Positions 1-61,950 of a stretch of DNA of 61,950 nucleotides are shown here, one piece after another; within the stretch, counting starts at the first letter, position 1; each line of letters opens with the position of its first letter. Source of the stretch: Gammaproteobacteria bacterium (GTDB taxonomy: Bacteria > Pseudomonadota > Gammaproteobacteria > Burkholderiales > Burkholderiaceae_B); contig JAHIXK010000004.1 in NCBI GenBank assembly GCA_018815245.1, forward strand, positions 1 through 61,950, read 5' to 3'. The notes under the pieces were generated by a model that was not told the origin of the DNA, did not search any database, and was given only the letters and a program-made list of their open reading frames with translations. Both the position numbers and the translations under genes were made by a program.

Positions 1-2
1 CG

Positions 3-119
3 GACTTCGCCAAGGAAACGGCTGCGCTGACCCGCGCACAGATTCTGCAGCAGGCCGGCACCGCCATGCTGGCACAGGCCAACCAGTTGCCCAACAACGT
101 ACTGAGCCTGTTGCAGTAA
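3..119 (+). CDS. Flagellin, C-terminal end only (partial)
   Basis: The open frame enters from the left edge and encodes 38 residues before TAA. The end, with [17 protein letters not shown] and then [10 protein letters not shown], is the conserved D0 C-terminal helix of bacterial flagellin, which packs against the N-terminal helix in the filament core. The N-terminus and variable region lie outside the window. A near-identical flagellin tail sits at the opposite edge on the other strand. Family assignment is firm; which paralog it is cannot be told. Confidence 0.9.
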
Positions 120-173
120 ACCTGAATTGACCAAGCACTGGCTGATCTGACTAGCATCGGACCAGCTGGTTTC

Positions 174-222
174 GGCAGGGGACCACCCCGGATTCGGACA
201 ACTTGTCCTCTGCCTTTTTTTT
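174..222 (+). terminator. Intrinsic terminator after flagellin
   Basis: GGCAGGGGAC (174-183) can pair with GTCCTCTGCC (205-214) over 10 bp with one G-U pair, and a run of eight T follows at 215-222. It lies about 55 bp after the flagellin stop, in the right orientation. Confidence 0.8.
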
Positions 223-343
223 CGGCTTTCTGCCAAGTCATCATTTTCCCCCGCTCAATATTTCGTCGTGCTGGTGTAAGCACCAATGCCAAACATCGCC
301 TTTTCGCTATACACTGCATTTATTCCGTAAAAAATGCATAAGA

Positions 344-1051
344 ATGCAAGATTTCTCCCAAGCTTTTGTTCAAGCCTTTGCCTTGATCTGGCAAGCTGAT
401 CCCGTTTTGATCGACATCATTGCGCTGTCGCTGCAAGTCACGTTCACAGCCGTGTCGATTGCTTGCCTGATTGGTTTTCCGATTGGCGCAGCCCTGGCAA
501 TTGGCCGCTTCCCTGGCCGCATGACATTGGTTGTGTTCCTGAATTCGCTGATGGGCTTGCCCCCGGTGGTCGTGGGTTTGGTGATTTACCTGTTTTTGTC
601 CGCAGCAGGTCCCCTGGGGTTTCTTCAGTTGCTTTACACCCCCGCTGCAATGGTGATTGCGCAGGTGGTGTTGGTTACACCGATTGTTGCCGCGCTTGCA
701 CGGCAGGTAATCGAAGACCTGTACGGCGAATACGATGAAATGCTGCGCGCCATGAATGCCAGCCGCATTCAAACCATTTGTACCCTGATTGTGGACGCAC
801 GGTATTCGCTGCTGACCAGTGCGCTGGCGGGTTTGGGGCGTGCACTGGCCGAGGTGGGGGCGGTGATCATTGTGGGCGGCAACATTGCCAACGTAACCCG
901 CGTGATGACCACCACCATTGCACTGGAAACGTCCAAGGGCGAACTGGCGCTGGCCCTGGGGCTGGGCATTATTTTGATTGTGCTGTCGATTGTCATCAAT
1001 GCGGGCTTGTTCCTGCTTAAAAACAGCGCCCAGAAGAGGGCCTATGCTTAA
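344..1051 (+). CDS. tupB: Tungstate ABC transporter, permease (TupB-like)
   Basis: Predicted inner-membrane permease of 235 residues with about five hydrophobic segments. It would move tungstate across the inner membrane as part of TupABC. The stretch EYDEMLRAMNASRIQT is the cytoplasmic EAA-type loop that contacts the ATPase, followed by GLGRALAEVGA as in Mo/W permeases. The frame is open from 203, but the first 47 residues are polar, Cys/His-rich and overlap the terminator region, so the ATG at 344 is preferred. The gene overlaps the ATPase gene by 8 bp. The substrate is inferred from the TupA-type binding protein two genes downstream. Confidence 0.85.
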   Translation: MQDFSQAFVQAFALIWQADPVLIDIIALSLQVTFTAVSIACLIGFPIGAALAIGRFPGRMTLVVFLNSLMGLPPVVVGLVIYLFLSAAGPLGFLQLLYTPAAMVIAQVVLVTPIVAALARQVIEDLYGEYDEMLRAMNASRIQTICTLIVDARYSLLTSALAGLGRALAEVGAVIIVGGNIANVTRVMTTTIALETSKGELALALGLGIILIVLSIVINAGLFLLKNSAQKRAYA

Positions 1052-1808
1052 GATGAACAGCGACCTGACCTTGCTTGCACCACGGGTGTCGTTTTCGGCG
1101 TTCATGCCGATACGCCTGGAAAACATACACCTTGCTTTTGCCAGGCGTGAAATTTTCAGCAACCTGAATCTGGAAATTGGTGCGCAGGGCATCACCGCGA
1201 TCATGGGGCCCAATGGCGCTGGAAAAAGTTTGATCTTGCGCTTGCTGGCGGGTTTGATTGAAGCCGCTCAGGGGCGGGTGCTGTACAACTGCAAGCCAGA
1301 AGTACCCCACGGTCAAATCGGTTTTGTATTTCAGCGCCCGGTGTTGTTGCGGCGAAGCGTTCAGGACAATGTAATGCATGCGCTGGCAGTTGCCGGTGTT
1401 GCACGCGCCGAACGTCCGTTCCGAACCCAAGGGTTGCTTGAATTGGGGGGCATGGAGCACCTTGCAAAATCCCCTGCACGAAAACTGTCCGGCGGTGAAC
1501 AACAGCGTTTGACGCTGCTTCGCGCTTTGGCGTGCAATCCCGGCTTGCTGCTGCTTGATGAGCCCAGTGCCAGCCTGGATCCCCAGGCCACGGCATTGAT
1601 TGAAAACATTGTTTTGCGGGCCAGCCAGTGCGGCGTGAAAGTGATCATTGTGACCCACGACCAAGGGCAGGCAGCCCGCGTGGCCGATGAGGTGGCATTT
1701 GTCCACAAGGGCCAGGTTCTGGACATTGAAAGCACCGAATCTTTTTTAAATAACCCGCAAAGCAGATTGGCCAAGGCCTACCTTGCGGGCGAATTGTTGA
1801 TTGACTAA
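1044..1808 (+). CDS. tupC: Tungstate ABC transporter, ATP-binding protein (TupC-like)
   Basis: ABC ATPase of 254 residues. Walker A is GPNGAGKS at about residues 55-62, the signature is KLSGGEQQR, Walker B is LLLLDEPSASLD and the switch histidine is in IIVTHDQ. The chosen ATG lies inside the end of tupB (8-bp overlap) and follows AGAGGG at good ribosome-binding distance, which implies coupled translation. A shorter start at residue 21 is possible. It should energise import with TupB. Small single-domain size fits the tungstate/molybdate group. Confidence 0.87.
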   Translation: MLKMNSDLTLLAPRVSFSAFMPIRLENIHLAFARREIFSNLNLEIGAQGITAIMGPNGAGKSLILRLLAGLIEAAQGRVLYNCKPEVPHGQIGFVFQRPVLLRRSVQDNVMHALAVAGVARAERPFRTQGLLELGGMEHLAKSPARKLSGGEQQRLTLLRALACNPGLLLLDEPSASLDPQATALIENIVLRASQCGVKVIIVTHDQGQAARVADEVAFVHKGQVLDIESTESFLNNPQSRLAKAYLAGELLID

Positions 1809-1832
1809 TCGATTTATAGAAGGGAAGCGCAC

Positions 1833-2657
1833 ATGAAATTCAAAACAATGGCGATGGGCTTGGTGCTGGTTGGCAGCGTTGCAACGCAGGCAGCACATGC
1901 CCAGGACAAGTTCATCATTGTGCAATCCACCACCTCTACACAAAACTCGGGTCTTTACGATTTCCTGCTGCCCAAATTCAAGGCTGAAACAGGTATCGAG
2001 GTGCGCGTGGTCGCCGTGGGCACGGGCCAAGCCATCAAGAATGCGCAGAATTGCGACGGGGATGTTTTGCTGGTTCATGCAAAAGCTTCGGAAGAGAAGT
2101 TCGTGGCTGAAGGCTATGGTGTCAAGCGCACAGATTTGATGTACAACGATTTCGTGATTGTTGGGCCTGGCAAGGACCCAGCCGGAGTGGCCGGGTCAAA
2201 AGACGTGGTGAAATCCATGCAAACCATCGCGCAGAAAAAGGCCTTGTTCGCGTCAAGGGGCGACGACAGTGGCACCCACAAAAAGGAGCTGGATTTGTGG
2301 AAACAGGCCAATGTGGATGTAAAGGCAGCCAGCGGAAAGTGGTATCGCGAAACCGGTTCGGGCATGGGGGCTACCTTAAATACCGGCGTGGGCATGGGGG
2401 CTTATGTGCTGGCGGATCGGGCAAGCTGGATCGCGTTTGGCAACAAGGGCGATTTCAAGATTGCCATTGAAGGCGATGCCAACATGTTCAACCAGTACGG
2501 CATTGTTGCGGTGAACCCGGCCAAATGCCCAAATGTGAAAACCGATCTGGGCAATACCTTCATTAACTGGATGCTGTCGGAAAAGGGTCAGCAAACGATT
2601 GCGGCGTATCAAAAGAACGGGCAGTCATTGTTTTTCCCCAATGCACACAAACAGTAA
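1833..2657 (+). CDS. tupA: Tungstate-binding periplasmic protein (TupA-like)
   Basis: 274 residues with a Sec signal peptide of about 23 residues (cleavage likely after AHA). The mature start STTSTQNSGLYDFLLPKF is the Thr/Ser-rich oxyanion loop typical of TupA-type proteins; further family stretches are MYNDFVIVGPGKDP and RGDDSGTHKKELDLW. It would capture tungstate in the periplasm for TupBC, for use in molybdopterin-type enzymes. The ATG follows GAAGGGA. The stop codon directly abuts the stop of the convergent regulator gene, leaving no intergenic base. Confidence 0.92.
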   Translation: MKFKTMAMGLVLVGSVATQAAHAQDKFIIVQSTTSTQNSGLYDFLLPKFKAETGIEVRVVAVGTGQAIKNAQNCDGDVLLVHAKASEEKFVAEGYGVKRTDLMYNDFVIVGPGKDPAGVAGSKDVVKSMQTIAQKKALFASRGDDSGTHKKELDLWKQANVDVKAASGKWYRETGSGMGATLNTGVGMGAYVLADRASWIAFGNKGDFKIAIEGDANMFNQYGIVAVNPAKCPNVKTDLGNTFINWMLSEKGQQTIAAYQKNGQSLFFPNAHKQ

Positions 2658-3548
2658 TCAGGCATTCCACACTACCGTGCCCAGCGCGGTGGTGTTGTAG
2701 CCTTCAAACTGCCTTGCTTTTTCCTTGAACAGGCTGGTTTGGGTGAATTTCATTAGCGTTTGAAAGGGCGCGTCAAACCACGCTTTTCTGCACACCAACA
2801 CATCAAATTGTTCTTGCCATGTGGGCACGAAACCCAAGCCGAATTGGCCCGCCAGGGCCTGCAAGCCCGGGGCTGCATCGGCTGTACCACTGGCCACGGC
2901 AGCAACGGTGTCGTTTTCAGTGCGGCAGGTTTGTGTAATGTTCAAGTCGTTCAATTCAAGGCCCTGTTGTTGAAGCAGGTGTTCAAACAGGATCATGCCG
3001 CCCGCACCGGCTTGTCGTGTGGCCACCTTTAGCCTGGGTAAGTCGCCAACACCCGAAATGTTTCCGGGGTTGCCTTTTGCCACAATCAAGCCTTGCTGGC
3101 GCGTGGCCCAGCTTAGCAACACCACATTGCTGCCTGCAAAGCGTGACTGGACAACATGGGTATTCCAGGCTTTGGCATTCGGGTTCAACACATGCAGTCC
3201 ACTGGCCACTGACAAGTGGTTTTCAAAACAATCCAGCCCGCTCAAGCTGCCATCGAATTGCATGGCCAGGCCACAGGCAGATTCCCGAATGGCCCATTCC
3301 AGCAAAGGGTCGTGGCTGCCCGCCACAACGTTCAAGCGTTCAACCTTTCTGGTGTCGCCTTGTGGCATTTCACCAGTACGTATCCAGTGCATCAATTCCG
3401 TTTTTGGAAACAGCAATTTGCCCGTGGCTTTGACGCAGGGAATTTCCTGGGCGCTGACAAGGTCGTACAGTTTGCGTTCCTTGATGCGCAACAATTCAGC
3501 CACTTCTTTGGTGGTCAGAAATTCAGTGGTGTCTGTGCGAGCATTCAT
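2658..3548 (-). CDS. DNA-binding protein with periplasmic-binding-protein-like sensor domain
   Basis: 296 residues in two parts. Residues about 10-60 (FLTTKEVAELLRIKERKLYDLV, quoted without its last residues elsewhere) form an excisionase/MerR-type helix-turn-helix. Residues about 85-290 resemble the PBP-like ligand domain related to TupA/ModA, lacking a signal peptide, so the protein is cytoplasmic. Such fusions are typically molybdate- or tungstate-related regulators. The gene overlaps the RND pump gene by 4 bp (ATGA) as the last cistron of the efflux operon, and converges tail to tail with tupA. Control of tup, of the pump, or of both is inferred; the ligand is unproven. Confidence 0.75.
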   Translation of the reverse strand: MNARTDTTEFLTTKEVAELLRIKERKLYDLVSAQEIPCVKATGKLLFPKTELMHWIRTGEMPQGDTRKVERLNVVAGSHDPLLEWAIRESACGLAMQFDGSLSGLDCFENHLSVASGLHVLNPNAKAWNTHVVQSRFAGSNVVLLSWATRQQGLIVAKGNPGNISGVGDLPRLKVATRQAGAGGMILFEHLLQQQGLELNDLNITQTCRTENDTVAAVASGTADAAPGLQALAGQFGLGFVPTWQEQFDVLVCRKAWFDAPFQTLMKFTQTSLFKEKARQFEGYNTTALGTVVWNA

Positions 3549-6500
3549 GTCGCGCGTGTTTCTTCCAGTTTGGTCAGGTCAATTTGATCCGGTTCCCTGC
3601 CCGGGCTTGTGCCCATCAGCCTGCGCACATCGTCAATCATCAAATACAGGCAAGGCACCAGCAACAGTGTAATGGCTGTTGCAAACAAAATGCCGTAGCC
3701 CAGTGAAATGGCCATCGGGATCATGAATTTGGCCTGCCGGGATGTTTCGAAAATCATGGGTGCCAAACCACCAAAAGTGGAAATGGTGGTCAGCATGATG
3801 GGGCGAAAACGCCGCACGCCTGAAGTACAAATGGCATCGTAGGGCGACATGCCTTCACGCACTTTCTGGTTGGCGTAGTCGACCATCACCAGCGAATCGT
3901 TGACCACCACACCGGCCAAGGCGAGGATGCCCATCATGGACACAATGCTGATGCTGTAACCCATCATCAAATGGCCCAGAATGGCACCAAAAATTCCGAA
4001 TGGAATGGCCAGCATCACGATGAAGGGTTGCAGGTAGCTTTTGAATGGTATGGCGAGCAACACGTAGATCAGCAGAAGTGCGACCAGGAAACCTTTGCCC
4101 AGGCCACCCAATGCTTCGGAAAAGTCTTGCTGGCGGCCGGCAAAGCTGTAACTTAAGCCGGGATAATCTGCCATCAGTTTGGGCATTAAATCCTGCACTG
4201 TGGCGCTTTGTACCTGCTGTGCCTGGTTGCGCGGGTTCACGTTCGCAGTCACTGAAATGGTTCGCCGTCCATCCCGGCGGGTGATGCTGGCAAAGGCGCG
4301 GGTGTCGTCAAAGTTGACCAACGCATGCAGGGGCACCAGGGTGCCCTGTGGTGTGCGAATCAACAGATCGCGCACATCGGTTTGGGCAGTCCGCTCTGTT
4401 TCCGGGCGCATCACTAGCACCTTGATTTCATTGCGCCCGCGTTGTTGTCGAAGTGCTTCCGAACCAAAGAAGGCAGCGCGCACTTGCCGGCCAATTTCAT
4501 TGGAGGTCAGGCCCAGTCGTCGTGCCTCTTCTTTCAGCGTGAAGCTGAATTGTTCCTTGCCGTTTTGAAAGCCATCGTCAATTTCCGACACCATGGGGTA
4601 ATTCGACAACTCGCGGGCCAAGGCCTCGCTGGCCTGCCGAAGGGTGTCTACATTTCGGTGGCTTAGTTGCACGGTGAATGCCGGGCCGCTGCCGGGGCCG
4701 CCGGAATCCGCAGCAAAACGCATGGTTTCCACGCCGGCAATGGTGCCCACATCGGTGCGCCATTGGTTGGTGAATTCGGCAGTGGGCACAGGGCGGATTC
4801 CCGGTGGTGTAAGGTAGGTTTTTACGGTAATGGTGTTTTCATTCACGCTGGCGTAAATGCCGGTACTTTGTTCTTCACCCCCCGTGGCTTCGACGGTTTT
4901 CAGTGCACTGGCCACAATTTTGTCGCGCACGCGGTTGACCTGTTCACGGGTGCTGCCCAAGGGCAGTATGGCGCGCACTTCCGACAAATCCGATTCAACC
5001 TGTGGAAACAACTCGAAGCCCATGCGGCCACTGACTGGCCAACTGATCACGAGGATCATCAGCGCAATGCCTGCTGCCATGGACATGTATCGGTATTCCA
5101 CACATTTGACCACCACTGGGGTGTAGCGCAGTTCAATGAAGCGGCTAAAACCCTTTGAAAACCGTTGCTGCCAGTCGTGAAACCTGCTTTTGCTTTCCCT
5201 GCTGTGCGCCAGGTGGGCGGGCAGAATGAAAATGGCTTCCATCAGTGACACGATGAAAACAGTGCACACCACCAAGGGAATGACACCCCAGATTTTTCCC
5301 AGGAAACCGGGTACAAACAGCAAGGGTGCGAAAGCTGCAATATTGGTCAGAATACTGAAGGTCACGGGCACTGCCACATCGCGCGCACCTTGAATGGAGG
5401 CGTCCAGCAGGCCCATGCCCTGTTGGCGGTATTCGTAAATGTTCTCGCCCGCCACAATGGCATCGTCCACCACAATACCCAATGCCACGATGAAGGCAAA
5501 CATCGAGATCATGTTGAACGTAACGCCGAACAAAGGCAGCAACAACATGGCACCCAGAAACGAAACGGGAATACCCATGGTGACCCAGAACGCCAATTTC
5601 CAGTCGAGGAAAATGGTGAGCAGCACCATCACCAAAACCAAGCCCATCAACGCATTTTTCGCAAGCAGTTCCTGTCGCTGTTTGTAGGTGTCGGACCTGT
5701 CCGTGACCACCGCAATGTCTACGCCCTGTGGCATCAGGGGGCGAATTTTTTCAAGCGCTTCCAGCGTGGCTTCGGAAATACCGATCGGGGTTTGTTCACC
5801 AATGCGTGATACCGATATTTCAATGGATGGTTTGCCGTTGAAAGTGGCATATTTGTCCACGTCCTGAAACCCGTCGCGCACTGTGGCAATGTCGCCCAGT
5901 TTCAAGGGGGTTCCACCCACCGGGGACACGATGGGCAATTGGGCAAATTGATTGGCGAAGTCTCGTCTTTCCGAAACACGCAATAAAATTTCACCGCCCA
6001 GTGTGGAAATGCTGCCGCCCGATACTTCAACCACATTGCTGCGTATGTTCTCGGCAATTCCCTGTAAGGTCAGGCCATAGGCGTTCAATCGCGATTCAGG
6101 CACCTCGATGTGAATTTCCTGCTCGCGTGTTTCGTTCAGGTCAACCTGTGTAATGCCCGGGTTTTGCAACAGGCCATCGCGTACTTCTTCGGCAAGGTTA
6201 CGCAGCGACAATTCATCGGTGTCGCCGTACACCACCAAGGTAACAACACCGCGTTTGCGCGCTGTCAGCGTGACATTCGGTACTTCTGAATCGCCGGGAA
6301 AGGTGGTGATGCGGTCTACTTCCTGTTTGATCTTGTCGTAAACCGCTTGCGCGTCCTCGGACTCATCAATTTCCACCAGAATGTTTGCCGAACTTTCATT
6401 GGCAGTGGCGTTCACTTCCACGATGCCTTCCACGCCTGAAATGGCTTCTTCAACGGCCAGCACGATACCTTGTTCCACGTCCTCCGGGCTGGCGCCTGGG

Positions 6501-6685
6501 TAGGCCACGGAAATGGTGACCAAATCCAGTTCGAATTCCGGGAACACCTCTTTGGTCATGTTCATGAAACCGAACACGCCACCGATCAGGCACACCCACA
6601 TCAAAATGTTGGCGGCCACTGTGTTTTTGGTCATCCAGGCCAGCGGGCCTGAGCGGCCTATGCGACGTCGGCTGGCGGCGTTCAT
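3545..6685 (-). CDS. RND efflux pump, inner-membrane transporter
   Basis: 1046 residues, the usual length for AcrB/HAE-type RND transporters. It has an N-terminal membrane helix, two large periplasmic loops and two groups of membrane helices. The proton-relay motif is visible as GIVVDDAIVAGENIY near residue 405, with VVVNDSLVMVDY as the second-half equivalent. It exports hydrophobic compounds or organic ions, driven by the proton gradient, through the adaptor and outer-membrane factor encoded just upstream. It overlaps both neighbours by 4 bp, so the operon is translationally coupled. The substrate cannot be told from sequence. Confidence 0.92.
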   Translation of the reverse strand: MNAASRRRIGRSGPLAWMTKNTVAANILMWVCLIGGVFGFMNMTKEVFPEFELDLVTISVAYPGASPEDVEQGIVLAVEEAISGVEGIVEVNATANESSANILVEIDESEDAQAVYDKIKQEVDRITTFPGDSEVPNVTLTARKRGVVTLVVYGDTDELSLRNLAEEVRDGLLQNPGITQVDLNETREQEIHIEVPESRLNAYGLTLQGIAENIRSNVVEVSGGSISTLGGEILLRVSERRDFANQFAQLPIVSPVGGTPLKLGDIATVRDGFQDVDKYATFNGKPSIEISVSRIGEQTPIGISEATLEALEKIRPLMPQGVDIAVVTDRSDTYKQRQELLAKNALMGLVLVMVLLTIFLDWKLAFWVTMGIPVSFLGAMLLLPLFGVTFNMISMFAFIVALGIVVDDAIVAGENIYEYRQQGMGLLDASIQGARDVAVPVTFSILTNIAAFAPLLFVPGFLGKIWGVIPLVVCTVFIVSLMEAIFILPAHLAHSRESKSRFHDWQQRFSKGFSRFIELRYTPVVVKCVEYRYMSMAAGIALMILVISWPVSGRMGFELFPQVESDLSEVRAILPLGSTREQVNRVRDKIVASALKTVEATGGEEQSTGIYASVNENTITVKTYLTPPGIRPVPTAEFTNQWRTDVGTIAGVETMRFAADSGGPGSGPAFTVQLSHRNVDTLRQASEALARELSNYPMVSEIDDGFQNGKEQFSFTLKEEARRLGLTSNEIGRQVRAAFFGSEALRQQRGRNEIKVLVMRPETERTAQTDVRDLLIRTPQGTLVPLHALVNFDDTRAFASITRRDGRRTISVTANVNPRNQAQQVQSATVQDLMPKLMADYPGLSYSFAGRQQDFSEALGGLGKGFLVALLLIYVLLAIPFKSYLQPFIVMLAIPFGIFGAILGHLMMGYSISIVSMMGILALAGVVVNDSLVMVDYANQKVREGMSPYDAICTSGVRRFRPIMLTTISTFGGLAPMIFETSRQAKFMIPMAISLGYGILFATAITLLLVPCLYLMIDDVRRLMGTSPGREPDQIDLTKLEETRAT

Positions 6686-7860
6686 GGCTTACTGACCTGC
6701 TTGCTGTCGTCATTGGTACGAATGGCCATGCCTTGAATCGGTGAGCCCAGGCTGGAGGTCACGATGCTCTCGCCGTTTTTCAAGCCTTGGTCCACCAGCA
6801 CGTAGTCGGCCGAACGAAACGCAATGTTGACCGGGCGAATGTCCAGTTCACCGTTGTCATTCACCCAAACATTGCTGCCATGAGCGGCTGAGGGTGCCAG
6901 TTTGAAAACGTTTTTCAATTCTGTGCCATCAAAACGCACTTTCACATATTGAGCCAACAGCAGGGGTTGAAGTTTTTTGTCGCTGGTTCTGGGCACTTCA
7001 ACCAACACTTGCGCCTGTCGGCCATTGTCCTGAACACTGGTTTGCAGGCTAAGAACACGGCCCTTGTGGCAGCCCTGTTCATTGCTGCTGGCGTCGCTGA
7101 CACACACGGTAGACCCCATGCGTTTGCCGTCTGGAAAGACGATCCATTTTAAATCCGTTTGCGGCACAGCAACATTAATCCAGTAGGCCTTGCTGCTGGC
7201 CAATACACCCAGTGTTGTATTGGCATTGACCTGCGCACCCACACTGGCCTCGCGGCTAACTACAATGCCATCAAACGGGGCACGCAAAATGATCCGCCCA
7301 AGATTCACTTTGGCGCGTTCTACGCCCGCCCTGGCGGATTGCACATTGGCCTTCGCCGCTTCAAGCTGGGGCTTGCGCAGTATCAGTGCGCGTTCACGTT
7401 CGTCCACGGTCATGCCCAGTAAATCGAAATCGGCTTGTGCCACCACCTGGTTGCCTTGTTCTGACGTCAAGGTGGATTGCGCTTGTGCCAGGGCAGCTTG
7501 GGCTGATTGCAATTCAATGCGGTAGTCGGTGTCGTCAAGCTGAACCAGCACATCGCCTTTTTCGAAGGATGCACCCGGCACGAACTTGGGGCCAATTTTT
7601 TGTACAGTCCCGCTGACCCGGGCCTGCAAGGTAATTTGTTGTTCAGCCTGTACCACGCCATAGCCCAGCAAGCTGACAGAATAATCACCCGCTTTCACGG
7701 ATTCGGTACTGACCAGCCGTGCCGTTTTTTCAGGTGGTTTTCGGGTGGCAGTTGGGGCGGTGCTTACCAGAGCTTTGGATCCGATGAGCCCCCCGGCGAT
7801 CACGGCAATGGCAAGACCCACCTGTACCCATTTGCGTTTGAAAAAGGCTTGTTTGCTCAT
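6682..7860 (-). CDS. RND efflux adaptor (membrane fusion protein)
   Basis: 392 residues with an N-terminal membrane anchor (VGLAIAVIAGGLIGSKAL). A lipoyl-like half (RVSGTVQKIGPKFVPGASFEKGDVLVQLD), an alpha hairpin rich in Ala/Gln, and the returning half (ILRAPFDGIVVSREASVGAQV) follow. This is the standard architecture of periplasmic adaptors that bridge an RND pump and a TolC-type channel. It overlaps the outer-membrane factor gene and the pump gene by 4 bp each (ATGA). Confidence 0.92.
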   Translation of the reverse strand: MSKQAFFKRKWVQVGLAIAVIAGGLIGSKALVSTAPTATRKPPEKTARLVSTESVKAGDYSVSLLGYGVVQAEQQITLQARVSGTVQKIGPKFVPGASFEKGDVLVQLDDTDYRIELQSAQAALAQAQSTLTSEQGNQVVAQADFDLLGMTVDERERALILRKPQLEAAKANVQSARAGVERAKVNLGRIILRAPFDGIVVSREASVGAQVNANTTLGVLASSKAYWINVAVPQTDLKWIVFPDGKRMGSTVCVSDASSNEQGCHKGRVLSLQTSVQDNGRQAQVLVEVPRTSDKKLQPLLLAQYVKVRFDGTELKNVFKLAPSAAHGSNVWVNDNGELDIRPVNIAFRSADYVLVDQGLKNGESIVTSSLGSPIQGMAIRTNDDSKQVSKP

Positions 7861-9296
7861 GACGGCTCTGCTGTTGCTGTTGTCGGAATGCTGCCAGACA
7901 AGGCCCTGTACAGGGCGATCCGAAAGCCAACCCGTTGTTGTTCGGCATTCACCAAGGTGCGGCGCAGTTGGCTGGTGCTTTGTTGCGCATCCAGAATGGC
8001 AAGGTAATCAACCGAACCGTTGCGGTAGCCTGCAAAAAGCCGTTTCAGGCTTTGCTCGGCCAGTGCCAGTTGGCGTCGAATGCTTTGCGCGGTTTCGCGT
8101 TGGCGGGTTTCCTGAATCAGGGCATTGTCGACATCCGCCAGGGCGTTGATGGCGGCCTCTTGGTACTGTGCCACGGCTTGATCCAGCAGGGCACGCTGGC
8201 GTGCAACTTCTGCTGAGCGTGCGCCACCGTCAAACAAAGGTGCTACCAGGTTCACACTGAGGTTGCGCACCCAATTGTCGAACAGCAAATCAGAATCGCG
8301 GGTTTGGTCGCTGAAACCAGCACGCAAGCTGACTTGTGGAAACCGGTTGGCAATGGCCGCCGCCACACTGCGGTCAGTTGACAAAACAAGTGACCAGGCC
8401 TGTTGCACATCGGGGCGCCGGTTCAGCAGTTCTGCCGGAAAACCAGTGGCAGGCAGGGGCAACAGGTTGGGCAGGTCTTCCTGATCCAGATTCAGTGTAT
8501 TGGGGGGCTGCCCCACCAGAATCGACAAACTGTTTTGAAGGACATCGCGACTGGAAATGGCCTGCGACAAATTGCCCTGCGCCGATTCAACCAGCTGGCG
8601 TTGCTGAAGCACATCGGAGGCCACGGCAATGCCTTGGCGAAAGCGCAATTCAACCAGCTTCAAGTTGGTTTCAAAGCTTTCCAGTTCCTTTTCAAACAGG
8701 CGCACGGTTTGGTCGGCGGCCACCCACTGCGCCCAGGTGGTGGCCAGCTGGCCTGCAATGCTGATCCGTGCGGCGTCCAGTTCGTAGCGGGTTGCTTGCA
8801 GTTGCAATTGCGCCGCCTGTGCCGTGTTGCGCACCCGTGACCACAAATCAATTTCATAGCTGGCGCTAAATGATGCGGAGGTAAACAGCCCCCGGTTGTT
8901 GGTAGCCTGGCCTTGAATGCTGACGCCTTTTACGGTGTTTTCCTGTCTGCTCGCATTCAGGTTCAGCGTGGGGAAGAAGCTGGCCTGTGCAGCATTCAGA
9001 CTGGCTTGTGCCGCGCGAAGCCGGGCCGCAGTGGCCTCAAGGTTCAAATTGTCGGCCTGCGCCTGTTGCATCAGGGTGTTTAACTGGGGGCTGTAAAAAC
9101 CTGTCCACCAATCAGCAGGCGCTTGCACGGCACCGGGGCTTACCAAGGGTTTGAATGTGGCGTTTTGAAAGCGGGAATCAATGTCGGGTTTGTTCGATTC
9201 AATGCTGGCGCAGGCCGAAAGCAGGCTGAACAGCAAAACTGGAAACAGCGCTCGCGATACAGCTTCTCGACAAGGTAATTTGGGGTACTGCGTCAT
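7857..9296 (-). CDS. Outer-membrane efflux lipoprotein (NodT/OprM-type)
   Basis: 479 residues beginning with a lipoprotein signal (LLFSLLSAC, acylated Cys near residue 29). Two repeated outer-membrane-efflux domains follow, with the recognisable stretches LNLEATAARLRAAQASL and RRPDVQQAW. It forms the trimeric exit duct of the tripartite pump. It is the first gene of a four-gene operon with the adaptor, the pump and the HTH/PBP-like regulator. Its 5' region (9297-9477) is shared with the divergent TerC-like gene. Confidence 0.92.
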   Translation of the reverse strand: MTQYPKLPCREAVSRALFPVLLFSLLSACASIESNKPDIDSRFQNATFKPLVSPGAVQAPADWWTGFYSPQLNTLMQQAQADNLNLEATAARLRAAQASLNAAQASFFPTLNLNASRQENTVKGVSIQGQATNNRGLFTSASFSASYEIDLWSRVRNTAQAAQLQLQATRYELDAARISIAGQLATTWAQWVAADQTVRLFEKELESFETNLKLVELRFRQGIAVASDVLQQRQLVESAQGNLSQAISSRDVLQNSLSILVGQPPNTLNLDQEDLPNLLPLPATGFPAELLNRRPDVQQAWSLVLSTDRSVAAAIANRFPQVSLRAGFSDQTRDSDLLFDNWVRNLSVNLVAPLFDGGARSAEVARQRALLDQAVAQYQEAAINALADVDNALIQETRQRETAQSIRRQLALAEQSLKRLFAGYRNGSVDYLAILDAQQSTSQLRRTLVNAEQQRVGFRIALYRALSGSIPTTATAEPS

Positions 9297-9414
9297 GGTG
9301 TCATTTTTCTTGTTGGATGCCCATCAGACCACACTCTGATCACGTTTGTTCAACCGTTAACAGATCTTTGCAAAATTGGATAAAAAGTCAACTTGGCTGT
9401 CTCCGGTGCAGTGT

Positions 9415-9442
9415 TTGCATACACAGTGTAATTCGATACACT
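9415..9442 (+). promoter_or_regulatory. Sigma-70-like promoter with palindrome in the spacer
   Basis: TTGCAT (9415-9420) and TACACT (9437-9442) are separated by 16 bp. The spacer contains the inverted repeat TACAC-A-GTGTA (9420-9430), and the -10 element repeats one half-site. The start codon of the downstream gene lies 35 bp further. Binding of a repressor here is inferred. Confidence 0.5.
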
Positions 9443-9477
9443 GATCTTGGCTTGGGCCTGTCTGTCTGGAGGCTGTT

Positions 9478-10497
9478 TTGCTTAAAACATACGGCTTTTC
9501 AATTGCTTTTTCAGTAATTTGTGCTGTCTTGGGGGTTTTGTGGGGTCATCATTCTGGCATGGGGGTGCTCACTGCCCTGTGGTTGCTGCTGGTATTGAGC
9601 ATTCTTGAGATTTCCCTGTCTTTTGACAACGCGGTGGTGAATGCAGCGGTGTTGCGAACCATGACGCCTTTTTGGCAACGTATGTTTCTCACGGTTGGTA
9701 TTTTGATCGCTGTGTTTGGCATGCGGCTTGTGTTTCCGATTGTCATTGTTGCGGTGATCACGGGCATGGGCAGTCTGGACGTGGTCAAGTTGGCGCTGGA
9801 TGAACCCGCGGCTTATGGCAAGGTACTGAACGATGCCTATCCCATGATCGCCACATTTGGCGGTGCATTTCTGTTCATGGTGTTCCTGAAATTCATGCTG
9901 AATCCTGTGCGGAACATTCACTGGTTAAAGCCCCTGGAAGTTCGCTTTGCCAAGCTGGGTCGTTTGCACGGTTTTGCCATTTTTGTCGCATTGCTTGTCG
10001 TCACAGTGACCGCAATGGCTGTTGACAAGGATTTAAAGTACAAAGTGTTGCTTAGCGGTGTGGTGGGTATTGTGCTTTTTGTGGCAATTGACTTGGTTGA
10101 CCAACTGTTCGCCCCTGGTTTGAAAAGCAGAACCGTTGAAACAGCCGGGAAGATGGGCTTTTCTGCATTTCTGTATCTGGAGGTGCTGGATGCGTCTTTC
10201 AGTTTTGATGGCGTGGTCGGGGCTTTCGCAGTAAGCCGCGATGTGGTCATCATCATGCTCGGGTTGGCCATTGGCGCCATGTTCGTTCGATCAATCACGA
10301 TTGACCTGGTTAAGCGCGGTGTGCTGCAACAGTACGTTTATCTTGAGCACGGCGCGCACTACGCCGTGGGTGTGTTGGCATGCATTATGTTTATTGGCAC
10401 GCAAGTCCACGTGCCCGAAGTGTTTACAGGGTTGCTGGGTGTGGCGTTTGTTGTTGCCGCGTATGGGTCCTCCATTCGCCACAGGAAGGCGGGTTAG
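9478..10497 (+). CDS. DUF475 / TerC-superfamily integral membrane protein
   Basis: 339 residues with about nine hydrophobic segments. Two internal copies of the TerC-like acidic motif are present: EISLSFDNAVV (residues 44-54) and LDASFSFDGVV (about 235-245), suggesting a duplicated fold. TerC relatives have been linked to metal-ion (Mn) export and tellurite resistance; the function here is not proven. The start is TTG, chosen because TCTGGAGG sits about 7 nt upstream and the next ATG would cut off the first helix. The stop directly abuts the stop of convergent aroQ. Confidence 0.82.
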   Translation: MLKTYGFSIAFSVICAVLGVLWGHHSGMGVLTALWLLLVLSILEISLSFDNAVVNAAVLRTMTPFWQRMFLTVGILIAVFGMRLVFPIVIVAVITGMGSLDVVKLALDEPAAYGKVLNDAYPMIATFGGAFLFMVFLKFMLNPVRNIHWLKPLEVRFAKLGRLHGFAIFVALLVVTVTAMAVDKDLKYKVLLSGVVGIVLFVAIDLVDQLFAPGLKSRTVETAGKMGFSAFLYLEVLDASFSFDGVVGAFAVSRDVVIIMLGLAIGAMFVRSITIDLVKRGVLQQYVYLEHGAHYAVGVLACIMFIGTQVHVPEVFTGLLGVAFVVAAYGSSIRHRKAG

Positions 10498-10929
10498 TTA
10501 CCTGGAGGCCAGTTGACGCAAGGCGTACACATAGCCTTGCCAGCCCAGCCCGCAAATAACGCCTTCGGCGATATCGGAAAAGTAACTGTGCTGCCGAAAA
10601 CTTTCCCGCTGGTGGATGTTGGACAAATGCACTTCAATGAATGGAATGGCAACGCCCACCAAAGCATCGCGCAGCGCCACGCTGGTGTGCGTGTACCCGG
10701 CCGGGTTGATCACAATGCCGGCAATGTCTTCGGTTTTGGCTTTGTGAACCCGGTCAATCAAGGCACCTTCGTGGTTGCTTTGAAAGGTCAGCAGTTCAAA
10801 GCCATCCGTGAAGGCAATATTCTTCAGGGCTTTTTCAATGTCCGCCAGAGTCATGTGACCATAAATGCCAGGCTCCCGTGTGCCCAACAAGTTCAGGTTG
10901 GGGCCGTTGATCAGCAGCAGTTTTTTCAA
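10498..10929 (-). CDS. aroQ: 3-dehydroquinate dehydratase, type II
   Basis: 143 residues, the normal length for the dodecameric type II enzyme that converts 3-dehydroquinate to 3-dehydroshikimate in the shikimate pathway. The start [19 protein letters not shown] carries the flexible-lid Arg. [12 protein letters not shown] and [14 protein letters not shown] are active-site stretches. The frame extends upstream to 10998, but TTG at 10929, preceded by GGAGAA at 7 nt, gives the family N-terminus exactly. It is monocistronic and divergent from the GST-like gene. Confidence 0.95.
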
Positions 10930-11056
10930 GTTTCTTCTCCGGTGCGGGTTCGTTTCAAAAAATAGTAACAAGCAATGCGGCGGGCTAGGGGGTTTCATCT
11001 ACACTGCGCACCGATTCGCGGACAAAATAACGACAATTCTTGAGACAAAGGCCCCC

Positions 11057-11830
11057 ATGAACACCAATATCGATGCAATTTTCAATTTGTTGGCCGGCAC
11101 CGCCCGTGGCTGGCGTGGTACTGGCATTGCTGCACGTGCGCGCAAAACCCCGGAAAAAACACTGAAGCTGTATGACATCGAGATCAGCCCTTACTGCCGA
11201 CTGGTGCGTGAGGCTTTGAGTGAAATGGACATGGATGTGATGATTTTGCCGTGCCCTGCGGGTGGCAAGCGATTCCGTGGTGAGGCGCGCACTTTGCTGC
11301 CCGGCACGAAATTCCCCATGCTGGTGGATGACAACACCGGTGTGGTGATGAATGAATCGGCCAACATCATTGATTACCTGGCCACCACCTACAACAGCAA
11401 GCTGAAAAGCCAACAGGGTGTTGGCCGAAAGGTGGCCGTGGGAACATCTGTTTTGGCCAGCATTTTCCAGTACCGAATTGGTGGCTTTCAGGGCATGAAA
11501 GCGCGGCCTTCAAAAGCGCCGGTCGAGCCTTTGGTCTTGTACAGTTTTGAGACCAGCCCCTATTCAAAGCCTGTGCGCGCCCGTTTGTGCGAGCTTGAAA
11601 TTCCCTATTTGCTGAAGAACACGCCCAAAGGTGCAATGACCGACCTTGGGCCGCCCGTGTTTCGCGACAAACTGTTCAAAGGCCCGAAAGGCACCACGCG
11701 CAATCGTGCCTGGCTGGCTGAGAACACGGGCAAGGTGCAGGTGCCTTATTTGATTGATCCGAATACCGGTGTGGCGATGTACGAGTCCAATGAGATTTTG
11801 CGGTACCTGGACAAGACATACGGCGCTTGA
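11057..11830 (+). CDS. Tandem GST N-terminal (thioredoxin-fold) domain protein
   Basis: 257 residues made of two copies of a glutathione-S-transferase N-terminal domain and no helical GST-C domain. Copy 1 (about 35-115) has YDIEISPYCRLVREAL, a cis-Pro in KFPMLVD and NESANIIDYL. Copy 2 (about 160-255) has YSFETSPYSKPVRARL, QVPYLID and YESNEILRYL. The first copy keeps a Cys where the second has Ser. A redox or glutathione-related role is likely from the fold only. The ATG at 11057 is preferred; upstream in-frame sequence runs through the intergenic region. Confidence 0.78.
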   Translation: MNTNIDAIFNLLAGTARGWRGTGIAARARKTPEKTLKLYDIEISPYCRLVREALSEMDMDVMILPCPAGGKRFRGEARTLLPGTKFPMLVDDNTGVVMNESANIIDYLATTYNSKLKSQQGVGRKVAVGTSVLASIFQYRIGGFQGMKARPSKAPVEPLVLYSFETSPYSKPVRARLCELEIPYLLKNTPKGAMTDLGPPVFRDKLFKGPKGTTRNRAWLAENTGKVQVPYLIDPNTGVAMYESNEILRYLDKTYGA

Positions 11831-11861
11831 ACCGCTGCAGTTCAGAGCGAGGCTTGGGTGC

Positions 11862-12986
11862 TCAGGTCTTGCGAACCACCACACTGCCAATCGAATAACC
11901 AGCCCCAAACGAGCAAATTACACCGACATCACCACCCGCTAAATCATCCTTGTGGCGGTGAAATGCAATCACCGAACCTGCAGACGCGGTGTTGGCAAAT
12001 TCATCCAGAATCACCGGTGCTTTGTCCGCTGTAAATTCGCTGCTGCCCAGCAATTTCTTGGCAATCAACTGGTTCATGGCCAGGTTGGCCTGGTGTAGCC
12101 AGTAGCGGCGTACATCGTTTGCCGAGTTCAATCCAAGGCTTTCCAAATGGGTGCTCATGTGTTCAGCAGCCATGGGGCACACTTCCTTGAATACCTTGCG
12201 GCCTTCCTGCATGAACAATTTGTCTCGAGCATCGCGGTTTGCGTCTTCCGACCGGTTCAAAAAGCCAAAGTTGTTGCGTATGTTGTTGGAAAATTTGGTA
12301 GCCAGCTTGGTGCCCAACACTTCCCAGCTGCCGGGCTTGGAATCTTCCAGGCGCTGCACAATCACGGCGGTGCACACGTCGCCAAAAATGAAGTGGCAAT
12401 CGCGATCCAGCCAGGCTTGGTGGCCTGAAGTAATTTCCGGGTTGACCATCAGCACGGCGCGGGCAGTGCCGCTGCGCACGGCGTTCACGGCTTGCTCAAT
12501 GCCAAAGGTGGCCGATGAACAGGCCACATTCATGTCGTAGCCAAAGCCCTGAATTCCCAGCGCTTCCTGAATTTCAATGGCCATGGCTGGGTAAGCACGT
12601 TGCATATTGGATGCGGAACAGATTACCGCGTCAATGTCGGCGGCCGTCAGCCCTGCATCGTCCATGGCCTTGCGGCCCGCATCCACGGCAATTTCAGCCA
12701 TCATGGACAATTCAGAATTTGGGCGTTCCTTGAAGTAAGGGTGAAGGCGGTCCGGGTTCAAGACCCCTTCCTTTTCCATCACATAGCGCTGCTTGATACC
12801 GGATGCATTTTCAATGAACGCCGAACTGGACGGCTGCAAGGGCTGCAATTCGCCACTGGCAATTTCAGCGGCGTGTTCCTCATTGAACTTCGCAACGTAC
12901 GCGTTAAACGATTCCACCAATTCGTCGTTGGTGATGGTTTGGCTGGGCACGAATAGCCCTGTGCCGCTGATGGCTACCTTGATCAT
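11862..12986 (-). CDS. Beta-ketoacyl-ACP synthase III-like enzyme
   Basis: 374 residues, about 55 longer than E. coli FabH. The thiolase-fold triad is visible: Cys in [10 protein letters not shown], His in [13 protein letters not shown] and Asn in [11 protein letters not shown]. The C-terminus [13 protein letters not shown] is typical. It should condense an acyl-CoA with malonyl-ACP. Length and N-terminal insertion resemble the Pseudomonas aeruginosa PA3286 type, reported to feed medium-chain acyl-CoA from beta-oxidation into fatty acid synthesis; that parallel is inference. ATG at 12986 gives the family start [15 protein letters not shown]. Confidence 0.85.
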
Positions 12987-13056
12987 TGCGCTCGTCCTGG
13001 GTGGATGATTGTGTGTTCTGTCTCTTGCGCAATGATAAAGGCAAAGGCCCGGAAAT

Positions 13057-14475
13057 TTATGATGCCAAGCGCATTTGTTCCACGGACATTGCCTGATCCG
13101 CTGGTTCGGCACGCCGACCAATGCCTTCGTAAATCAGGCCATAATCGGCCAGCAGTGCTGGGTCGTAAAGGTTTCGGCCATCGAACACGGCCTTTTGGCG
13201 AAGTGTTCTGCTTAACATTAGAAAATCAGGGCTTTTAAACATGCGCCATTCGGTACACACAATCAATGCGTCGGCGTTGATCAGGGTTTCTTCCTGGGTT
13301 TTGTAAATTTCAAACTCGCCCAGCAGTGGCCCGTCCTGCCGAAAAGTGGCCAGGTCCTCTTCCATCGCACGGCGTGCTGTTTCGTTGGCCACCGGGTCGA
13401 AAGCCTGAACCTTGGCTCCGCGCAGCACCAGTTCTGCGGCAATTGTGCGGCTGCTGGCTTCGCGCATGTCATCGGTTTCCGGTTTGAAGGCAAGGCCCCA
13501 CATGGCAAAGGTCATGTTGCCAAGGTCTTCACCAAAGCGTTGAATGATTTTTTCTACCAACACGCGTTTCTGGCGCTGATTGCTGTGGTTGACTGCCCGA
13601 AGGATAGACAGGTTCTCGCCTGCTTCTTCACCGGTTTGTATCAAGGCGCGAACGTCTTTGGGAAAGCACGATCCGCCATAGCCGCAGCCCGCATATAAAA
13701 ATGAAAACCCGATTCGGGGGTCTGAGCCAATACCGGCACGCACCTGCTCAATGTCAGCACCAATTTTCTCGGCCAGGTTGGCCAGTTCATTCATGAAGCT
13801 GATGCGCGTGGCCAGCATGGCGTTGGCGGCGTATTTGGTCAGCTCGGCGGAACGAACGTCCATGCAGATCAAGCGTTCATGGTGGCGCTGGAATGGGGCA
13901 TACAATGATTTCATCATTCGCAGTGCGCGAAATCCAGCAGGTGTTTGATCTGTGCCCAGCACAATTCGGTCCGGGCGCAGAAAGTCGTCAATTGCTGCAC
14001 CTTCTTTCAAAAACTCGGGGTTGGATACCACCGTGAACGCGTGAAGTGCATTGCGTTGAACCAGCATGCGGCGCACTTCATCGGCCACTCGCTCACCAGT
14101 GCCCACGGGCACTGTCGATTTGTTGATGATGACTTTGAAGCCGTTCATGTGGGTGGCAATTTGCTGTGCTACCTTCAATACATGTCGAAGGTCGGCGCTG
14201 CCATCTTCACGGGGTGGGGTGCCCACGCAAATGAAAATCAGCTCGGCGTGGTTCACTGCATCTTCAATGCGGGTTGTGAAATTCAGGCGCTGTTCGCGAA
14301 TGTTGCGTTCAAGCAGCTCATCCAGCCCGGGTTCGTAAATGGGGCTTTCGCCGTTTTTCAGTTGTTCAACCTTGGTGTCATCAATGTCGCAACACAATAC
14401 TTTGTTGCCCACTTCGGCCAAACACGCGGCGCTTACCAGCCCTACATATCCACTTCCAATGATTGAAACGCGCAT
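13057..14475 (-). CDS. ugd: UDP-glucose 6-dehydrogenase
   Basis: 472 residues. An N-terminal Rossmann motif ([15 protein letters not shown]) binds [17 protein letters not shown] is the substrate region and [12 protein letters not shown] carries the catalytic Cys. The enzyme oxidises UDP-glucose to UDP-glucuronate, a precursor for surface polysaccharides. The next gene downstream is the FabH-like enzyme, 70 bp away, and no polysaccharide genes are near, so it seems to be a stand-alone copy. Confidence 0.95.
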
Positions 14476-14580
14476 GTGCTTTGCTTTGATGAGTGATCAA
14501 TGCGAGCAGTGTGTTGCGGCAGTGTTGCCTGCGTTTGACAGTTTTAAGTCAGGATTGTGACAGCGCGTTTTGCGTCCGAA

Positions 14581-14805
14581 TTATTGCAGATTCAGCGTGT
14601 TGTCTTGAGCAAAACGACGCATCTGGTGAACCACTGCCACAATGAACTGGCCAACAAGCAGGCAGCCAGCTGCCAACAGATTAGGGCCTTCAAAGCCGGT
14701 TGAGTTGATGTATTGCACACCTGCATTGATGATGAAACCGGTAGTCAATATGGACATGAACAACATGCCGGGTGTGCGAATGACTGATTCAATAAAGTTT
14801 TTCAT
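14581..14805 (-). CDS. Small membrane protein, unknown function
   Basis: 74 residues from the ATG at 14805, which follows AAGGGAGC at suitable distance. Two hydrophobic stretches (MLFMSILTTGFIINAGVQYI and LLAAGCLLVGQFIVAVV) suggest a helical hairpin in the inner membrane. No family recognised. It stands alone between ugd and the sensor pair. A possible promoter on its strand is TTGATT, 17 bp, CACAAT upstream. Confidence 0.6.
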   Translation of the reverse strand: MKNFIESVIRTPGMLFMSILTTGFIINAGVQYINSTGFEGPNLLAAGCLLVGQFIVAVVHQMRRFAQDNTLNLQ

Positions 14806-14922
14806 ACGGTGCTCCCTTTTTTGTTTGGTTTTGGTATGAATCAAATTGTGTACAGTTGTGCACTTAAAATCAATTGAATTCGCTAGAGAGATCTTTCTAA
14901 AAGAATAAACCGTTGATTTTAA

Positions 14923-16680
14923 TCATAAAGTATTAAAATGTTTTGTGTTCGAGTGATTTGTTTTTTCGAACCGAAGTCCCCAGCTTGATTCGCCGGTATC
15001 TGATCGACTCAGAGAAATTCCCCTGAACGTCAGTCGTTGAAATGCCTCGTTCTCTGGTGTTGACCAGTCGAACATCACATGAACCCTGCCGTGATTGAAC
15101 AGTGGATTTAAAACCTGGTTTTCAAAATCAATTCGCAGGTCGGGGGCCAAAAGATCGGTGATGCAAAGGCCAACCAGAGTTGGTTTGATCTCGCTGTCTT
15201 GAAGCAGCAACATGGCAGCCGGATTTGCAAATTTGATTTTTCGTGAGTGGTCCAGTGTCAACACACCATCGGGAGCGTATGAAATCAACTCTTCCAGCAT
15301 GTGCATGTCTTTCCAGATTCGGCGATCCTCGGTTATATCGCGGAATGACTTGGTAAAACCGATCAAGGTTTTTCTGTTGTTGTAAATCGGGGTGAGGTTC
15401 ATGCTCAAGCTGATGATTCGGTCTGCGTTGTTCAGCCGCACGGTTTCAATGTTTTTCAGCGTTTCGCCTTCTTTGGCGCGCTGATGCAAGCGCTTTTCGC
15501 TTGCCTTCAGTTCGTCGGGCAGAATGAGGTTTCGCTCGTATTCATACAGCACACTGGCCTGATCATGGCCGAACAGTTCCTCTGCAGCACGATTCCAGAC
15601 CAGTATTCTGCCTTCCGTGTCCTCGGCGATCAGTGCCTCGGAAGAGTTGTTGACCAGTTCGGTTTGAAGGAGCATCGCATCTCGCCGGTCCAGTTGTTTC
15701 TTTACCCAAACAGCAATCAATAGGCCAAACAGCCCGCCGATCAAGATCCACGTTAGCCAAGTGATCGGTTGTAGCCCTGCCTCTTGGGGTTTTTCCGGCC
15801 AGAATTCCAGCAACCAGTGCCTGTTACCCAATTGAATGTTGCGGCGAATACCTTGGTGCGCATGCAGTGTGATGCTCGACGGGTCCACATTGTCGAAAAA
15901 CAGAGTTGGTTCGGCGATGTTTTCCACCATGGAAATACGTGCTTGCAAGCCCGGTTCCTGACTAAGCCAGGGTTTGACCATGCGGTCGATTGACATTGGA
16001 AATGCAATCCAGCCAATCAATTCTTCGTAACGCAGCCCAAGGTCCTTGGACGGCTCAGGGAGCCGAAAAACAGGCATCAGCATGGTAAAACCCTGGCGCC
16101 CAATGTGGGCGTTTTGAATCATGGTGATGGGTCTGGATGCGGACAAACCCATTCTTGTAAATGCATTCAAACTGTTTTCACGTCTGGAGTTTTCCGACCC
16201 AAGGTCCAGTCCCTGTGCCTGATGATTCTCGCTCAGGGGTTCAATGTATTGAATAACAAAGCGGTCTTGCGAGGAAGGGCTGATGAACTTGATTTGAAAG
16301 TCAGGTGCTTCATGCATGCGCATGTTTTTGACAAAGGCGGCCTCGTCTTTCACGGGCACTTTGCGGACAAAGGCCATTCCCAAGGTACCAGGAAATTCTT
16401 TTTTCAGATCAAGGCTTTCAACATAGGTTCGAAATTGTGTTTGATTGACCTGCCCTTGGCCATAGGTCGAAATGGAAGTGGCCGTTAGTCGCAGGGTTTC
16501 CTCGTAACGGTTGACCATGCGTTGCAATTCATGGGTTTTCTGGTTGACCTGGGCCTCAATTACAGCCAATTGAGCACTGCTTGAATTGTGGTGGCGTTCA
16601 AGTAGTAGGGCCGTGGTCATGGCCATGCCAGCAGCACCAGCGAGAGCAGCATACATCCAGTTGACCAGGGTCTTTTTCAT
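14923..16680 (-). CDS. CHASE-PAS-PAS membrane sensor without output domain
   Basis: 585 residues. A membrane helix at about 10-30 is followed by a periplasmic CHASE domain (about 70-280, with LGMAFVRKVP and QYIEPLSEN), a second helix near 300-322, PAS1 (about 335-450, ending in the PAC-like FTKSFRDITEDRR) and PAS2 (about 460-570). The protein then ends; no histidine kinase, GGDEF, EAL or methyl-accepting domain follows. It overlaps the upstream hybrid kinase by 4 bp and so is made with it. It probably modulates that kinase by heterodimerising; this is inference. Confidence 0.8.
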   Translation of the reverse strand: MKKTLVNWMYAALAGAAGMAMTTALLLERHHNSSSAQLAVIEAQVNQKTHELQRMVNRYEETLRLTATSISTYGQGQVNQTQFRTYVESLDLKKEFPGTLGMAFVRKVPVKDEAAFVKNMRMHEAPDFQIKFISPSSQDRFVIQYIEPLSENHQAQGLDLGSENSRRENSLNAFTRMGLSASRPITMIQNAHIGRQGFTMLMPVFRLPEPSKDLGLRYEELIGWIAFPMSIDRMVKPWLSQEPGLQARISMVENIAEPTLFFDNVDPSSITLHAHQGIRRNIQLGNRHWLLEFWPEKPQEAGLQPITWLTWILIGGLFGLLIAVWVKKQLDRRDAMLLQTELVNNSSEALIAEDTEGRILVWNRAAEELFGHDQASVLYEYERNLILPDELKASEKRLHQRAKEGETLKNIETVRLNNADRIISLSMNLTPIYNNRKTLIGFTKSFRDITEDRRIWKDMHMLEELISYAPDGVLTLDHSRKIKFANPAAMLLLQDSEIKPTLVGLCITDLLAPDLRIDFENQVLNPLFNHGRVHVMFDWSTPENEAFQRLTFRGISLSRSDTGESSWGLRFEKTNHSNTKHFNTL

Positions 16681-19124
16681 GTGTGGGGCGTCAGTGTGCT
16701 TGAGCGTGGTTTTTTTATGCGTGTCTGAATGTCTTCAATCAGCAATTCAGGATCAAATGGTTTGGTGACAAAGTTGGTAAACCCGATGGACAGACACTCA
16801 TTTCTCATGCTCTCGCTGACGTGCCCTGTGATTGCGTACACGGGGAGATCCCTGAATTGCTCGTGTTTTCGAATAAGTCGAGTGGCCTCAAGACCATTCA
16901 TGACCGGCATTTGAAGGTCCATCAACACCGCATCAAATGTAGCGGTTTCACTGGTCAACAGCGCGACTGCATCTGCGCCATTGTTCACAATGCTGACAAT
17001 TGCACCGCGGTTTTCAAGCAGTTTTTTGAATATTTTTGCGTTCAAGGCATTGTCTTCGGCCATTAGCAAACGCATGGTTGGGCGCGTGCTCAAGTCCTGT
17101 TCTGGAATTTGCTGATTCAGCGGGCTGGCAAAAGCCCGGTTCAAGCGATTGCGGGTCACTGGCTTCATCTGAAGCTTGACTTTGTGTTCTTTGGCAATTT
17201 TCGGCAATTCGTTGCCTAGCCACACGATGTGCTGATCCTCGTAGTCTTGTTTTTCAAGAAACTGTGTCAGCCAATTCATTTTTGCAGTGGTGTAGGGGGG
17301 TGGCAAATCAATCAATACGCGCGTATTGGCATGCACCGGCAGGGTTTTGTCGCGCGAGTGTTCATGGTGAAGGCATTTGACCTGCCAGTCGGGTTCAAGT
17401 CGTTGTTGCACTTGGGGATCCCAGGCCATTTCCCCGAGTTGTAACAAGGCACGGGTTTGTTGGGTCAATTCCGGGTTTGTTTTGCCATCAAGCGGCACGC
17501 TGTGTTTCAGGGGCACACGGAATTCGAACCGGGTGCCCGAATTGGGTTGGCTGTGAACTTGTATGGTGCCGCCCATCACTTCAATAATTTGTCGGCAAAT
17601 GGCCAAGCCCAAACCAGCACCGTTGTATTTCTTTTGAAGAGAGGAGTCCACCTGGTAAAACGCATCAAAAATTTTGTCGATGTCGTCTGCGCTTATGCCC
17701 ACACCAGTGTCTGCCACTTCAATAATCAGCAAATCGGTTTCCCTGTTCTGGGCTTGTATATCAAACCTCACAGACACGCGGCCAAACAGGGTAAATTTGT
17801 AGGCGTTGGAAATCAGGTTTTGTAGCACCTGTTCAATTCGACCCCTGTCGCCGCTGTAAACAAGGCTGCCGTTCCTGGGCTCAAGCAAAACAGGTTCTAC
17901 CGTTATCTTTTGCAACCACTGCTGTTGAAGCATGTTGGCAGTATTTTCGATTAATTCATCAAGCAGAAAATCGCGCTTTTGCAAACGAAAGTGACCTTGC
18001 CGAATTTTTGACAGGTCGAGCAGGTCGTTGACAATTGCATTGACAGCTTCGCTGGATTGTTTGATTGCTTTGCCTAGTTCTTGCACCTCATCGCTGTACG
18101 ATTGGGCGCTGAGCATAATGGCAATGCTGTTGATTGATGAAAGCGGTGTGCGTATTTCATGCGAAATGTTTGCGATCAGTTTGTCTTTCAGTTCATTGGC
18201 GGATTGGGCTGTTTCGCAGGCCTTGCGCAAGGCTTCTTTCGACCTGTATTCCCGAATTGACATCCACAGCAACGTTAATGCCACCACCAGCACAGGCAGC
18301 AGCAAGTAGGAGGGAATGGCAATTTTCGGGCCCCAGCCGTTTTTTGGCACGGCTTCCAGTGTCCATTGCCCATAGGGCAGGTGAACAGTGGATGACACTG
18401 TGTTGATTGCTTCCAAAGAGGCTTGACCGTGAATATGGCGCTGGCGGGCATCCATGGGTGTTTGGTGGCTTACCCGCAACACCAAGTCCTGGTTTTCCAG
18501 CGGTTCAATGACTTTGTGCCTGACGTACTCAAAATCAATCAATACCGTAGCAAACCCCATCAAGCCCACATTGTCTTTTGCCGCCCTGGTTTTGTAGATG
18601 GGGTGACGAATGATCAAAGCCTGTCCCCCCTGAACCAGCTCGCGCGGGCCTTCCATCACAGCTTGTCCGGTCAGGATGGCTTCTTCCAGGTAAGGCACTG
18701 ACTGAGAATGCTTGTACAAGTTCATCCCGATGGCTGTCTGGTTCAATGCCGGGTTGGTTACAAATTGGACAATTCCTTCAGGCGCATATTGCAAGCTGCG
18801 TATGGACGGGTTTTCAGCGGACAGTTGCCCGGCAAACTGTTCGAATTTCGATTGTGTCAAGTTCGGTGTTTGGCGAACAAATGCTTCAATGGCGTAAAGA
18901 TTCCCGGCTGCCTTGTTGATAATATTTTCCAGTTCCTGCGCGTGGTTTTCTACGGTGCGACGAACTTCTGATTTCAATTGCTGTGAATTGCTTTGCGCCT
19001 GAAGTGAATTGAACAACACCAGGCTGAAAAGACATGCTGACAACGCCAAAGCAATTAGCCAGGGCAGAACACCCAAGCTTGAATGGATTTTAGGGGACGT
19101 GGTGCGTGGTTGGATGTTGAGCAT
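16677..19124 (-). CDS. CHASE-domain hybrid histidine kinase
   Basis: 815 residues: membrane helix, periplasmic CHASE domain (about 60-270), second helix, HisKA (ANISHEIRTPLSS, phosphoacceptor near residue 322), HATPase with N-box NLISNAYKFT, G1 VADTGVGIS and G2 GAGLGLAICRQI, a linker, then a C-terminal receiver domain with AEDNALNAK, VLMDLQMPVMNG and the Lys in VTKPFD. All catalytic boxes look intact. The frame continues to a TTG at 19151; ATG at 19124 is preferred. CHASE domains sense small extracellular molecules. No response-regulator gene follows, so phosphate probably leaves through a separate Hpt protein. Confidence 0.9.
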   Translation of the reverse strand: MLNIQPRTTSPKIHSSLGVLPWLIALALSACLFSLVLFNSLQAQSNSQQLKSEVRRTVENHAQELENIINKAAGNLYAIEAFVRQTPNLTQSKFEQFAGQLSAENPSIRSLQYAPEGIVQFVTNPALNQTAIGMNLYKHSQSVPYLEEAILTGQAVMEGPRELVQGGQALIIRHPIYKTRAAKDNVGLMGFATVLIDFEYVRHKVIEPLENQDLVLRVSHQTPMDARQRHIHGQASLEAINTVSSTVHLPYGQWTLEAVPKNGWGPKIAIPSYLLLPVLVVALTLLWMSIREYRSKEALRKACETAQSANELKDKLIANISHEIRTPLSSINSIAIMLSAQSYSDEVQELGKAIKQSSEAVNAIVNDLLDLSKIRQGHFRLQKRDFLLDELIENTANMLQQQWLQKITVEPVLLEPRNGSLVYSGDRGRIEQVLQNLISNAYKFTLFGRVSVRFDIQAQNRETDLLIIEVADTGVGISADDIDKIFDAFYQVDSSLQKKYNGAGLGLAICRQIIEVMGGTIQVHSQPNSGTRFEFRVPLKHSVPLDGKTNPELTQQTRALLQLGEMAWDPQVQQRLEPDWQVKCLHHEHSRDKTLPVHANTRVLIDLPPPYTTAKMNWLTQFLEKQDYEDQHIVWLGNELPKIAKEHKVKLQMKPVTRNRLNRAFASPLNQQIPEQDLSTRPTMRLLMAEDNALNAKIFKKLLENRGAIVSIVNNGADAVALLTSETATFDAVLMDLQMPVMNGLEATRLIRKHEQFRDLPVYAITGHVSESMRNECLSIGFTNFVTKPFDPELLIEDIQTRIKKPRSSTLTPHT

Positions 19125-19238
19125 GGCAAGAGAAGCGGTCAGGTTGACCAAGCATAGCCTTTACCGTCTTCTCTGATCCAAAGATTAAGCTGGATAATTG
19201 ATGCCGTTTACAATTGTTTAAAATTGCGAAGTGGTGTT

Positions 19239-20018
19239 TCAGGCCTGCAGAAATGCCTGCAGCCTGGTCGCGTAACCCAATTCCTCAGCTTTGGCTTTTG
19301 CCTTTGCGCGGTAGGTTTTGTTCACTTTGTCGGTCAGTCGGGCCATGCGTTGCTGGGCTTTGGTGTCCATCTCGGCGGTAATCAAGCCAACCTCCACCAG
19401 CAAATTGTCGTCGGCAAATGCAGCGGCAATTAATTCCAGCAGCTTTTCGTCGCCCAACATGTTTGCCAATTTCGCAATGCGGTCTTTGCGCTGTGCGTAA
19501 AAGGAAATGTGTAAATTTGCGGCTGGGTCTTTGATCACTTCCATGATCTCAATGGCTTTTTTCTCGGGAATGTAATCGGTGAAGCCGCCCAGCACGTGGA
19601 AGTCGCCGTGTTCCACCAGCTTGGCTGTCACTTTCTTCAGTTGTTCCACAGGCAACTCGGCCAGCATGTTCACTGCGCGTTCAGGAATCTGCTCACGCGC
19701 AACTTCGGCCATGAAGTCGGCGTCGAATAGTTTGCACAGGCTGACCGCTTTGCTCATGGGCGTGAAGTACGACATATTGGCCGTGATGGCAGGCCCAAAT
19801 ACTTTGGTGCACAAGGTTGCGCTAATGGAATCGGGGGCAAGTTTGCCTGCGCCTGCGATCCGCTCAAACACTGGGCCGAATTTGTTCAGCAGGCTATTTT
19901 GAAAATTGGTGCGAAGTTTTTGCAGTGCCACAGCGTCCAGTTTGTCGAGATACGTCAAATCGCCCACAGGCTTGTGCAGTGCTTGCGCCAGGCGGCGCAG
20001 TTCGGTGTTTCGGTCCAT
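19239..20018 (-). CDS. Conserved-looking helical protein, unknown function
   Basis: 259 residues, soluble, no signal peptide, predicted nearly all helical. Segments such as ELPVEQLKKVTAKLVEHGDF followed by YIPEKKAIEIMEVIKDP recall helical-repeat folds like MgtE-N or FliG, but no family is recognised. The C-terminus is basic (KAKAKAEELGY). It begins 3 nt after the stop of the small upstream gene, so the two form a coupled pair. The alpha/beta hydrolase is transcribed divergently. Confidence 0.65.
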   Translation of the reverse strand: MDRNTELRRLAQALHKPVGDLTYLDKLDAVALQKLRTNFQNSLLNKFGPVFERIAGAGKLAPDSISATLCTKVFGPAITANMSYFTPMSKAVSLCKLFDADFMAEVAREQIPERAVNMLAELPVEQLKKVTAKLVEHGDFHVLGGFTDYIPEKKAIEIMEVIKDPAANLHISFYAQRKDRIAKLANMLGDEKLLELIAAAFADDNLLVEVGLITAEMDTKAQQRMARLTDKVNKTYRAKAKAKAEELGYATRLQAFLQA

Positions 20019-20021
20019 GTT

Positions 20022-20234
20022 TTACAGCCCCAGAATTTTTTTGACGGTACCGCGCAACAGGCGGGGAATGTGCTCCAGCGCGTTGTCCATGCTTTCTTTT
20101 AGAAAAGCATCGTGCGCGTCGTGGGCCGCAGCCAGGTCGGCAGCCAGTTTTTTTTGATTTGCTGTGCTGAGTTGTTCCAGTTCGGGCAGGGGCTCGCCAA
20201 GCACCTCCAGCAATGCGGCATCCAGTTTGGGCAT
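20022..20234 (-). CDS. Small helical protein, unknown function
   Basis: 70 residues. The frame opens at 20285, but ATG at 20234 is preceded by GGAG at 6 nt and starts MPKLDAALLEVLGEPLPEL. An Ala/Lys/Asp-rich amphipathic helix (about 20-50) suggests a coiled coil or helical bundle. It is followed after 3 nt by the 259-residue unknown, and the two probably act together. Not recognised. Confidence 0.6.
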   Translation of the reverse strand: MPKLDAALLEVLGEPLPELEQLSTANQKKLAADLAAAHDAHDAFLKESMDNALEHIPRLLRGTVKKILGL

Positions 20235-20381
20235 CTTGGTCTCCATCTTTGTTAAGTTTTGATGAATGATAAGTTGAATTTTCAAAATCGACAGTTTTTC
20301 TTCTTCAATTAGAGCATCGGGCCAAATTCAATGGGCAGGCAGATCGCATACACTTTCAGCAAACATCAATGAGAACTCGCA

Positions 20382-21302
20382 GTGAACAATTATCAACCTT
20401 TGAAACAACATGAATCCCGTTTTGTGGATTTGCGCGGATTGCGCACGCACTTGCACTGCTGGGGGCCAGAGGATGCGCCGCTGTTGGTGATGGTGCATGG
20501 CTGGATGGATGTGGGTGCCAGTTATCAGTTTGTGGTGGATGCGCTGAAACTGGATTACCGGGTAATTGCACCCGACTGGCGCGGTTTTGGCTTGAGCGAT
20601 TGGCCTGTGGGCCAAGGTGCACCGGGCATTCGTTCCTATTGGTTTCCAGATTACCTGGCAGATCTTGATGCCTTGCTGGATCACTTCTCACCTACACAAG
20701 CGGTGAATCTTGTGGGTCACAGCATGGGTGGCAACATTGCCATGATGTATGCCGGTGTTCGGCCGCAGCGTATTCGCACAGTGGTGAATCTGGAAGGTTT
20801 TGGCATGCTGGATTCACCACCCGAGAAAGCACCGACACGTTACAGCAACTGGCTCGATGAGCTGAAAGCACCGAAGGAACTTCGCGCCTATGGCAGCCTG
20901 GAAGCTGTGGCCCGGCGTTTGCAAAAAACCAATCACCGATTGAGCGACGAGAAGGCCATGTACCTTGCCCGGTACTGGTCGGCTGTTGACAATTCCGGCT
21001 ACCGTTTGTTGGGCGATGCAGCCCATAAAATCATGAACCCGATCGGTTACCGACTGGCCGAAGCGCAAGCATGCTGGCGTAACATCACCGCGCCGGTTTT
21101 GCACGTGGAGGCCAAGCAAACCGAGGCGGGTTTGTGGTTGAGCCGCGCTGGTCAGCCTGTGGATTTTGATGCGTTCCGAAAGCGGTTTGATTGTGTGCCC
21201 AACTGGAAATCAGTGATTGTGGACAATGCAGGCCACATGGTTCACCACGACCAGCCTGAAATACTGGCCGGGTTGATTGAAAGCCAAATTGCCACGGAAT
21301 AA
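20382..21302 (+). CDS. Alpha/beta hydrolase
   Basis: 306 residues from a GTG start; an upstream ATG is in another frame and stops at once. The oxyanion region is MVHGWMD, the nucleophile elbow is GHSMGG, and the C-terminal His is in VDNAGHMVHHDQPE, as in epoxide-hydrolase/esterase-type alpha/beta hydrolases. Tryptophan-rich cap segments (SYWFPDYL) suggest a hydrophobic substrate. Cytoplasmic, monocistronic. The substrate is unknown. Confidence 0.87.
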   Translation: MNNYQPLKQHESRFVDLRGLRTHLHCWGPEDAPLLVMVHGWMDVGASYQFVVDALKLDYRVIAPDWRGFGLSDWPVGQGAPGIRSYWFPDYLADLDALLDHFSPTQAVNLVGHSMGGNIAMMYAGVRPQRIRTVVNLEGFGMLDSPPEKAPTRYSNWLDELKAPKELRAYGSLEAVARRLQKTNHRLSDEKAMYLARYWSAVDNSGYRLLGDAAHKIMNPIGYRLAEAQACWRNITAPVLHVEAKQTEAGLWLSRAGQPVDFDAFRKRFDCVPNWKSVIVDNAGHMVHHDQPEILAGLIESQIATE

Positions 21303-21341
21303 AAAAGGTAAAAAAAAGCCGACTTCCGAAGAAGCCGGCTT
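21303..21341 (-). terminator. Strong intrinsic terminator read on the minus strand
   Basis: On the minus strand the stem AAGCCGGCTTC / GAAGTCGGCTT (21316-21341) is continuous with one G-U pair and is capped by a UUCG tetraloop closed by C-G, followed by eight T and more T-rich sequence (21303-21317). On the plus strand the same sequence has an A-C mismatch and no T run. It therefore points leftwards, although no minus-strand gene lies upstream of it. Confidence 0.75.
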
Positions 21342-21440
21342 AACCTTTCTCGCTTGCGGAGAAGAGGAGACATGAGGTTGAACACCATTACAGTGTTCGA
21401 TGTCAGTATTTTCGGTCCTCAGCGTTGTTTCGGGCAAGAA
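21303..21440 (-). ncRNA. Candidate small RNA ending at the orphan terminator
   Basis: Upstream of the minus-strand terminator there is a further hairpin, GAACAC/GTGTTC (21380-21398, 7-nt loop), and no credible minus-strand ORF with a ribosome-binding site. The 5' end is a guess; no convincing -35/-10 pair was found. An alternative is that the terminator stops antisense transcription arising from the 21585-22160 gene. Confidence 0.3.
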
Positions 21441-21584
21441 TATTTGTAGGCAATTCATACTAGACAAACCGTGAACTTTTGCGGTGTTGCTGCATACGTG
21501 TGCCTTTTGACAGTGGCACACACTCAATGTGAACTGTCGCAAGTGTTTGGTTACAAAAGCGTTTACAGTATTAAAAGCGTTGCC

Positions 21585-22160
21585 ATGTTTTGTGCCCGAA
21601 ACACCCAGGCGTCGTCAGCGGCGCAACATTCAGATCAGGATATTTCAACTGCGCCAGCGAGCAAAACACCAGTTGGTGTGGTGGACAGTCTCGCGCGCGG
21701 TCTTCTTGCTGCCTCCCCGGGGCAAGCATCTTTTTGCCACTATCTTGAAGTCCAGTTCGGAACAGGTAAAAGGCCTAGCGCGGTGCAATCGCACTGGCTG
21801 GGGCTGCGTAAAGTTGCCAGTCACATGAACGTGGTTGAACAGCAGGCGATACAAGCAGGCAGGTCCGTCAGTTGGCGAGATCGCAAATTGGCAGCGCGTC
21901 GCTCGGCGAATTGTCTTCATGCCTTGATTAAAAGTATTGATGCCAGGGAAAAGTGTCACCCTTCTTTCCGCAAGGAATTAATTGAGCATTTGGAAAATAT
22001 TGTTCGTTGGTATCCCGGGGCTCCTTTTGCGTGGGCTATGGCGTACAAAAGCCTTTTGCCCGGTGAGTTCTTGACGATCAAGGGAAGTGTGTATGACAAA
22101 GATGCATGCCGTTCAATGATAACTCACATGACAGCGCAAGAAGCAAGAGCTGCTGGTTGA
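21585..22160 (+). CDS. Hypothetical protein
   Basis: 191 residues from ATG at 21585; the frame continues upstream to a GTG at 21471, but that extension is Cys-rich and atypical. The protein is basic, with Ser/Ala/Gln-rich N-terminus and a helical body (SWRDRKLAARRSANCLHALI, HLENIVRWYPGAPFAWAMAY). No family, signal peptide or membrane helix recognised. A terminator follows its stop, which supports a real transcription unit. Confidence 0.5.
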   Translation: MFCARNTQASSAAQHSDQDISTAPASKTPVGVVDSLARGLLAASPGQASFCHYLEVQFGTGKRPSAVQSHWLGLRKVASHMNVVEQQAIQAGRSVSWRDRKLAARRSANCLHALIKSIDAREKCHPSFRKELIEHLENIVRWYPGAPFAWAMAYKSLLPGEFLTIKGSVYDKDACRSMITHMTAQEARAAG

Positions 22161-22183
22161 GCTTGTTGACGCGGTGCCGTCAG

Positions 22184-22215
22184 AGGCAGCCAAAATATGG
22201 CTGCCTTTTGGTTTT
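22184..22215 (+). terminator. Intrinsic terminator
   Basis: AGGCAGCC (22184-22191) pairs perfectly with GGCTGCCT (22199-22206) around a 7-nt loop, followed by TTTTGGTTTT. It ends the 21585-22160 transcript and separates it from the convergent sulfide dehydrogenase gene. Confidence 0.7.
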
Positions 22216-22222
22216 ATGAACG

Positions 22223-23497
22223 CTACACCAGCGTGTCTGCCCAAATGTTCTGGGCCCAGTTCCAGGCGTAAGTACCCTCCAGCTCGTTGGGTGCAGCGGA
22301 CACACCGCCCGAACCTTCCACCGTCAGGAATGTTTTCTTCTCCGCGTTGTACACATGCACGCTGGCCACGTGAATCACGTTGTTGGTGGTCACGTAGCTG
22401 TAGCAGGTGTTGTTGGTCAGTGGCGTGGCGTTGGGTTCCCAGCCGCTAAGCTGCGCAACAATTGCGGCAGCAACTACCTTGGCCTGGCTGTTGGCCATGT
22501 GGCCACTTTTCGGCATCAAGGGTGCGCTTTGTACTGAATCGCCAATCACGTGCACATTGGGTGCCACAGTTGATTCAAAGGTCATGTAGTTCACCTCGGC
22601 CCAACGCTTGTTCAGGTTGGCAATGCCGGAATCGACCACCAGTTTTCCTGCACGTTGTTCAGGCAGAATGTTCAGCACATCGCCCTTGATGGGTTCTTCA
22701 AATTCAAAACGAACTGTTTTCGTGGCGCCATCTACACCGGTTACTTTCATGTTGGGGCGGTATTCCAGAATGCCTTTGTACTCGCTTTCCCAGACGCCTT
22801 TGAACAACTTGCCTTTCGATGTTACGTCGGCATTTGCATCAAGCAGCAACACTTTTGATTTTGGTTTGTATTGCTTGAAGTAGTTGGCCACCATGCTGGC
22901 GCGTTCGTAAGGGCCGGGGGGGCAGCGGTAGGGGGCCAGTGGCACGTTCAGAATGTATGTGCCGCCATCGGGCATGGCTTCCAGTTGTTTGCGCAAACCC
23001 ACGGTTTCGGGGCCAGCTTTCCAGGCCTGTAAAATTTGACCGTTGGCATTGGCCGCTGCCAGACCTTCAATTTTGTCCAGTTGCAAATCAATGCCGGGTG
23101 ACAACACCAGTTTGTCGTAGGGCAGGGTTTTGCCACTTTTCAATTTCACGGTGCGTTTTTCAACATCAATGGCGGTTACATAATCTTTCACCATTTTCAC
23201 GCCGTGGTTGCGGGCAAGGCCGGTGTATGGCGTGCTGATTTCACTTATTTTGCGAAGCCCTCCCACCACCAGGTTGCTCATGGGGCAGGAAATGAATGTG
23301 GCGTTGGGTTCAACCAGGGTAACGTTCAACTGGTTGCCCGACAGCAGGCGCAGGTACTTGGCCGCAGTGGCACCACCATAACCACCACCAATCACCACCA
23401 CTTTGCCTTTGGCGGTTTTGGCTGTTGCTGAAAGGGGCATGCCACCCAGCAGGGCCGTGGCCAGTGCGCTGGTTTGTAGAAATTGTCTTCTTTGCAT
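22223..23497 (-). CDS. fccB: Flavocytochrome c sulfide dehydrogenase, flavoprotein subunit
   Basis: 424 residues with a Tat signal (MQRRQFLQTSALA), so it is exported folded with FAD. The Rossmann motif is VVVIGGGYGGATAAKYL. Redox-active Cys candidates are in FISCPMSNL and NNTCYSY; the C-terminal FCSD flavin-binding region (about 350-424) is complete. It oxidises sulfide, or a Sox-pathway intermediate, in the periplasm and passes electrons to the c-type cytochrome encoded 10 bp upstream. SoxF is the same family, so fccB and soxF cannot be separated here. No sox genes are in the window. Confidence 0.9.
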   Translation of the reverse strand: MQRRQFLQTSALATALLGGMPLSATAKTAKGKVVVIGGGYGGATAAKYLRLLSGNQLNVTLVEPNATFISCPMSNLVVGGLRKISEISTPYTGLARNHGVKMVKDYVTAIDVEKRTVKLKSGKTLPYDKLVLSPGIDLQLDKIEGLAAANANGQILQAWKAGPETVGLRKQLEAMPDGGTYILNVPLAPYRCPPGPYERASMVANYFKQYKPKSKVLLLDANADVTSKGKLFKGVWESEYKGILEYRPNMKVTGVDGATKTVRFEFEEPIKGDVLNILPEQRAGKLVVDSGIANLNKRWAEVNYMTFESTVAPNVHVIGDSVQSAPLMPKSGHMANSQAKVVAAAIVAQLSGWEPNATPLTNNTCYSYVTTNNVIHVASVHVYNAEKKTFLTVEGSGGVSAAPNELEGTYAWNWAQNIWADTLV

Positions 23498-23507
23498 GGT
23501 GCGCTCC

Positions 23508-23855
23508 TTAGTCTTTTTTGCCCAGATAGTTGGCGATGATGTCGATCTGCTCGTCGGTGTAACCCTTGGAAAGCTGATGCATCACGGTGGCGGGGCGCTG
23601 CCCGGTCTTGAACCAGATCATATTGGTTTTGATGTATTCCACACTCAAGTTGGCCAAGCCAGTTACCGCACTGCCCTCTACACCTTTGCCATTGGTGCCG
23701 TGGCAATTTGCACAGGTGGCGGCCAGGCTAGCCGCCTGGAGTTTCTTCTCTGGAGTCATGTCGCTTGCCCCGGCAGCCGAGCCAAGCAGCAAAAGGCCGC
23801 TGGTCAGCATGGTGCTGGCCACTCGCCGTGCCGCGTGTTGTTGTCGCTTGATCAT
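23508..23855 (-). CDS. Monoheme cytochrome c, partner of the sulfide dehydrogenase
   Basis: 115 residues with a signal peptide of about 30 residues and one heme site, CANCH, followed by GTNGKG. Met ligand candidates lie in TVMHQLSKGYTDEQ, as in class I FccA/SoxE-like cytochromes. It is the first gene of a two-gene operon with the flavoprotein and should be its electron acceptor. Known FccA proteins may carry one or two hemes; this one has only one. Confidence 0.87.
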   Translation of the reverse strand: MIKRQQHAARRVASTMLTSGLLLLGSAAGASDMTPEKKLQAASLAATCANCHGTNGKGVEGSAVTGLANLSVEYIKTNMIWFKTGQRPATVMHQLSKGYTDEQIDIIANYLGKKD

Positions 23856-23902
23856 TGATGTCCCTCCAGTTTTTGTTTGGCTTGTGGATCATCACGCATG
23901 CA

Positions 23903-23920
23903 GTGTCGGTTAACTGACAC
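23903..23920. promoter_or_regulatory. 18-bp near-perfect palindrome in a divergent promoter region
   Basis: GTGTCGGTTAACTGACAC has arms GTGTC/GACAC around a GTTAAC core, with only one mismatched pair. It lies midway between the divergent sulfide dehydrogenase operon (starting at 23855) and the beta-helix/cytochrome gene (23982). Position and symmetry suggest an operator for a dimeric regulator; the regulator is unknown. Confidence 0.5.
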
Positions 23921-23981
23921 AAGGCGCAATCCACTTTGATTCTAGCGTGGTAACAGGTACAGGCAAGCAGTTTTTTCTCAT

Positions 23982-26900
23982 ATGCATATAACAACAACGA
24001 GGCTGGACGTGGCGCATTCAAAACAAGCACTGCAAGCACTGTTTTTTTCCCTTTCCGCATTGGTTCTCAGTGCCTGTTTGTCCTCCAGTGATGACCCCAC
24101 GGCAAGCTCGGGTGGTGGTGGCAGCGCAATCAACCCTGCCGAATCAAATGGTCGCGTGTTCTTGATTCAGCCCGGTCCGAATGCTTCCGAGGACATGGTG
24201 AAAGCCATGGTGCAACTAAAACCCAAAGACATTCTCCGGTTTGATTGTGGTTTTTTTGATTTGAAAACCGGTATTCAGATCACCACCACCGAGGATGTGA
24301 TCATTGAAGGTTGCGGCATGGATGAGACATTCCTGTCGTTTCGCGACAGCAATTCGCAGGAAGGCTTTCTGGCGTCGAACGTGCGCGGTGTCACGGTGCG
24401 CAACCTGACCATTGGCGATTCGCCCGGCGATGCGTTCAAAATGAAAGGCGTGAACCACGGCACATTGAAAAAGGTACGGGCCATTTGGAGCAGCGGGCGG
24501 AAAACCCAGGAAGAACGCCCGATTACCGCCGCGAATTTCCGCAATGAAGTCAAGGTGCAGTGCACCGACCCCGCGCGCCACAACCCGGCCAATCCCAATC
24601 CTTTGGAAACGGACAAAACCTCGCCCGATTACACAGTGAGCACCGCCTCGGGGCGCTACGGCATTTACCCGGTGGAAAGCCGCAACATTCTGGTGGAAGA
24701 AACGGAATCCATCGGTGCGTCTGACGCAGGTATATACGTGGGCCAAACCAATATCGCGAAAATTCGAAAAAGCCGCGCAGCCTTCAACGTGTTCGGTTTC
24801 GAAATAGAAAACGTGGTGGACGGCGAGTATTCCGAGAACATTGCCGAGTGCAATTCTGGCGGGTTTCTGGTCTACGACCTGGACAACCTGACCCAGTACG
24901 GTTCACGTTCGCGTGTGTTCAACAACATTTCCAGAAACAACAACACTTACAACTTCGCCGTGCCAGGATCGATTGTGGCGAATGTGCCCCGTGGTTCAGG
25001 ACTGATTACGCTGGCCTACGACAAGATTGATATTTACGACAATGTGTTCGAGAACAATGGTACAGCTGGCGTTATTTTGACCAGCTACGATTTGCTGGGC
25101 GAAAACGGCGACCGCCGCATGGATGTGTATTCCGAAGCGGTGAATATTTTCGACAACACCTTCATCAACAACGGCAATGATTTGCCTCAGCCCGATTTCG
25201 CGGGCATTGTGGCCACGCAAGGCGGGCAGGTGACCAGTGCCTTCCCGTTGGTGGTGGGTTTGAAAAACGCAGCCGGTGGCGGCGGATACAGGGGCGCACA
25301 CATTGTGTGGGACGGCTACACCGATGAACTGAACAGCGAATGTGAATTGCCCAAGGACCGAAATGGCAACCCTGTGGCGGTCGATGATGATGGCAAACCC
25401 ATTCAAGGCAACCACAACCCCAACCCCAGTTGCCGCTACAACAAATACAAATTCAAGGCGAACGGCGAGCGCAAGGTGCCTGCGTGGTGGTTCAGCTGCA
25501 TCAACCCCAACAACAATTTCGGTTCAGACAGCCTGGCATTTGCAAATTTCCACGGTACACGCGGCCTGGACGCGGTGATCAATCTGAATACGAATGACCC
25601 AGCCGCCAACCTGTCGCTGGATTACCTGACCGCGGTGGGCAGTGGCATTCCCTTGTTTCCCTCTGAGTTTGATTTGAGCAAGCACAATTGCATGGCACGA
25701 TTTGGCTCGGACCTGCCACGCCTGCCCGACTTTGAGTTTGAGAAATTCGAGCCCAGTGGCCAGTTTGCCCCAGAGCCCGCGGCTGAAGCAGTCAAGGCAC
25801 TGTGCGAAGTGCCTTTGAAAGCCGGTGTGGTTAACCAGCCCGCCGCCGCAGTGAATTGCCCCGACCTTGCGCAATACAATTTGTTTGCGAGCGATCAGGA
25901 CCCCGCAAGTAAACCGAACGGGCAGGGCATGCCCTATGTGTTGAACAGCAAGCTGTTCAGCGATTATTCGATCAAGCACCGGGTTGTCTTCATACCGGAG
26001 GGCAGGCAGGCCCGCTTCCTTGAAGACGAATCAAGCCGGGTAAATTCCACCATTGATTTTCCGGTGGGCACCATCATTGCCAAAACCTTCTCGTTTGTGG
26101 ACCAGCCGCGTGCCCTTGAAACCCCGTATGAAACCCGTTTGCTGATCAAGCGCCAGCGCAGGGACGGGCAAAACTACTGGGAAGCGCTGGAGTACATTTG
26201 GCAAGATGCGGGCAATGGAAAGCGCAAGGCCGTGCTGACCCAGTTTGGCGGCACAGCATCGGCCAGTTGGGATTACGTGGACGTGGATTCGGGCAGGCGC
26301 CAGGCGGGAAGCACCGACCAGTACCTGTTCCCCAATGCCAGCCAGTGCGCCATTTGCCACAGCAACAACGATGTGGATCCGGGTTCAGCGCCCATTGGCC
26401 CCAAGCCACGCAATTTGAACCGGGCCTACGTGAATGAATCGCCCATGTTCACAGGGCAAGCCCAGCACCCGGTCAATGGCAAGAACCAGTTGAAGTTCAT
26501 GTGTGAAACCGGCCTGATGAATGGCTGCCCCAGCAGCTTTAATCTCGACGAGCGGCAGGTTGCCACCAACGTGAACCACATTCCCAAGTTCAACAAGCCC
26601 GGCGATTCGGGCATGCCCGCGAATTCCAAAGGCGACATTGAGGCCCGCGCCCGTGCTTATCTGGAAGTGAATTGCGCACACTGCCACAATGTGAACGGAC
26701 AGGCTTCCAACACGGGTTTCTATGTGGACGTGTTCCGCGCCGTTGACAGCACCTACGGCATTTGTAAAAAGCCTACGGCCAGCGGTTCAGAAGGGCGGGG
26801 CACCCGCACCTACGACATTCACCCTGCCATGTCAGGCGATTCAATTGTGCCGTACCGAATGGGGCCGGAGGCTGTGGAGCTTGCAGCAAAAATGCCGCCA

Positions 26901-27059
26901 TTGGCACGTAGCGTGGTGCACGAAGAGGGCGTTGCCCTGATCAACCAGTGGATTGACCAGGTGATTGATTCCAGCTACGAGAACGCCGATGCCTGCCAAG
27001 AGGGCAATACATCAGGCGGTGGTTTGCCCTTGATCGGAGGCCTTCCCCTGTTACCATAG
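23982..27059 (+). CDS. Fusion lipoprotein: parallel beta-helix domain plus SO2930-type diheme cytochrome c
   Basis: 1025 residues. The signal ends in a lipobox (ALVLSAC, Cys near residue 32), so it is probably anchored in a membrane facing the periplasm or the outside. Residues about 45-450 are parallel beta-helix repeats (VIIEGCGMDETFLSF, VTVRNLTIGDSPGDAFKMKG). From about 625 (CPDLAQYNLFASDQDP) it matches the SO2930/HNE_0200-type cytochrome, with heme sites CAICH (789-793) and CAHCH (898-902). These two families are normally separate neighbouring genes; here they are one chain. Function is unknown; electron transfer coupled to a bound polymer or surface is plausible. Confidence 0.85.
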   Translation: MHITTTRLDVAHSKQALQALFFSLSALVLSACLSSSDDPTASSGGGGSAINPAESNGRVFLIQPGPNASEDMVKAMVQLKPKDILRFDCGFFDLKTGIQITTTEDVIIEGCGMDETFLSFRDSNSQEGFLASNVRGVTVRNLTIGDSPGDAFKMKGVNHGTLKKVRAIWSSGRKTQEERPITAANFRNEVKVQCTDPARHNPANPNPLETDKTSPDYTVSTASGRYGIYPVESRNILVEETESIGASDAGIYVGQTNIAKIRKSRAAFNVFGFEIENVVDGEYSENIAECNSGGFLVYDLDNLTQYGSRSRVFNNISRNNNTYNFAVPGSIVANVPRGSGLITLAYDKIDIYDNVFENNGTAGVILTSYDLLGENGDRRMDVYSEAVNIFDNTFINNGNDLPQPDFAGIVATQGGQVTSAFPLVVGLKNAAGGGGYRGAHIVWDGYTDELNSECELPKDRNGNPVAVDDDGKPIQGNHNPNPSCRYNKYKFKANGERKVPAWWFSCINPNNNFGSDSLAFANFHGTRGLDAVINLNTNDPAANLSLDYLTAVGSGIPLFPSEFDLSKHNCMARFGSDLPRLPDFEFEKFEPSGQFAPEPAAEAVKALCEVPLKAGVVNQPAAAVNCPDLAQYNLFASDQDPASKPNGQGMPYVLNSKLFSDYSIKHRVVFIPEGRQARFLEDESSRVNSTIDFPVGTIIAKTFSFVDQPRALETPYETRLLIKRQRRDGQNYWEALEYIWQDAGNGKRKAVLTQFGGTASASWDYVDVDSGRRQAGSTDQYLFPNASQCAICHSNNDVDPGSAPIGPKPRNLNRAYVNESPMFTGQAQHPVNGKNQLKFMCETGLMNGCPSSFNLDERQVATNVNHIPKFNKPGDSGMPANSKGDIEARARAYLEVNCAHCHNVNGQASNTGFYVDVFRAVDSTYGICKKPTASGSEGRGTRTYDIHPAMSGDSIVPYRMGPEAVELAAKMPPLARSVVHEEGVALINQWIDQVIDSSYENADACQEGNTSGGGLPLIGGLPLLP

Positions 27060-27063
27060 GGAA

Positions 27064-27879
27064 ATGGAGTTACTCAAAGATCCCACCGTCTTGTTTTTGT
27101 TCAAACTGGCCATCACCTTCGGGTTGATGGCCAGTGGTTTCTTTGTGAACCGGGCCTTGTCCTGGTCGCTTCGCAAGCTGCACACTTATCATCCGGAAAA
27201 AGCGCGTTCCCAACTGGTTTTTTTCAAAAACCTGGTTCGAATGTTTGTTTTCTTTCTGCTGGTTTCCGTGTGGGCTTCGCAAATTACGGGTGCCTTCCTC
27301 AGTGTCATTGCAATTGCAGGTGCATTGATCATCACCGGCAAGGAAGTGGTACTCAGCCTGTTGGGCTATGTGAATATTTCGCTGTCCAAGCCATTCCGGA
27401 TCGGTGATTACATTGAAATTGGTACCCAAAATGGCCGGGTGATTGACATTGATTTGCTCAGTACCAAGTTGTTTGAAATCGGCATGTCGGGCAAGTACAC
27501 CGGGCGCCGCCTGGCGGTTCCGAATGTAATGGTGTTTACGCACACCATCAAACACCTGTCGATGCTGGGCCAGTTCAGTTTGTACACGATCGAGATTATT
27601 TTGCCATTCAAGGCCGATACTGTGAGGGCAGAGCAGATCGCGCTGCAGGTGGCCAACGATGTGTCAGCGGCCTGGCTGGATGAGGCTGATCGGTACTTTG
27701 ATCGCATTGAGGTGTCAGAATTTGTTGACTTGCCCGGTGCCAAACCTGAAGTGTTTTGGCAGGCCTACAATGAACTGGCGCACAAAATGATTGTTCGGCT
27801 GGCTTGTCCGCTTGAAAAGCGGGGTGATGCAGAGCAGGCAATTTACAAGGGCTTCTGGCGGGAATTCGGGCCAGTCTGA
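27064..27879 (+). CDS. MscS-family mechanosensitive channel
   Basis: 271 residues, close to E. coli MscS. There are two N-terminal helices, a pore-type helix rich in Gly/Ala (VIAIAGALIITGKEVVLSLLGYV), then the beta domain with KPFRIGDYIEIGTQNGRVIDIDLL and VPNVMVFTHTIKHL. It should release solutes on hypo-osmotic shock, which fits an ectoine producer. It starts 4 bp after the cytochrome fusion gene, suggesting co-transcription, though a functional link is not evident. Confidence 0.9.
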   Translation: MELLKDPTVLFLFKLAITFGLMASGFFVNRALSWSLRKLHTYHPEKARSQLVFFKNLVRMFVFFLLVSVWASQITGAFLSVIAIAGALIITGKEVVLSLLGYVNISLSKPFRIGDYIEIGTQNGRVIDIDLLSTKLFEIGMSGKYTGRRLAVPNVMVFTHTIKHLSMLGQFSLYTIEIILPFKADTVRAEQIALQVANDVSAAWLDEADRYFDRIEVSEFVDLPGAKPEVFWQAYNELAHKMIVRLACPLEKRGDAEQAIYKGFWREFGPV

Positions 27880-27975
27880 ATTCCGTTCGGTATGAATTCC
27901 GGTGGAAGCCGGGAACCTCCTTCGACAAATACCAGTCTACAAGGCCTGAAGTTGAATAACAAAAAAGGGACATAC

Positions 27976-28575
27976 ATGGCATATTTCGCAGTTCGTTCGG
28001 CGCACAGAACATTGGGTGTTTTTTTGGTAGGCGCCTTGTTTGGCATGTCCGCATGGGCTGGTGGTGACCATAGCCACGGCCACAGCCGCCAAAACGATGC
28101 GGCCCATGTGCATGGCACAGGCGAAATGGAAATAGTGCAAGACGGCAATGGCTTGTTCATCAGCCTTTACACCCCATTGCAGAACGTGCTGGGCTTTGAG
28201 CACATGCCGCGAACCGACACTGAGAAAGTGAAGGCACGCAGGGTAACGTCCTTGTTGAAAGCGAACGGCTTGTTTGCGTTTTCGCCAGATGCCCAGTGCA
28301 AACGCACAGGCTACAAACTGAACTCCGAGGTGTTGAACCCGCATTCTCACGGCCCTGCGGACGACCATCAACATCATGATTCCAAGGGTGAGCATTCCGA
28401 CCTGCGTGCAGCCTATGAGTTTGAATGTAAGTTTCCTGCGAAACTCAAAGTGATTGATGTGCGCGTGTTCCGGCAGTTTCCCGGTTTCGAGAAAATCGAA
28501 GTACAGGCCTTGTTCCCAAGCGGGCAAGTGGGTGCCAGCCTGACCCCAGCCAAGAGCACTTTGGTGGTTCAATGA
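27976..28575 (+). CDS. DUF2796 / ZrgA-like His-rich periplasmic protein
   Basis: 199 residues from ATG at 27976, preceded by AAAAAGGGA. A signal peptide (about 25 residues) leads to a His-rich mature start (GGDHSHGHSRQND, HVHGTGEME) and a second His cluster (NPHSHGPADDHQHHD). Such clusters bind zinc. DUF2796 includes ZrgA of the Vibrio cholerae ZrgABCDE zinc uptake system. It overlaps the ABC ATPase gene by 4 bp. The zinc role is inferred from family and operon. Confidence 0.82.
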   Translation: MAYFAVRSAHRTLGVFLVGALFGMSAWAGGDHSHGHSRQNDAAHVHGTGEMEIVQDGNGLFISLYTPLQNVLGFEHMPRTDTEKVKARRVTSLLKANGLFAFSPDAQCKRTGYKLNSEVLNPHSHGPADDHQHHDSKGEHSDLRAAYEFECKFPAKLKVIDVRVFRQFPGFEKIEVQALFPSGQVGASLTPAKSTLVVQ

Positions 28576-29267
28576 CCTCAACGGTACTTCAGTGCGAAAA
28601 CCTCGTATTCAAGTACGCCAGTAGTGGGTTTGAACTGCGAATGTCCGGTTTTTGCATGAAAGCGGGCGACACGGTGTTTCTTGAGGGTGACAGCGGCAGT
28701 GGCAAAAGCACCTTGCTGAATTTGATGGCAGGTGTGTTGACGCCACAAACTGGCCATGTTGCACTGATGGGCAAGAATTTGAACACGCTTTCCCCCGGCC
28801 AATGCGATGCCCTGCGCGTGAACCATGTGGGCTTTCTGTTTCAGCAATTCAATTTACTCAGTTATTTGAGTGTGCTTGACAACGTCACCTTGCCCTGCAA
28901 GTTTTCCAAACGCCGCAAGCACAATGCGGTACAGGCTGCCGGCAGTGTTGAACAGGCTGCTGTTCAATTGCTCAACGCCTTGGGCATGGGCAATTGTTTG
29001 CAGCAATCCGTGTCCACTTTGTCGGTGGGTCAGCAGCAGCGGGTAGCGGCAGCGCGTGCATTGATCGGCAAACCCGATTTGATTATTGCAGACGAACCCA
29101 CATCAGCACTGGACGCCGGCCATCAAGCCCGGTTTGTTGAATTGCTACTGGCGCAAGCCGCCCAACAAAACACGGCCGTGTTGCTGGTTAGCCACGATCC
29201 AGAACTGGCAAGGTACTGTGCGCGGCGCGAACACATGAACTGTTGGAATGCGGGTGCAACAACATGA
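28572..29267 (+). CDS. ABC transporter ATP-binding protein (LolD/MacB type)
   Basis: 231 residues. Walker A GDSGSGKST, Q-loop in GFLFQQFNLLSYLSVLDNV, signature STLSVGQQQRV (Val in place of the usual Gly after Ser), Walker B LIIADEPTSALD and switch VLLVSHD. Type VII (FtsX-partnered) ATPases of this type drive mechanotransmission or extraction rather than classic import. It overlaps both neighbours by 4 bp. It pairs with the FtsX-like permease next to it. Confidence 0.88.
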   Translation: MTSTVLQCENLVFKYASSGFELRMSGFCMKAGDTVFLEGDSGSGKSTLLNLMAGVLTPQTGHVALMGKNLNTLSPGQCDALRVNHVGFLFQQFNLLSYLSVLDNVTLPCKFSKRRKHNAVQAAGSVEQAAVQLLNALGMGNCLQQSVSTLSVGQQQRVAAARALIGKPDLIIADEPTSALDAGHQARFVELLLAQAAQQNTAVLLVSHDPELARYCARREHMNCWNAGATT

Positions 29268-30562
29268 TGCAAACGCTGTTGTTGCTGGCCAGTCGAAGCG
29301 CATGGAGCCGCAAAGGCAGCCTGCTGCTGCTGTTGCTCAGTGTAATCACGTCCACCTGCCTGTTACTGGGCATTGATTTGGCCAGGCAAAGTGCCAAGGC
29401 CAGTTTTTCAAACGCAGTGGCAGGCACGGATTTGATTGTGGGCGCGCAAACCAGCCCCGTTTCCCTTCTGCTGTACAGCGTGTTCCGAATTGGGCAGGCC
29501 ACGCGCAATGTACCGTACGCCGAATTTGAGCGCCTTGAGCAAGACCCCCGTGTGAAATCGGCGCTGCCAATTGCCTTGGGCGATTCCTACCGGGGCTTTG
29601 CCGTGGTGGGCACAAAGGCCGCGTACTTCGACAGTTTTTTGTATGGTGCGCGGCAAAATCTGCAGTTTGCACAGGGCAGGGCATTCGAGAATTACAGTGT
29701 GGGCAAGCCTGCTACTGTGTTGTTCGAAGCAGTGCTGGGTGCTGAAGTGGCTGCGCGTTTGAAGCACACCGTGGGCGACAAAATTGCGCTAAGCCACGGC
29801 ATGCAAATTCAGCAAACTGAGCCAAGCCATGCAAACAAGCCCTTCATGGTTGTGGGGGTGTTAAAGCCCACAGGCACGCCGGTGGATCAAAGCGTGCACA
29901 TCAGCCTGGCGGGCATGGAGGCAATTCATGTCGATTGGGCCGCGGGTGTGCCTGTACCCGGAGCCGACATTCCGGCTGAATATGTGACCAAATTCGACTT
30001 GCAACCCAAATCAGTTACAGCGGTTTTATTGGCCTTGAACAACCGGGCTGGTGTGTTTCGCATGCAGCGCGAACTGGAAAGCCGCCCAGGTGTGGCGCTA
30101 AGTGCCATTCTGCCCGGTGTGGCCTTAAGCAGCCTGTGGCTAACGGTGGGGCTTGTTGAGCGAGTGTTGCTGTTTGTGGCAGCCTTGGTTGCCTTGGTCA
30201 GTGCCCTGGGTTTGACCAGCGTCATGTTGGTGACCCTGGGGCAGCGCAGGCGTGAACTGGCCGTGTTGCGTTCAACCGGGGCAGGGCCAAGGGCTGTGTT
30301 TGGCTTGTTGTGCCTTGAAAGCGCCTTGGTGATGTGGGTCGGCGTTGCTTTGGGTGTTGTGGTGCTTGGGCTTGCAAGCGCTGCACTTGCGCCCTGGGTT
30401 CAGGCACAATTTGGTTTGCAACTGGTTGGTTTGAATGAATTGGGCGCGGGCTTGATGGCCGTGACCGCCTTCGCAGCGTTTGGCAGCCTGCTGGGACTTG
30501 TGCCAGCATGGCAGGCGTACCGGAACCAGCTGCAAGATGGTCTGAATCCCAAAATGAATTGA
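29264..30562 (+). CDS. ABC transporter permease, FtsX-like
   Basis: 432 residues from ATG at 29264 (ATGA overlap with the ATPase stop). One N-terminal helix (GSLLLLLLSVITSTCLLLGI), a periplasmic MacB-like domain of about 220 residues, then three C-terminal helices with the FtsX pattern (LGQRRRELAVLRSTGAGPRAVF coupling region). It forms a MacB-type complex with the preceding ATPase. With the DUF2796 and DUF3299 neighbours it matches the Zrg-like arrangement. Confidence 0.87.
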   Translation: MMQTLLLLASRSAWSRKGSLLLLLLSVITSTCLLLGIDLARQSAKASFSNAVAGTDLIVGAQTSPVSLLLYSVFRIGQATRNVPYAEFERLEQDPRVKSALPIALGDSYRGFAVVGTKAAYFDSFLYGARQNLQFAQGRAFENYSVGKPATVLFEAVLGAEVAARLKHTVGDKIALSHGMQIQQTEPSHANKPFMVVGVLKPTGTPVDQSVHISLAGMEAIHVDWAAGVPVPGADIPAEYVTKFDLQPKSVTAVLLALNNRAGVFRMQRELESRPGVALSAILPGVALSSLWLTVGLVERVLLFVAALVALVSALGLTSVMLVTLGQRRRELAVLRSTGAGPRAVFGLLCLESALVMWVGVALGVVVLGLASAALAPWVQAQFGLQLVGLNELGAGLMAVTAFAAFGSLLGLVPAWQAYRNQLQDGLNPKMN

Positions 30563-30584
30563 GCAACAAGTGGATGTGTAGTCG

Positions 30585-31235
30585 ATGAAAATCAGCAAAT
30601 TGATCGCGATGGTGGTGGGCGTTGTGGCATTGACAGCCGTGGGCTATGGCCTGGCGTCGTGGTTCATGGGCAAACCAGATCTGGCGCAACTGTCCACAGA
30701 CGCGGTCGCCAACAATGAAAACTATGCAGTGGGCGATCGCTTGCCCGCTGGCGAAGCGAAAAAGCCCGCAGCGTTCGACCCTGCCTTTCCGGAATTGCAA
30801 TGGGACGACTTAATGCCCGCCGACTGGGACCCCATGGCTGCATTTCGCGGCCTGGACATTGCCGAACTTCAAGACAACGATCCCAAGGCGCAGCAAGCCC
30901 TGGATACCATGCGCAAGGCGTGGAACGATGCGCCAGTGAACCCGGAACTTGCGGGCAAGAAAGTTCGAATTCCCGGTTTTGCAATTCCCATCGAGCAAAG
31001 CGACAAGGGCGTGGATGAACTGTTGCTGGTGCCGTACTTTGGCGCTTGTATTCACACACCGCCCCCGCCAGCCAACCAGATCATTCACGTGAAACTGAGC
31101 GAACCCCAGCCTGCTGTGGGCGCCATGCAAGCCTACTGGATTTGGGGTGAACTGACTGCCAGCAAATTCAGCAGTGAACTGGGCGATGCGGCCTATCTGA
31201 TCAAAGCCACGGGCATTCAACCCTACGAAGATTAA
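30585..31235 (+). CDS. DUF3299 exported or membrane-anchored protein
   Basis: 216 residues with one N-terminal hydrophobic segment (LIAMVVGVVALTAVGYGLASW) acting as anchor or signal. The conserved core runs KKVRIPGFAIPIE, ELLLVPYFGACIHTPPPPANQ, which is characteristic of DUF3299, with a Cys-x-His pair that could bind metal. Last gene of the DUF2796-ABC-FtsX operon, 22 bp after the permease. Its role in metal handling is inferred from context only. Confidence 0.82.
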   Translation: MKISKLIAMVVGVVALTAVGYGLASWFMGKPDLAQLSTDAVANNENYAVGDRLPAGEAKKPAAFDPAFPELQWDDLMPADWDPMAAFRGLDIAELQDNDPKAQQALDTMRKAWNDAPVNPELAGKKVRIPGFAIPIEQSDKGVDELLLVPYFGACIHTPPPPANQIIHVKLSEPQPAVGAMQAYWIWGELTASKFSSELGDAAYLIKATGIQPYED

Positions 31236-31304
31236 GCCTTTGTGGCTTGATTAGTAAAAACCCCTCTATTTTTATCGTTGACAGCGGGGCATGATCTTCT
31301 TACC

Positions 31305-31334
31305 TTTACATCGGTCGATGTTACAGTCTATAAA
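31305..31334 (+). promoter_or_regulatory. Sigma-70-like promoter of the hydrolase gene
   Basis: TTTACA (31305-31310), 18-bp spacer, TATAAA (31329-31334). A second candidate, TTGACA (31278-31283), 17 bp, TACCTT (31301-31306), lies just upstream. Either leads into the gene starting at 31373, whose ATG follows CCGGAGG. Confidence 0.5.
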
Positions 31335-31335
31335 A

Positions 31336-31349
31336 CAAACAAACGTTTG
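31336..31349. promoter_or_regulatory. PsrA-like operator (CAAAC-N4-GTTTG)
   Basis: CAAAC AAAC GTTTG lies directly after the -10 element, over the expected transcription start. The layout equals the motif known for PsrA/FadR-type TetR repressors of fatty-acid metabolism in Pseudomonas and other bacteria. Repression relieved by fatty acids or acyl-CoA is therefore proposed for the downstream hydrolase and lipoprotein. Confidence 0.45.
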
Positions 31350-31372
31350 ATTTGCACCGGAGGTTTTGATTC

Positions 31373-32359
31373 ATGGGCAATGTAAGCACTGGCAATCAAT
31401 TTGCCGGAATGCACCATCTTGAGCTTGCATTTCTTGACGATGTAGCACCGAAGTACCTCAGCCTGGCCCAACCGCCACATGGCTTGAAAATTCGCCAATG
31501 GAAAAACCGCAGCGCTGTTCCGCTGATCAACAAACTGCATTCGGGTTTGTCGGGCTTAAAGCGCCAGCAGGCCACCGTGCTGGACCATGATCTGGTGTGG
31601 CTGGAAGGTGGCAACCCGGATGGGAAACCCGTTGTGTTGTTGCACGGTTTTGCGTCCAACAAGGAAAACTGGCTTTCGCTGGTGCCTTTTCTGTTGAAAC
31701 AACACCGATTGTTTGTGCTGGATTTGCCCGGTTGGGGTGAAAGCCAGTTCAATGCCAATGTGCCGTATGGGCTTGACGATCAAGTGGCCCGCGTTGCAGC
31801 CTGGATTCAGGCCCATGTGCCTGGCAGGGCGCATGTGGTGGGCAATTCTGTTGGCGGCCTGGTGTCTGCTTTGCTGGCAGGCCGACATGGTGATCTGATT
31901 CAAACCCTGTGTTTGATGAATCCTGCAGGTGGCAAGGGTTCCGACCACACCCACTTTGAAGCAGGCCTGAAAGAAGGGCGAAACCCGATGATCGTGGAAA
32001 GCCTTGCAGGTGCGCACACGCTGATGAGCCTGGCCATTCACAACCGTGCAATTGCTTTGGCCCTTGCACCTGTGATGGCGCAAGACCTGATTAACCGTCG
32101 CCATGTCAACCGTCATCTGTTTCATCAAATGTTTGTCAATGCGCCCAACCCGAACGGCCCCGGCATGTCGGCCACCACGGCACCCACGCTGATCATGTGG
32201 GGCAAAGAGGACCGGCTTGTGCATTACACCGGCGCTTACACCTATCAGGCGATTATTCCCCACGCCGATGTGGTACTTTTTGACGGTGTTGGGCATCTGC
32301 CCATGGTTGAAATTCCGATTCGCACGGCCAAAGCTCTGCAGGAGTTCTGGTCAGTCTGA
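31373..32359 (+). CDS. Alpha/beta hydrolase, lipase/esterase-like
   Basis: 328 residues. Oxyanion motif VLLHGFASNKENW, nucleophile elbow GNSVGG, catalytic Asp region MWGKEDRLVHY and His in GVGHLPMVE. Resembles monoacylglycerol-lipase/esterase-type hydrolases. The N-terminal 60 residues (KYLSLAQPPHGLKIRQWKN) precede the core and have no clear signal peptide. SD CCGGAGG is well placed. Followed after 21 bp by a small lipoprotein gene and a terminator. A lipid role is suggested by the PsrA-like operator. Confidence 0.87.
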   Translation: MGNVSTGNQFAGMHHLELAFLDDVAPKYLSLAQPPHGLKIRQWKNRSAVPLINKLHSGLSGLKRQQATVLDHDLVWLEGGNPDGKPVVLLHGFASNKENWLSLVPFLLKQHRLFVLDLPGWGESQFNANVPYGLDDQVARVAAWIQAHVPGRAHVVGNSVGGLVSALLAGRHGDLIQTLCLMNPAGGKGSDHTHFEAGLKEGRNPMIVESLAGAHTLMSLAIHNRAIALALAPVMAQDLINRRHVNRHLFHQMFVNAPNPNGPGMSATTAPTLIMWGKEDRLVHYTGAYTYQAIIPHADVVLFDGVGHLPMVEIPIRTAKALQEFWSV

Positions 32360-32380
32360 TAATCAAAGGGGAAATGAAGC

Positions 32381-32674
32381 ATGAACATTCGTCAAACCTG
32401 CATCGTGGTGGGTTTAGTGTGGTTGTTGGCTGCGTGCGGCCAGAATCTGGATGGTGTTTACAAAGACGATCTGGGTTTGCAGAAATATGAATTTCAGGGC
32501 AACGGCACAGTGTATGTGTCGACAATGGGCGTGACCCGCGAAGCGACTTATCTGGTGGAAGACAAAAAGGTGAAAATCACCAATGATGGTGAAACCATCA
32601 TTTATGACCTGAATGAGGACGGCACCATCAAAGGCCCGCTCGGGATGACGCTGAGGCCAGATCCAGTGAAATAG
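32381..32674 (+). CDS. Small lipoprotein, unknown function
   Basis: 97 residues with a clear lipoprotein signal ending WLLAAC (Cys near residue 19). The mature part is a short beta-rich domain (LQKYEFQGNGTVYVSTMG, KVKITNDGETIIYDLNEDG) resembling small single-domain lipoproteins in which model deviations are measured by simple strand repeats; no named family recognised. Co-transcribed with the hydrolase and closed by a terminator. Confidence 0.75.
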   Translation: MNIRQTCIVVGLVWLLAACGQNLDGVYKDDLGLQKYEFQGNGTVYVSTMGVTREATYLVEDKKVKITNDGETIIYDLNEDGTIKGPLGMTLRPDPVK

Positions 32675-32695
32675 TTTTTAACAGAAAAGCCCTGA

Positions 32696-32723
32696 AACCC
32701 GCTCCAGTAGCGGGTTTTTTTTT
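32696..32723 (+). terminator. Intrinsic terminator
   Basis: AACCCGCT (32696-32703), 5-nt loop, AGCGGGTT (32709-32716), followed by a T run to 32723. Ends the hydrolase-lipoprotein operon. Confidence 0.9.
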
Positions 32724-32752
32724 ACATTCCCATGTTTTCATGAAGTCGAAGA

Positions 32753-33922
32753 GTGCTTGTTCCGGGAACCCTCGCCCCGGAAATAGTCACCCAACATAGA
32801 CGATACACCCCGTCCACCATGGTGATATTCTCGATCTTTCTGTTTACGGTAAATTATGTTTTTATCCAGGTACCTTTGACAAACATCATCATACGAAAGT
32901 TAAAACTCGTGCTGGACCTTTCTGACAGCGCTTCGCGCGCGCGTCAGCGCATGGCATTTTGCAGCTTGTCGTTTCTGATCGTGTTTTTTCTAACTCCCGG
33001 CGGGGCCATTGTTGGCAACACAGCCATGCTGGCTTTCATGGTGACATTGGGGGTTTATTTTCATGTGGCCTGGCTGCAGTCCTGGCTGATCTCCAATCGC
33101 GAGCACTATTGGGAAAAAATTGAGATTCCCAGTTACTTTCTAGACATGCCCATTATCGGTTTTGGCCTTGCCGTAGCGGGCCCCTACCTTGCTTTGGTTT
33201 CGCCTTTGCTGGCTGTAGTAGCGCTTGTGCGGGGCATGCGATACGGCCCCTGCATGCTGGCCTGCCACATTGTGGCGGGCGTGTTGATCTTGTTGCTGCT
33301 ATATGTACTGGTTCCATACTGGAGCGAGCACCCCGATCTGCTGTACGCCAATTTGTTTCTTTTGATAATACTGCCCATCCAGTTTTATGGAGTGAGTGTA
33401 AAAATTCAGGCAAATTCCAAGTCGTTGCGTCAAGAAAACCTGACAGATCCACTAACGCGTAGCTTGAACAGAAAAGCGTTGGACACAGCAATTTGGCGGA
33501 TGTTGAATGCCCGAGAACCATTTGTGATGTCTTTTCTTGATCTGGATAATTTCAAGGTTGTGAACGACACAATGGGGCACGCAGTAGGTGACAAGCTATT
33601 GCGTCGCGTCAGCACCAAACTGTCCATTCGCTTGCGTGCCGATGACAAGGTTTACCGCTTGTCCGGTGATGAGTTCGTGGTGTTGAGCCTTGGTATTGTT
33701 CACGAAGAAATGGCAGAAAATTTGGGGCATCGCATCAAGAACGCCATTGCGGAGGCTGTTGCTTACACCTGTCCAAACCTGCCAGTATCTGCAAGTGTTG
33801 GCGTGCTGGTGGTGAATTCATTTGAAGACACTGATCTGGAAAAGCTTTTGGTGCGTGCAGACAAGCTGATGTACCTGGCCAAAAAGGCCGGGAAGAACCA
33901 GGTGCTGGTTGAACAGGTCTAG
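32753..33922 (+). CDS. Membrane-bound diguanylate cyclase (GGDEF domain)
   Basis: 389 residues from GTG; an ATG at 32819 (residue 23) is an alternative and would leave more room for a promoter after the terminator at 32723. About six membrane helices (residues 20-220) precede a GGDEF domain. The active-site motif is SGDEF (about 304-308), a tolerated variant, with DLDNFKVVNDTMGH for metal/GTP and an inhibitory-site RADD five residues before it. It should make cyclic di-GMP; a PilZ/YcgR-type flagellar brake gene is in the same window. Confidence 0.9.
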   Translation: MLVPGTLAPEIVTQHRRYTPSTMVIFSIFLFTVNYVFIQVPLTNIIIRKLKLVLDLSDSASRARQRMAFCSLSFLIVFFLTPGGAIVGNTAMLAFMVTLGVYFHVAWLQSWLISNREHYWEKIEIPSYFLDMPIIGFGLAVAGPYLALVSPLLAVVALVRGMRYGPCMLACHIVAGVLILLLLYVLVPYWSEHPDLLYANLFLLIILPIQFYGVSVKIQANSKSLRQENLTDPLTRSLNRKALDTAIWRMLNAREPFVMSFLDLDNFKVVNDTMGHAVGDKLLRRVSTKLSIRLRADDKVYRLSGDEFVVLSLGIVHEEMAENLGHRIKNAIAEAVAYTCPNLPVSASVGVLVVNSFEDTDLEKLLVRADKLMYLAKKAGKNQVLVEQV

Positions 33923-33936
33923 GTCGCGTTTCTGCT

Positions 33937-34164
33937 TTAGCTGCGTTTGGGGCAGTACTTGCCCTCTTCGTCTTCCCGGGCAAGCGGGGTTTGAAGTTCG
34001 GGGGCCTGATGGGTGTAACTGCATTCAGCTATCTCGCCGTAATTCGATTCAAGTGTTGCAAATACCTTGCTGACTTGAATTGAAACAAAAATAGTCATGA
34101 ATGCGGCAATCACAAACCACAGAACTTTTTTGTTGCGTCTAAAAAATGCGCTCGCATCGGACAT
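33937..34164 (-). CDS. Small single-pass membrane protein, unknown
   Basis: 75 residues: basic N-terminus (FFRRNKKVLW), one membrane helix (FVIAAFMTIFVSIQV), then a short tail with two Cys (AECSY and KYCPKRS). Not recognised. It converges with the diguanylate cyclase gene (14 bp apart) and lies downstream of the MarR-type gene on the same strand. Confidence 0.5.
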   Translation of the reverse strand: MSDASAFFRRNKKVLWFVIAAFMTIFVSIQVSKVFATLESNYGEIAECSYTHQAPELQTPLAREDEEGKYCPKRS

Positions 34165-34244
34165 AAGTAGTTGTCAGACCCCGAAAGTGGTGGTTGTTGT
34201 AAATTTCAGACGATTATTCAAAGTATTTGACAGTATGTCAATTC

Positions 34245-34727
34245 TTATTTGACAGCCTTGTCCAATTCCCCGATGTCCAAAATTGGTGCGGCATCCATCG
34301 ATTCGGCACCCAGCAGCATGGTGACTCGCCCCAGGACAGACGCAATCAAATGTTGTTCCCAGTTTTGCAACTGGTCAAATCGTTCTGCAAAGCGGGTTTG
34401 CAGGCTTGATGGCGCATCATTGACTTCGTGTTTTCCCTTCTCTGTCAACACCACTTCAAGGCGGCGTTTGTCGACCGTGCTGCGGATCTTCTCGATCAAT
34501 CCCCGGCTTTCAAGCTTTTGAAGAATCACAGTGGATGTCACTGGTGACAGGCTGAGGGACTTCGCAAGTTCTCCTGGGGAAATGCCCGGGTTGTCGGCGA
34601 CTGATTGCAGGGTCAGTAGCTCGGAAGTGGCCATGTCAGCTTTTTTGGCCAGTTCTCGGGCACTGGATTCTGTAGCACGGATAATTCGACGAAGCGAAAT
34701 GAGGGAATTTTGAAGTGTGCTGTCCAT
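34245..34727 (-). CDS. ectR: MarR-family regulator, EctR-like
   Basis: 160 residues. A winged helix-turn-helix spans about 35-105: LLTLQSVADNPGISPGELAKS, SPVTSTVILQKLESRGLIEK and the wing STVDKRRLEVVLTEKG. Dimerisation helices flank it. It is divergent from ectABCD; EctR1, a MarR-type repressor of the ectoine operon, has the same placement in halophilic methylotrophs. Regulation of ect by salinity through this protein is inferred from position. Confidence 0.82.
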   Translation of the reverse strand: MDSTLQNSLISLRRIIRATESSARELAKKADMATSELLTLQSVADNPGISPGELAKSLSLSPVTSTVILQKLESRGLIEKIRSTVDKRRLEVVLTEKGKHEVNDAPSSLQTRFAERFDQLQNWEQHLIASVLGRVTMLLGAESMDAAPILDIGELDKAVK

Positions 34728-34881
34728 GCTCGAAAACCAGGTGAATTAATTCAATTTCATGAATTGTAGTGATTAAAAAGCACCAGTAGTTGGAAAAACT
34801 GACGCTTAGAGCAACGCCACCAAACATAACGTGTCTGTGTTGAAAAAAGTGCACGGTTGGGTGGTTTGCAATTGTTTATAA

Positions 34882-34890
34882 AATAAACTA
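34882..34890. promoter_or_regulatory. Candidate regulator half-site, left
   Basis: AATAAACTA here is the reverse complement of TAGTTTATT at 34969-34977. Both lie between ectR and ectA, 87 bp (about eight helical turns) apart. Possible EctR sites acting on ectR and ectABCD; binding untested. Confidence 0.3.
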
Positions 34891-34968
34891 TTATTAATGT
34901 GTTCTTTCATAAAGACTCCTCGTGCGGCTCAAGGTGCTGTGTGAGTTTTTACGAAAGGATGGGAAAAG

Positions 34969-34982
34969 TAGTTTATTAACTA
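34969..34982. promoter_or_regulatory. Candidate EctR operator, right
   Basis: TAGTTTATTAACTA has inverted arms TAGTT/AACTA around TATT. It lies 41 bp before the ectA start, where a MarR-type repressor could block transcription. The left copy of the core is at 34882. Confidence 0.4.
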
Positions 34983-35023
34983 ACAGAAAGTGATCCTGCC
35001 AATAACAGGGTCATCTCATCCAC

Positions 35024-35551
35024 ATGTCAAGTAATGATGCCGTATTACGACATCCCGTGCTTGAGGACGGTACAGCCGTGTTCAACCTGGTGGATGCATG
35101 CAAGCCCCTCGACCTGAATTCCCACTATTTGTATTTGCTGCAGTGCAGCCACTTTGCACCCACTTGTGTGGTGGCGACCTTGCATGGCGAGGTGGAGGCT
35201 TGGGTTTCAGGCTACATTTTGCCCAAGCAGCCCGATACATTTTTTGTGTGGCAAGTGGCAGTGGGTGAAAAAGCCCGCGGACTTGGTCTGAGCAAGAGAC
35301 TCATCAACTGGATACTGGCCCAGCAAACGTGTATTCAAAAAATTCACACATCCATCACGCCAGACAATGCGGCGTCCTGGGGGCTTTTCAAATCACTGGC
35401 CCGCGATTGGGGCAGCGATTTGTCTTCACGAGACTGGTTCGACGAACAATCTCACTTTGGCGGTCGACACAACACCGAAATATTGGTGGAAATCGCCTTG
35501 CCAACATCGCCACTGGCGACATCACTACAAACTCAAGGAGCACAACAATGA
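35024..35551 (+). CDS. ectA: Diaminobutyrate acetyltransferase
   Basis: 175 residues of the GNAT fold. The acetyl-CoA loop is in VAVGEKARGLGLSKRLI, and SITPDNAASWGLF and SRDWFDEQSHFGG are typical EctA stretches. It makes N-gamma-acetyl-diaminobutyrate, the second step of ectoine synthesis. The stop overlaps the ectB start (ATGA). First gene of ectABCD, divergent from the MarR regulator. No lysC-type ask_ect gene is present, so aspartokinase must be supplied elsewhere. Confidence 0.95.
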   Translation: MSSNDAVLRHPVLEDGTAVFNLVDACKPLDLNSHYLYLLQCSHFAPTCVVATLHGEVEAWVSGYILPKQPDTFFVWQVAVGEKARGLGLSKRLINWILAQQTCIQKIHTSITPDNAASWGLFKSLARDWGSDLSSRDWFDEQSHFGGRHNTEILVEIALPTSPLATSLQTQGAQQ

Positions 35552-36882
35552 GTGACTCAAGCAAATCAATCGACTTTCAAACCCTGAGCAAAATTCGCAC
35601 ATTCCAGAAAAATGAATCGGAAGCGCGCAGCTACTGTCGCAGCTTTCCAACCCTGTTTGTGCGCGCCAAGGGCAGCTACATGACCGACATGCATGGCCAG
35701 GATTATCTCGATTTCCTGTCTGGGGCGGGCTCGTTGAACTACGGGCACAACGATCCAGAGATGAAATCGGCATTGCTGGATTACATCGCAGACGACGGTA
35801 TTGGCCATAGCCTCGACATGCACAGCGCTGCAAAAGCCAAGTTTATTGATGCGTTTAACCGCCACATTTTGAAGCCACGCGGCATGCAGTACCGCATTCA
35901 GTTTACGGGTCCAACCGGTACCAACTCGGTTGAGGCGGCCATCAAGCTGGCGCGTAAAATTACAGGCCGCAAGCAGATTATTGCGTTTACCAACGGGTTT
36001 CATGGTGTAACCCAAGGTGCGCTGGCATGCACCGCGAACAACCACCACCGCAGCCCATCGGCTTCCACCCTGTGTGGCGTAGACCGCTACCCTTACGATG
36101 GTTACATGGGCGAGGGCGTAGACACCACCGAATACCTGGAAAAAATGCTGACTGACAAATCAAGCGGCCAGGACGCACCCGCCGCTGTGATTGTGGAAGG
36201 CGTGCAAGGCGAGGGCGGTTTGAACCCGGCTTCCATGAAGTGGTTGAAGAACCTGGCCAAGGTAACCCGCAAGGCGGGTGCCATGTTGATTCTCGATGAA
36301 ATTCAGGCTGGTGTTGGCCGTGCAGGTTCCTTCTTTAGCTTTGAGGAAGCAGGCATTGAGCCCGACCTGATTTGCCTGTCCAAGTCGCTTTCTGGCATGG
36401 GCTTGCCGATGGCCGTTACCCTGATTCGCCCCGACCTTGATTTCTGGAAGCCGGGCGAGCACAACGGCACCTTCCGCGGCAACAACCATGCATTCATTAC
36501 CGCCGCAGCGGCTCTTGAAAAGTACTGGGCCAACCCCGCTTTCGAGCGTGGCATTGCGCAGCGTGCCGACGTGGTGAACCAAAGCCTGAACCGCATTTTG
36601 ACGGCCAACGAGAACATCACCGTGCAGGTGAAAGGCCGCGGCATGATGCAGGGCATCGAAATGCAAAACGGTGCGCTGGCCGATGAAGTGGTGGCCGAAT
36701 GTTTCAAGCACAACATGATTATCGAAACCTGTGGCAACGATGGCCAGGTGGTGAAGGTATTTGCCGCCCTGAATATCGAAATGGAAGACCTGAAAAAAGG
36801 TTTGATCATTCTTCAGAAAGCAGTGACCGTTGTAAGTGCAAAGGCCGAGAAAGAAGCCAACAGCAAAAAGGTGAAAGCATGA
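35548..36882 (+). CDS. ectB: Diaminobutyrate-2-oxoglutarate transaminase
   Basis: 444 residues, class III PLP aminotransferase. [16 protein letters not shown] binds the cofactor phosphate, [13 protein letters not shown] carries the conserved Asp and [12 protein letters not shown] the Schiff-base Lys. It converts aspartate semialdehyde to diaminobutyrate, the first committed step of ectoine synthesis. ATG at 35548 overlaps the ectA stop and follows AAGGAG; an upstream in-frame extension lies inside ectA. It overlaps ectC by 4 bp. Confidence 0.95.
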
Positions 36883-37268
36883 TTGTTCGAAAACTAAGTG
36901 ACGTACAAGGCACGGAAAAGCACATTCATTCCAACGGTTGGGACAGCGTTCGCATGCTGCTTCGTGACGACAAAATGGGCTTTTCCTTTCACATCACCAC
37001 CATTCATGCCAAGGCTGAATTGCACATGCACTACAAGAACCACTTGGAGAGCGTGTATTGCGTGAGCGGCAAGGGCGAAATTGAAAGCAAGATTGACGGC
37101 ACGGTGTACCCGATCGAAGCGGGCACCATGTATGCCCTGAATTTGCACGATCCGCACATTTTGCGCGCCTTTGGCGAGCCCATGATCATGGCCTGCGTGT
37201 TCAATCCGCCCGTGACCGGTGCGGAGGTACACGACGAAACCGGCGCATACCCTGCGCTGGCCGACTAA
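36879..37268 (+). CDS. ectC: Ectoine synthase
   Basis: 129 residues, cupin fold. [38 protein letters not shown] and the metal/substrate region around [16 protein letters not shown] are highly conserved in EctC. It closes the ring of N-gamma-acetyl-diaminobutyrate to ectoine. ATG at 36879 overlaps the ectB stop (ATGA). Confidence 0.96.
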
Positions 37269-37290
37269 ATTTTTCTGGAGGCAAAACACA

Positions 37291-38205
37291 ATGATTGTTT
37301 CAGCCGTAAGAGACCCATACCCCACACGCGACAAATCCGAAGGCGCACTTATTCGACGCGCAGAACCGGTTGTATACAGCGAGTGGTCTGAACACTCACC
37401 CTTGACCCAGGCGCAGGTGGCGCAATTCGAGCGCGATGGCTATTTGGTGCTCACGGATATATTTTCTGCACATGAACTGGACGAGTTGCGTGCAGCCGCT
37501 GAACGCGCAAGCAAGAACTGCGCGGAAACCCACCCCGGGCAATTGATCAAGGAAGCCGATGGCAAACAATTGCGCACGCTGTTTGGTGTGCATGGCATGG
37601 AGGGCTTGTTGAAGGAAACCGCTTGCAACCCGCGCATGCTGGAAGTAATTCAGTTTTTGTTGAACGATTCTGTTTACATTCACCAGTCTCGCTTGAACTT
37701 CAAGAGCCCGCAATATGGCAGTGGTTTTGAGTGGCACAGCGATTTCGAAACCTGGCACGCCGAGGATGGCATGCCCGGCATGCGCGCCATCAGCGCGACC
37801 GTGTTACTGACCGATGAGGTGTCGGCCGATGGTTCATTGAAATTCATGCCGAAAAGCCACCGTACTTTCGTGGCTTGCCCTGGCGAAACACCGGATACAA
37901 AAGGCTATCGAGAGGCGTTCAAGAAGCAGGCTGTTGGCAAACCGCCTGCTTTGTTTCTCGACTTGTTGGAGGAAAGCGGCGGCGTGGAAGAGGTGGTGGC
38001 CCCTGCCGGTTCGGTGTTGCTGTTTGACTGTAACGTGATGCACGGTGCGGGCCAGAATACCAGTGAGCACCTGAGGGCCAACCTGTTCTACGTTTACAAC
38101 GCAGTGAGCAACGCACTGAATGCGCCGTATGCGGCTGATGCACCCCGCCCTGAATTTCTTGCAGTGCGCGATGTGAAACCTTTGACGGCGCAAGTGCCCG
38201 CTTAA
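37291..38205 (+). CDS. ectD: Ectoine 5-hydroxylase
   Basis: 304 residues of the Fe(II)/2-oxoglutarate dioxygenase type. Iron ligands are His and Asp in FEWHSDFETWH and the distal His in MHGAGQNTSEH; SRLNFKSPQYG and MPKSHRTF are EctD signatures. It converts ectoine to 5-hydroxyectoine. ATG at 37291 follows TCTGGAGG; 22 bp separate it from ectC. The cell thus can make both solutes. Confidence 0.95.
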   Translation: MIVSAVRDPYPTRDKSEGALIRRAEPVVYSEWSEHSPLTQAQVAQFERDGYLVLTDIFSAHELDELRAAAERASKNCAETHPGQLIKEADGKQLRTLFGVHGMEGLLKETACNPRMLEVIQFLLNDSVYIHQSRLNFKSPQYGSGFEWHSDFETWHAEDGMPGMRAISATVLLTDEVSADGSLKFMPKSHRTFVACPGETPDTKGYREAFKKQAVGKPPALFLDLLEESGGVEEVVAPAGSVLLFDCNVMHGAGQNTSEHLRANLFYVYNAVSNALNAPYAADAPRPEFLAVRDVKPLTAQVPA

Positions 38206-38206
38206 T

Positions 38207-39619
38207 TTGGGTGCCAGTTTTTTCATCTGCCTTGCGGTGGTGTTGCTGATCGGGCTAAGTTCTGCCCGGCATGCCAAGGCTGGCGCGGCCGACTACTTTG
38301 TGGCCAGCCGCAGCGTGCCACCTTGGCTGGTGGGTTTGTCGGCGGTGGCCACCAACAATTCCGGTTACATGTTCATTGGCCTGATTGGCTACACCTACGC
38401 GGTGGGCATCCAGTCAATCTGGTTGATGGTGGGCTGGATAGCTGGCGACCTGATCGCATCAAAGATTGCCCACGAGCGCATGCGCGACGAAGCCGACCGT
38501 GTTCACGCAACCGGTATTATCAGCTTGCTGGCGCGTTGGGGGGGAACAAACAATCGCAGTTGGCAGATATTGGCCGCTGTGGTCAGCATTGTGTTTTTGT
38601 GCACCTACGCGGCTGCGCAAATTGCTGCTGGGGGCAAAGCGCTGGAGGGCATGCTGGACATACCCTCTGCCGTGGGCATGAGCATGGTGGCACTTGTGGT
38701 GATTGCTTACAGCATTGCTGGGGGCATGCGGGCGTCGATCTGGACTGATGCCGTGCAGTCGCTGCTCATGGTGGTGTCCATGGTTGTGCTGTTGGTTGCC
38801 ATTGTCAGCCATTTGGGCGGTCTGGATGATGTGTTTGAACAGGCCAATACCATCGATGGTTTTCTCAATCCAACCCCCACAGGGCTGGACATACCCGGAT
38901 TTGCAGGCCCCATTGCTTTTGTGGTGGGCTGGATGTTCGCCGGCGCAGCAGCCTTGGGGCAGCCGCACATTGTCAGCCGTTTCCTGGCTCTTCAAGACAC
39001 TCGGCAAATGAATCGTGTTCGCTTGTGGTACTACAGTTACTATTTGCTGTTTTATTGTTTTGCCACAGCAGTGGGTTTGCTTAGCCGTCTGTATTTTGGT
39101 GACTCTAGTGGATTTGATCCGGAAATGGCCCTGCCCAATATGGCACGGGATTTGTTGCCGCCCTGGCTGGCTGGCCTGATGCTGGCTGGCATTTTTGCAG
39201 CCACCATGTCCACCGCAGATTCACTGGTGTTGTCGTGCTCCTCTGCACTGACCCAGGATCTTCCCAAAAATCCTTCAGAAAGCCGATGGATGCTGAAGGC
39301 CGCCACTGCGGCCACCACCGTGGCGGCACTGCTGATCGGCTTGTGGAGTGAACAAAGCGTGTTCTCTCTGGTTGTATGGGCTTGGGGTACTCTTGGTGCC
39401 GCGTTTGTTCCTGTTCTGATCTGGCAAATTCTGGGTGCCAAACTTACTTCGGTGGCCATGTTGTGCATGTCAACTGGCGGTGTCACGGCCACGGTGTTGT
39501 GGAAATTTTACGGTTTTCCGGGCACTGTGTATGAAGGTGCGGTGGGCATCTTGTTCTCACTGTTGTTGGGTGGCTTTTTTGTTAGGCTCAATCTTCAGTA
39601 TTCTTCTACCAATAAGTAG
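38207..39619 (+). CDS. Sodium:solute symporter (SSS family)
   Basis: 470 residues, about 13 hydrophobic segments. Early core ADYFVASRSVPPWLVGLSAVATNNSGYMFIGLIGY and the later IFAATMSTADSLVLSCSS region match SSS/PutP-type sodium symporters. The only start that keeps the first helix is TTG, 1 bp after the ectD stop, so translation is probably coupled. Placement as the fifth gene of the ect operon suggests import or recapture of ectoine or another compatible solute; the substrate is inferred. Confidence 0.88.
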   Translation: MGASFFICLAVVLLIGLSSARHAKAGAADYFVASRSVPPWLVGLSAVATNNSGYMFIGLIGYTYAVGIQSIWLMVGWIAGDLIASKIAHERMRDEADRVHATGIISLLARWGGTNNRSWQILAAVVSIVFLCTYAAAQIAAGGKALEGMLDIPSAVGMSMVALVVIAYSIAGGMRASIWTDAVQSLLMVVSMVVLLVAIVSHLGGLDDVFEQANTIDGFLNPTPTGLDIPGFAGPIAFVVGWMFAGAAALGQPHIVSRFLALQDTRQMNRVRLWYYSYYLLFYCFATAVGLLSRLYFGDSSGFDPEMALPNMARDLLPPWLAGLMLAGIFAATMSTADSLVLSCSSALTQDLPKNPSESRWMLKAATAATTVAALLIGLWSEQSVFSLVVWAWGTLGAAFVPVLIWQILGAKLTSVAMLCMSTGGVTATVLWKFYGFPGTVYEGAVGILFSLLLGGFFVRLNLQYSSTNK

Positions 39620-39742
39620 TGTTTGCGGACGGTTTGTTCACCAGTTAACCCATTTGGGGGGATAGGGCGTACCCGCTCAGTTGTTAAATTAGGTGTACTA
39701 GTCTACGTGGTCATGATTGACTTGAATTTCCAATAAAGAAAA

Positions 39743-39755
39743 CAGCTTGAAGCTG
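39743..39755. repeat. 13-bp perfect inverted repeat upstream of the sensor kinase
   Basis: CAGCTT-G-AAGCTG lies 28 bp before the kinase start. It may be a small operator or leader hairpin; nothing else supports either. Confidence 0.25.
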
Positions 39756-39783
39756 GATAAATCAATCTAGGGCGGTGAAGGTC

Positions 39784-41835
39784 ATGAATTGGCTTGTGGA
39801 GGATTTCGCATTTGCAGCGTCGGTTATCTCTGAGGCCCATCTTTCCGGACTAGCGTTCGGTTATTTTGCATCCCTTTTGGCCATGACTGTGGGTGTTGAG
39901 CTTCGAATCAAAAATCCGCCCCTGATTGCCAACAGTCCCTACCTGATTCGACGTGGTGTGCTGATTACCCTCTACGTCATTTCCATGTTTTTTGCATCGG
40001 CCTTTGTGGGGCTTACCTTGCCCTCGGCCAAGGGTGCCTTGTTCAGTATTTCAGGCACGGTGCTCACCTTTGTGCTGTGTATCGGCGCCTTCCTGTATGT
40101 GGATTACCTGGTGCAATCAGTCAAGTCCACAACAAAGTTGTTCAAGCTGTTGTACACCTCACTGGGCATTCTGGTTCAGTTTTTCATTCACATGGCCTTC
40201 ATTTTTATCCCCAACAATCAAGAAGTGATTCACGTGCGTTGGTCGGGCTTGATCGCAATGTACTTTTTTTTGTTCATCTGCATGGGGTTGCTGAGCCAGT
40301 TTGCACACGAAACATCGCTTGGAAAATACAAGCCAATCCAAAGCCGGATGATTTACATATTGGGTTTGGTGGGTCTGAATCAGCTGATTGCACTAAGTCT
40401 GATTGGGTTTGTTCACGTTGCTGAGGGGTCTGGCGCGACACCTTGGTACGGCCTGTGGACAGGTTGGGCAGGTTTTGAAGTGTTTGTAAGTTTTTTCGCT
40501 TTGCTCATGATTTCGGTGTTGATGTGTTATGTCTACACTTTGCTGGACAAATCAGTGGAGGTTTTGCGGGACGACAACCAGAGATTGCGGGTATTGAAAC
40601 AGAATGCTCTGGCCCAGGTTGCCAATGCATCGGAAGAGTTGGAGCTTGAGCGTACCCGCATTGAGCAACTTGAGCGTTCAATTGAACTGGTTCGACACGA
40701 CCATGAAATGTCAGTTGACAGCTTGGTGGCTGCTGTTGCGACCTTGGAAGACGGTGTTTTTGAATGGGATATCGAGCAGGAAACCCTGGTTTTCAGTGTT
40801 ACCTGGCGGCGCAGGTTTGGTCTGGATGCGGCAATGCAGGCTCCATTGTCTTCCGAGACCTGGCGTGCCGGTATTGTCAGAGAAGACATCAACGGCCTTG
40901 ATGCCGCGCTGCAGACTTGCTTGACCACCAATGTTCCCAGTGCTGCAGTCCAGGTGCGTTATACCACCACCTATGGTTCGTTGTTGAAGCTCGATATTCA
41001 CCTGGTTGCTGTAAAGAATGCCTACGGCTTGCCCAGCAAAGCGGTGGGTATCATTCATGACCGTACCGAAGAAATGGATCTTGAGCTTTCAATTCGAGAA
41101 GAACTGAACGAAGAGTCCCTGTTGTCATCCAGAAAGTCCCAGTTTGTTTCTTACTTGTCGCATGAAATTCGCACACCGATGACCGTGATCGGGTCGGCCA
41201 AAGCCTTGCTTGAAAGCGCATTGAAGAAAGAGCCCTTGAGCATGGAAAGTGCCTTGCATTACATTGACCAGATTGGCGGGGCATTGCGCTCACTTCGTGC
41301 TTTGGTGGATGAAACCTTGATGTTCATGGGGTCAAACTTCACCCGCAACCATTTGAATGTGGTTTTGCTGGATGTGAAAAAAGTGTTTGACCAGTTTTCT
41401 GCTTTGGAGCAGCGTAGAAGGCATGATCAACATTGGTTTGAGTATGATCTGGACTCGAGTCTGGACATAATCAATTTTTATTCAGACGAATACGTTTTTA
41501 CTCAGGCAATGCGCCAAATGTTGGCTTTTGCTGAAAGCAAGGAATCAGGTGCAGGCAAGTTGACGATCAAAATGCCCAATCAAAATACGCTCAACTTGTG
41601 TATTGAACTGAGAGAATGGCCGGCGTGGATGGTCAAGAGTGGGCAATTGGAACCGGCGCACGATGACGAAACCGTGGTGCCATTCAAAGGTGAAAACTTG
41701 CCATTTACCTTGTTGTTGACCAAGCGGGTTATTCGTTTGATCAATGGCCGCATCATGATTAAAAACAAGGGCAAACGACACTGGTTGTGTGTTGATTTGC
41801 CATCATTGAGGGAGGAAGCATGCCGCGTGTCATGA
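39784..41835 (+). CDS. Membrane sensor histidine kinase with degenerate ATPase domain
   Basis: 683 residues from ATG at 39784 (GTG at 39775 is possible). Seven or so membrane helices occupy about 15-255, followed by a coiled coil (about 265-315), a PAS-like domain (about 320-430) and HisKA (SYLSHEIRTPMTV, His near residue 460). The region where the HATPase should be keeps the overall pattern but lacks an N-box Asn, DxGxG and GxGLGL; the equivalent positions read MLAFAES, REWPAWM and NLPFTLLL. ATP binding seems unlikely. It overlaps the response-regulator gene by 16 bp. Confidence 0.82.
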   Translation: MNWLVEDFAFAASVISEAHLSGLAFGYFASLLAMTVGVELRIKNPPLIANSPYLIRRGVLITLYVISMFFASAFVGLTLPSAKGALFSISGTVLTFVLCIGAFLYVDYLVQSVKSTTKLFKLLYTSLGILVQFFIHMAFIFIPNNQEVIHVRWSGLIAMYFFLFICMGLLSQFAHETSLGKYKPIQSRMIYILGLVGLNQLIALSLIGFVHVAEGSGATPWYGLWTGWAGFEVFVSFFALLMISVLMCYVYTLLDKSVEVLRDDNQRLRVLKQNALAQVANASEELELERTRIEQLERSIELVRHDHEMSVDSLVAAVATLEDGVFEWDIEQETLVFSVTWRRRFGLDAAMQAPLSSETWRAGIVREDINGLDAALQTCLTTNVPSAAVQVRYTTTYGSLLKLDIHLVAVKNAYGLPSKAVGIIHDRTEEMDLELSIREELNEESLLSSRKSQFVSYLSHEIRTPMTVIGSAKALLESALKKEPLSMESALHYIDQIGGALRSLRALVDETLMFMGSNFTRNHLNVVLLDVKKVFDQFSALEQRRRHDQHWFEYDLDSSLDIINFYSDEYVFTQAMRQMLAFAESKESGAGKLTIKMPNQNTLNLCIELREWPAWMVKSGQLEPAHDDETVVPFKGENLPFTLLLTKRVIRLINGRIMIKNKGKRHWLCVDLPSLREEACRVS

Positions 41836-42269
41836 TTGTTGAAGATGACCTCACGATTTTGAGTAATTTGTCCCAACTGCTTCAGTTGAGTGGACTGGAT
41901 GTGACGGAGGTGTGTGATGGCGAGATGGCGCTGGCGTATCTGCAGGAAAGCCATTCCAAGGGTTTTGGCATGCCTTGTTTGATTGTCAGTGACCTGATGA
42001 TGCCGAAAATGGACGGTTTTGAGTTGCTGAGAACGGTGCGCAACGATGCCGCATTTAAATCAATTCCATTTGTTTTGTTGAGCGCACGCAGTGAAGCCAG
42101 TGATTTGCAGCAAGCTTTTGCTTTGGGGGCGAACGATTATCTGATCAAGCCTTTTGAGGTGGAACACTTGACCGATGTAATTCGTTATCACATCTCCAAA
42201 AGCACCGGACAGGCCGGTGGTACGCCGGTGGCAGGCTTTACTGCGGACACCGACTTTTTTCTGGAATAG
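41820..42269 (+). CDS. Single-domain response regulator
   Basis: 149 residues: a receiver domain with acidic pair VEDD, phosphoacceptor Asp in VSDLMMPKMDG, Ser in LLSARSE and Lys in LIKPFE, then a tail of about 25 residues with no DNA-binding domain. It overlaps the kinase gene by 16 bp and follows GGAGG. The flagellar genes adjoin it, so a motility role (CheY-like) is possible but unproven. Its stop abuts the stop of convergent fliR. Confidence 0.87.
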   Translation: MPRVMIVEDDLTILSNLSQLLQLSGLDVTEVCDGEMALAYLQESHSKGFGMPCLIVSDLMMPKMDGFELLRTVRNDAAFKSIPFVLLSARSEASDLQQAFALGANDYLIKPFEVEHLTDVIRYHISKSTGQAGGTPVAGFTADTDFFLE

Positions 42270-43034
42270 TTATCCCAAATTCAGTACCGAAATACTGAGT
42301 AGCCGGCCAATTGCCCCATCAATGCCTGCGATGAAGTATGGCAGGCTGACCCACAGTACCCACAGGCCTGCGCCAATGGTGATTGAAAAACCAATGGACA
42401 TGACGTTTAACTGTGGCGCTGCTCGGGCCAGAATGCCCAACACGATGTTGCTGATCAAGACCGCTGCCAGTACCGGCAGGGAAATTTGCAATGCAAGCAT
42501 GAACATGATGCTGCCAGCCATGGCAATGTTTTGCGGGTTGACCACGCTAAGGTCGGCACTGATTGGAATCAATTCAAAACTTTGAACCACCGCGGCGATT
42601 ACCAGCAAATGTCCATCAATTACCAGAAAGACCAGGCTGGCCAAAACGCCCAGAAAACTGCCGATCAGTGGCGTTTGTGATCCGCGTGCAGGGTCGATGA
42701 ATTGCGCGAAAGCCAGGCCCATTTGAAGGCCCAGCAGGTCGCCAGCCATCTCGAACGCGGCGAATACCAGCCGCATGGAAAACCCCATGGCCACACCAAT
42801 CAGAATTTGCTGAATAAGCACAGGTATGGCCTGTGCCGAACTGAGCACGGGCGGTGCAGGCAGCAGGGGCATCATCAGTATGGCGATCAGGGCCGCAAGG
42901 CCTACGCGTGTGCGGCGTTGCACGGTGCGGTTGTCGAATACAGGTGCGGTGGCCAGCATGGCCAGTATGCGAATGAAAGGCCACAAAAATGTGGCGATCC
43001 AGATTGCCAGTTGTTCGCCGTTGATGTCGACCAT
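42270..43034 (-). CDS. fliR: Flagellar export gate protein FliR
   Basis: 254 residues, integral membrane, about five helices, with FDNRTVQRRTRVGLAALIA near the N-terminus and ISLPVLAAVLISNIVLGILARAAPQLNV, a family-typical stretch (shown in part). Part of the FliPQR gate of the flagellar type III export apparatus. Last gene of the fliL-R run, 13 bp after fliQ. Confidence 0.93.
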   Translation of the reverse strand: MVDINGEQLAIWIATFLWPFIRILAMLATAPVFDNRTVQRRTRVGLAALIAILMMPLLPAPPVLSSAQAIPVLIQQILIGVAMGFSMRLVFAAFEMAGDLLGLQMGLAFAQFIDPARGSQTPLIGSFLGVLASLVFLVIDGHLLVIAAVVQSFELIPISADLSVVNPQNIAMAGSIMFMLALQISLPVLAAVLISNIVLGILARAAPQLNVMSIGFSITIGAGLWVLWVSLPYFIAGIDGAIGRLLSISVLNLG

Positions 43035-43047
43035 TGGCGCCCTTTGT

Positions 43048-43317
43048 TTAGCCGATCACGTTGGGAATGTTCATGATCAGCCGTTGGGTGTAATCCACCA
43101 GGGTGGACAACATCCAGGGGCCAAGCAACAACAGTGTGGCGAAGATGCCCAGAATTTTGGGGATGAACGACAGGGTCATTTCGTTGATCTGTGTGGCCGC
43201 TTGCAAAATACTGACGAGCAAGCCCACGATCAACGCAACAAGCAGCAGTGGTCCGGAAATCATCAACATCACTTCCAGTGCGTTTTGTCCCAGGTTCAAT
43301 ACGGTTTGGCTGTTCAT
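43048..43317 (-). CDS. fliQ: Flagellar export gate protein FliQ
   Basis: 89 residues, two membrane helices (LLLVALIVGLLVSILQAATQ and FATLLLLGPWMLSTLV). QINEMTLSFIPKI between them is conserved in FliQ/SpaQ. It packs around FliP/FliR in the export gate. 20 bp downstream of fliP. Confidence 0.95.
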   Translation of the reverse strand: MNSQTVLNLGQNALEVMLMISGPLLLVALIVGLLVSILQAATQINEMTLSFIPKILGIFATLLLLGPWMLSTLVDYTQRLIMNIPNVIG

Positions 43318-43337
43318 GTGCGCGCGCTCAATTCCGT

Positions 43338-44114
43338 TCAGGTTTCAAAGCTGGCGACCAGCGAGCCCACCAGCAGGGTCCAGCCATCAACCAGCACAAA
43401 CAACATGATCTTGAATGGCAGTGAAATCAGCATGGGCGATAGCATCATCATGCCCATGGACATGAGCACGCTGGCCACAATCAGGTCGATCACAAGGAAG
43501 GGCAGAAAAATCATGAAGCCGATTTGAAAGGCAGTTTTCAATTCACTGGTGACAAATGCGGGGATGAGTATGCGCAGCGGTACATCTTCCGGTTTCTGCA
43601 GGTTTTCTACTTTGCCCAGGCGCATGAACAGGGCCAGATCGGGTTCCCGGGTTTGTTTCAGCATGAAGTCTTTGATTGGCACGCTGGCGCGGTCGGTCAT
43701 TTCCTGAAACTCAATTTCATTGTTGGAAAATGGCAGGTAGGCGTTTTCGTACACACGGTCAAACACGGGCGTCATGATGAAAAAAGTAAGGAACATGCTA
43801 AGGCCGATGATGACCTGGTTGGGTGGCGAGTTCTGCGTGCCTAAGGCCATGCGCAACAGTGACATGACGATCACAATGCGTGTGAAACCCGTCATCATCA
43901 ACAGCAATGCGGGCAGAAAACTCAAGAATGTAAAAAACAGCAGTGTTTGAATGGGCACGCTGTAATTGGTGGTGCCGTTGGCACCGGGGCTGGCGGTGAC
44001 ACCGGGCAACACTTGCTGTGCATTGGCTTCGGGCAGGCCAAGGCTGAAAAGTAGCAGCAACAAGAGACCAAACGCAGTGACATGGCCTGCGTTTTTGCTC
44101 CAGGTGTTGATCAT
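43338..44114 (-). CDS. fliP: Flagellar export gate protein FliP
   Basis: 258 residues with a cleavable signal (about 32 residues, as usual for FliP) and four helices. SFLPALLLMMTGFTRIVIVMS is close to invariant; IPAFVTSELKTAFQIGF and VLVDGWTLLVGSL follow. Core of the export gate. It overlaps fliO by 4 bp. Confidence 0.96.
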   Translation of the reverse strand: MINTWSKNAGHVTAFGLLLLLLFSLGLPEANAQQVLPGVTASPGANGTTNYSVPIQTLLFFTFLSFLPALLLMMTGFTRIVIVMSLLRMALGTQNSPPNQVIIGLSMFLTFFIMTPVFDRVYENAYLPFSNNEIEFQEMTDRASVPIKDFMLKQTREPDLALFMRLGKVENLQKPEDVPLRILIPAFVTSELKTAFQIGFMIFLPFLVIDLIVASVLMSMGMMMLSPMLISLPFKIMLFVLVDGWTLLVGSLVASFET

Positions 44115-44617
44115 GGCTTCACCTTGCCTGTTTTCATGCGTTCCAGCATTTTTGCAAAGTTGACCGCAGGGCTTTGCAGGCCATCCAGTTCAATGCTGCC
44201 GGCTGGCATGCTGTGCAGTGTGTTGATGCCGTTGCTGGTCATGCCAAGCACCAGCCAGGTGTCGCCTATTTCCACCAGCACAATTTTTTCGCGCGGGCCC
44301 AGTGCAGAGGTGGCCAATACTTTGTAAAAGCCGCCGCGGCGTTTCTGGTTGCCGATACCCATGCGTTTTAACAACCACACCAGCGCCATCAACAGTGCAA
44401 GAACAAACAACAGGCCCAGTGTGGTTTGAAGCAGGTGCCCGGTCATGGGCGATTCAACAGCCAGGGTTGTTGTTTCTGATGCGGCTTCTTGTGCCCGGCT
44501 TGCGCCACAGGCAAGCAGTGCCCCTGACAAGAACAAAAGGCGCAGGCCTTGTGTAAAAGGATTGCGCCTTGTGATCAATGTTCCCACCGCTTGTTTGTAT
44601 TCTTGTTGTTTATGCAT
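44111..44617 (-). CDS. fliO: Flagellar biosynthetic protein FliO
   Basis: 168 residues. A signal-like hydrophobic N-terminus (LRLLFLSGALLACGASRA) is followed by one membrane helix (TLGLLFVLALLMALVWLLKRM) and the cytoplasmic FliO domain (TSALGPREKIVLVEIGDTWLV). FliO helps FliP assemble. Poorly conserved family, but position between fliN and fliP settles it. Confidence 0.9.
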   Translation of the reverse strand: MHKQQEYKQAVGTLITRRNPFTQGLRLLFLSGALLACGASRAQEAASETTTLAVESPMTGHLLQTTLGLLFVLALLMALVWLLKRMGIGNQKRRGGFYKVLATSALGPREKIVLVEIGDTWLVLGMTSNGINTLHSMPAGSIELDGLQSPAVNFAKMLERMKTGKVKP

Positions 44618-44639
44618 GCCTTTTTACTGCGTTGGGGTA

Positions 44640-45089
44640 TTAACGGTTGAGTTTTCTCAAACGCTCGGATGGCGTAATGATGTCGGTCAATCGAATACCA
44701 AATTTGTCGTTGACTACCACCACTTCGCCCTGCGCAATGAGGTAGCCGTTCACCAACACATCCATGGGTTCGCCTGCAAGACCATCCAGTTCAATGACCG
44801 AGCCCTGCGCCAGTTGCAGAATGTGTTTAATCGGTATCTTCGTCCGACCCAGCTCAACAGTCAACTGAACGGGGATGTCCAGAATCATGTCGATGTCGTT
44901 CTGCGTGCCAGAAGCGACACTTCCAGCAAAAGGCTGGAAAAGCCCGGCAGCCGGTTTTGCTTCAGCGGCTTGTGCAAACAGATTGTCGGTATCGGCTGTG
45001 CCAGCAGGCGCGGTACTGGCCTGTTCGGCCAGCGCGGCTGCCCAATCGTCGGCTGCGTCGGTCACTGTTTCTTCTTGCTGTTCAGACAT
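44640..45089 (-). CDS. fliN: Flagellar motor switch protein FliN
   Basis: 149 residues: a disordered acidic/Ala-rich N-terminus (about 1-65), then the SpoA domain with DMILDIPVQLTVELGRTK, IELDGLAGEPMDVLVNG and VVNDKFGIRLTDII. It forms the lower C-ring with FliM and docks FliH. 23 bp after fliM. Confidence 0.95.
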   Translation of the reverse strand: MSEQQEETVTDAADDWAAALAEQASTAPAGTADTDNLFAQAAEAKPAAGLFQPFAGSVASGTQNDIDMILDIPVQLTVELGRTKIPIKHILQLAQGSVIELDGLAGEPMDVLVNGYLIAQGEVVVVNDKFGIRLTDIITPSERLRKLNR

Positions 45090-45112
45090 GGTCTTGTTCC
45101 TTATCTTGATCG

Positions 45113-46159
45113 CTATTCGTGTGCCTTTTCAGGCTGTTTGGATTCTTTGCTCAACAGGGCTTGCAGGTTCAGTGCGTCGGCATGTGATTCACTGGCCACG
45201 GATAACACTTCCTCTACCTTCAAGGCGTATTGCCCGCTGCTGGTGCCGTAACTGCAATTGAATATGGGCACGTTGTCCACCCGGGCTTCAATTACTTTGT
45301 CTATTTCAATCGGGATCACATCGCCCACGCGAAGTTCCATGATGTCGGCCACGGTCAATTGCGTGCTGGCCAGGCTGGCGATCAAATCCACTTCTGCCAT
45401 TTGTACCTGCTTTTTCAGCATGGTGACCCAACGCTTGTCAGGTTCGGCCTGGTCGCCTTGCATGCTGGAATACAGCAGGTCGCGAATGGGTTCCATGGTG
45501 GAGTAGGGAATGCAGATGTGCAGCGATCCTCCACCGGCACCCAGCTCAATCGAGAATGAGGTGGTCACCACGATTTCGGACGGTGTGGCAATGTTGGCAA
45601 ACTGGGTGTGCATTTCTGATCGAAGATAGTCGGGTCTGAGCGGAAACACAGGCGCCCAGGCCTTGACGAATTCTTCCCGAACCACTTCCAGCATGCGGGC
45701 AATAATGCGTTGCTCGGTCTGGGTGAAGTCGCGGCCTTCGACACGGGTGTGGAATCGGCCGTCGCCGCCGAACAAATTATCGATGACAGCAAACACAAGG
45801 CTTGGGTCGAAAATGAACAGGGCGTTGCCACGCAATGGCTTCATGGCCATGATGTTCAGGTTGGTGGGCACCACCAGGTTGCGAATGAATTCGTTGTACT
45901 TCAGCACTTTTACGGGGCCAACGGAAATTTCCGGGCTGCGGCGCATGAAGTTAAACAAGCCAATTCGAATCAAGCGGGCAAACCGTTCGTTGATGATTTC
46001 CAGCGTGGGCATGCGGCCGCGCACAATACGTTCTTGCGTGGCAAGGTTGTAGGGGCGAACGCCTTCTGCGGTCTCAGACGCGTCTTTCGTTTCTTCTTCG
46101 CCGTTGACACCCCTTAGCAGTGCATCAACTTCGTCTTGTGAAAGAAATTCTCCGGGCAT
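45113..46159 (-). CDS. fliM: Flagellar motor switch protein FliM
   Basis: 348 residues. The N-terminal MPGEFLSQDEVDALLRGV is the CheY-binding peptide; the middle CheC-like domain and C-terminal SpoA domain follow (LRVGDVIPIEIDKVIEARV). Receives CheY-P and switches rotation. 16 bp after fliL. Confidence 0.96.
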   Translation of the reverse strand: MPGEFLSQDEVDALLRGVNGEEETKDASETAEGVRPYNLATQERIVRGRMPTLEIINERFARLIRIGLFNFMRRSPEISVGPVKVLKYNEFIRNLVVPTNLNIMAMKPLRGNALFIFDPSLVFAVIDNLFGGDGRFHTRVEGRDFTQTEQRIIARMLEVVREEFVKAWAPVFPLRPDYLRSEMHTQFANIATPSEIVVTTSFSIELGAGGGSLHICIPYSTMEPIRDLLYSSMQGDQAEPDKRWVTMLKKQVQMAEVDLIASLASTQLTVADIMELRVGDVIPIEIDKVIEARVDNVPIFNCSYGTSSGQYALKVEEVLSVASESHADALNLQALLSKESKQPEKAHE

Positions 46160-46175
46160 GGCGCAAGGCTTCCTG

Positions 46176-46691
46176 TTACTGAATCACAAAGCTGGAAAAA
46201 TGCACGTCGCGAATGCCGCGCGTGGGGTCTTTGGGGTCGCCCTTGATGGTGACGCGGGCCAAGTCCACCAGTTCATCCATCAGTTGTTGCTTGCCTTCTA
46301 TTGAGGTCAGGTTGCCCACATTCTTGCCCGACAACACCAACAGGATGCGGCTGCGGATCACTGGTGTGAAGTTCTTGATTTCTTCAGAAGTGGACGGGCC
46401 ACTGACTTCGTAGGTGATGCCAATTTGCAGGTAACGTGTGCTGTCGGGTTCGGCCAGATTGACCACAAATTGATCCATGACCACAAAGGTGGGTGGGCCT
46501 GAAGGCTCTTCGATCTTTTCTTCGGCAGCCTGTCCATCCGCGGGCTTGGCCAGCATTGTGTAAGCAGCGGCACCACCGGCGGCAAGCACGATCAACACAA
46601 TGGCGATGATCAGGATCAGTTTTTTCGATCCTTTTGCGGGGGGGGCTGCCTCTGTGGTGGGGGCAGCGGGTGCCGGGGCAACTCTGGCCAT
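46176..46691 (-). CDS. fliL: Flagellar basal body protein FliL
   Basis: 171 residues: Pro/Ala-rich cytoplasmic start, one membrane helix (LILIIAIVLIVLAAGGAAAY) and a periplasmic FliL domain (FVVMDQFVVNLAEPDSTRYL). Forms a ring around the stator. 112 bp separate it from fliK, so it may have its own promoter, but none is clear. Confidence 0.93.
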   Translation of the reverse strand: MARVAPAPAAPTTEAAPPAKGSKKLILIIAIVLIVLAAGGAAAYTMLAKPADGQAAEEKIEEPSGPPTFVVMDQFVVNLAEPDSTRYLQIGITYEVSGPSTSEEIKNFTPVIRSRILLVLSGKNVGNLTSIEGKQQLMDELVDLARVTIKGDPKDPTRGIRDVHFSSFVIQ

Positions 46692-46803
46692 GCTTTACTC
46701 CGTAAGTTCAATTGCTGTTGGTGTCACTTTCAAACTCTATTGTGTCTGAAAGGTTTCCGAGCAAACCCCCGAAAAGCCGTGTTGTTCATACCCAATTCAT
46801 TGC

Positions 46804-48339
46804 TCAGGCAAACAGGTCGAGCTTTCCTTGTGTTTTTGTGGTCGCTGTTGCAGTAGGCAGTGGGGTTTCTTCCGCAAAGGTGTCTCCACCTTGGGCAGAT
46901 TGCTGACCATTGCGACCCTGATTGCCGTTTTGATCAAACTGGGGTTGGCCGTTGTTGGTTTGGCCATTGGGTGTGGGGGTGTTGTTGTGTTGAATTTGAA
47001 CGTTGTTCAACTGAATGCCGTTTTGACCCAGCACTTCTTTCAAACCAGCAAGGGCCTGTGTCAAAAGATTGGCCGAGGCTTCGTCTTGCGTGCGAATGAT
47101 CAGTTGAACCTGTTGGCCTTTCTGTACCAGGCGCATGTTCATGGGGCCAAATGTTTCTGGATTGACACGAATGTCAACTGTGGACAGGTTTTTTCCAATT
47201 GCCCACTGCACGGTTTGCCCCATTTCCTTGGCAAAGCCGGGTTGCGTAACCGGTGTTTTAATCAGTGCCTGTTGTGCTGTGCCCAATGTGCCATTCAAAC
47301 CATTGGTGCCGGCTGCCAAAGCGGTGGGCGTTGCCGAGGCTTGCAGGCTTGCACCTGCCATGACTTTTTGACCCACTTTCAGGTCCGGCAATTCGATGTT
47401 CTCGCCGATGTTCTGGGTTTGCCTGGCAATTTGCGGTGCCAGTTGGGCTGCAACAGCGTTGGCGTTGGTGAAGGTGTTTGCCGGGGTGTTTGCCGCGGTG
47501 TTGTCTGCACGAACGTTGATGGTGCTGTTGTTCAAGGCTGCGTCCACTTTGGCGTTGCCGGTGCTTTTGTCGTCCAGGCGCGTGCGCTCAACACCTGTGG
47601 CTGCAGATTTTTCACTGGCTTGTGCTGTTGTTGATGGCAGGTTTTCTGTTTTGCCTGTGGTATTTGCTGAATCAGCAAGGCCATTGCCATTCAATGTCAG
47701 TTCCGCGGACGGTTTTGCTGGCAGTTCGACGGTTGCGGTAGTCGGGTTGACAGGCGCGCCCGTGGTCATGGCGTTGTTTGTTGCGGGCAACGCTTCTGCT
47801 GCAAGTTGTTGAGCGGCCTTGGCTTCAGCATTGTTGTTGCTGGGTTTGCTGTTGGCACTATTGCCCGCTTCGTTGTCAGATTTGTCGATGTTGTTGTCTG
47901 CTGATTTTTCAACAGGCTTTTCTGCTGTTGTGTTGTTCTCGCTTCGGTTTTCGCTGGCGGCATTGGTCGGTTCGGCGATTTTTTCGGTTGAACCGGTTTT
48001 GTTTGCTTTGCTGTCAGTTGCCGCAGAGGGGGTGGATTCAAGGCTGCTGCTGTCTTGCATCCAGTTTCGCTGGGCCCACACGGTGGCTTGCGCGGCTTCA
48101 GCGTTGCTGTTGGATTCAGTGTATTTTTTTCCGGGTTTGCTGTCTTGCTTGAACAGCGATTCACGCAGTTGCGCTTCAATGTTGTTCAATTGCGCATTCG
48201 GGGCCAGCTGGCCCAGCGCCGAACTGAACAGGGCTTCGAATTGAAGTGCAAGTTCTTTCGGGTCCGAATTGGTTTTGCTGCTGCCTGCTGCGGTTTGAAC
48301 CTTGCTGACGTTGTTCATGGCTTGGGTACTCGTGGTCAT
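46804..48339 (-). CDS. fliK: Flagellar hook-length control protein FliK
   Basis: 511 residues. Residues 1-390 are low-complexity (Ala, Asn, Thr, Ser, Lys) as expected for the secreted ruler. The C-terminal hook domain (about 390-470) has VDIRVNPETFGPMNMRLV and QDEASANLLTQALAGLKEVL. It ends with a Gln/Asn/Gly-rich tail. It overlaps fliJ by 4 bp. Confidence 0.92.
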   Translation of the reverse strand: MTTSTQAMNNVSKVQTAAGSSKTNSDPKELALQFEALFSSALGQLAPNAQLNNIEAQLRESLFKQDSKPGKKYTESNSNAEAAQATVWAQRNWMQDSSSLESTPSAATDSKANKTGSTEKIAEPTNAASENRSENNTTAEKPVEKSADNNIDKSDNEAGNSANSKPSNNNAEAKAAQQLAAEALPATNNAMTTGAPVNPTTATVELPAKPSAELTLNGNGLADSANTTGKTENLPSTTAQASEKSAATGVERTRLDDKSTGNAKVDAALNNSTINVRADNTAANTPANTFTNANAVAAQLAPQIARQTQNIGENIELPDLKVGQKVMAGASLQASATPTALAAGTNGLNGTLGTAQQALIKTPVTQPGFAKEMGQTVQWAIGKNLSTVDIRVNPETFGPMNMRLVQKGQQVQLIIRTQDEASANLLTQALAGLKEVLGQNGIQLNNVQIQHNNTPTPNGQTNNGQPQFDQNGNQGRNGQQSAQGGDTFAEETPLPTATATTKTQGKLDLFA

Positions 48340-48785
48340 GTGGGTTCTCCGGCAGTTTGAACCCGGTAAATTCTCGCTGCAAATTCGTCGTTCATTTTTT
48401 GATCGCGCTTGTTTTCCAGTTTGATCTGTTTCAGTTTCTCGCGTTCAACCAGGGCTTCGTATTTGCGCTGTTCGGCCAGGGCTTCTTGCCATTGGGTGCG
48501 CTGGTGGGCCAGGGTGGTGTTCAGAAATTCAATTTCACGGGTTTGCTGGGCAACAGCTTCAGCAATTTTTCCAACAAAGGCCAGTTGGTTGCGCAGTTGC
48601 TGACCTGTCATGCCAACAGCGGCTTTGTTGTGCATGCCGCCCTCGCATTCGTCGCGATAGGTTTGCAGCATGTTCAGTTTGTCTTGGCCTTGGGCCAGCT
48701 TTTGTTGGGTACTGGCCATGTTTCTGGCCAGGTTGTCGGCCTTTTCACTGGCCTGTTCAATCAGGATTTGCAGCACATTGCTCAT
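48336..48785 (-). CDS. fliJ: Flagellar export chaperone FliJ
   Basis: 149 residues, predicted as one long antiparallel coiled coil (RNMASTQQKLAQGQDKLNML, EALVEREKLKQIKLENKRD). FliJ acts as a stalk of the FliI ATPase and contacts FlhA. 15 bp after fliI. Confidence 0.92.
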   Translation of the reverse strand: MSNVLQILIEQASEKADNLARNMASTQQKLAQGQDKLNMLQTYRDECEGGMHNKAAVGMTGQQLRNQLAFVGKIAEAVAQQTREIEFLNTTLAHQRTQWQEALAEQRKYEALVEREKLKQIKLENKRDQKMNDEFAARIYRVQTAGEPT

Positions 48786-48800
48786 AAAGACCCAAGCTTT

Positions 48801-50207
48801 TTAGTGTTTGTCGTTCTTGAATTCGTTCGGGAACAAGGATTGAAGGCCGGCAAGGGCTTCATCGAAATTCGCGCTTTCTAACATTGACTGCTGAAGCAGG
48901 TTTTCAATCTTCGGATAAAGGGCCAAAGAATGGTCCAATTGTGGGTCTGACCCCGGGGAGTAAGCACCCACGGTGATCAGGTCGCGGTTGCGCTGTACTT
49001 TGGAGAATGCAGCTTTCAAGCCCCGGGCGGCATTCAGGTGCGCGGGCGGCACAATATTGTGCATGGCCCGGGAAATGGATTGTTCAATGTCAATGGCAGG
49101 GTAGTGCCCGCTTTCAGCCAGTTGACGGGACAACACGATGTGGCCGTCCAGAATGGCACGGGCTGCGTCGGCAATCGGGTCTTGCTGGTCATCGCCCTCG
49201 GTCAGCACCGTGTAAAACGCGGTAATGGAACCTGCGCCTTTGCGGCCATTGCCTGCGCGTTCCACCAGGGTGGGTAGTTTGGCGAATACGCTGGGTGGGT
49301 AACCCTTGGTGGCTGGGGGTTCGCCAATGGCCAGTGCAATTTCTCGCTGGGCCATGGCGTAGCGGGTCAGGGAATCCATGATCATGAGCACGTTGTGGCC
49401 TTGGTCGCGGAAATGCTCGGCCACCACCTGGGTGTAGGCTGCGCCCTGCATGCGAAGCAGGGGGCTTACGTCGGCCGGGGCGGCAATCACCACGCTGCGC
49501 TTCAAACCTTCTTCGCCCAGAATCTGTTCAATGAATTCTTTCACCTCGCGGCCACGTTCGCCGATCAGGCCAACGACCACACGGTCGGCTTTGGTGTAGC
49601 GGGCCATCATGCCCAGCAACACCGATTTACCCACACCGGAACCTGCCATCAGGCCAATTCGTTGACCTCGCCCCACTGTCAACAGGGCGTTGATGGCGCG
49701 CACCCCGACATCAAGCGGCTCAGTAATGGGTTCGCGTTCAAGCGGGTTGATTGGGCGGGCGGCCAGTGGGCAACGTTTTTCGAATTTCAGTTCGCCGAGC
49801 GTATCCAGTGGTTTGCCATTGCTGTCGACCACGCGGCCCAGCAGGCTGTCGCCCACGGGCAGGTGTTTGGTTTTGTCTTCAGGTCTGCGCCAGGGGTGGG
49901 CTTTTACGCCCAGCTTGGGGGCGATGGGGGGTGGTTCCTGTGCAATCACTTTGGCGCCAGGGGTCATGCCATGCACATCGGTAGCAGGCATCAAAAACAG
50001 TTTGTCGCCGTTAAAGCCGACCACCTCGGCTTCAAGTGGCGGGGCACCTTTTTGTACCACGGTGCACACACTGCCCACTGGCAATTTCAGGCCCACGGCC
50101 TCCATCACCAAACCGGCCACGCGGGTCAGTTTGCCGGTGGCAATCTGGGGGTGGTTGTTTTCCACCAGAAATTTGCATTCGTCCAGCCACTCGAGCAGGT
50201 CAGCCAT
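48801..50207 (-). CDS. fliI: Flagellum-specific ATPase FliI
   Basis: 468 residues related to F1-beta. Walker [28 protein letters not shown], Walker B region [12 protein letters not shown]. It powers unfolding and delivery of export substrates. The start codon directly follows the fliH stop with no gap. Confidence 0.96.
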
Positions 50208-50969
50208 TTACTCTGCGTCCTTGTCAGTGTCGGTGTTCAGGTCTTCTGGTGTAATCGGGGTGTCCTTGCCAAGCGACTCGATGGCGCGAAGCCACCGTGT
50301 TTGCAAGGTGGCGTCCACTTCACCTTCCGGGTGTTGCAAAAGAAAGCCACCCTGCAGTTGTTTGGGGTCTTCGATCATGCGCAGGTTGCCCAGCATTTGC
50401 TGGTCACCAAACTGTGCTGCCAACACGGCGATGGTGTGGGGGTGGGCGCGCAGCGTCACAGCTTTGCTGTGCAGTTGCATGCTTTCCAGAATCTGGTTGA
50501 GCAATTCGGCGACCTGTTCCGGCTTTGTGATCAAGGTGTCGACGATGACTTTTTTGCTGACCAATACGGCCAAGTCCAACAGTTTTTCCGACAACACCGA
50601 TTTAAAACTTTCAAATTCATCTTCAAGGGTCTGGGCTGCATTGACCAGCGCCACGCGTTCGTTGTGCGCGGCATTCCAGCCCGCTTCGTAGCCCGCTTGC
50701 TGACCGCGCTCCTCGGCCTGTTTTAATGTGTCGCGCTCAAGTTCGACAATCTGTTTTTCCCGCCGGGCCAGTGCCTCCGCCCATTCTTTCAGGCGCATCT
50801 CTTCGGCTGTGGGTGGCGCAACTGGTAAAGTTTGTTGAGCCTGCTGGTGCCCCATCTCACTAAACAGTCGTTCCACTGGGCTTCCATAGCGCGACCCAAT
50901 CAGTTCGACCGACCAGTTTGGTAGTTCGGCGGCGTCCAGGCCGCGGATAATCCGGTTAGACGAACGCAT
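50208..50969 (-). CDS. fliH: Flagellar assembly protein FliH
   Basis: 253 residues. ATG at 50969 gives MRSSNRIIRG, inside the end of fliG; the frame is open slightly further up. A central charged helix with Gly/Ala pattern (AEERGQQAGYEAGWNAAH) and a V-ATPase-E-like C-terminus (LRAHPHTIAVLAAQFG) are diagnostic. It regulates FliI and tethers it to FliN. Confidence 0.93.
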   Translation of the reverse strand: MRSSNRIIRGLDAAELPNWSVELIGSRYGSPVERLFSEMGHQQAQQTLPVAPPTAEEMRLKEWAEALARREKQIVELERDTLKQAEERGQQAGYEAGWNAAHNERVALVNAAQTLEDEFESFKSVLSEKLLDLAVLVSKKVIVDTLITKPEQVAELLNQILESMQLHSKAVTLRAHPHTIAVLAAQFGDQQMLGNLRMIEDPKQLQGGFLLQHPEGEVDATLQTRWLRAIESLGKDTPITPEDLNTDTDKDAE

Positions 50970-51957
50970 CTTCACCGCCTGCGCCAAGTACAATTTCCCC
51001 TGCATCGGCCAGCTTTCTGGCTGTCTTCAACACATCTTTCTGTGCTGCTTCAACTTCCGACAGGCGAACAGGGCCACGGCTTTCCAGGTCGTCGCGCAGT
51101 GCTTCTGCAGCGCGGGTGGACATGTTCTTGAACACCTTTTCGCGGATGGCTTCGTCTGCCCCTTTCAATGCAATCACGAGCAAGTCGCTTTGAACATCGC
51201 GCAAAATTGTTTGCATGCCGCGGTCATCAATGTCGAGCAGGTTGTCGAATGTGAACATTTCGTCCTGAATGCGCTGGCTAAGTTCGTTGTCGTATTCGCG
51301 AATGGTGTCCAGCACGGTTTTCTCAGAGGTTGTGCCCACAAAGTTCAAAATTTCAGCAGCGGCACGCACGCCACCCAGGGTGGTTTTCTTCAGTTTGTCA
51401 CCACCGGCAAGTACCTTGGCAAGTACATCGTTTAATTCAAGCAGTGCATTGGGTTGAATGCCGTCAATGGTGGCAATGCGCAGCACCACATCGCTGCGCA
51501 GGCGATCCACAAACAGGTTCAAAATGGCGGCTGCGAAGTCGCGTTCAAGGTGAACCAGAATGGTGGCGATAATTTGTGGGTGTTCATTCTTGATCAGTTC
51601 GGCCACTGTGCCCGGGTCCATCCACTTCAGGCCTTCAATGCCGGAAGTGTCGCTGCCCTGCAAAATCCGGTCGAGCAGGAAACCGGCTTTGTCTTCGCCC
51701 AGTGCCTTGGTCAGTACGCTGCGAATATAGGCATCGGAATCAAGCCCCAGTGCGCTTTGGCTTTGCGCCATGTTGACCACTTCGCCGGCAATTTCCTCGA
51801 TGCGGTCAATCGGTACGTCTTTGGTTTTGGACATTTGCTGACCAAGTTTCTGAACCTCTTTGGGGCCCAGGTACTTGAACACTTCTGCGGCTTCTTCCTC
51901 GCCGAGACTGAGCATCAGGATGGCACCTTTCTGGATGCCGAGTTCGCTTTCTGCCAT
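50956..51957 (-). CDS. fliG: Flagellar motor switch protein FliG
   Basis: 333 residues, three armadillo-like helical domains. The N-terminal MLSLGEEEAAEVFKYLGPKE binds FliF; the middle has EHPQIIATILVHL; the C-terminal torque helix carries charged residues in LRDDLESRGPVRLSEVE. It overlaps fliH by 14 bp. Confidence 0.96.
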   Translation of the reverse strand: MAESELGIQKGAILMLSLGEEEAAEVFKYLGPKEVQKLGQQMSKTKDVPIDRIEEIAGEVVNMAQSQSALGLDSDAYIRSVLTKALGEDKAGFLLDRILQGSDTSGIEGLKWMDPGTVAELIKNEHPQIIATILVHLERDFAAAILNLFVDRLRSDVVLRIATIDGIQPNALLELNDVLAKVLAGGDKLKKTTLGGVRAAAEILNFVGTTSEKTVLDTIREYDNELSQRIQDEMFTFDNLLDIDDRGMQTILRDVQSDLLVIALKGADEAIREKVFKNMSTRAAEALRDDLESRGPVRLSEVEAAQKDVLKTARKLADAGEIVLGAGGEDAFV

Positions 51958-51990
51958 GGTGTGTAATCCTTGTTTTGCTAAGGGCTTGCC

Positions 51991-53706
51991 TTACGCGTTT
52001 TGTGTTTCGCCGTTAACCCAGTTCTTGACAATATTGGCCACGATCTGTGGGTGCTCGCGGGCCAATTCACGCAATTTCTCCAGCTTTTGCTGACGGTTCA
52101 TGCCGGGCAGGGTGCCTTCGCGTTGCAGTTGTTCCAGTAACTCGACGTCGCTTTCTCCGCCGACCTTGTTGGCCAACAGTGGTGTGCGTTGGCCCGGCAG
52201 TAACTCAGGACCTTCGTTGAACAAATCCACTTCAGCAGGTTTCATCATGGGGCGGAATATGCCGAACACAAGAATGGCTGCGACCAGAGCAATACCGATA
52301 GGCATGCCCAGTGATTTGGCCAGGTCCATGGTTTCTTGCTGTGCCCACATCGGGATGGTGCTTTCTTCAACCTTGGTGAAGGCCTGGTTGACCACATTGA
52401 CGGCATCGCCGCGTTGCTCATCAAAACCGATGGCCTGTTTCACCAGGTTGTCCAGCTGGGTAATTTCTTCGGGTGTCAATGGCACCTGGCGTGTTTCGCC
52501 CTTGGGGTCGGTGATGGTTTTGAAATTCACAACCACTGCAGCTGAAAGGCGTTCTATTTTTCCAACCTGCGATTTGGTGTACTGCACAGACTTGTCCACT
52601 TCGTAATTCACGGTGGAGTCTTTGCGGTTGCTGTTGTTGGTTTGTGCTGGTGCGTTGTTGGCCCCATTGGCCAGTGCCTGCTGGGGGTTTTGCCCGATAT
52701 TGGCGGCTGCCTCGCCGGGTGGGGTGTTGGCCATGACGCCGGGCACACCTTGTGGGTTGCTGCTGGTGCCGTCGTTCGATTCGCTCATTTGCTGGCTGCG
52801 AATGGTGGCTTGTGTGGTGTCGCCATTGGGCTTGTAAATTTCGTCTGTGCGTTCGGATGTGGAGTAATCCATGTTGGCTGTCACGGTGGCACGCACGTTT
52901 TCGCTGCCGAACACGGGGGTAAGAATGTCGACGATTCGGCTGGTCAGGCTTTGTTCAATTTGATTGGTGTAGGCCAGTTGTGTGGGGTTCAAGCCGCTTT
53001 CAAGCTGGTTTTTGCCGGTCAGCAGGCGGCCGGACTGGTCGACGATGCTGACATCTTCCGGGTTCATGCTGGGCAGGCTTGAGGCCACCAGGTGCACAAT
53101 GCCGTTGATTTGGGGTTCAGACAGTGTGCGGCTGCCAAACAGGTTCAGCACAATGGATGCGCTGGGCGTTTGCTTTTCACGAATGAAAATGGAGGGCTTT
53201 GGAATGGCCAAGTGCACGCGTGCGCTTTGCACGGCAGAAATGGACTGAATGGAGCGAATCAGTTCACCTTCCAGCGCACGCTGGTAATTCACCTGTTCCT
53301 GAAACTGGGTAATGCCCAGCTTCTGGTTGTCCATGGCTTCAAAGCCGCTTACGCTGCCTTTGGGCAGGCCTTGGCTGGCCAGTGCCAGGCGTGTGTCGTA
53401 CACCTTATTCGATGGCACCAGAATCGAGGTGCCTGCGGTATTGAATTCATACGGTACTTTCATTTGGGTCAGTGCCTCCACAATGGCACCCCCATCCTGA
53501 TCGTTCAGGCCGCTGAACAGAACCCGGTAGCTTGTTTGGTTGGCCCACATCAACAGCGATGCCAGCACGGCGATTAACAGCGGAATGCCGATCAAGATAC
53601 CCATTTTGTTTTTCTGGGGCAGTCTTGCAAAACGTTGCTGCATGTTTGTAATCGGGTTGTTGCCAATCGGGCCGATCACTTCTGGGCTGCCAAGAGCTTC
53701 TGCCAT
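51991..53706 (-). CDS. fliF: Flagellar MS-ring protein FliF
   Basis: 571 residues with two membrane helices (about 35-55 and 460-480). The YscJ-type ring-building motif region includes VSGFEAMDNQKLGITQFQEQ and VHLAIPKPSIFIRE. The cytoplasmic C-terminus (MNRQQKLEKLRELAREHPQI) binds FliG. First gene of the minus-strand operon, divergent from fliE. Confidence 0.96.
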   Translation of the reverse strand: MAEALGSPEVIGPIGNNPITNMQQRFARLPQKNKMGILIGIPLLIAVLASLLMWANQTSYRVLFSGLNDQDGGAIVEALTQMKVPYEFNTAGTSILVPSNKVYDTRLALASQGLPKGSVSGFEAMDNQKLGITQFQEQVNYQRALEGELIRSIQSISAVQSARVHLAIPKPSIFIREKQTPSASIVLNLFGSRTLSEPQINGIVHLVASSLPSMNPEDVSIVDQSGRLLTGKNQLESGLNPTQLAYTNQIEQSLTSRIVDILTPVFGSENVRATVTANMDYSTSERTDEIYKPNGDTTQATIRSQQMSESNDGTSSNPQGVPGVMANTPPGEAAANIGQNPQQALANGANNAPAQTNNSNRKDSTVNYEVDKSVQYTKSQVGKIERLSAAVVVNFKTITDPKGETRQVPLTPEEITQLDNLVKQAIGFDEQRGDAVNVVNQAFTKVEESTIPMWAQQETMDLAKSLGMPIGIALVAAILVFGIFRPMMKPAEVDLFNEGPELLPGQRTPLLANKVGGESDVELLEQLQREGTLPGMNRQQKLEKLRELAREHPQIVANIVKNWVNGETQNA

Positions 53707-53774
53707 GTAATACCTGCGTGTGGGTTAAATTGTTCTACCCATGCATTGTGCTTGTGCGTTTGCGCAAGCAAACC

Positions 53775-53848
53775 GGTAAAAAGGGGGGGTTAACGGCACC
53801 TATTTCCAAAACTTGAGTGTTTGATTCAAAAATAGGGGGCTTTTTACC
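53775..53848. repeat. Long-spaced inverted repeat between fliF and fliE
   Basis: GGTAAAAAG (53775-53783) and CTTTTTACC (53840-53848) are perfect complements 56 bp apart, roughly mid-way in the 221-bp divergent region. Another small dyad, TTTGA-T-TCAAA (53819-53829), lies between them. Could be paired sites for a flagellar regulator or a looped transcript. No clear sigma-54 or sigma-28 site was found here. Confidence 0.35.
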
Positions 53849-53927
53849 CCTTGTTTGTCGCAACGTATTGCCAATATTGCTTGTACAAAGGAAGGGTAGA
53901 AACACAAATTCCGCGTTGGAGTATTTC

Positions 53928-54251
53928 ATGATCGACAAAATGGGGCCTGTAAGTGGCCTGTTAAGCAGTGCGGTGACGGATGCGATCAAAAGCCCGTCCC
54001 TCACCAACAAGCCACAGGCACTGGACCAGACCTCGTTTGCAGATGCCATTGCCAAAGCTTTGGAAAGTGCCAGTTTGTCCGCCGACAAGGCGGCAGAGAT
54101 GGGCAAGCGTTTGCAGATGGATGACCCCACGGCTTCAGTTGAAGAAACCGTGATTGCGATGAATACGTCTTCGCTGCAGTTCACTGCCGTGGTTCAGGCT
54201 CGAAATAAAATTCTTCAGGCTTACAACGACATCATGAACATGCCGGTGTAG
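53928..54251 (+). CDS. fliE: Flagellar hook-basal body protein FliE
   Basis: 107 residues from ATG at 53928 (GGAG 9 nt upstream). The C-terminal helix DPTASVEETVIAMNTSSLQF ... QARNKILQAYNDIMNM is the conserved FliE end. It joins the MS ring to the rod. Alone on the plus strand, divergent from fliF. Confidence 0.95.
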   Translation: MIDKMGPVSGLLSSAVTDAIKSPSLTNKPQALDQTSFADAIAKALESASLSADKAAEMGKRLQMDDPTASVEETVIAMNTSSLQFTAVVQARNKILQAYNDIMNMPV

Positions 54252-54272
54252 TTGTTTGTTTGCAGTTTGATT

Positions 54273-54719
54273 TCAATCTGTGCTTCTTCGCGGCAGGGCG
54301 GGTGCGGTATCGGCACTCCTTTGCGGTTGGGCGGGTGTTGAGTTCGATTCCCATCTTGATGCGTCCGGAGTAGTCGTCTCGAGCACGGGAGGAATTGGGC
54401 TGTTAGTGGCGAGCAATTCCTTTAGTATAATTATCAAAGTCCCTTGTTTGTCTCCTATGGCAGCGTTCTGGGGTGTCATAGGCTCGTGTGACTTAAACAT
54501 CCGTATCTGTTCCTGTACCCGGCCGTTGGTGCTGGTGCTGAAACGCACTCCCTGCTGTGCAGCCTGAGCGCCAATTGCAGAGGCCGCTGCTGCGGTTGGG
54601 CGTTGCTCCCCACTGCCTGGTGCCCTGGCTACAGAGCGACCTGCCACGGGATTCGAATCCGCGGTGCGTTGGGTATTGCCACCGTTGTTTGCGGGCGCTG
54701 TTTTGGGTATGTTGTTCAT
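54273..54719 (-). CDS. Hypothetical, probably disordered protein
   Basis: 148 residues from ATG at 54719 (a GTG at 54785 would give 170). Rich in Ala, Pro, Ser, Thr, Asn and Gln, ending in a Pro/Arg/Ser repeat-like tail (SADTAPALPRRSTD); one hydrophobic helix LIIILKELLATNSP. No family. Weak ribosome-binding site. It converges with fliE (21 bp apart). It may be real because no other frame explains the space, but the case is modest. Confidence 0.4.
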   Translation of the reverse strand: MNNIPKTAPANNGGNTQRTADSNPVAGRSVARAPGSGEQRPTAAAASAIGAQAAQQGVRFSTSTNGRVQEQIRMFKSHEPMTPQNAAIGDKQGTLIIILKELLATNSPIPPVLETTTPDASRWESNSTPAQPQRSADTAPALPRRSTD

Positions 54720-54927
54720 CAGATATTGATCCGTATTTTGTGAAACTGTAACGTTGGGTATGATCTTTCCAGTTCTTGGTTCCACAACATCGTTGGGCTA
54801 ACCCTTTTCATTGACCACGGTTCGATGGCCAGTCCTTTTGCATCGATCTCTGAATCCCTGTGGTGCAGGCTAAGCTCTGTGGCACAATCCAGTTCAGTTA
54901 ACCCATTGATGAATTGGAGCCTGTTCC

Positions 54928-56442
54928 ATGATTGCACCTTTCCCGATTGCCCGAGACAACCGCGCTGAAACGTCGACAGACCTGCTGATGTTGCCCCAGC
55001 TGGCCAATCGGCATGGGTTGATTACCGGTGCCACTGGCACAGGAAAAACAGTCACCTTGCAGGTGATGGCAGAGGCCTTTTCCCGCATGGGTACGCCCGT
55101 GTTCATGGCCGATGTGAAAGGCGATCTGACCGGCATTTCCCAGCCTGGAAAAACCTCCCCCAAGTTTGAAGAGCGTATGAAAATGACGGGTATCCCGGTG
55201 CCGGAATTTTCTGGCAGCCCGGTCACCTTGTGGGATGTGTTCGGCAAGCAGGGCCACCCCGTTCGTGCCACCATTTCCGACATGGGGCCGTTGCTGTTGG
55301 GGCGCCTGCTGGGTTTGAACGACACACAGGAAGGCGTGCTGAATTTGGTGTTCAAAATTGCAGACGACAATGGCCTGCTGCTGCTCGATTTGAAGGACCT
55401 GCGTGCCATGCTGCAGTACGTGGGTGAAAACGCCAAAGAATTCACGACCGAATACGGCAATGTTTCGGCGGCTTCAGTGGGTGCAATTCAGCGTGGTTTG
55501 CTGGCGCTGGAAGGGCAGGGGGCTGATGCCTTTTTCGGTGAACCGATGTTGAATATTGATGACCTGATGCAAACCGATGCGAGTGGCAAAGGTATCATCA
55601 ACATTCTGGCTGCAAACCAGTTGATGAATTCACCGAAGCTGTACGCCACTTTTTTGTTGTGGCTGCTTTCCGAGCTTTTCGAAAATCTGCCCGAAGTTGG
55701 TGATGTTGAAAAACCCAAGATGGTGTTTTTCTTTGATGAAGCACATTTGTTGTTTACCGATGCGCCCAAACCTTTGATCGAAAAAGTAGAGCTTGTCGTT
55801 CGCCTGATTCGTTCAAAAGGTGTTGGCGTGTACTTTGTTACCCAGAACCCCCTGGATGTTCCTGATTCCGTGTTGGGGCAACTTGGCAACCGGGTTCAAC
55901 ACGCCTTGAGAGCCTTCACACCTCGCGATCAAAAGGCAGTGAAAGTGGCTGCTGAAACCATGCGCCCCAATCCAGGTTTGGACATAGAGGCGGCAATCAC
56001 GGAGCTGGGTGTGGGCGAGGCATTGGTCAGCTTTCTTGACTCCAAAGGCAGGCCAAGCCCCACTTGCCGCGCCTGGGTGTACCCACCTGCCAGCAAGTTT
56101 GGCCCAGCCAGCCCGGAGCAATGCCAGCAATTGATTGCGAATTCACTGGTGGCCGGGGTGTATGAAAAATCGGCGGATCGGGAATCGGCGTTCGAGATGC
56201 TGAAAGCACGAACCGAGCAGGCAGTGACTGCACAAAATGCACCGGAAACACCCGAAGAAAAAAGTACCCTGAGTGGTTTGGGTGACATGCTGTTTGGCAC
56301 CAGTGGTGGCGGTGGACGCAAACGGCAAAGCGTGGCGGAAACCATGGCGAAAAGCGCAGCGCGCAGCATTGGTTCACACGTTGGCCGTGAACTGATGCGC
56401 GGTATCCTGGGTTCTTTGTTGGGGGGCAGCAAGCGCCGTTAG
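54928..56442 (+). CDS. HerA-like ATPase (DUF853/YjgR family)
   Basis: 504 residues. Walker [13 protein letters not shown] (about residue 30-41), Walker [13 protein letters not shown], and the arginine/sensor region [15 protein letters not shown]. This is the YjgR/DUF853 type of FtsK-HerA ATPases, cytoplasmic hexamers of unknown role. A Gly-rich linker ([10 protein letters not shown]) precedes the C-terminus. It interrupts the flagellar genes on the opposite strand. Confidence 0.9.
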
Positions 56443-56448
56443 GCGCTT
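56431..56448 (+). terminator. Hairpin over the HerA-like stop codon
   Basis: AAGCGCC-GTTA-GGCGCTT is a perfect 7-bp stem whose loop and right arm include the TAG stop. No strong T run follows on either strand, so termination is uncertain. Confidence 0.35.
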
Positions 56449-56454
56449 TGTAAA

Positions 56455-57210
56455 CTAGCTCATTGAATGCAGGTTGGTGCGTTGCCGGCGTTCGGTCGCC
56501 AGCAGGAAACGCTGAAGGCGACGTTCTGCACCGCGTTCGAGAGTTTTCATTTCGCAACCTAATTGAATATTGTCTGGTTGGTCGAAGACGGGTTTGATGT
56601 TTCGAATCACCAATTCAACCAGCATGCTGCTGCCCCCATCGGGCAGTGTCAGGCGAACATCTTTAAGTATTTCATCCTGGTTGTATTGCCGGGGCGGGGC
56701 GCTGACATAGAATCCGCAACCTGCCAGGCTGATGTCGATCAGGGAAATGTCGCCTTGAACCTGCGGAATGACCAGTTTTACTTGTGAATTAAGTTCCTCA
56801 TCGGCCATTACCCTGAAATAATTGCGACGTTGCAAGCGAACAATTGTTCTGGGTATCGTGATTCGCAGCGCGTCTGCTCCCTGGTATTGGCTTTTCAGGA
56901 TGCCGATTCCGGCGAACTGTACTTTGACCCCATCGGGAAAGCTGACCATTACGTAGGAAGTGCTGATGTTGCAGTGTTCACTCAACACTTTTTCATAGGG
57001 AGTGCCTAACCACATTTGGCCTGCGCTCCAGTCAATACTCAGAATTTCTGTCACGAACTGGGTGTGGTCTGCCTGCAGATAAACGTACAGTTCATGTTCG
57101 TCATCTTCGATGATACTGAGCAATTTTCGCAGTGTTGGTTCTGCACTCAAGCTGAATTCTTCCAGCAGCTTTTGATCGCGTTCAGGCGCGATACTCGTGT
57201 TGTGTTTCAT
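56455..57210 (-). CDS. ycgR: YcgR-like flagellar brake protein, PilZ domain
   Basis: 251 residues from ATG at 57210. The N-terminal YcgR domain (about 1-115) precedes a PilZ domain with the c-di-GMP motif RRNYFR and DISLAGCGFYV. It would slow the motor when c-di-GMP is high. Last gene of the flaG-fliDST operon, 2 bp after the FlhB-like gene. A diguanylate cyclase lies at 32753. Confidence 0.9.
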   Translation of the reverse strand: MKHNTSIAPERDQKLLEEFSLSAEPTLRKLLSIIEDDEHELYVYLQADHTQFVTEILSIDWSAGQMWLGTPYEKVLSEHCNISTSYVMVSFPDGVKVQFAGIGILKSQYQGADALRITIPRTIVRLQRRNYFRVMADEELNSQVKLVIPQVQGDISLIDISLAGCGFYVSAPPRQYNQDEILKDVRLTLPDGGSSMLVELVIRNIKPVFDQPDNIQLGCEMKTLERGAERRLQRFLLATERRQRTNLHSMS

Positions 57211-57212
57211 GG

Positions 57213-57494
57213 TCAGCCCTCGGTATTGAATTCTTTGTTTTCTATTTGATACACCCACGCAAGCAGTTCCGCAATGGCCTGATACAAACCGGGCGGAATT
57301 TGTTGGTCCAGGTCTACGTTCATCAGCAGTGAAACCAGTTCCCGGCTTTCGTGCACGAAGACCCCGGAGTCTTTTGCTTTCTGGATAATTTGCTCTGCAA
57401 TCAAACCTTTGCCTTTGGCCACGACCTTGGGTGCACCCGAGTGCTCCAGATAGGCCAAGGCTACGGCTTGTTGCGGGCTTAGTTTATTCGTCAA
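57213..57494 (-). CDS. FlhB C-terminal-domain homologue (FhlB/EscU-like)
   Basis: 93 residues from TTG at 57494, which overlaps the stop of the FliK-like gene (TTGA) and follows GGGGAT. It aligns with the cytoplasmic tail of FlhB (AVALAYLEHSGAPKVVAKGKG, then GVFVHESRELVSLL) but has SPQQ where FlhB has the self-cleaving NPTH. It is thus soluble and not cleavable. Such proteins are known next to second FliK-like genes. Confidence 0.85.
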   Translation of the reverse strand: MTNKLSPQQAVALAYLEHSGAPKVVAKGKGLIAEQIIQKAKDSGVFVHESRELVSLLMNVDLDQQIPPGLYQAIAELLAWVYQIENKEFNTEG

Positions 57495-58743
57495 TCTTGA
57501 TCCCCGATGGCACCATGAACTGCCCATGAACCAGTTTTAAACCTCGATTCTCCATGGCTTGCCTGAATTCCTGCCAGTGCGGATCGACGGCCTTCTTGCT
57601 GTGGGCAGATCCGGAAATTTGCACATCACATTGTGAAGCTACCATGCGAACCCTTACCTGAAGCTCACCCAGATGTGCCATGTCCAGTTTAAGCCGGGCA
57701 ACCCAGGGGCGGACTGGCTCTCCGCCCTGTTCCTCACTGGTTTGATCTGTTTCATTTTCATTGTCGGGTTCGATGTCAATGTGAATCGGTTGGCCCAGCA
57801 AGCCGCTCAATGCCAGTGAAATTCTGTTGGTGTCCAGCGTGGCCAGCTGTGCAGTCACCAATTTCACAGACTGCTCGACTGCGGAAGGGTTAACGCCTTT
57901 TTCGCTGATCACCTGTTCCGGTCCAAAGCGTGCCTGTGGTTCACGAACAAGCTGGTCGGTGCTGCGTTGTCCGTTGGCCCATTGCTGCAAATGCGATTCA
58001 TAAAACAAACCACTGTTTTCCACTGCGGCGCTGACCTGCTTGGCCAACACCCCAGCCAGGTTGCTGTTGGGCGTTGTCACGTTGGCGATTTGCCGGGTTT
58101 GTTGTAGCGCAGGGCCTGCATCTGTTTTGCTGTCAACAAGAGTGGGTTCGTCCGCCGCTGCGTTGGCAAGTACAGCCTGCTGTGGTGGTGTCTGAATTTG
58201 TGTGCTGAGTTGTTTAAGGCTGCTCATCACGGTTGTTGAAACCTGCGTGCTGGATCCCTGGCCCAGACGTTCAAGCAAACCCAGCAAGCGCGCAGTGCCG
58301 GAAAGCTTGTCCACAAAACTGGGGGACTCCTGCACCTCGCTGTCTTCGCTTGTTGCGGGCAGCGTGGTCAGCAGGTTGCGTGCATCCTGAGTTTTCTTGC
58401 TGCCCGATGTGCCGCTTGCCGATAAATCGTCGCCTTTGCTGGAAAGTGCGAAGCTGACCGTTACCATTTCACCGGCGGTCAATGACCTGCCCGGCGGCAA
58501 TTTCACCTGAATATTCTGGCCTGCGAATTCAAGTTCAGCCTCATTGCCGGGGCCGCCCTTGACCACGCGAACCAAAGCGATTTGCCCCGCCAGTTGTTGT
58601 GCCTGGGGCAATGGAAGCTGGCGGGTCAGTATCGCAACGACAGGCGCAATTTCGCCCTTGCCTGAACTGACCCGGTCACCCGGGTTCGATTGAAGTACGG
58701 TGTTGAGGTTGGGCGGAGCTGATTTAACCGGAGTTAATGACAT
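57484..58743 (-). CDS. Second FliK-like hook-length control protein
   Basis: 419 residues. A low-complexity Ser/Gln/Thr-rich body precedes a C-terminal hook-like domain (about 320-410: VARLKLDMAHLGELQVRVRM, RQAMENRGLKLVHGQFM). The start region TPVKSAPPNLNTVLQSNPGDR is polar. Distinct from FliK at 46804. Paired with the FlhB-like gene, with which it overlaps, it may tune export specificity. Confidence 0.82.
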   Translation of the reverse strand: MSLTPVKSAPPNLNTVLQSNPGDRVSSGKGEIAPVVAILTRQLPLPQAQQLAGQIALVRVVKGGPGNEAELEFAGQNIQVKLPPGRSLTAGEMVTVSFALSSKGDDLSASGTSGSKKTQDARNLLTTLPATSEDSEVQESPSFVDKLSGTARLLGLLERLGQGSSTQVSTTVMSSLKQLSTQIQTPPQQAVLANAAADEPTLVDSKTDAGPALQQTRQIANVTTPNSNLAGVLAKQVSAAVENSGLFYESHLQQWANGQRSTDQLVREPQARFGPEQVISEKGVNPSAVEQSVKLVTAQLATLDTNRISLALSGLLGQPIHIDIEPDNENETDQTSEEQGGEPVRPWVARLKLDMAHLGELQVRVRMVASQCDVQISGSAHSKKAVDPHWQEFRQAMENRGLKLVHGQFMVPSGIKIDE

Positions 58744-58774
58744 GTCTCACACCCGTTGCTGTTAGCGCAATGGC

Positions 58775-59122
58775 TTAGTTGGATCCATAAGAGTTGCTGA
58801 GTTTCTGCGAGTTGTTGGCTGCGCGGAGAAATTCTTCCAACTGCTTAAGGCGTGGTTCCGTGATGTCGCGAATTGCCGCGTCATCAGCCAGAATTTTCTT
58901 CAAGTATCCGATGTGCTGGCTGCGTTCTTTTTCATTCAGTTCAGTTTGCTGTGCTTCTTTGATGGACTGCAGTTCGTGAATCAGCTTTGAACATTGTTCC
59001 TCAGCTGCGCACAGTTCGTCCCAGTCGCCTGCCTTGGCTGAATCCAGCATGATCTGGCTTTGACTCGCTATGGCGGCGTAAAGCTTCATGATTGCACCGT
59101 TGTTGTCTGTCGCGAAAATCAT
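58775..59122 (-). CDS. fliT: Flagellar chaperone FliT
   Basis: 115 residues, all helical. Typical FliT pattern: YAAIASQSQIMLDSAKAGDW near the start, then ERSQHIGYLKKILADDAAIR. It chaperones FliD and controls FlhDC in enterics. A start at residue 12 is possible. Placed after fliS. Confidence 0.85.
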   Translation of the reverse strand: MIFATDNNGAIMKLYAAIASQSQIMLDSAKAGDWDELCAAEEQCSKLIHELQSIKEAQQTELNEKERSQHIGYLKKILADDAAIRDITEPRLKQLEEFLRAANNSQKLSNSYGSN

Positions 59123-59147
59123 GTCTCGAGCGGTCCTTTATATTTGA

Positions 59148-59552
59148 TTATTGATTGGCGGTGTTTTGGCCAATTTCAAGCCATGCACTGCGCAGGTCTG
59201 CCAGTAGCCCGATGCAGGTGTCCATGCGTTCAGGACTGTTTTGCGCATTGGCCAGAATGAGTTCTTTGCAGATGTAGTCGTACAGCGCAAGAAGCTGCTG
59301 TGCAAGTGCGCCACCTGCGTTCACGTCCAGAGAGGTGGTCAGACCGTCTTTGATAATTCGAAGGGCTTTGTCCACCGATTTGGTCTTCATCTCGATGTCG
59401 CCCATATCCAGGTAAATTTTTGTTTTGCGAATGGCCTCAATGGCGCCGTCGTAAAGCATCACGATCAAGCCATGTGGGGAAGCACTGTTGATGCCGGTCT
59501 CCAGTCCTACTTGTGCGTATGCTTTTGCGCCGTATATCATGGGTGCGTTCAC
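59148..59552 (-). CDS. fliS: Flagellin chaperone FliS
   Basis: 134 residues. YGAKAYAQVGLETGINSASP, HGLIVMLYDGAIEAI and the C-terminal DLRSAWLEIGQ are diagnostic. It binds the flagellin C-terminus and prevents early polymerisation. 87 bp after fliD, with a hairpin between. Confidence 0.95.
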   Translation of the reverse strand: MNAPMIYGAKAYAQVGLETGINSASPHGLIVMLYDGAIEAIRKTKIYLDMGDIEMKTKSVDKALRIIKDGLTTSLDVNAGGALAQQLLALYDYICKELILANAQNSPERMDTCIGLLADLRSAWLEIGQNTANQ

Positions 59553-59589
59553 TTGTTGGTTTATCTTGAGTAAATATTAGGCCCTCAGT

Positions 59590-59618
59590 ACCCTGTTTGA
59601 TGCTGCTAAAAACAGGGT
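59590..59618. other. Hairpin between fliD and fliS
   Basis: ACCCTGTTT (59590-59598) and AAACAGGGT (59610-59618) form a perfect 9-bp stem with an 11-nt loop. On the coding (minus) strand no T run follows, so it may protect or process the mRNA rather than end it. On the plus strand five T follow, but no gene needs a terminator there. Confidence 0.45.
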
Positions 59619-59639
59619 TTTTAGGTCACTGTTCTCGGC

Positions 59640-61289
59640 TTACCGTTGCTGGGCCAGGGCGGCCAATTGCTGGCTTAAATAAGCGCTGGTTTGCTGCATG
59701 CTGGCCAGCATCGTATCCAGGGCCGTGAACTGTGCCCGGTAGCGCTTCTCGACTTGTTCAAGGCGCAAGTTGATGCGGTCTTCCTGGTCGTCAAGGCGCT
59801 GTTTGCGACTGTTTAGACCCTCTGTGCGGGATGCAAGCGCACCTCCTTCATCGGACAGTGTGCCAATCCAGTCGCTCAACCGCTCGCCCAAGCCTTTGCT
59901 GAACGTGATGGTGCCAAGGTCACCCAACGCACCTTGAGCCACTGAAAACTGCAGGCCTTCGCTGGCTTCGCCCGTGGCGCCAGTCAGCAAATTGGCAATG
60001 CCTGTGCCAGCAACGCCATTGATGGTGCCTGCAATGGTGTTGCTGCCATCGTAGGCGGTGCTGATGTTGATGGCGTAGGTGCCTTCCAGCGTTTTGGTAT
60101 TTGCCCCAACAAATTTAACCCGTGCATCAGATGTGGTGGCGGTGTTTGAGAACACCTTCTCAAGAATGGATGGATCGGCTGCAACAGCAGTGTCCAGTTT
60201 CGTTTTGTCCAGAGAAAGCACACCGTCTTTGTCGAAATTCAGACCAATGTCACTCAAGCCAATTCCATACTGGGCCACTTGTTCACGCAAAATATTCCGC
60301 ATGCCGCGTTCCAGGCTTGATGGCGTGGTTTCCTTCGACAGGGTGGCATCTTTTTGCTGTTGGTCTTTCAGGTTGCCGCGAATTTTATTGTAGGCCGCAA
60401 CAAAGCCGTCCAGCGTTGTTTTCAGGGCGCTGTCATCGAGCGAAACCTCGAGATTGACGGGCGTTGTGGTCACCGCCTTGAGGTTTAGCGTCAGGCCTTC
60501 TACCGCATCAGTGACTGTGTTGCTTGCTTTGCTGACCGCCAGGTTGTTGATCGTGAAGTTGGCGTTTTGTGCAACTTGCAGCGAAGTCGCATTTTTTCCG
60601 GCACCCGCTGCTGCGGTTGGGTCGTAGGCCAGCATGGACAAGCCAGCGGTGTCGGTGTTTGTACCGTCGTCGTCAGTCACTTCCAGTTTGAAGCCATTGA
60701 CCGCGCCAGTTTCCTTGCTGGTCAACACCAGGCGTGAACCAGTGCCATCATTGATGATGGAAGCCGTAACCCCTGAATTCGAATCGTTGATGGCCTGTTT
60801 GATTCCGTCCAGCGTTTGTTGACCTGCGCCAATATTGATGGTGACGGGGGTTTTGTCGGGGTTGTTTGTGAATGTGTTGGTGCCGGAATCGTAGCTGCCC
60901 AACGTAAGGGTCAAACTGCCTGTGCCCACATTGCTGTCGGCCGTGGGCACACTGGCCGCAGCCACACTTTGTGCTTTGGCCAATTGGCTTACTTCAATGC
61001 TGTAACTGCCTTTTGCCGCAGAGGCACTGGCTGTTGCCGAAACCGCCTTGTCGTCGCTGGATGTGGTTTTAAGCGGGTTCAAATTGCTTAAATTGGTCAG
61101 TTTGTCTGCCGCAGCTTTCAGGTCTGCAAACGAATTTTTGATGATGCCGTAAATGGAAATCTTGGTGTTGATCGAGGTGCGTTCCTGGCTGACCTTGGTC
61201 AGTGGAATTCGCTCGGCGGCCATCAGGGAACTGATAATGCCCTCAATGTCCAGCCCGGAGCCAATACCGGCAGATGAAATTGCAACCAT
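59640..61289 (-). CDS. fliD: Flagellar filament cap protein FliD
   Basis: 549 residues. The N-terminus SSAGIGSGLDIEGIISSLM is near-invariant. A variable Thr/Ser/Asp-rich middle and a C-terminal coiled coil (LDDQEDRINLRLEQVEKRYR) follow. The cap pentamer guides flagellin polymerisation. 21 bp after flaG. Confidence 0.96.
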   Translation of the reverse strand: MVAISSAGIGSGLDIEGIISSLMAAERIPLTKVSQERTSINTKISIYGIIKNSFADLKAAADKLTNLSNLNPLKTTSSDDKAVSATASASAAKGSYSIEVSQLAKAQSVAAASVPTADSNVGTGSLTLTLGSYDSGTNTFTNNPDKTPVTINIGAGQQTLDGIKQAINDSNSGVTASIINDGTGSRLVLTSKETGAVNGFKLEVTDDDGTNTDTAGLSMLAYDPTAAAGAGKNATSLQVAQNANFTINNLAVSKASNTVTDAVEGLTLNLKAVTTTPVNLEVSLDDSALKTTLDGFVAAYNKIRGNLKDQQQKDATLSKETTPSSLERGMRNILREQVAQYGIGLSDIGLNFDKDGVLSLDKTKLDTAVAADPSILEKVFSNTATTSDARVKFVGANTKTLEGTYAINISTAYDGSNTIAGTINGVAGTGIANLLTGATGEASEGLQFSVAQGALGDLGTITFSKGLGERLSDWIGTLSDEGGALASRTEGLNSRKQRLDDQEDRINLRLEQVEKRYRAQFTALDTMLASMQQTSAYLSQQLAALAQQR

Positions 61290-61310
61290 GATTTATTCCC
61301 CTTTTTCGTT

Positions 61311-61655
61311 CTACGCTTCGCGAGACATTAGAACGCCTTGCATTTTTTCAATGGCCTTGGCGATTTTCAACATCTCAACCGAAGGAATCTGTTTCAGGAT
61401 TTCTTGTGTTTCACGATCGATGATCTGGACGATGGGCTTGCCGTTGTCGCTGTCGACCAGAAACTTCAGATTGGATTGATTGCTCGCCAGTGCAGCATTG
61501 GCTTTTTGAACCACTTCCAATACTTCGCTTACGCTTAACTCCGCCTGCTTGCCCATCACGGGTTTTGCCACATTGCCTTGAAGGGTTTGTGGGTTGCTTA
61601 TTTCCTGCTGTTTTGGCAGGGCGGTTGCATATTCAGCCATGTTTGAAATGTTCAT
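61311..61655 (-). CDS. flaG: FlaG family protein
   Basis: 114 residues from ATG at 61655 (AAGGTGG upstream). The FlaG core is NLKFLVDSDNGKPIVQIIDR followed by ILKQIPSVEMLKIAKAIE. It influences filament length. First gene of flaG-fliD-fliS-fliT, driven by a FliA-type promoter. Confidence 0.92.
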   Translation of the reverse strand: MNISNMAEYATALPKQQEISNPQTLQGNVAKPVMGKQAELSVSEVLEVVQKANAALASNQSNLKFLVDSDNGKPIVQIIDRETQEILKQIPSVEMLKIAKAIEKMQGVLMSREA

Positions 61656-61707
61656 TTTCGCCACCTTTCCGAATTCTAAGCGGGCAGGGTAAGCCCCCAT
61701 GTCTTGA

Positions 61708-61735
61708 TTAACGGCAGGTTTAGGGGTTTTCTTTA
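61708..61735 (-). promoter_or_regulatory. Sigma-28 (FliA) promoter for flaG-fliDST
   Basis: On the minus strand TAAAGAAA (61728-61735), 12-bp spacer, GCCGTTAA (61708-61715). Consensus is TAAAGTTT-N11/12-GCCGATAA, so the key bases match. It lies 52 bp before the flaG ATG. Confidence 0.72.
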
Positions 61736-61741
61736 GCGTTA

Positions 61742-61774
61742 AAAAGCCCGGTGAGCTTGATTCACCGGGCTTTT
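61742..61774. terminator. Bidirectional terminator between flagellin and flaG
   Basis: AAAAGCCCGGTGA (61742-61754) pairs perfectly with TCACCGGGCTTTT (61762-61774) around a 7-nt loop, with T runs on either side. For the minus strand it ends the flagellin transcript just before the flaG promoter. Confidence 0.88.
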
Positions 61775-61832
61775 CGTCTGATTCGAATCCACTTGTGGCG
61801 AACTCTTGTCAGTTTTCAGGTTTGACCCTGAA

Positions 61833-61949
61833 TTAACGCAGCAAGCTCAACACGTTGTTGGGCAGCTGGTTGGCCTGAGCCAGCATGGCGGTACCGGCCT
61901 GCTGGAGAATCTGCGCACGGGTCAGGTTTGCAGTTTCTTTGGCGAAGTC
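61833..61949 (-). CDS. Flagellin, C-terminal end only (partial)
   Basis: 38 residues to the stop; the gene continues beyond the right edge. [17 protein letters not shown] then [10 protein letters not shown] matches the tail at the left edge in 36 of 38 residues, while many third positions differ. It is the C-terminal D0 helix of flagellin. Upstream of flaG-fliDST, so probably the main filament gene of this locus. Confidence 0.9.
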
Positions 61950-61950
61950 A

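Follow-up and report, generated by a model that had tools for sequence, protein, structure and literature searches.

The two halves of the protein encoded by the gene analysed here match two protein families: the beta-helix family TIGR03805 (beta_helix_1 in NCBIfam) and TIGR03806, the "SO2930 family diheme c-type cytochrome". In its usual form the beta-helix protein is encoded by a stand-alone gene that adjoins a diheme gene, as in 32 of 45 phylum-sample genomes. One paper predicts that Bcam1339, encoded in an exopolysaccharide cluster, belongs to TIGR03805. A search of one open-access collection found no literature linking both parts, and the papers searched held no experiment on any fused member. 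In the window, by which we mean the whole stretch of 61,950 nucleotides that was analysed, the two parts are joined in one chain.

The reading frame and its features

The gene occupies a continuous frame on the plus strand, from 23982 to 27059, with 1025 codons from the ATG and zero stops inside. An earlier note on this DNA had described one 1025-residue chain with a lipobox and two CxxCH sites; this description is confirmed in the sequence, and both family profiles find their match. The features are the following.

23982..27059, + strand: gene for a fused lipoprotein, beta-helix plus diheme cytochrome c (frame, profile matches, same-genus conservation)
23999..24008, + strand: GAGG resembling a ribosome-binding site (23999-24002), with the spacer that leads to GTG 24009 (sequence; kept in L012-L020)
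24066..24077, + strand: lipobox LSAC, predicted lipidated Cys (codon 32) at 24075-24077, +2 residue Leu (sequence)
24642..25223, + strand: predicted right-handed parallel beta-helix core, best stretch of TIGR03805, residues 221-414 (NCBIfam, Pfam, AlphaFold2, Foldseek)
25224..25853, + strand: linking segment, residues ~415-624 (outside the best stretch of both family models)
25854..26960, + strand: TIGR03806 (SO2930)-like diheme half, a mainly beta subdomain (~632-785) followed by two heme sites (profile, AlphaFold2)
26346..26360, + strand: heme 1 site CAICH, residues 789-793 (sequence motif)
26673..26687, + strand: heme 2 site CAHCH, residues 898-902 (sequence motif)
26892..26894, + strand: Met971, candidate distal ligand of heme 2 (alignment)

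The true start is probably GTG 24009 rather than ATG 23982, which would give a protein of 1016 aa. This choice is based on the conserved CGAGG upstream of the GTG and on locus L015, which has ACG at the position of the ATG. The window and 9 of the 12 same-genus loci compared (L012-L020) carry CGAGG ahead of the GTG; it was not found in L021-L023. Scanning the window for Rfam families and tRNAs gave no matches.

That the fusion is an artefact of assembly, frameshift or annotation can practically be dismissed. Broken frames, which would favour such a reading, occur only at single loci elsewhere (L098, G038:C87) and not in the window gene. Against it stands the same frame in 13 same-genus genomes, together with an intact frame in 72 of the 75 loci found with the window protein as query, a search that favours fused forms by design. 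An assembly or frameshift error is thereby refuted. With its own genome included, the gene was found in 14 of 16 same-genus genomes, 13 times as a single frame and once as a copy cut by contig ends (G278); the two misses, G274 (85%) and G283 (65%), are both incomplete assemblies.

The lipobox follows a hydrophobic signal, and since position +2 holds Leu rather than Asp, established knowledge of lipoprotein sorting points to the outer membrane as the expected destination. By regular expression, the lipobox is present in 78 of the 82 fused frames examined. Among split proteins it was seen in at least 10 of 27 helix genes and at least 13 of 27 diheme genes, and these counts are a floor, the frames having been read from stop to stop without start calling.

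The two halves of the chain

The N-terminal half scores 222.7 bits against TIGR03805, above the curated cut-off of 141.5, and also matches Beta_helix (PF13229, Pfam) above its cut-off. It is predicted to adopt a right-handed parallel beta-helix fold; in the AlphaFold2 model of the chain (mean pLDDT 80.7, pTM 0.79) the whole helix spans residues ~55-450. Foldseek found fold similarity to RbmB, PL6 and polygalacturonase, with 7-13% identity and a TM by query of at most 0.22 among the matches listed, and the window protein has no match to lyase or glycosidase families in Pfam. The similarity of the helix to NosD is weak. Within the linking segment, Cys 454, 484, 506 and 570 are invariant among 50 aligned fused proteins. 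The earlier suggestion of electron transfer tied to a bound polymer or surface is compatible with what is seen here, given that the predicted helix fold is like that of polysaccharide-acting proteins and that the paper on Bcam1339 places a predicted TIGR03805 protein in an exopolysaccharide cluster.

The TIGR03806 match of the C-terminal half (residues 625-993, 245.3 bits, E 8e-73) covers positions 1-313 of the 314 in the model. Because the score is under the curated cut-off of 313.3 bits despite this full model length, we file the half, on sequence grounds, as a divergent TIGR03806 relative and not as a strict member. Exactly two CxxCH motifs are present in all 82 fused frames examined, in keeping with the two sites of TIGR03806 as judged by motif only. 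Met971 is invariant in an alignment of relatives of all three kinds (fused, split and GSDH-fused), and is likely the distal ligand of heme 2. For heme 1, no His or Met is conserved across all aligned relatives; His980 is kept in 88% of the fused and 78% of the split rows.

The lack of a universally conserved distal residue is one of two observations in favour of a reading that gives heme 1 a catalytic role, like that of a peroxidase or MauG, with the beta-helix as the substrate (protein or glycan) it acts on or as a scaffold that holds it; the other is the CCP/MauG genes that adjoin one-heme relatives of the beta-helix. We consider this reading improbable. The window protein has no match to CCP_MauG (PF03150) in Pfam at E up to 0.01, and the heme-free model leaves room for His980, or a residue elsewhere in the chain, as the ligand. 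A sequence search of solved structures gave 0 matches, and a Foldseek comparison of the diheme-half model with 350,542 PDB chains gave none at E 0.001 or better.

Fused and split relatives and their surroundings

The distribution of the two parts was counted in a phylum sample of 398 genomes and, separately, in a class sample. Both parts occur in 39 genomes of the phylum sample, 7 of which have them fused in one frame and 32 as adjacent genes; TIGR03806 at E 1e-20 or better was found in 42 genomes, and in 39 of these it is linked to TIGR03805. The class sample has the fused form in 5 of the 9 genomes with both parts. The earlier note took the families to be separate, adjacent genes in other proteobacteria, which is true of the 32 split genomes but not of the 7 fused ones or of the 5 in the class sample. 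On the same counts, along with the 72 of 75 query-found loci, the fusion is not unusual, and the idea that the fused form is rare or new is rejected. At the level of the phylum, however, the fused form is not the common form (7 of 39), and the reservation the note had attached to its own proposal, that fusion might turn out to be the rule, is not borne out there.

Judged from the sequences, the fused form is already widespread in Gammaproteobacteria and the window, a stretch of Limnobacter DNA, is one more carrier. The carriers include Marinobacter, Alcanivorax, Zhongshania, Spongiibacter, Oceanococcus, Limnobacter and Shewanella-like genomes, the last label resting on MtrC-like proteins; gammaproteobacterial fused loci outside the Limnobacter group are 47-62% identical to the window protein. 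A stand-alone diheme paralogue lies near the fused gene in 2 of 3 Shewanella-like genomes. In the cytochrome tree, 28 fused proteins and 2 paralogues form one clade (support 98/87), and in the helix tree the window protein lies within a fused clade of 24 rows (100/99), so that it groups with other fused proteins in the trees of both halves. The GSDH-linked diheme domains form a separate clade (100/100) and the one-heme-tail beta-helix relatives a distant one, the deep joins being unsure owing to long branches (L161, L159, L174). The fusion appears to have arisen once or twice, and Limnobacter probably gained the fused gene by transfer.

The carriers also bear on an alternative in which the beta-helix does no chemistry and serves as an adhesin or a surface-polymer anchor, while the hemes form a conduit for extracellular electron transfer, with minerals, humics or electrodes envisaged as the outside acceptors or donors. 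A fused copy is indeed found in three genomes with MtrC/OmcA-type decahemes, yet in two of them (G552 and G663) the fused gene is ~100 kb away from the MtrC/OmcA genes, and metal reduction is not known from most of the fused carriers (Marinobacter, Alcanivorax, Spongiibacter, Limnobacter). We regard it as unlikely.

The link between helix and heme extends well beyond the fused form. The phylum sample holds 46 TIGR03805 hits in 45 genomes. A c-heme lies in cis to 45 of these hits, encoded by the adjacent gene for 32 of them, by a fused diheme module for 7 and by a fused one-heme tail for 6. All of these 6 one-heme-tail proteins adjoin a CCP/MauG-type gene. The earlier proposal that the two halves act as one machine gains support from this pattern, the helix and the c-heme being fused, adjacent or joined through a one-heme tail in 45 of 46 hits. 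It would be too strong to say that the beta-helix always comes with heme. G038:C396 scores 170 bits against TIGR03805, over the cut-off, and shows no CxxCH across 5.5 of 5.9 kb; two other hits, G120:C52 and G461:C4, with 83 and 86 bits, are below the cut-off and have no visible heme, the sole CxxCH of G461:C4 lying in an opposite-strand frame. These heme-less hits amount to 2 of 16 in the class sample (G038:C396, G120:C52) and 1 of 46 in the phylum sample (G461:C4). A beta-helix locus on a Hymenobacter plasmid likewise has no heme in the helix frame or in the adjacent partner.

To look at the neighbourhoods, 37 beta-helix loci were compared with 37 control sites in the same genomes, one site per genome picked by position, for 14 gene families; the wide loci L209, L215 and L216, on short contigs with no control site, were excluded. 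Some queries were derived from test loci, and counts without own-query hits are therefore also given. TonB-receptor genes flank 10 of 37 loci and 1 of 37 controls (nominal p 0.007; 9 versus 1 without own-query hits, nominal p 0.014). The other counts, loci versus controls, were 7 versus 0 for AraC (6 versus 0 without own-query hits), 7 versus 0 for SDR, 4 versus 0 for CCP/MauG (3 versus 0), 3 versus 1 for c4 (2 versus 1), 0 versus 1 for ADH, 2 versus 1 for ALDH, 0 versus 2 for acyl-CoA DH, 4 versus 2 for AMP-binding, 2 versus 0 for P450, 1 versus 0 for both WS/DGAT and FGH, and 0 versus 0 for both PQQ-ADH and M19. TonB, AraC, SDR and CCP/MauG thus stand out or lean towards the beta-helix loci, but no family is significant after correction for the 14 families.

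The TonB count speaks for a role in metal or nutrient handling, perhaps of copper, in which the helix captures a metal or a ligand, the hemes alter its redox state and import is of the TonB type in some relatives. A split pair carried by a Novosphingobium plasmid also has TonB receptors on its flanks, the helix has its weak similarity to NosD, and the MauG-family partners of the one-heme relatives resemble MbnH, which acts on the copper-binding MbnP; their scores of 216-225 bits fall short of the cut-off, which is 362.85. This role seems rather unlikely to us, since the TonB p value is lost on correction, a TonB gene is seen at 0 of 7 fused loci tested, and a profile search found a TonB receptor among 0 of 8 proteins classified in the window.

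Genes for P450, AraC, WS/DGAT, a Zn-alcohol dehydrogenase and an esterase lie near single loci. A role in alcohol, aldehyde or alkane oxidation, hinted at by the carriers, by single-locus neighbours and by the Novosphingobium plasmid, is unsupported by the same-genome control (ADH and ALDH). Of the 75 loci, 34 have an M19-dipeptidase-like gene, an assignment for which one member was checked in Pfam, immediately upstream (Marinobacter 20, Alcanivorax 11, Alloalcanivorax 1, Alcanivoracaceae 1, Pseudomonadales MAG 1), and 2 have it elsewhere in the flank. The Limnobacter loci do not have it, and it was rejected as a partner. A divergent FccAB-like pair, with FCSD domains confirmed for L026, occurs in 11 of 75 loci, all of them Limnobacter or near kin, and this restriction led us to treat a link to sulfide oxidation as chance proximity.

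Interpretation and comparison with known systems

The explanation we favour, tentatively and at somewhat less than even chances, is a surface redox lipoprotein with the beta-helix as the substrate side and the diheme module as the electron acceptor. The chain would be exported, lipidated and sorted to the outer membrane, with its two hemes loaded in the periplasm. The beta-helix would bind a compound outside the cell or in the periplasm, possibly a polymer, and may help to oxidise it; the diheme module would accept the electrons and pass them to a periplasmic carrier, presumably the same role that it plays behind a GSDH dehydrogenase domain. The fusion would then fix a donor-acceptor pair that other bacteria assemble from two neighbouring gene products. 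This explanation is weakened by the heme-less beta-helix members, by the lack of identified catalytic residues, by neighbourhoods that disagree on a pathway and by an SO2930 match below its curated cut-off.

A wider and more doubtful reading is that in the main lineages the TIGR03805 helix, far from binding passively, is the substrate half of an unrecognised class of heme-coupled surface oxidoreductases, the diheme module being shared with GSDH dehydrogenases. The class would be built on three plans, with a separate diheme subunit, a fused diheme module, or a one-heme tail and a MauG/MbnH-like partner. The diheme half, whose model had no match at E 0.001 or better in the structure search, would be a new cytochrome fold, perhaps with one open heme. 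The fusion per se is ordinary in Gammaproteobacteria; the interest lies in the pattern, an uncharacterised helix family with c-heme in cis in nearly every hit and in three architectures. Of the three, the one-chain fusion lends itself best to expression and testing, and it could show what the widespread two-gene system does.

Among known systems, the other fused proteins (Marinobacter, Alcanivorax, Zhongshania, Spongiibacter, Oceanococcus, Shewanella-like) share the domain order of the window protein, the Shewanella-like form being shorter at 885-886 codons. The window protein differs from stand-alone TIGR03805 proteins in its longer, cysteine-bearing linking segment, and its likeness to RbmB, PL6 and polygalacturonase is one of fold only. 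With TIGR03806/SO2930 it shares the full model length and both CxxCH sites, but it scores under the curated cut-off and sits in the branch that holds other fused members. The one-heme-tail relatives have, like the window, a beta-helix over the TIGR03805 cut-off and a c-heme, but one CxxCH in place of two, with a CCP/MauG (MbnH-like) gene and mostly a c4-like cytochrome beside them. The PQQ-type GSDH dehydrogenases share the diheme module, placed behind the dehydrogenase domain: GSDH (PF07995) precedes it in 8 of 8 frames tested from the larger set of TIGR03806 frames lacking the helix, a set to which G010, G036, G093 and G101 also belong. In these proteins the GSDH domain stands where the window has its beta-helix, and the diheme module thus looks like an interchangeable electron acceptor.

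The fused gene and its product

The fused gene is a single open frame on the forward strand, from 23982 to 27059, which encodes 1025 residues with no internal stops. NCBIfam recognizes both halves of the product: TIGR03805 (beta_helix_1) scores 222.7 bits against a cut-off of 141.5, with its best stretch at residues 221-414, and TIGR03806 (SO2930 family diheme c-type cytochrome) aligns over its full model length at residues 625-993, with 245.3 bits, below the family cut-off of 313.3. In Pfam, Beta_helix is matched and Cytochrom_C marginally so. The lipobox LSAC ends at Cys32, and the CxxCH sites lie at residues 789-793 and 898-902. The protein matched 14 of 16 genomes of the same genus, 13 in a single frame and one divided between two contig ends; the two non-matching genomes are incomplete assemblies. 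The fusion is genuine within the genus, and the single chain with beta-helix and two-heme halves described in the earlier note is borne out. Judged from the sequence, translation more likely starts at GTG 24009, because the CGAGG ahead of it is kept in the window and in 9 of the 12 same-genus loci compared, and the upstream ATG is lost in one such locus (L015).

The gene and its surroundings are arranged as follows.

22223-23497, reverse strand: FccB-like sulfide dehydrogenase gene with FCSD Pfam domains, upstream of the fused gene and divergent
23508-23855, reverse strand: FccA-like small cytochrome c gene, upstream and divergent
23982-27059, forward strand: fused gene
27064-27879, forward strand: MscS-type gene, beginning 4 bases past the fused gene
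27892-31235, forward strand: ZrgA-type zinc uptake protein, LolD-like ATPase, FtsX-type permease and DUF3299 protein (NCBIfam/Pfam), after the MscS-type gene

The flavoprotein and small cytochrome c at 22223-23855 make up a flavocytochrome c sulfide dehydrogenase-like pair.

AlphaFold2, run without hemes on the mature chain with 50 relatives as input alignment, predicted a beta-helix followed by a mixed linking segment and then a mainly beta subdomain with helical heme regions (mean pLDDT 80.7, pTM 0.79). The Foldseek matches are beta-helix proteins acting on polysaccharides, the best being RbmB (1.5e-6); polygalacturonases, PL6 lyases and, at 3.9e-3, NosD are also among them. Since identity is low, this resemblance is one of fold only. 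The diheme half modelled alone (pLDDT 79.1) had no Foldseek match in the PDB at E 0.001 or better. Across fused, split and GSDH-type relatives both CxxCH sites are retained, and Met971, likely the distal ligand of heme 2, is invariant. For heme 1, none of the His or Met residues is common to all three groups; His980 is present in 88% of the fused rows and 78% of the split ones.

Frequency and origin of the fusion

The TIGR family descriptions already call the two families neighbours, possibly fused. The class sample of 274 genomes held TIGR03805 (E 1e-20 or better) in 11, nine of them with the diheme nearby or in the same frame: five fused (G000, G025, G038, G112, G229) and four split (G012, G046, G165, G167). 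The other two (G120, G256) have a one-heme tail in place of the diheme. Among the 398 phylum-sample genomes, 45 carry TIGR03805, with the diheme fused in seven (G000, G421, G530, G579, G552, G624, G663), in a neighbouring gene in 32, and replaced by a one-heme tail in six (G465, G570, G651, G653, G660, G681). The earlier note, which knew the two families as separate genes, was half right. A search of genome contigs with the window protein gave 75 loci, 72 in a single frame, a proportion biased upward by a query that favours fused forms; of the other three loci, two are pieces of a single MED105 gene at contig ends, and the third is in Marinobacter similis, where the gene is broken into three frames (L098 7947-10992). 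Two tandem copies of the fused gene occur in Abyssibacter (L046 1-5427, the first truncated at the contig end) and in a Salinisphaerales genome (L047 4710-10964). The fused protein is conserved and belongs to a lineage already widespread in public genomes; the claim that it is novel gains no strength.

In the cytochrome-half tree (66 rows), 28 fused rows cluster with two stand-alone Shewanella-like paralogues in a single clade (98/87), within which the window adjoins Limnobacter litoralis, nested in gammaproteobacterial lineages; seven GSDH-linked rows are separate (100/100). The fused rows require two changes on the best helix tree (62 rows), which may still be compatible with a single origin. 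Transfer into the Limnobacter lineage would be the simplest account, since the 64 further genomes sampled from its family or order gave no match at E 1e-15.

Neighbours and possible redox partners

Gene neighbourhood gives no pointer to the substrate. FccAB-like neighbours, matched by position, occur at 11 of the 75 loci, and all 11 belong to Limnobacter or its close relatives. Against 37 control sites in the same genomes, beta-helix loci had nominal excesses of TonB receptors (10 loci versus 1; 9 without own-query matches), AraC regulators (7 versus 0; 6 without own-query matches) and SDRs (7 versus 0), none significant after correction, and no excess of alcohol/aldehyde dehydrogenases. An M19-dipeptidase-like gene (~850 aa, same strand) lies immediately upstream at 34 of 75 loci (L054 5281-7755 and 33 more), in Marinobacter, Alcanivorax and near kin; in a Salinisphaerales relative (L045) the protein begins with a lipobox-like sequence and contains repeated stretches rich in Asp/Asn. 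On a Novosphingobium plasmid (L233 3985-7777), a TonB receptor gene apparently disrupted by an IS5-family transposase adjoins a split beta-helix/SO2930 pair.

The idea that helix and hemes act as one machine is strengthened, mainly by their partners; the mechanism is inferential. A c-heme stands in cis in 45 of 46 phylum-sample TIGR03805 matches, the remaining one (G461:C4) being under the cut-off. All six one-heme proteins adjoin a Pfam-confirmed CCP/MauG gene; the five of these partners tested in NCBIfam scored 216-225 bits against the MbnH family, short of the 362.85 bits that the family requires. Five of the six loci also have a small two-CxxCH cytochrome, and Ruegeria pomeroyi has a similar cluster. 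In all 8 helix-less diheme proteins tested, the module is accompanied by a GSDH domain. Counting against one redox unit are beta-helix proteins without heme: G038:C396 (170 bits, over the TIGR03805 cut-off), G120:C52 (83 bits) and one on a Hymenobacter plasmid. No CxxCH frame lies within the 5.5 kb read around the first (L232 1554-2861) or the 10.5 kb around the last (L235 4506-5510). An excerpt of PMC3584217 predicts a beta-helix for Bcam1339, in a Burkholderia exopolysaccharide cluster, which would be a further such case.

The one-heme cluster recurs at L223-L229 and on the Ruegeria pomeroyi megaplasmid (L234), with a small two-CxxCH cytochrome (absent from L226), an MbnH/MauG-like diheme enzyme and a TIGR03805 protein whose one-CxxCH tail was read outside Ruegeria only; some have an AraC regulator nearby. 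Diheme and PQQ-type GSDH domains share one chain at L006, L008-L011, L174, L175 and L178, joined by F5/8 type C and ThuA domains in L174 and by CBM26 and planctomycete-type cytochrome-linked domains in L178.

Comparison with Shewanella

Available excerpts of PMC5357785, PMC5829830, PMC12175506, PMC10986466, PMC5955497 and PMC4837345 name SO_2931 an outer-membrane cytochrome, a diheme lipoprotein in the first, and make no mention of a beta-helix. Three genomes (G552, G624, G663) encode fused proteins of 885-886 codons, and in two of these genomes a stand-alone diheme paralogue lies close to the fused gene (L162, L163). This paralogue groups inside the fused clade and may therefore derive from the C-terminal half of the fused protein, released as a separate gene. 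We call these genomes Shewanella-like because all three encode MtrC/OmcA-type decahemes, and a G663 protein matches solved MtrC chains, which we take to be Shewanella chains, at E 2e-231 to 8e-212.
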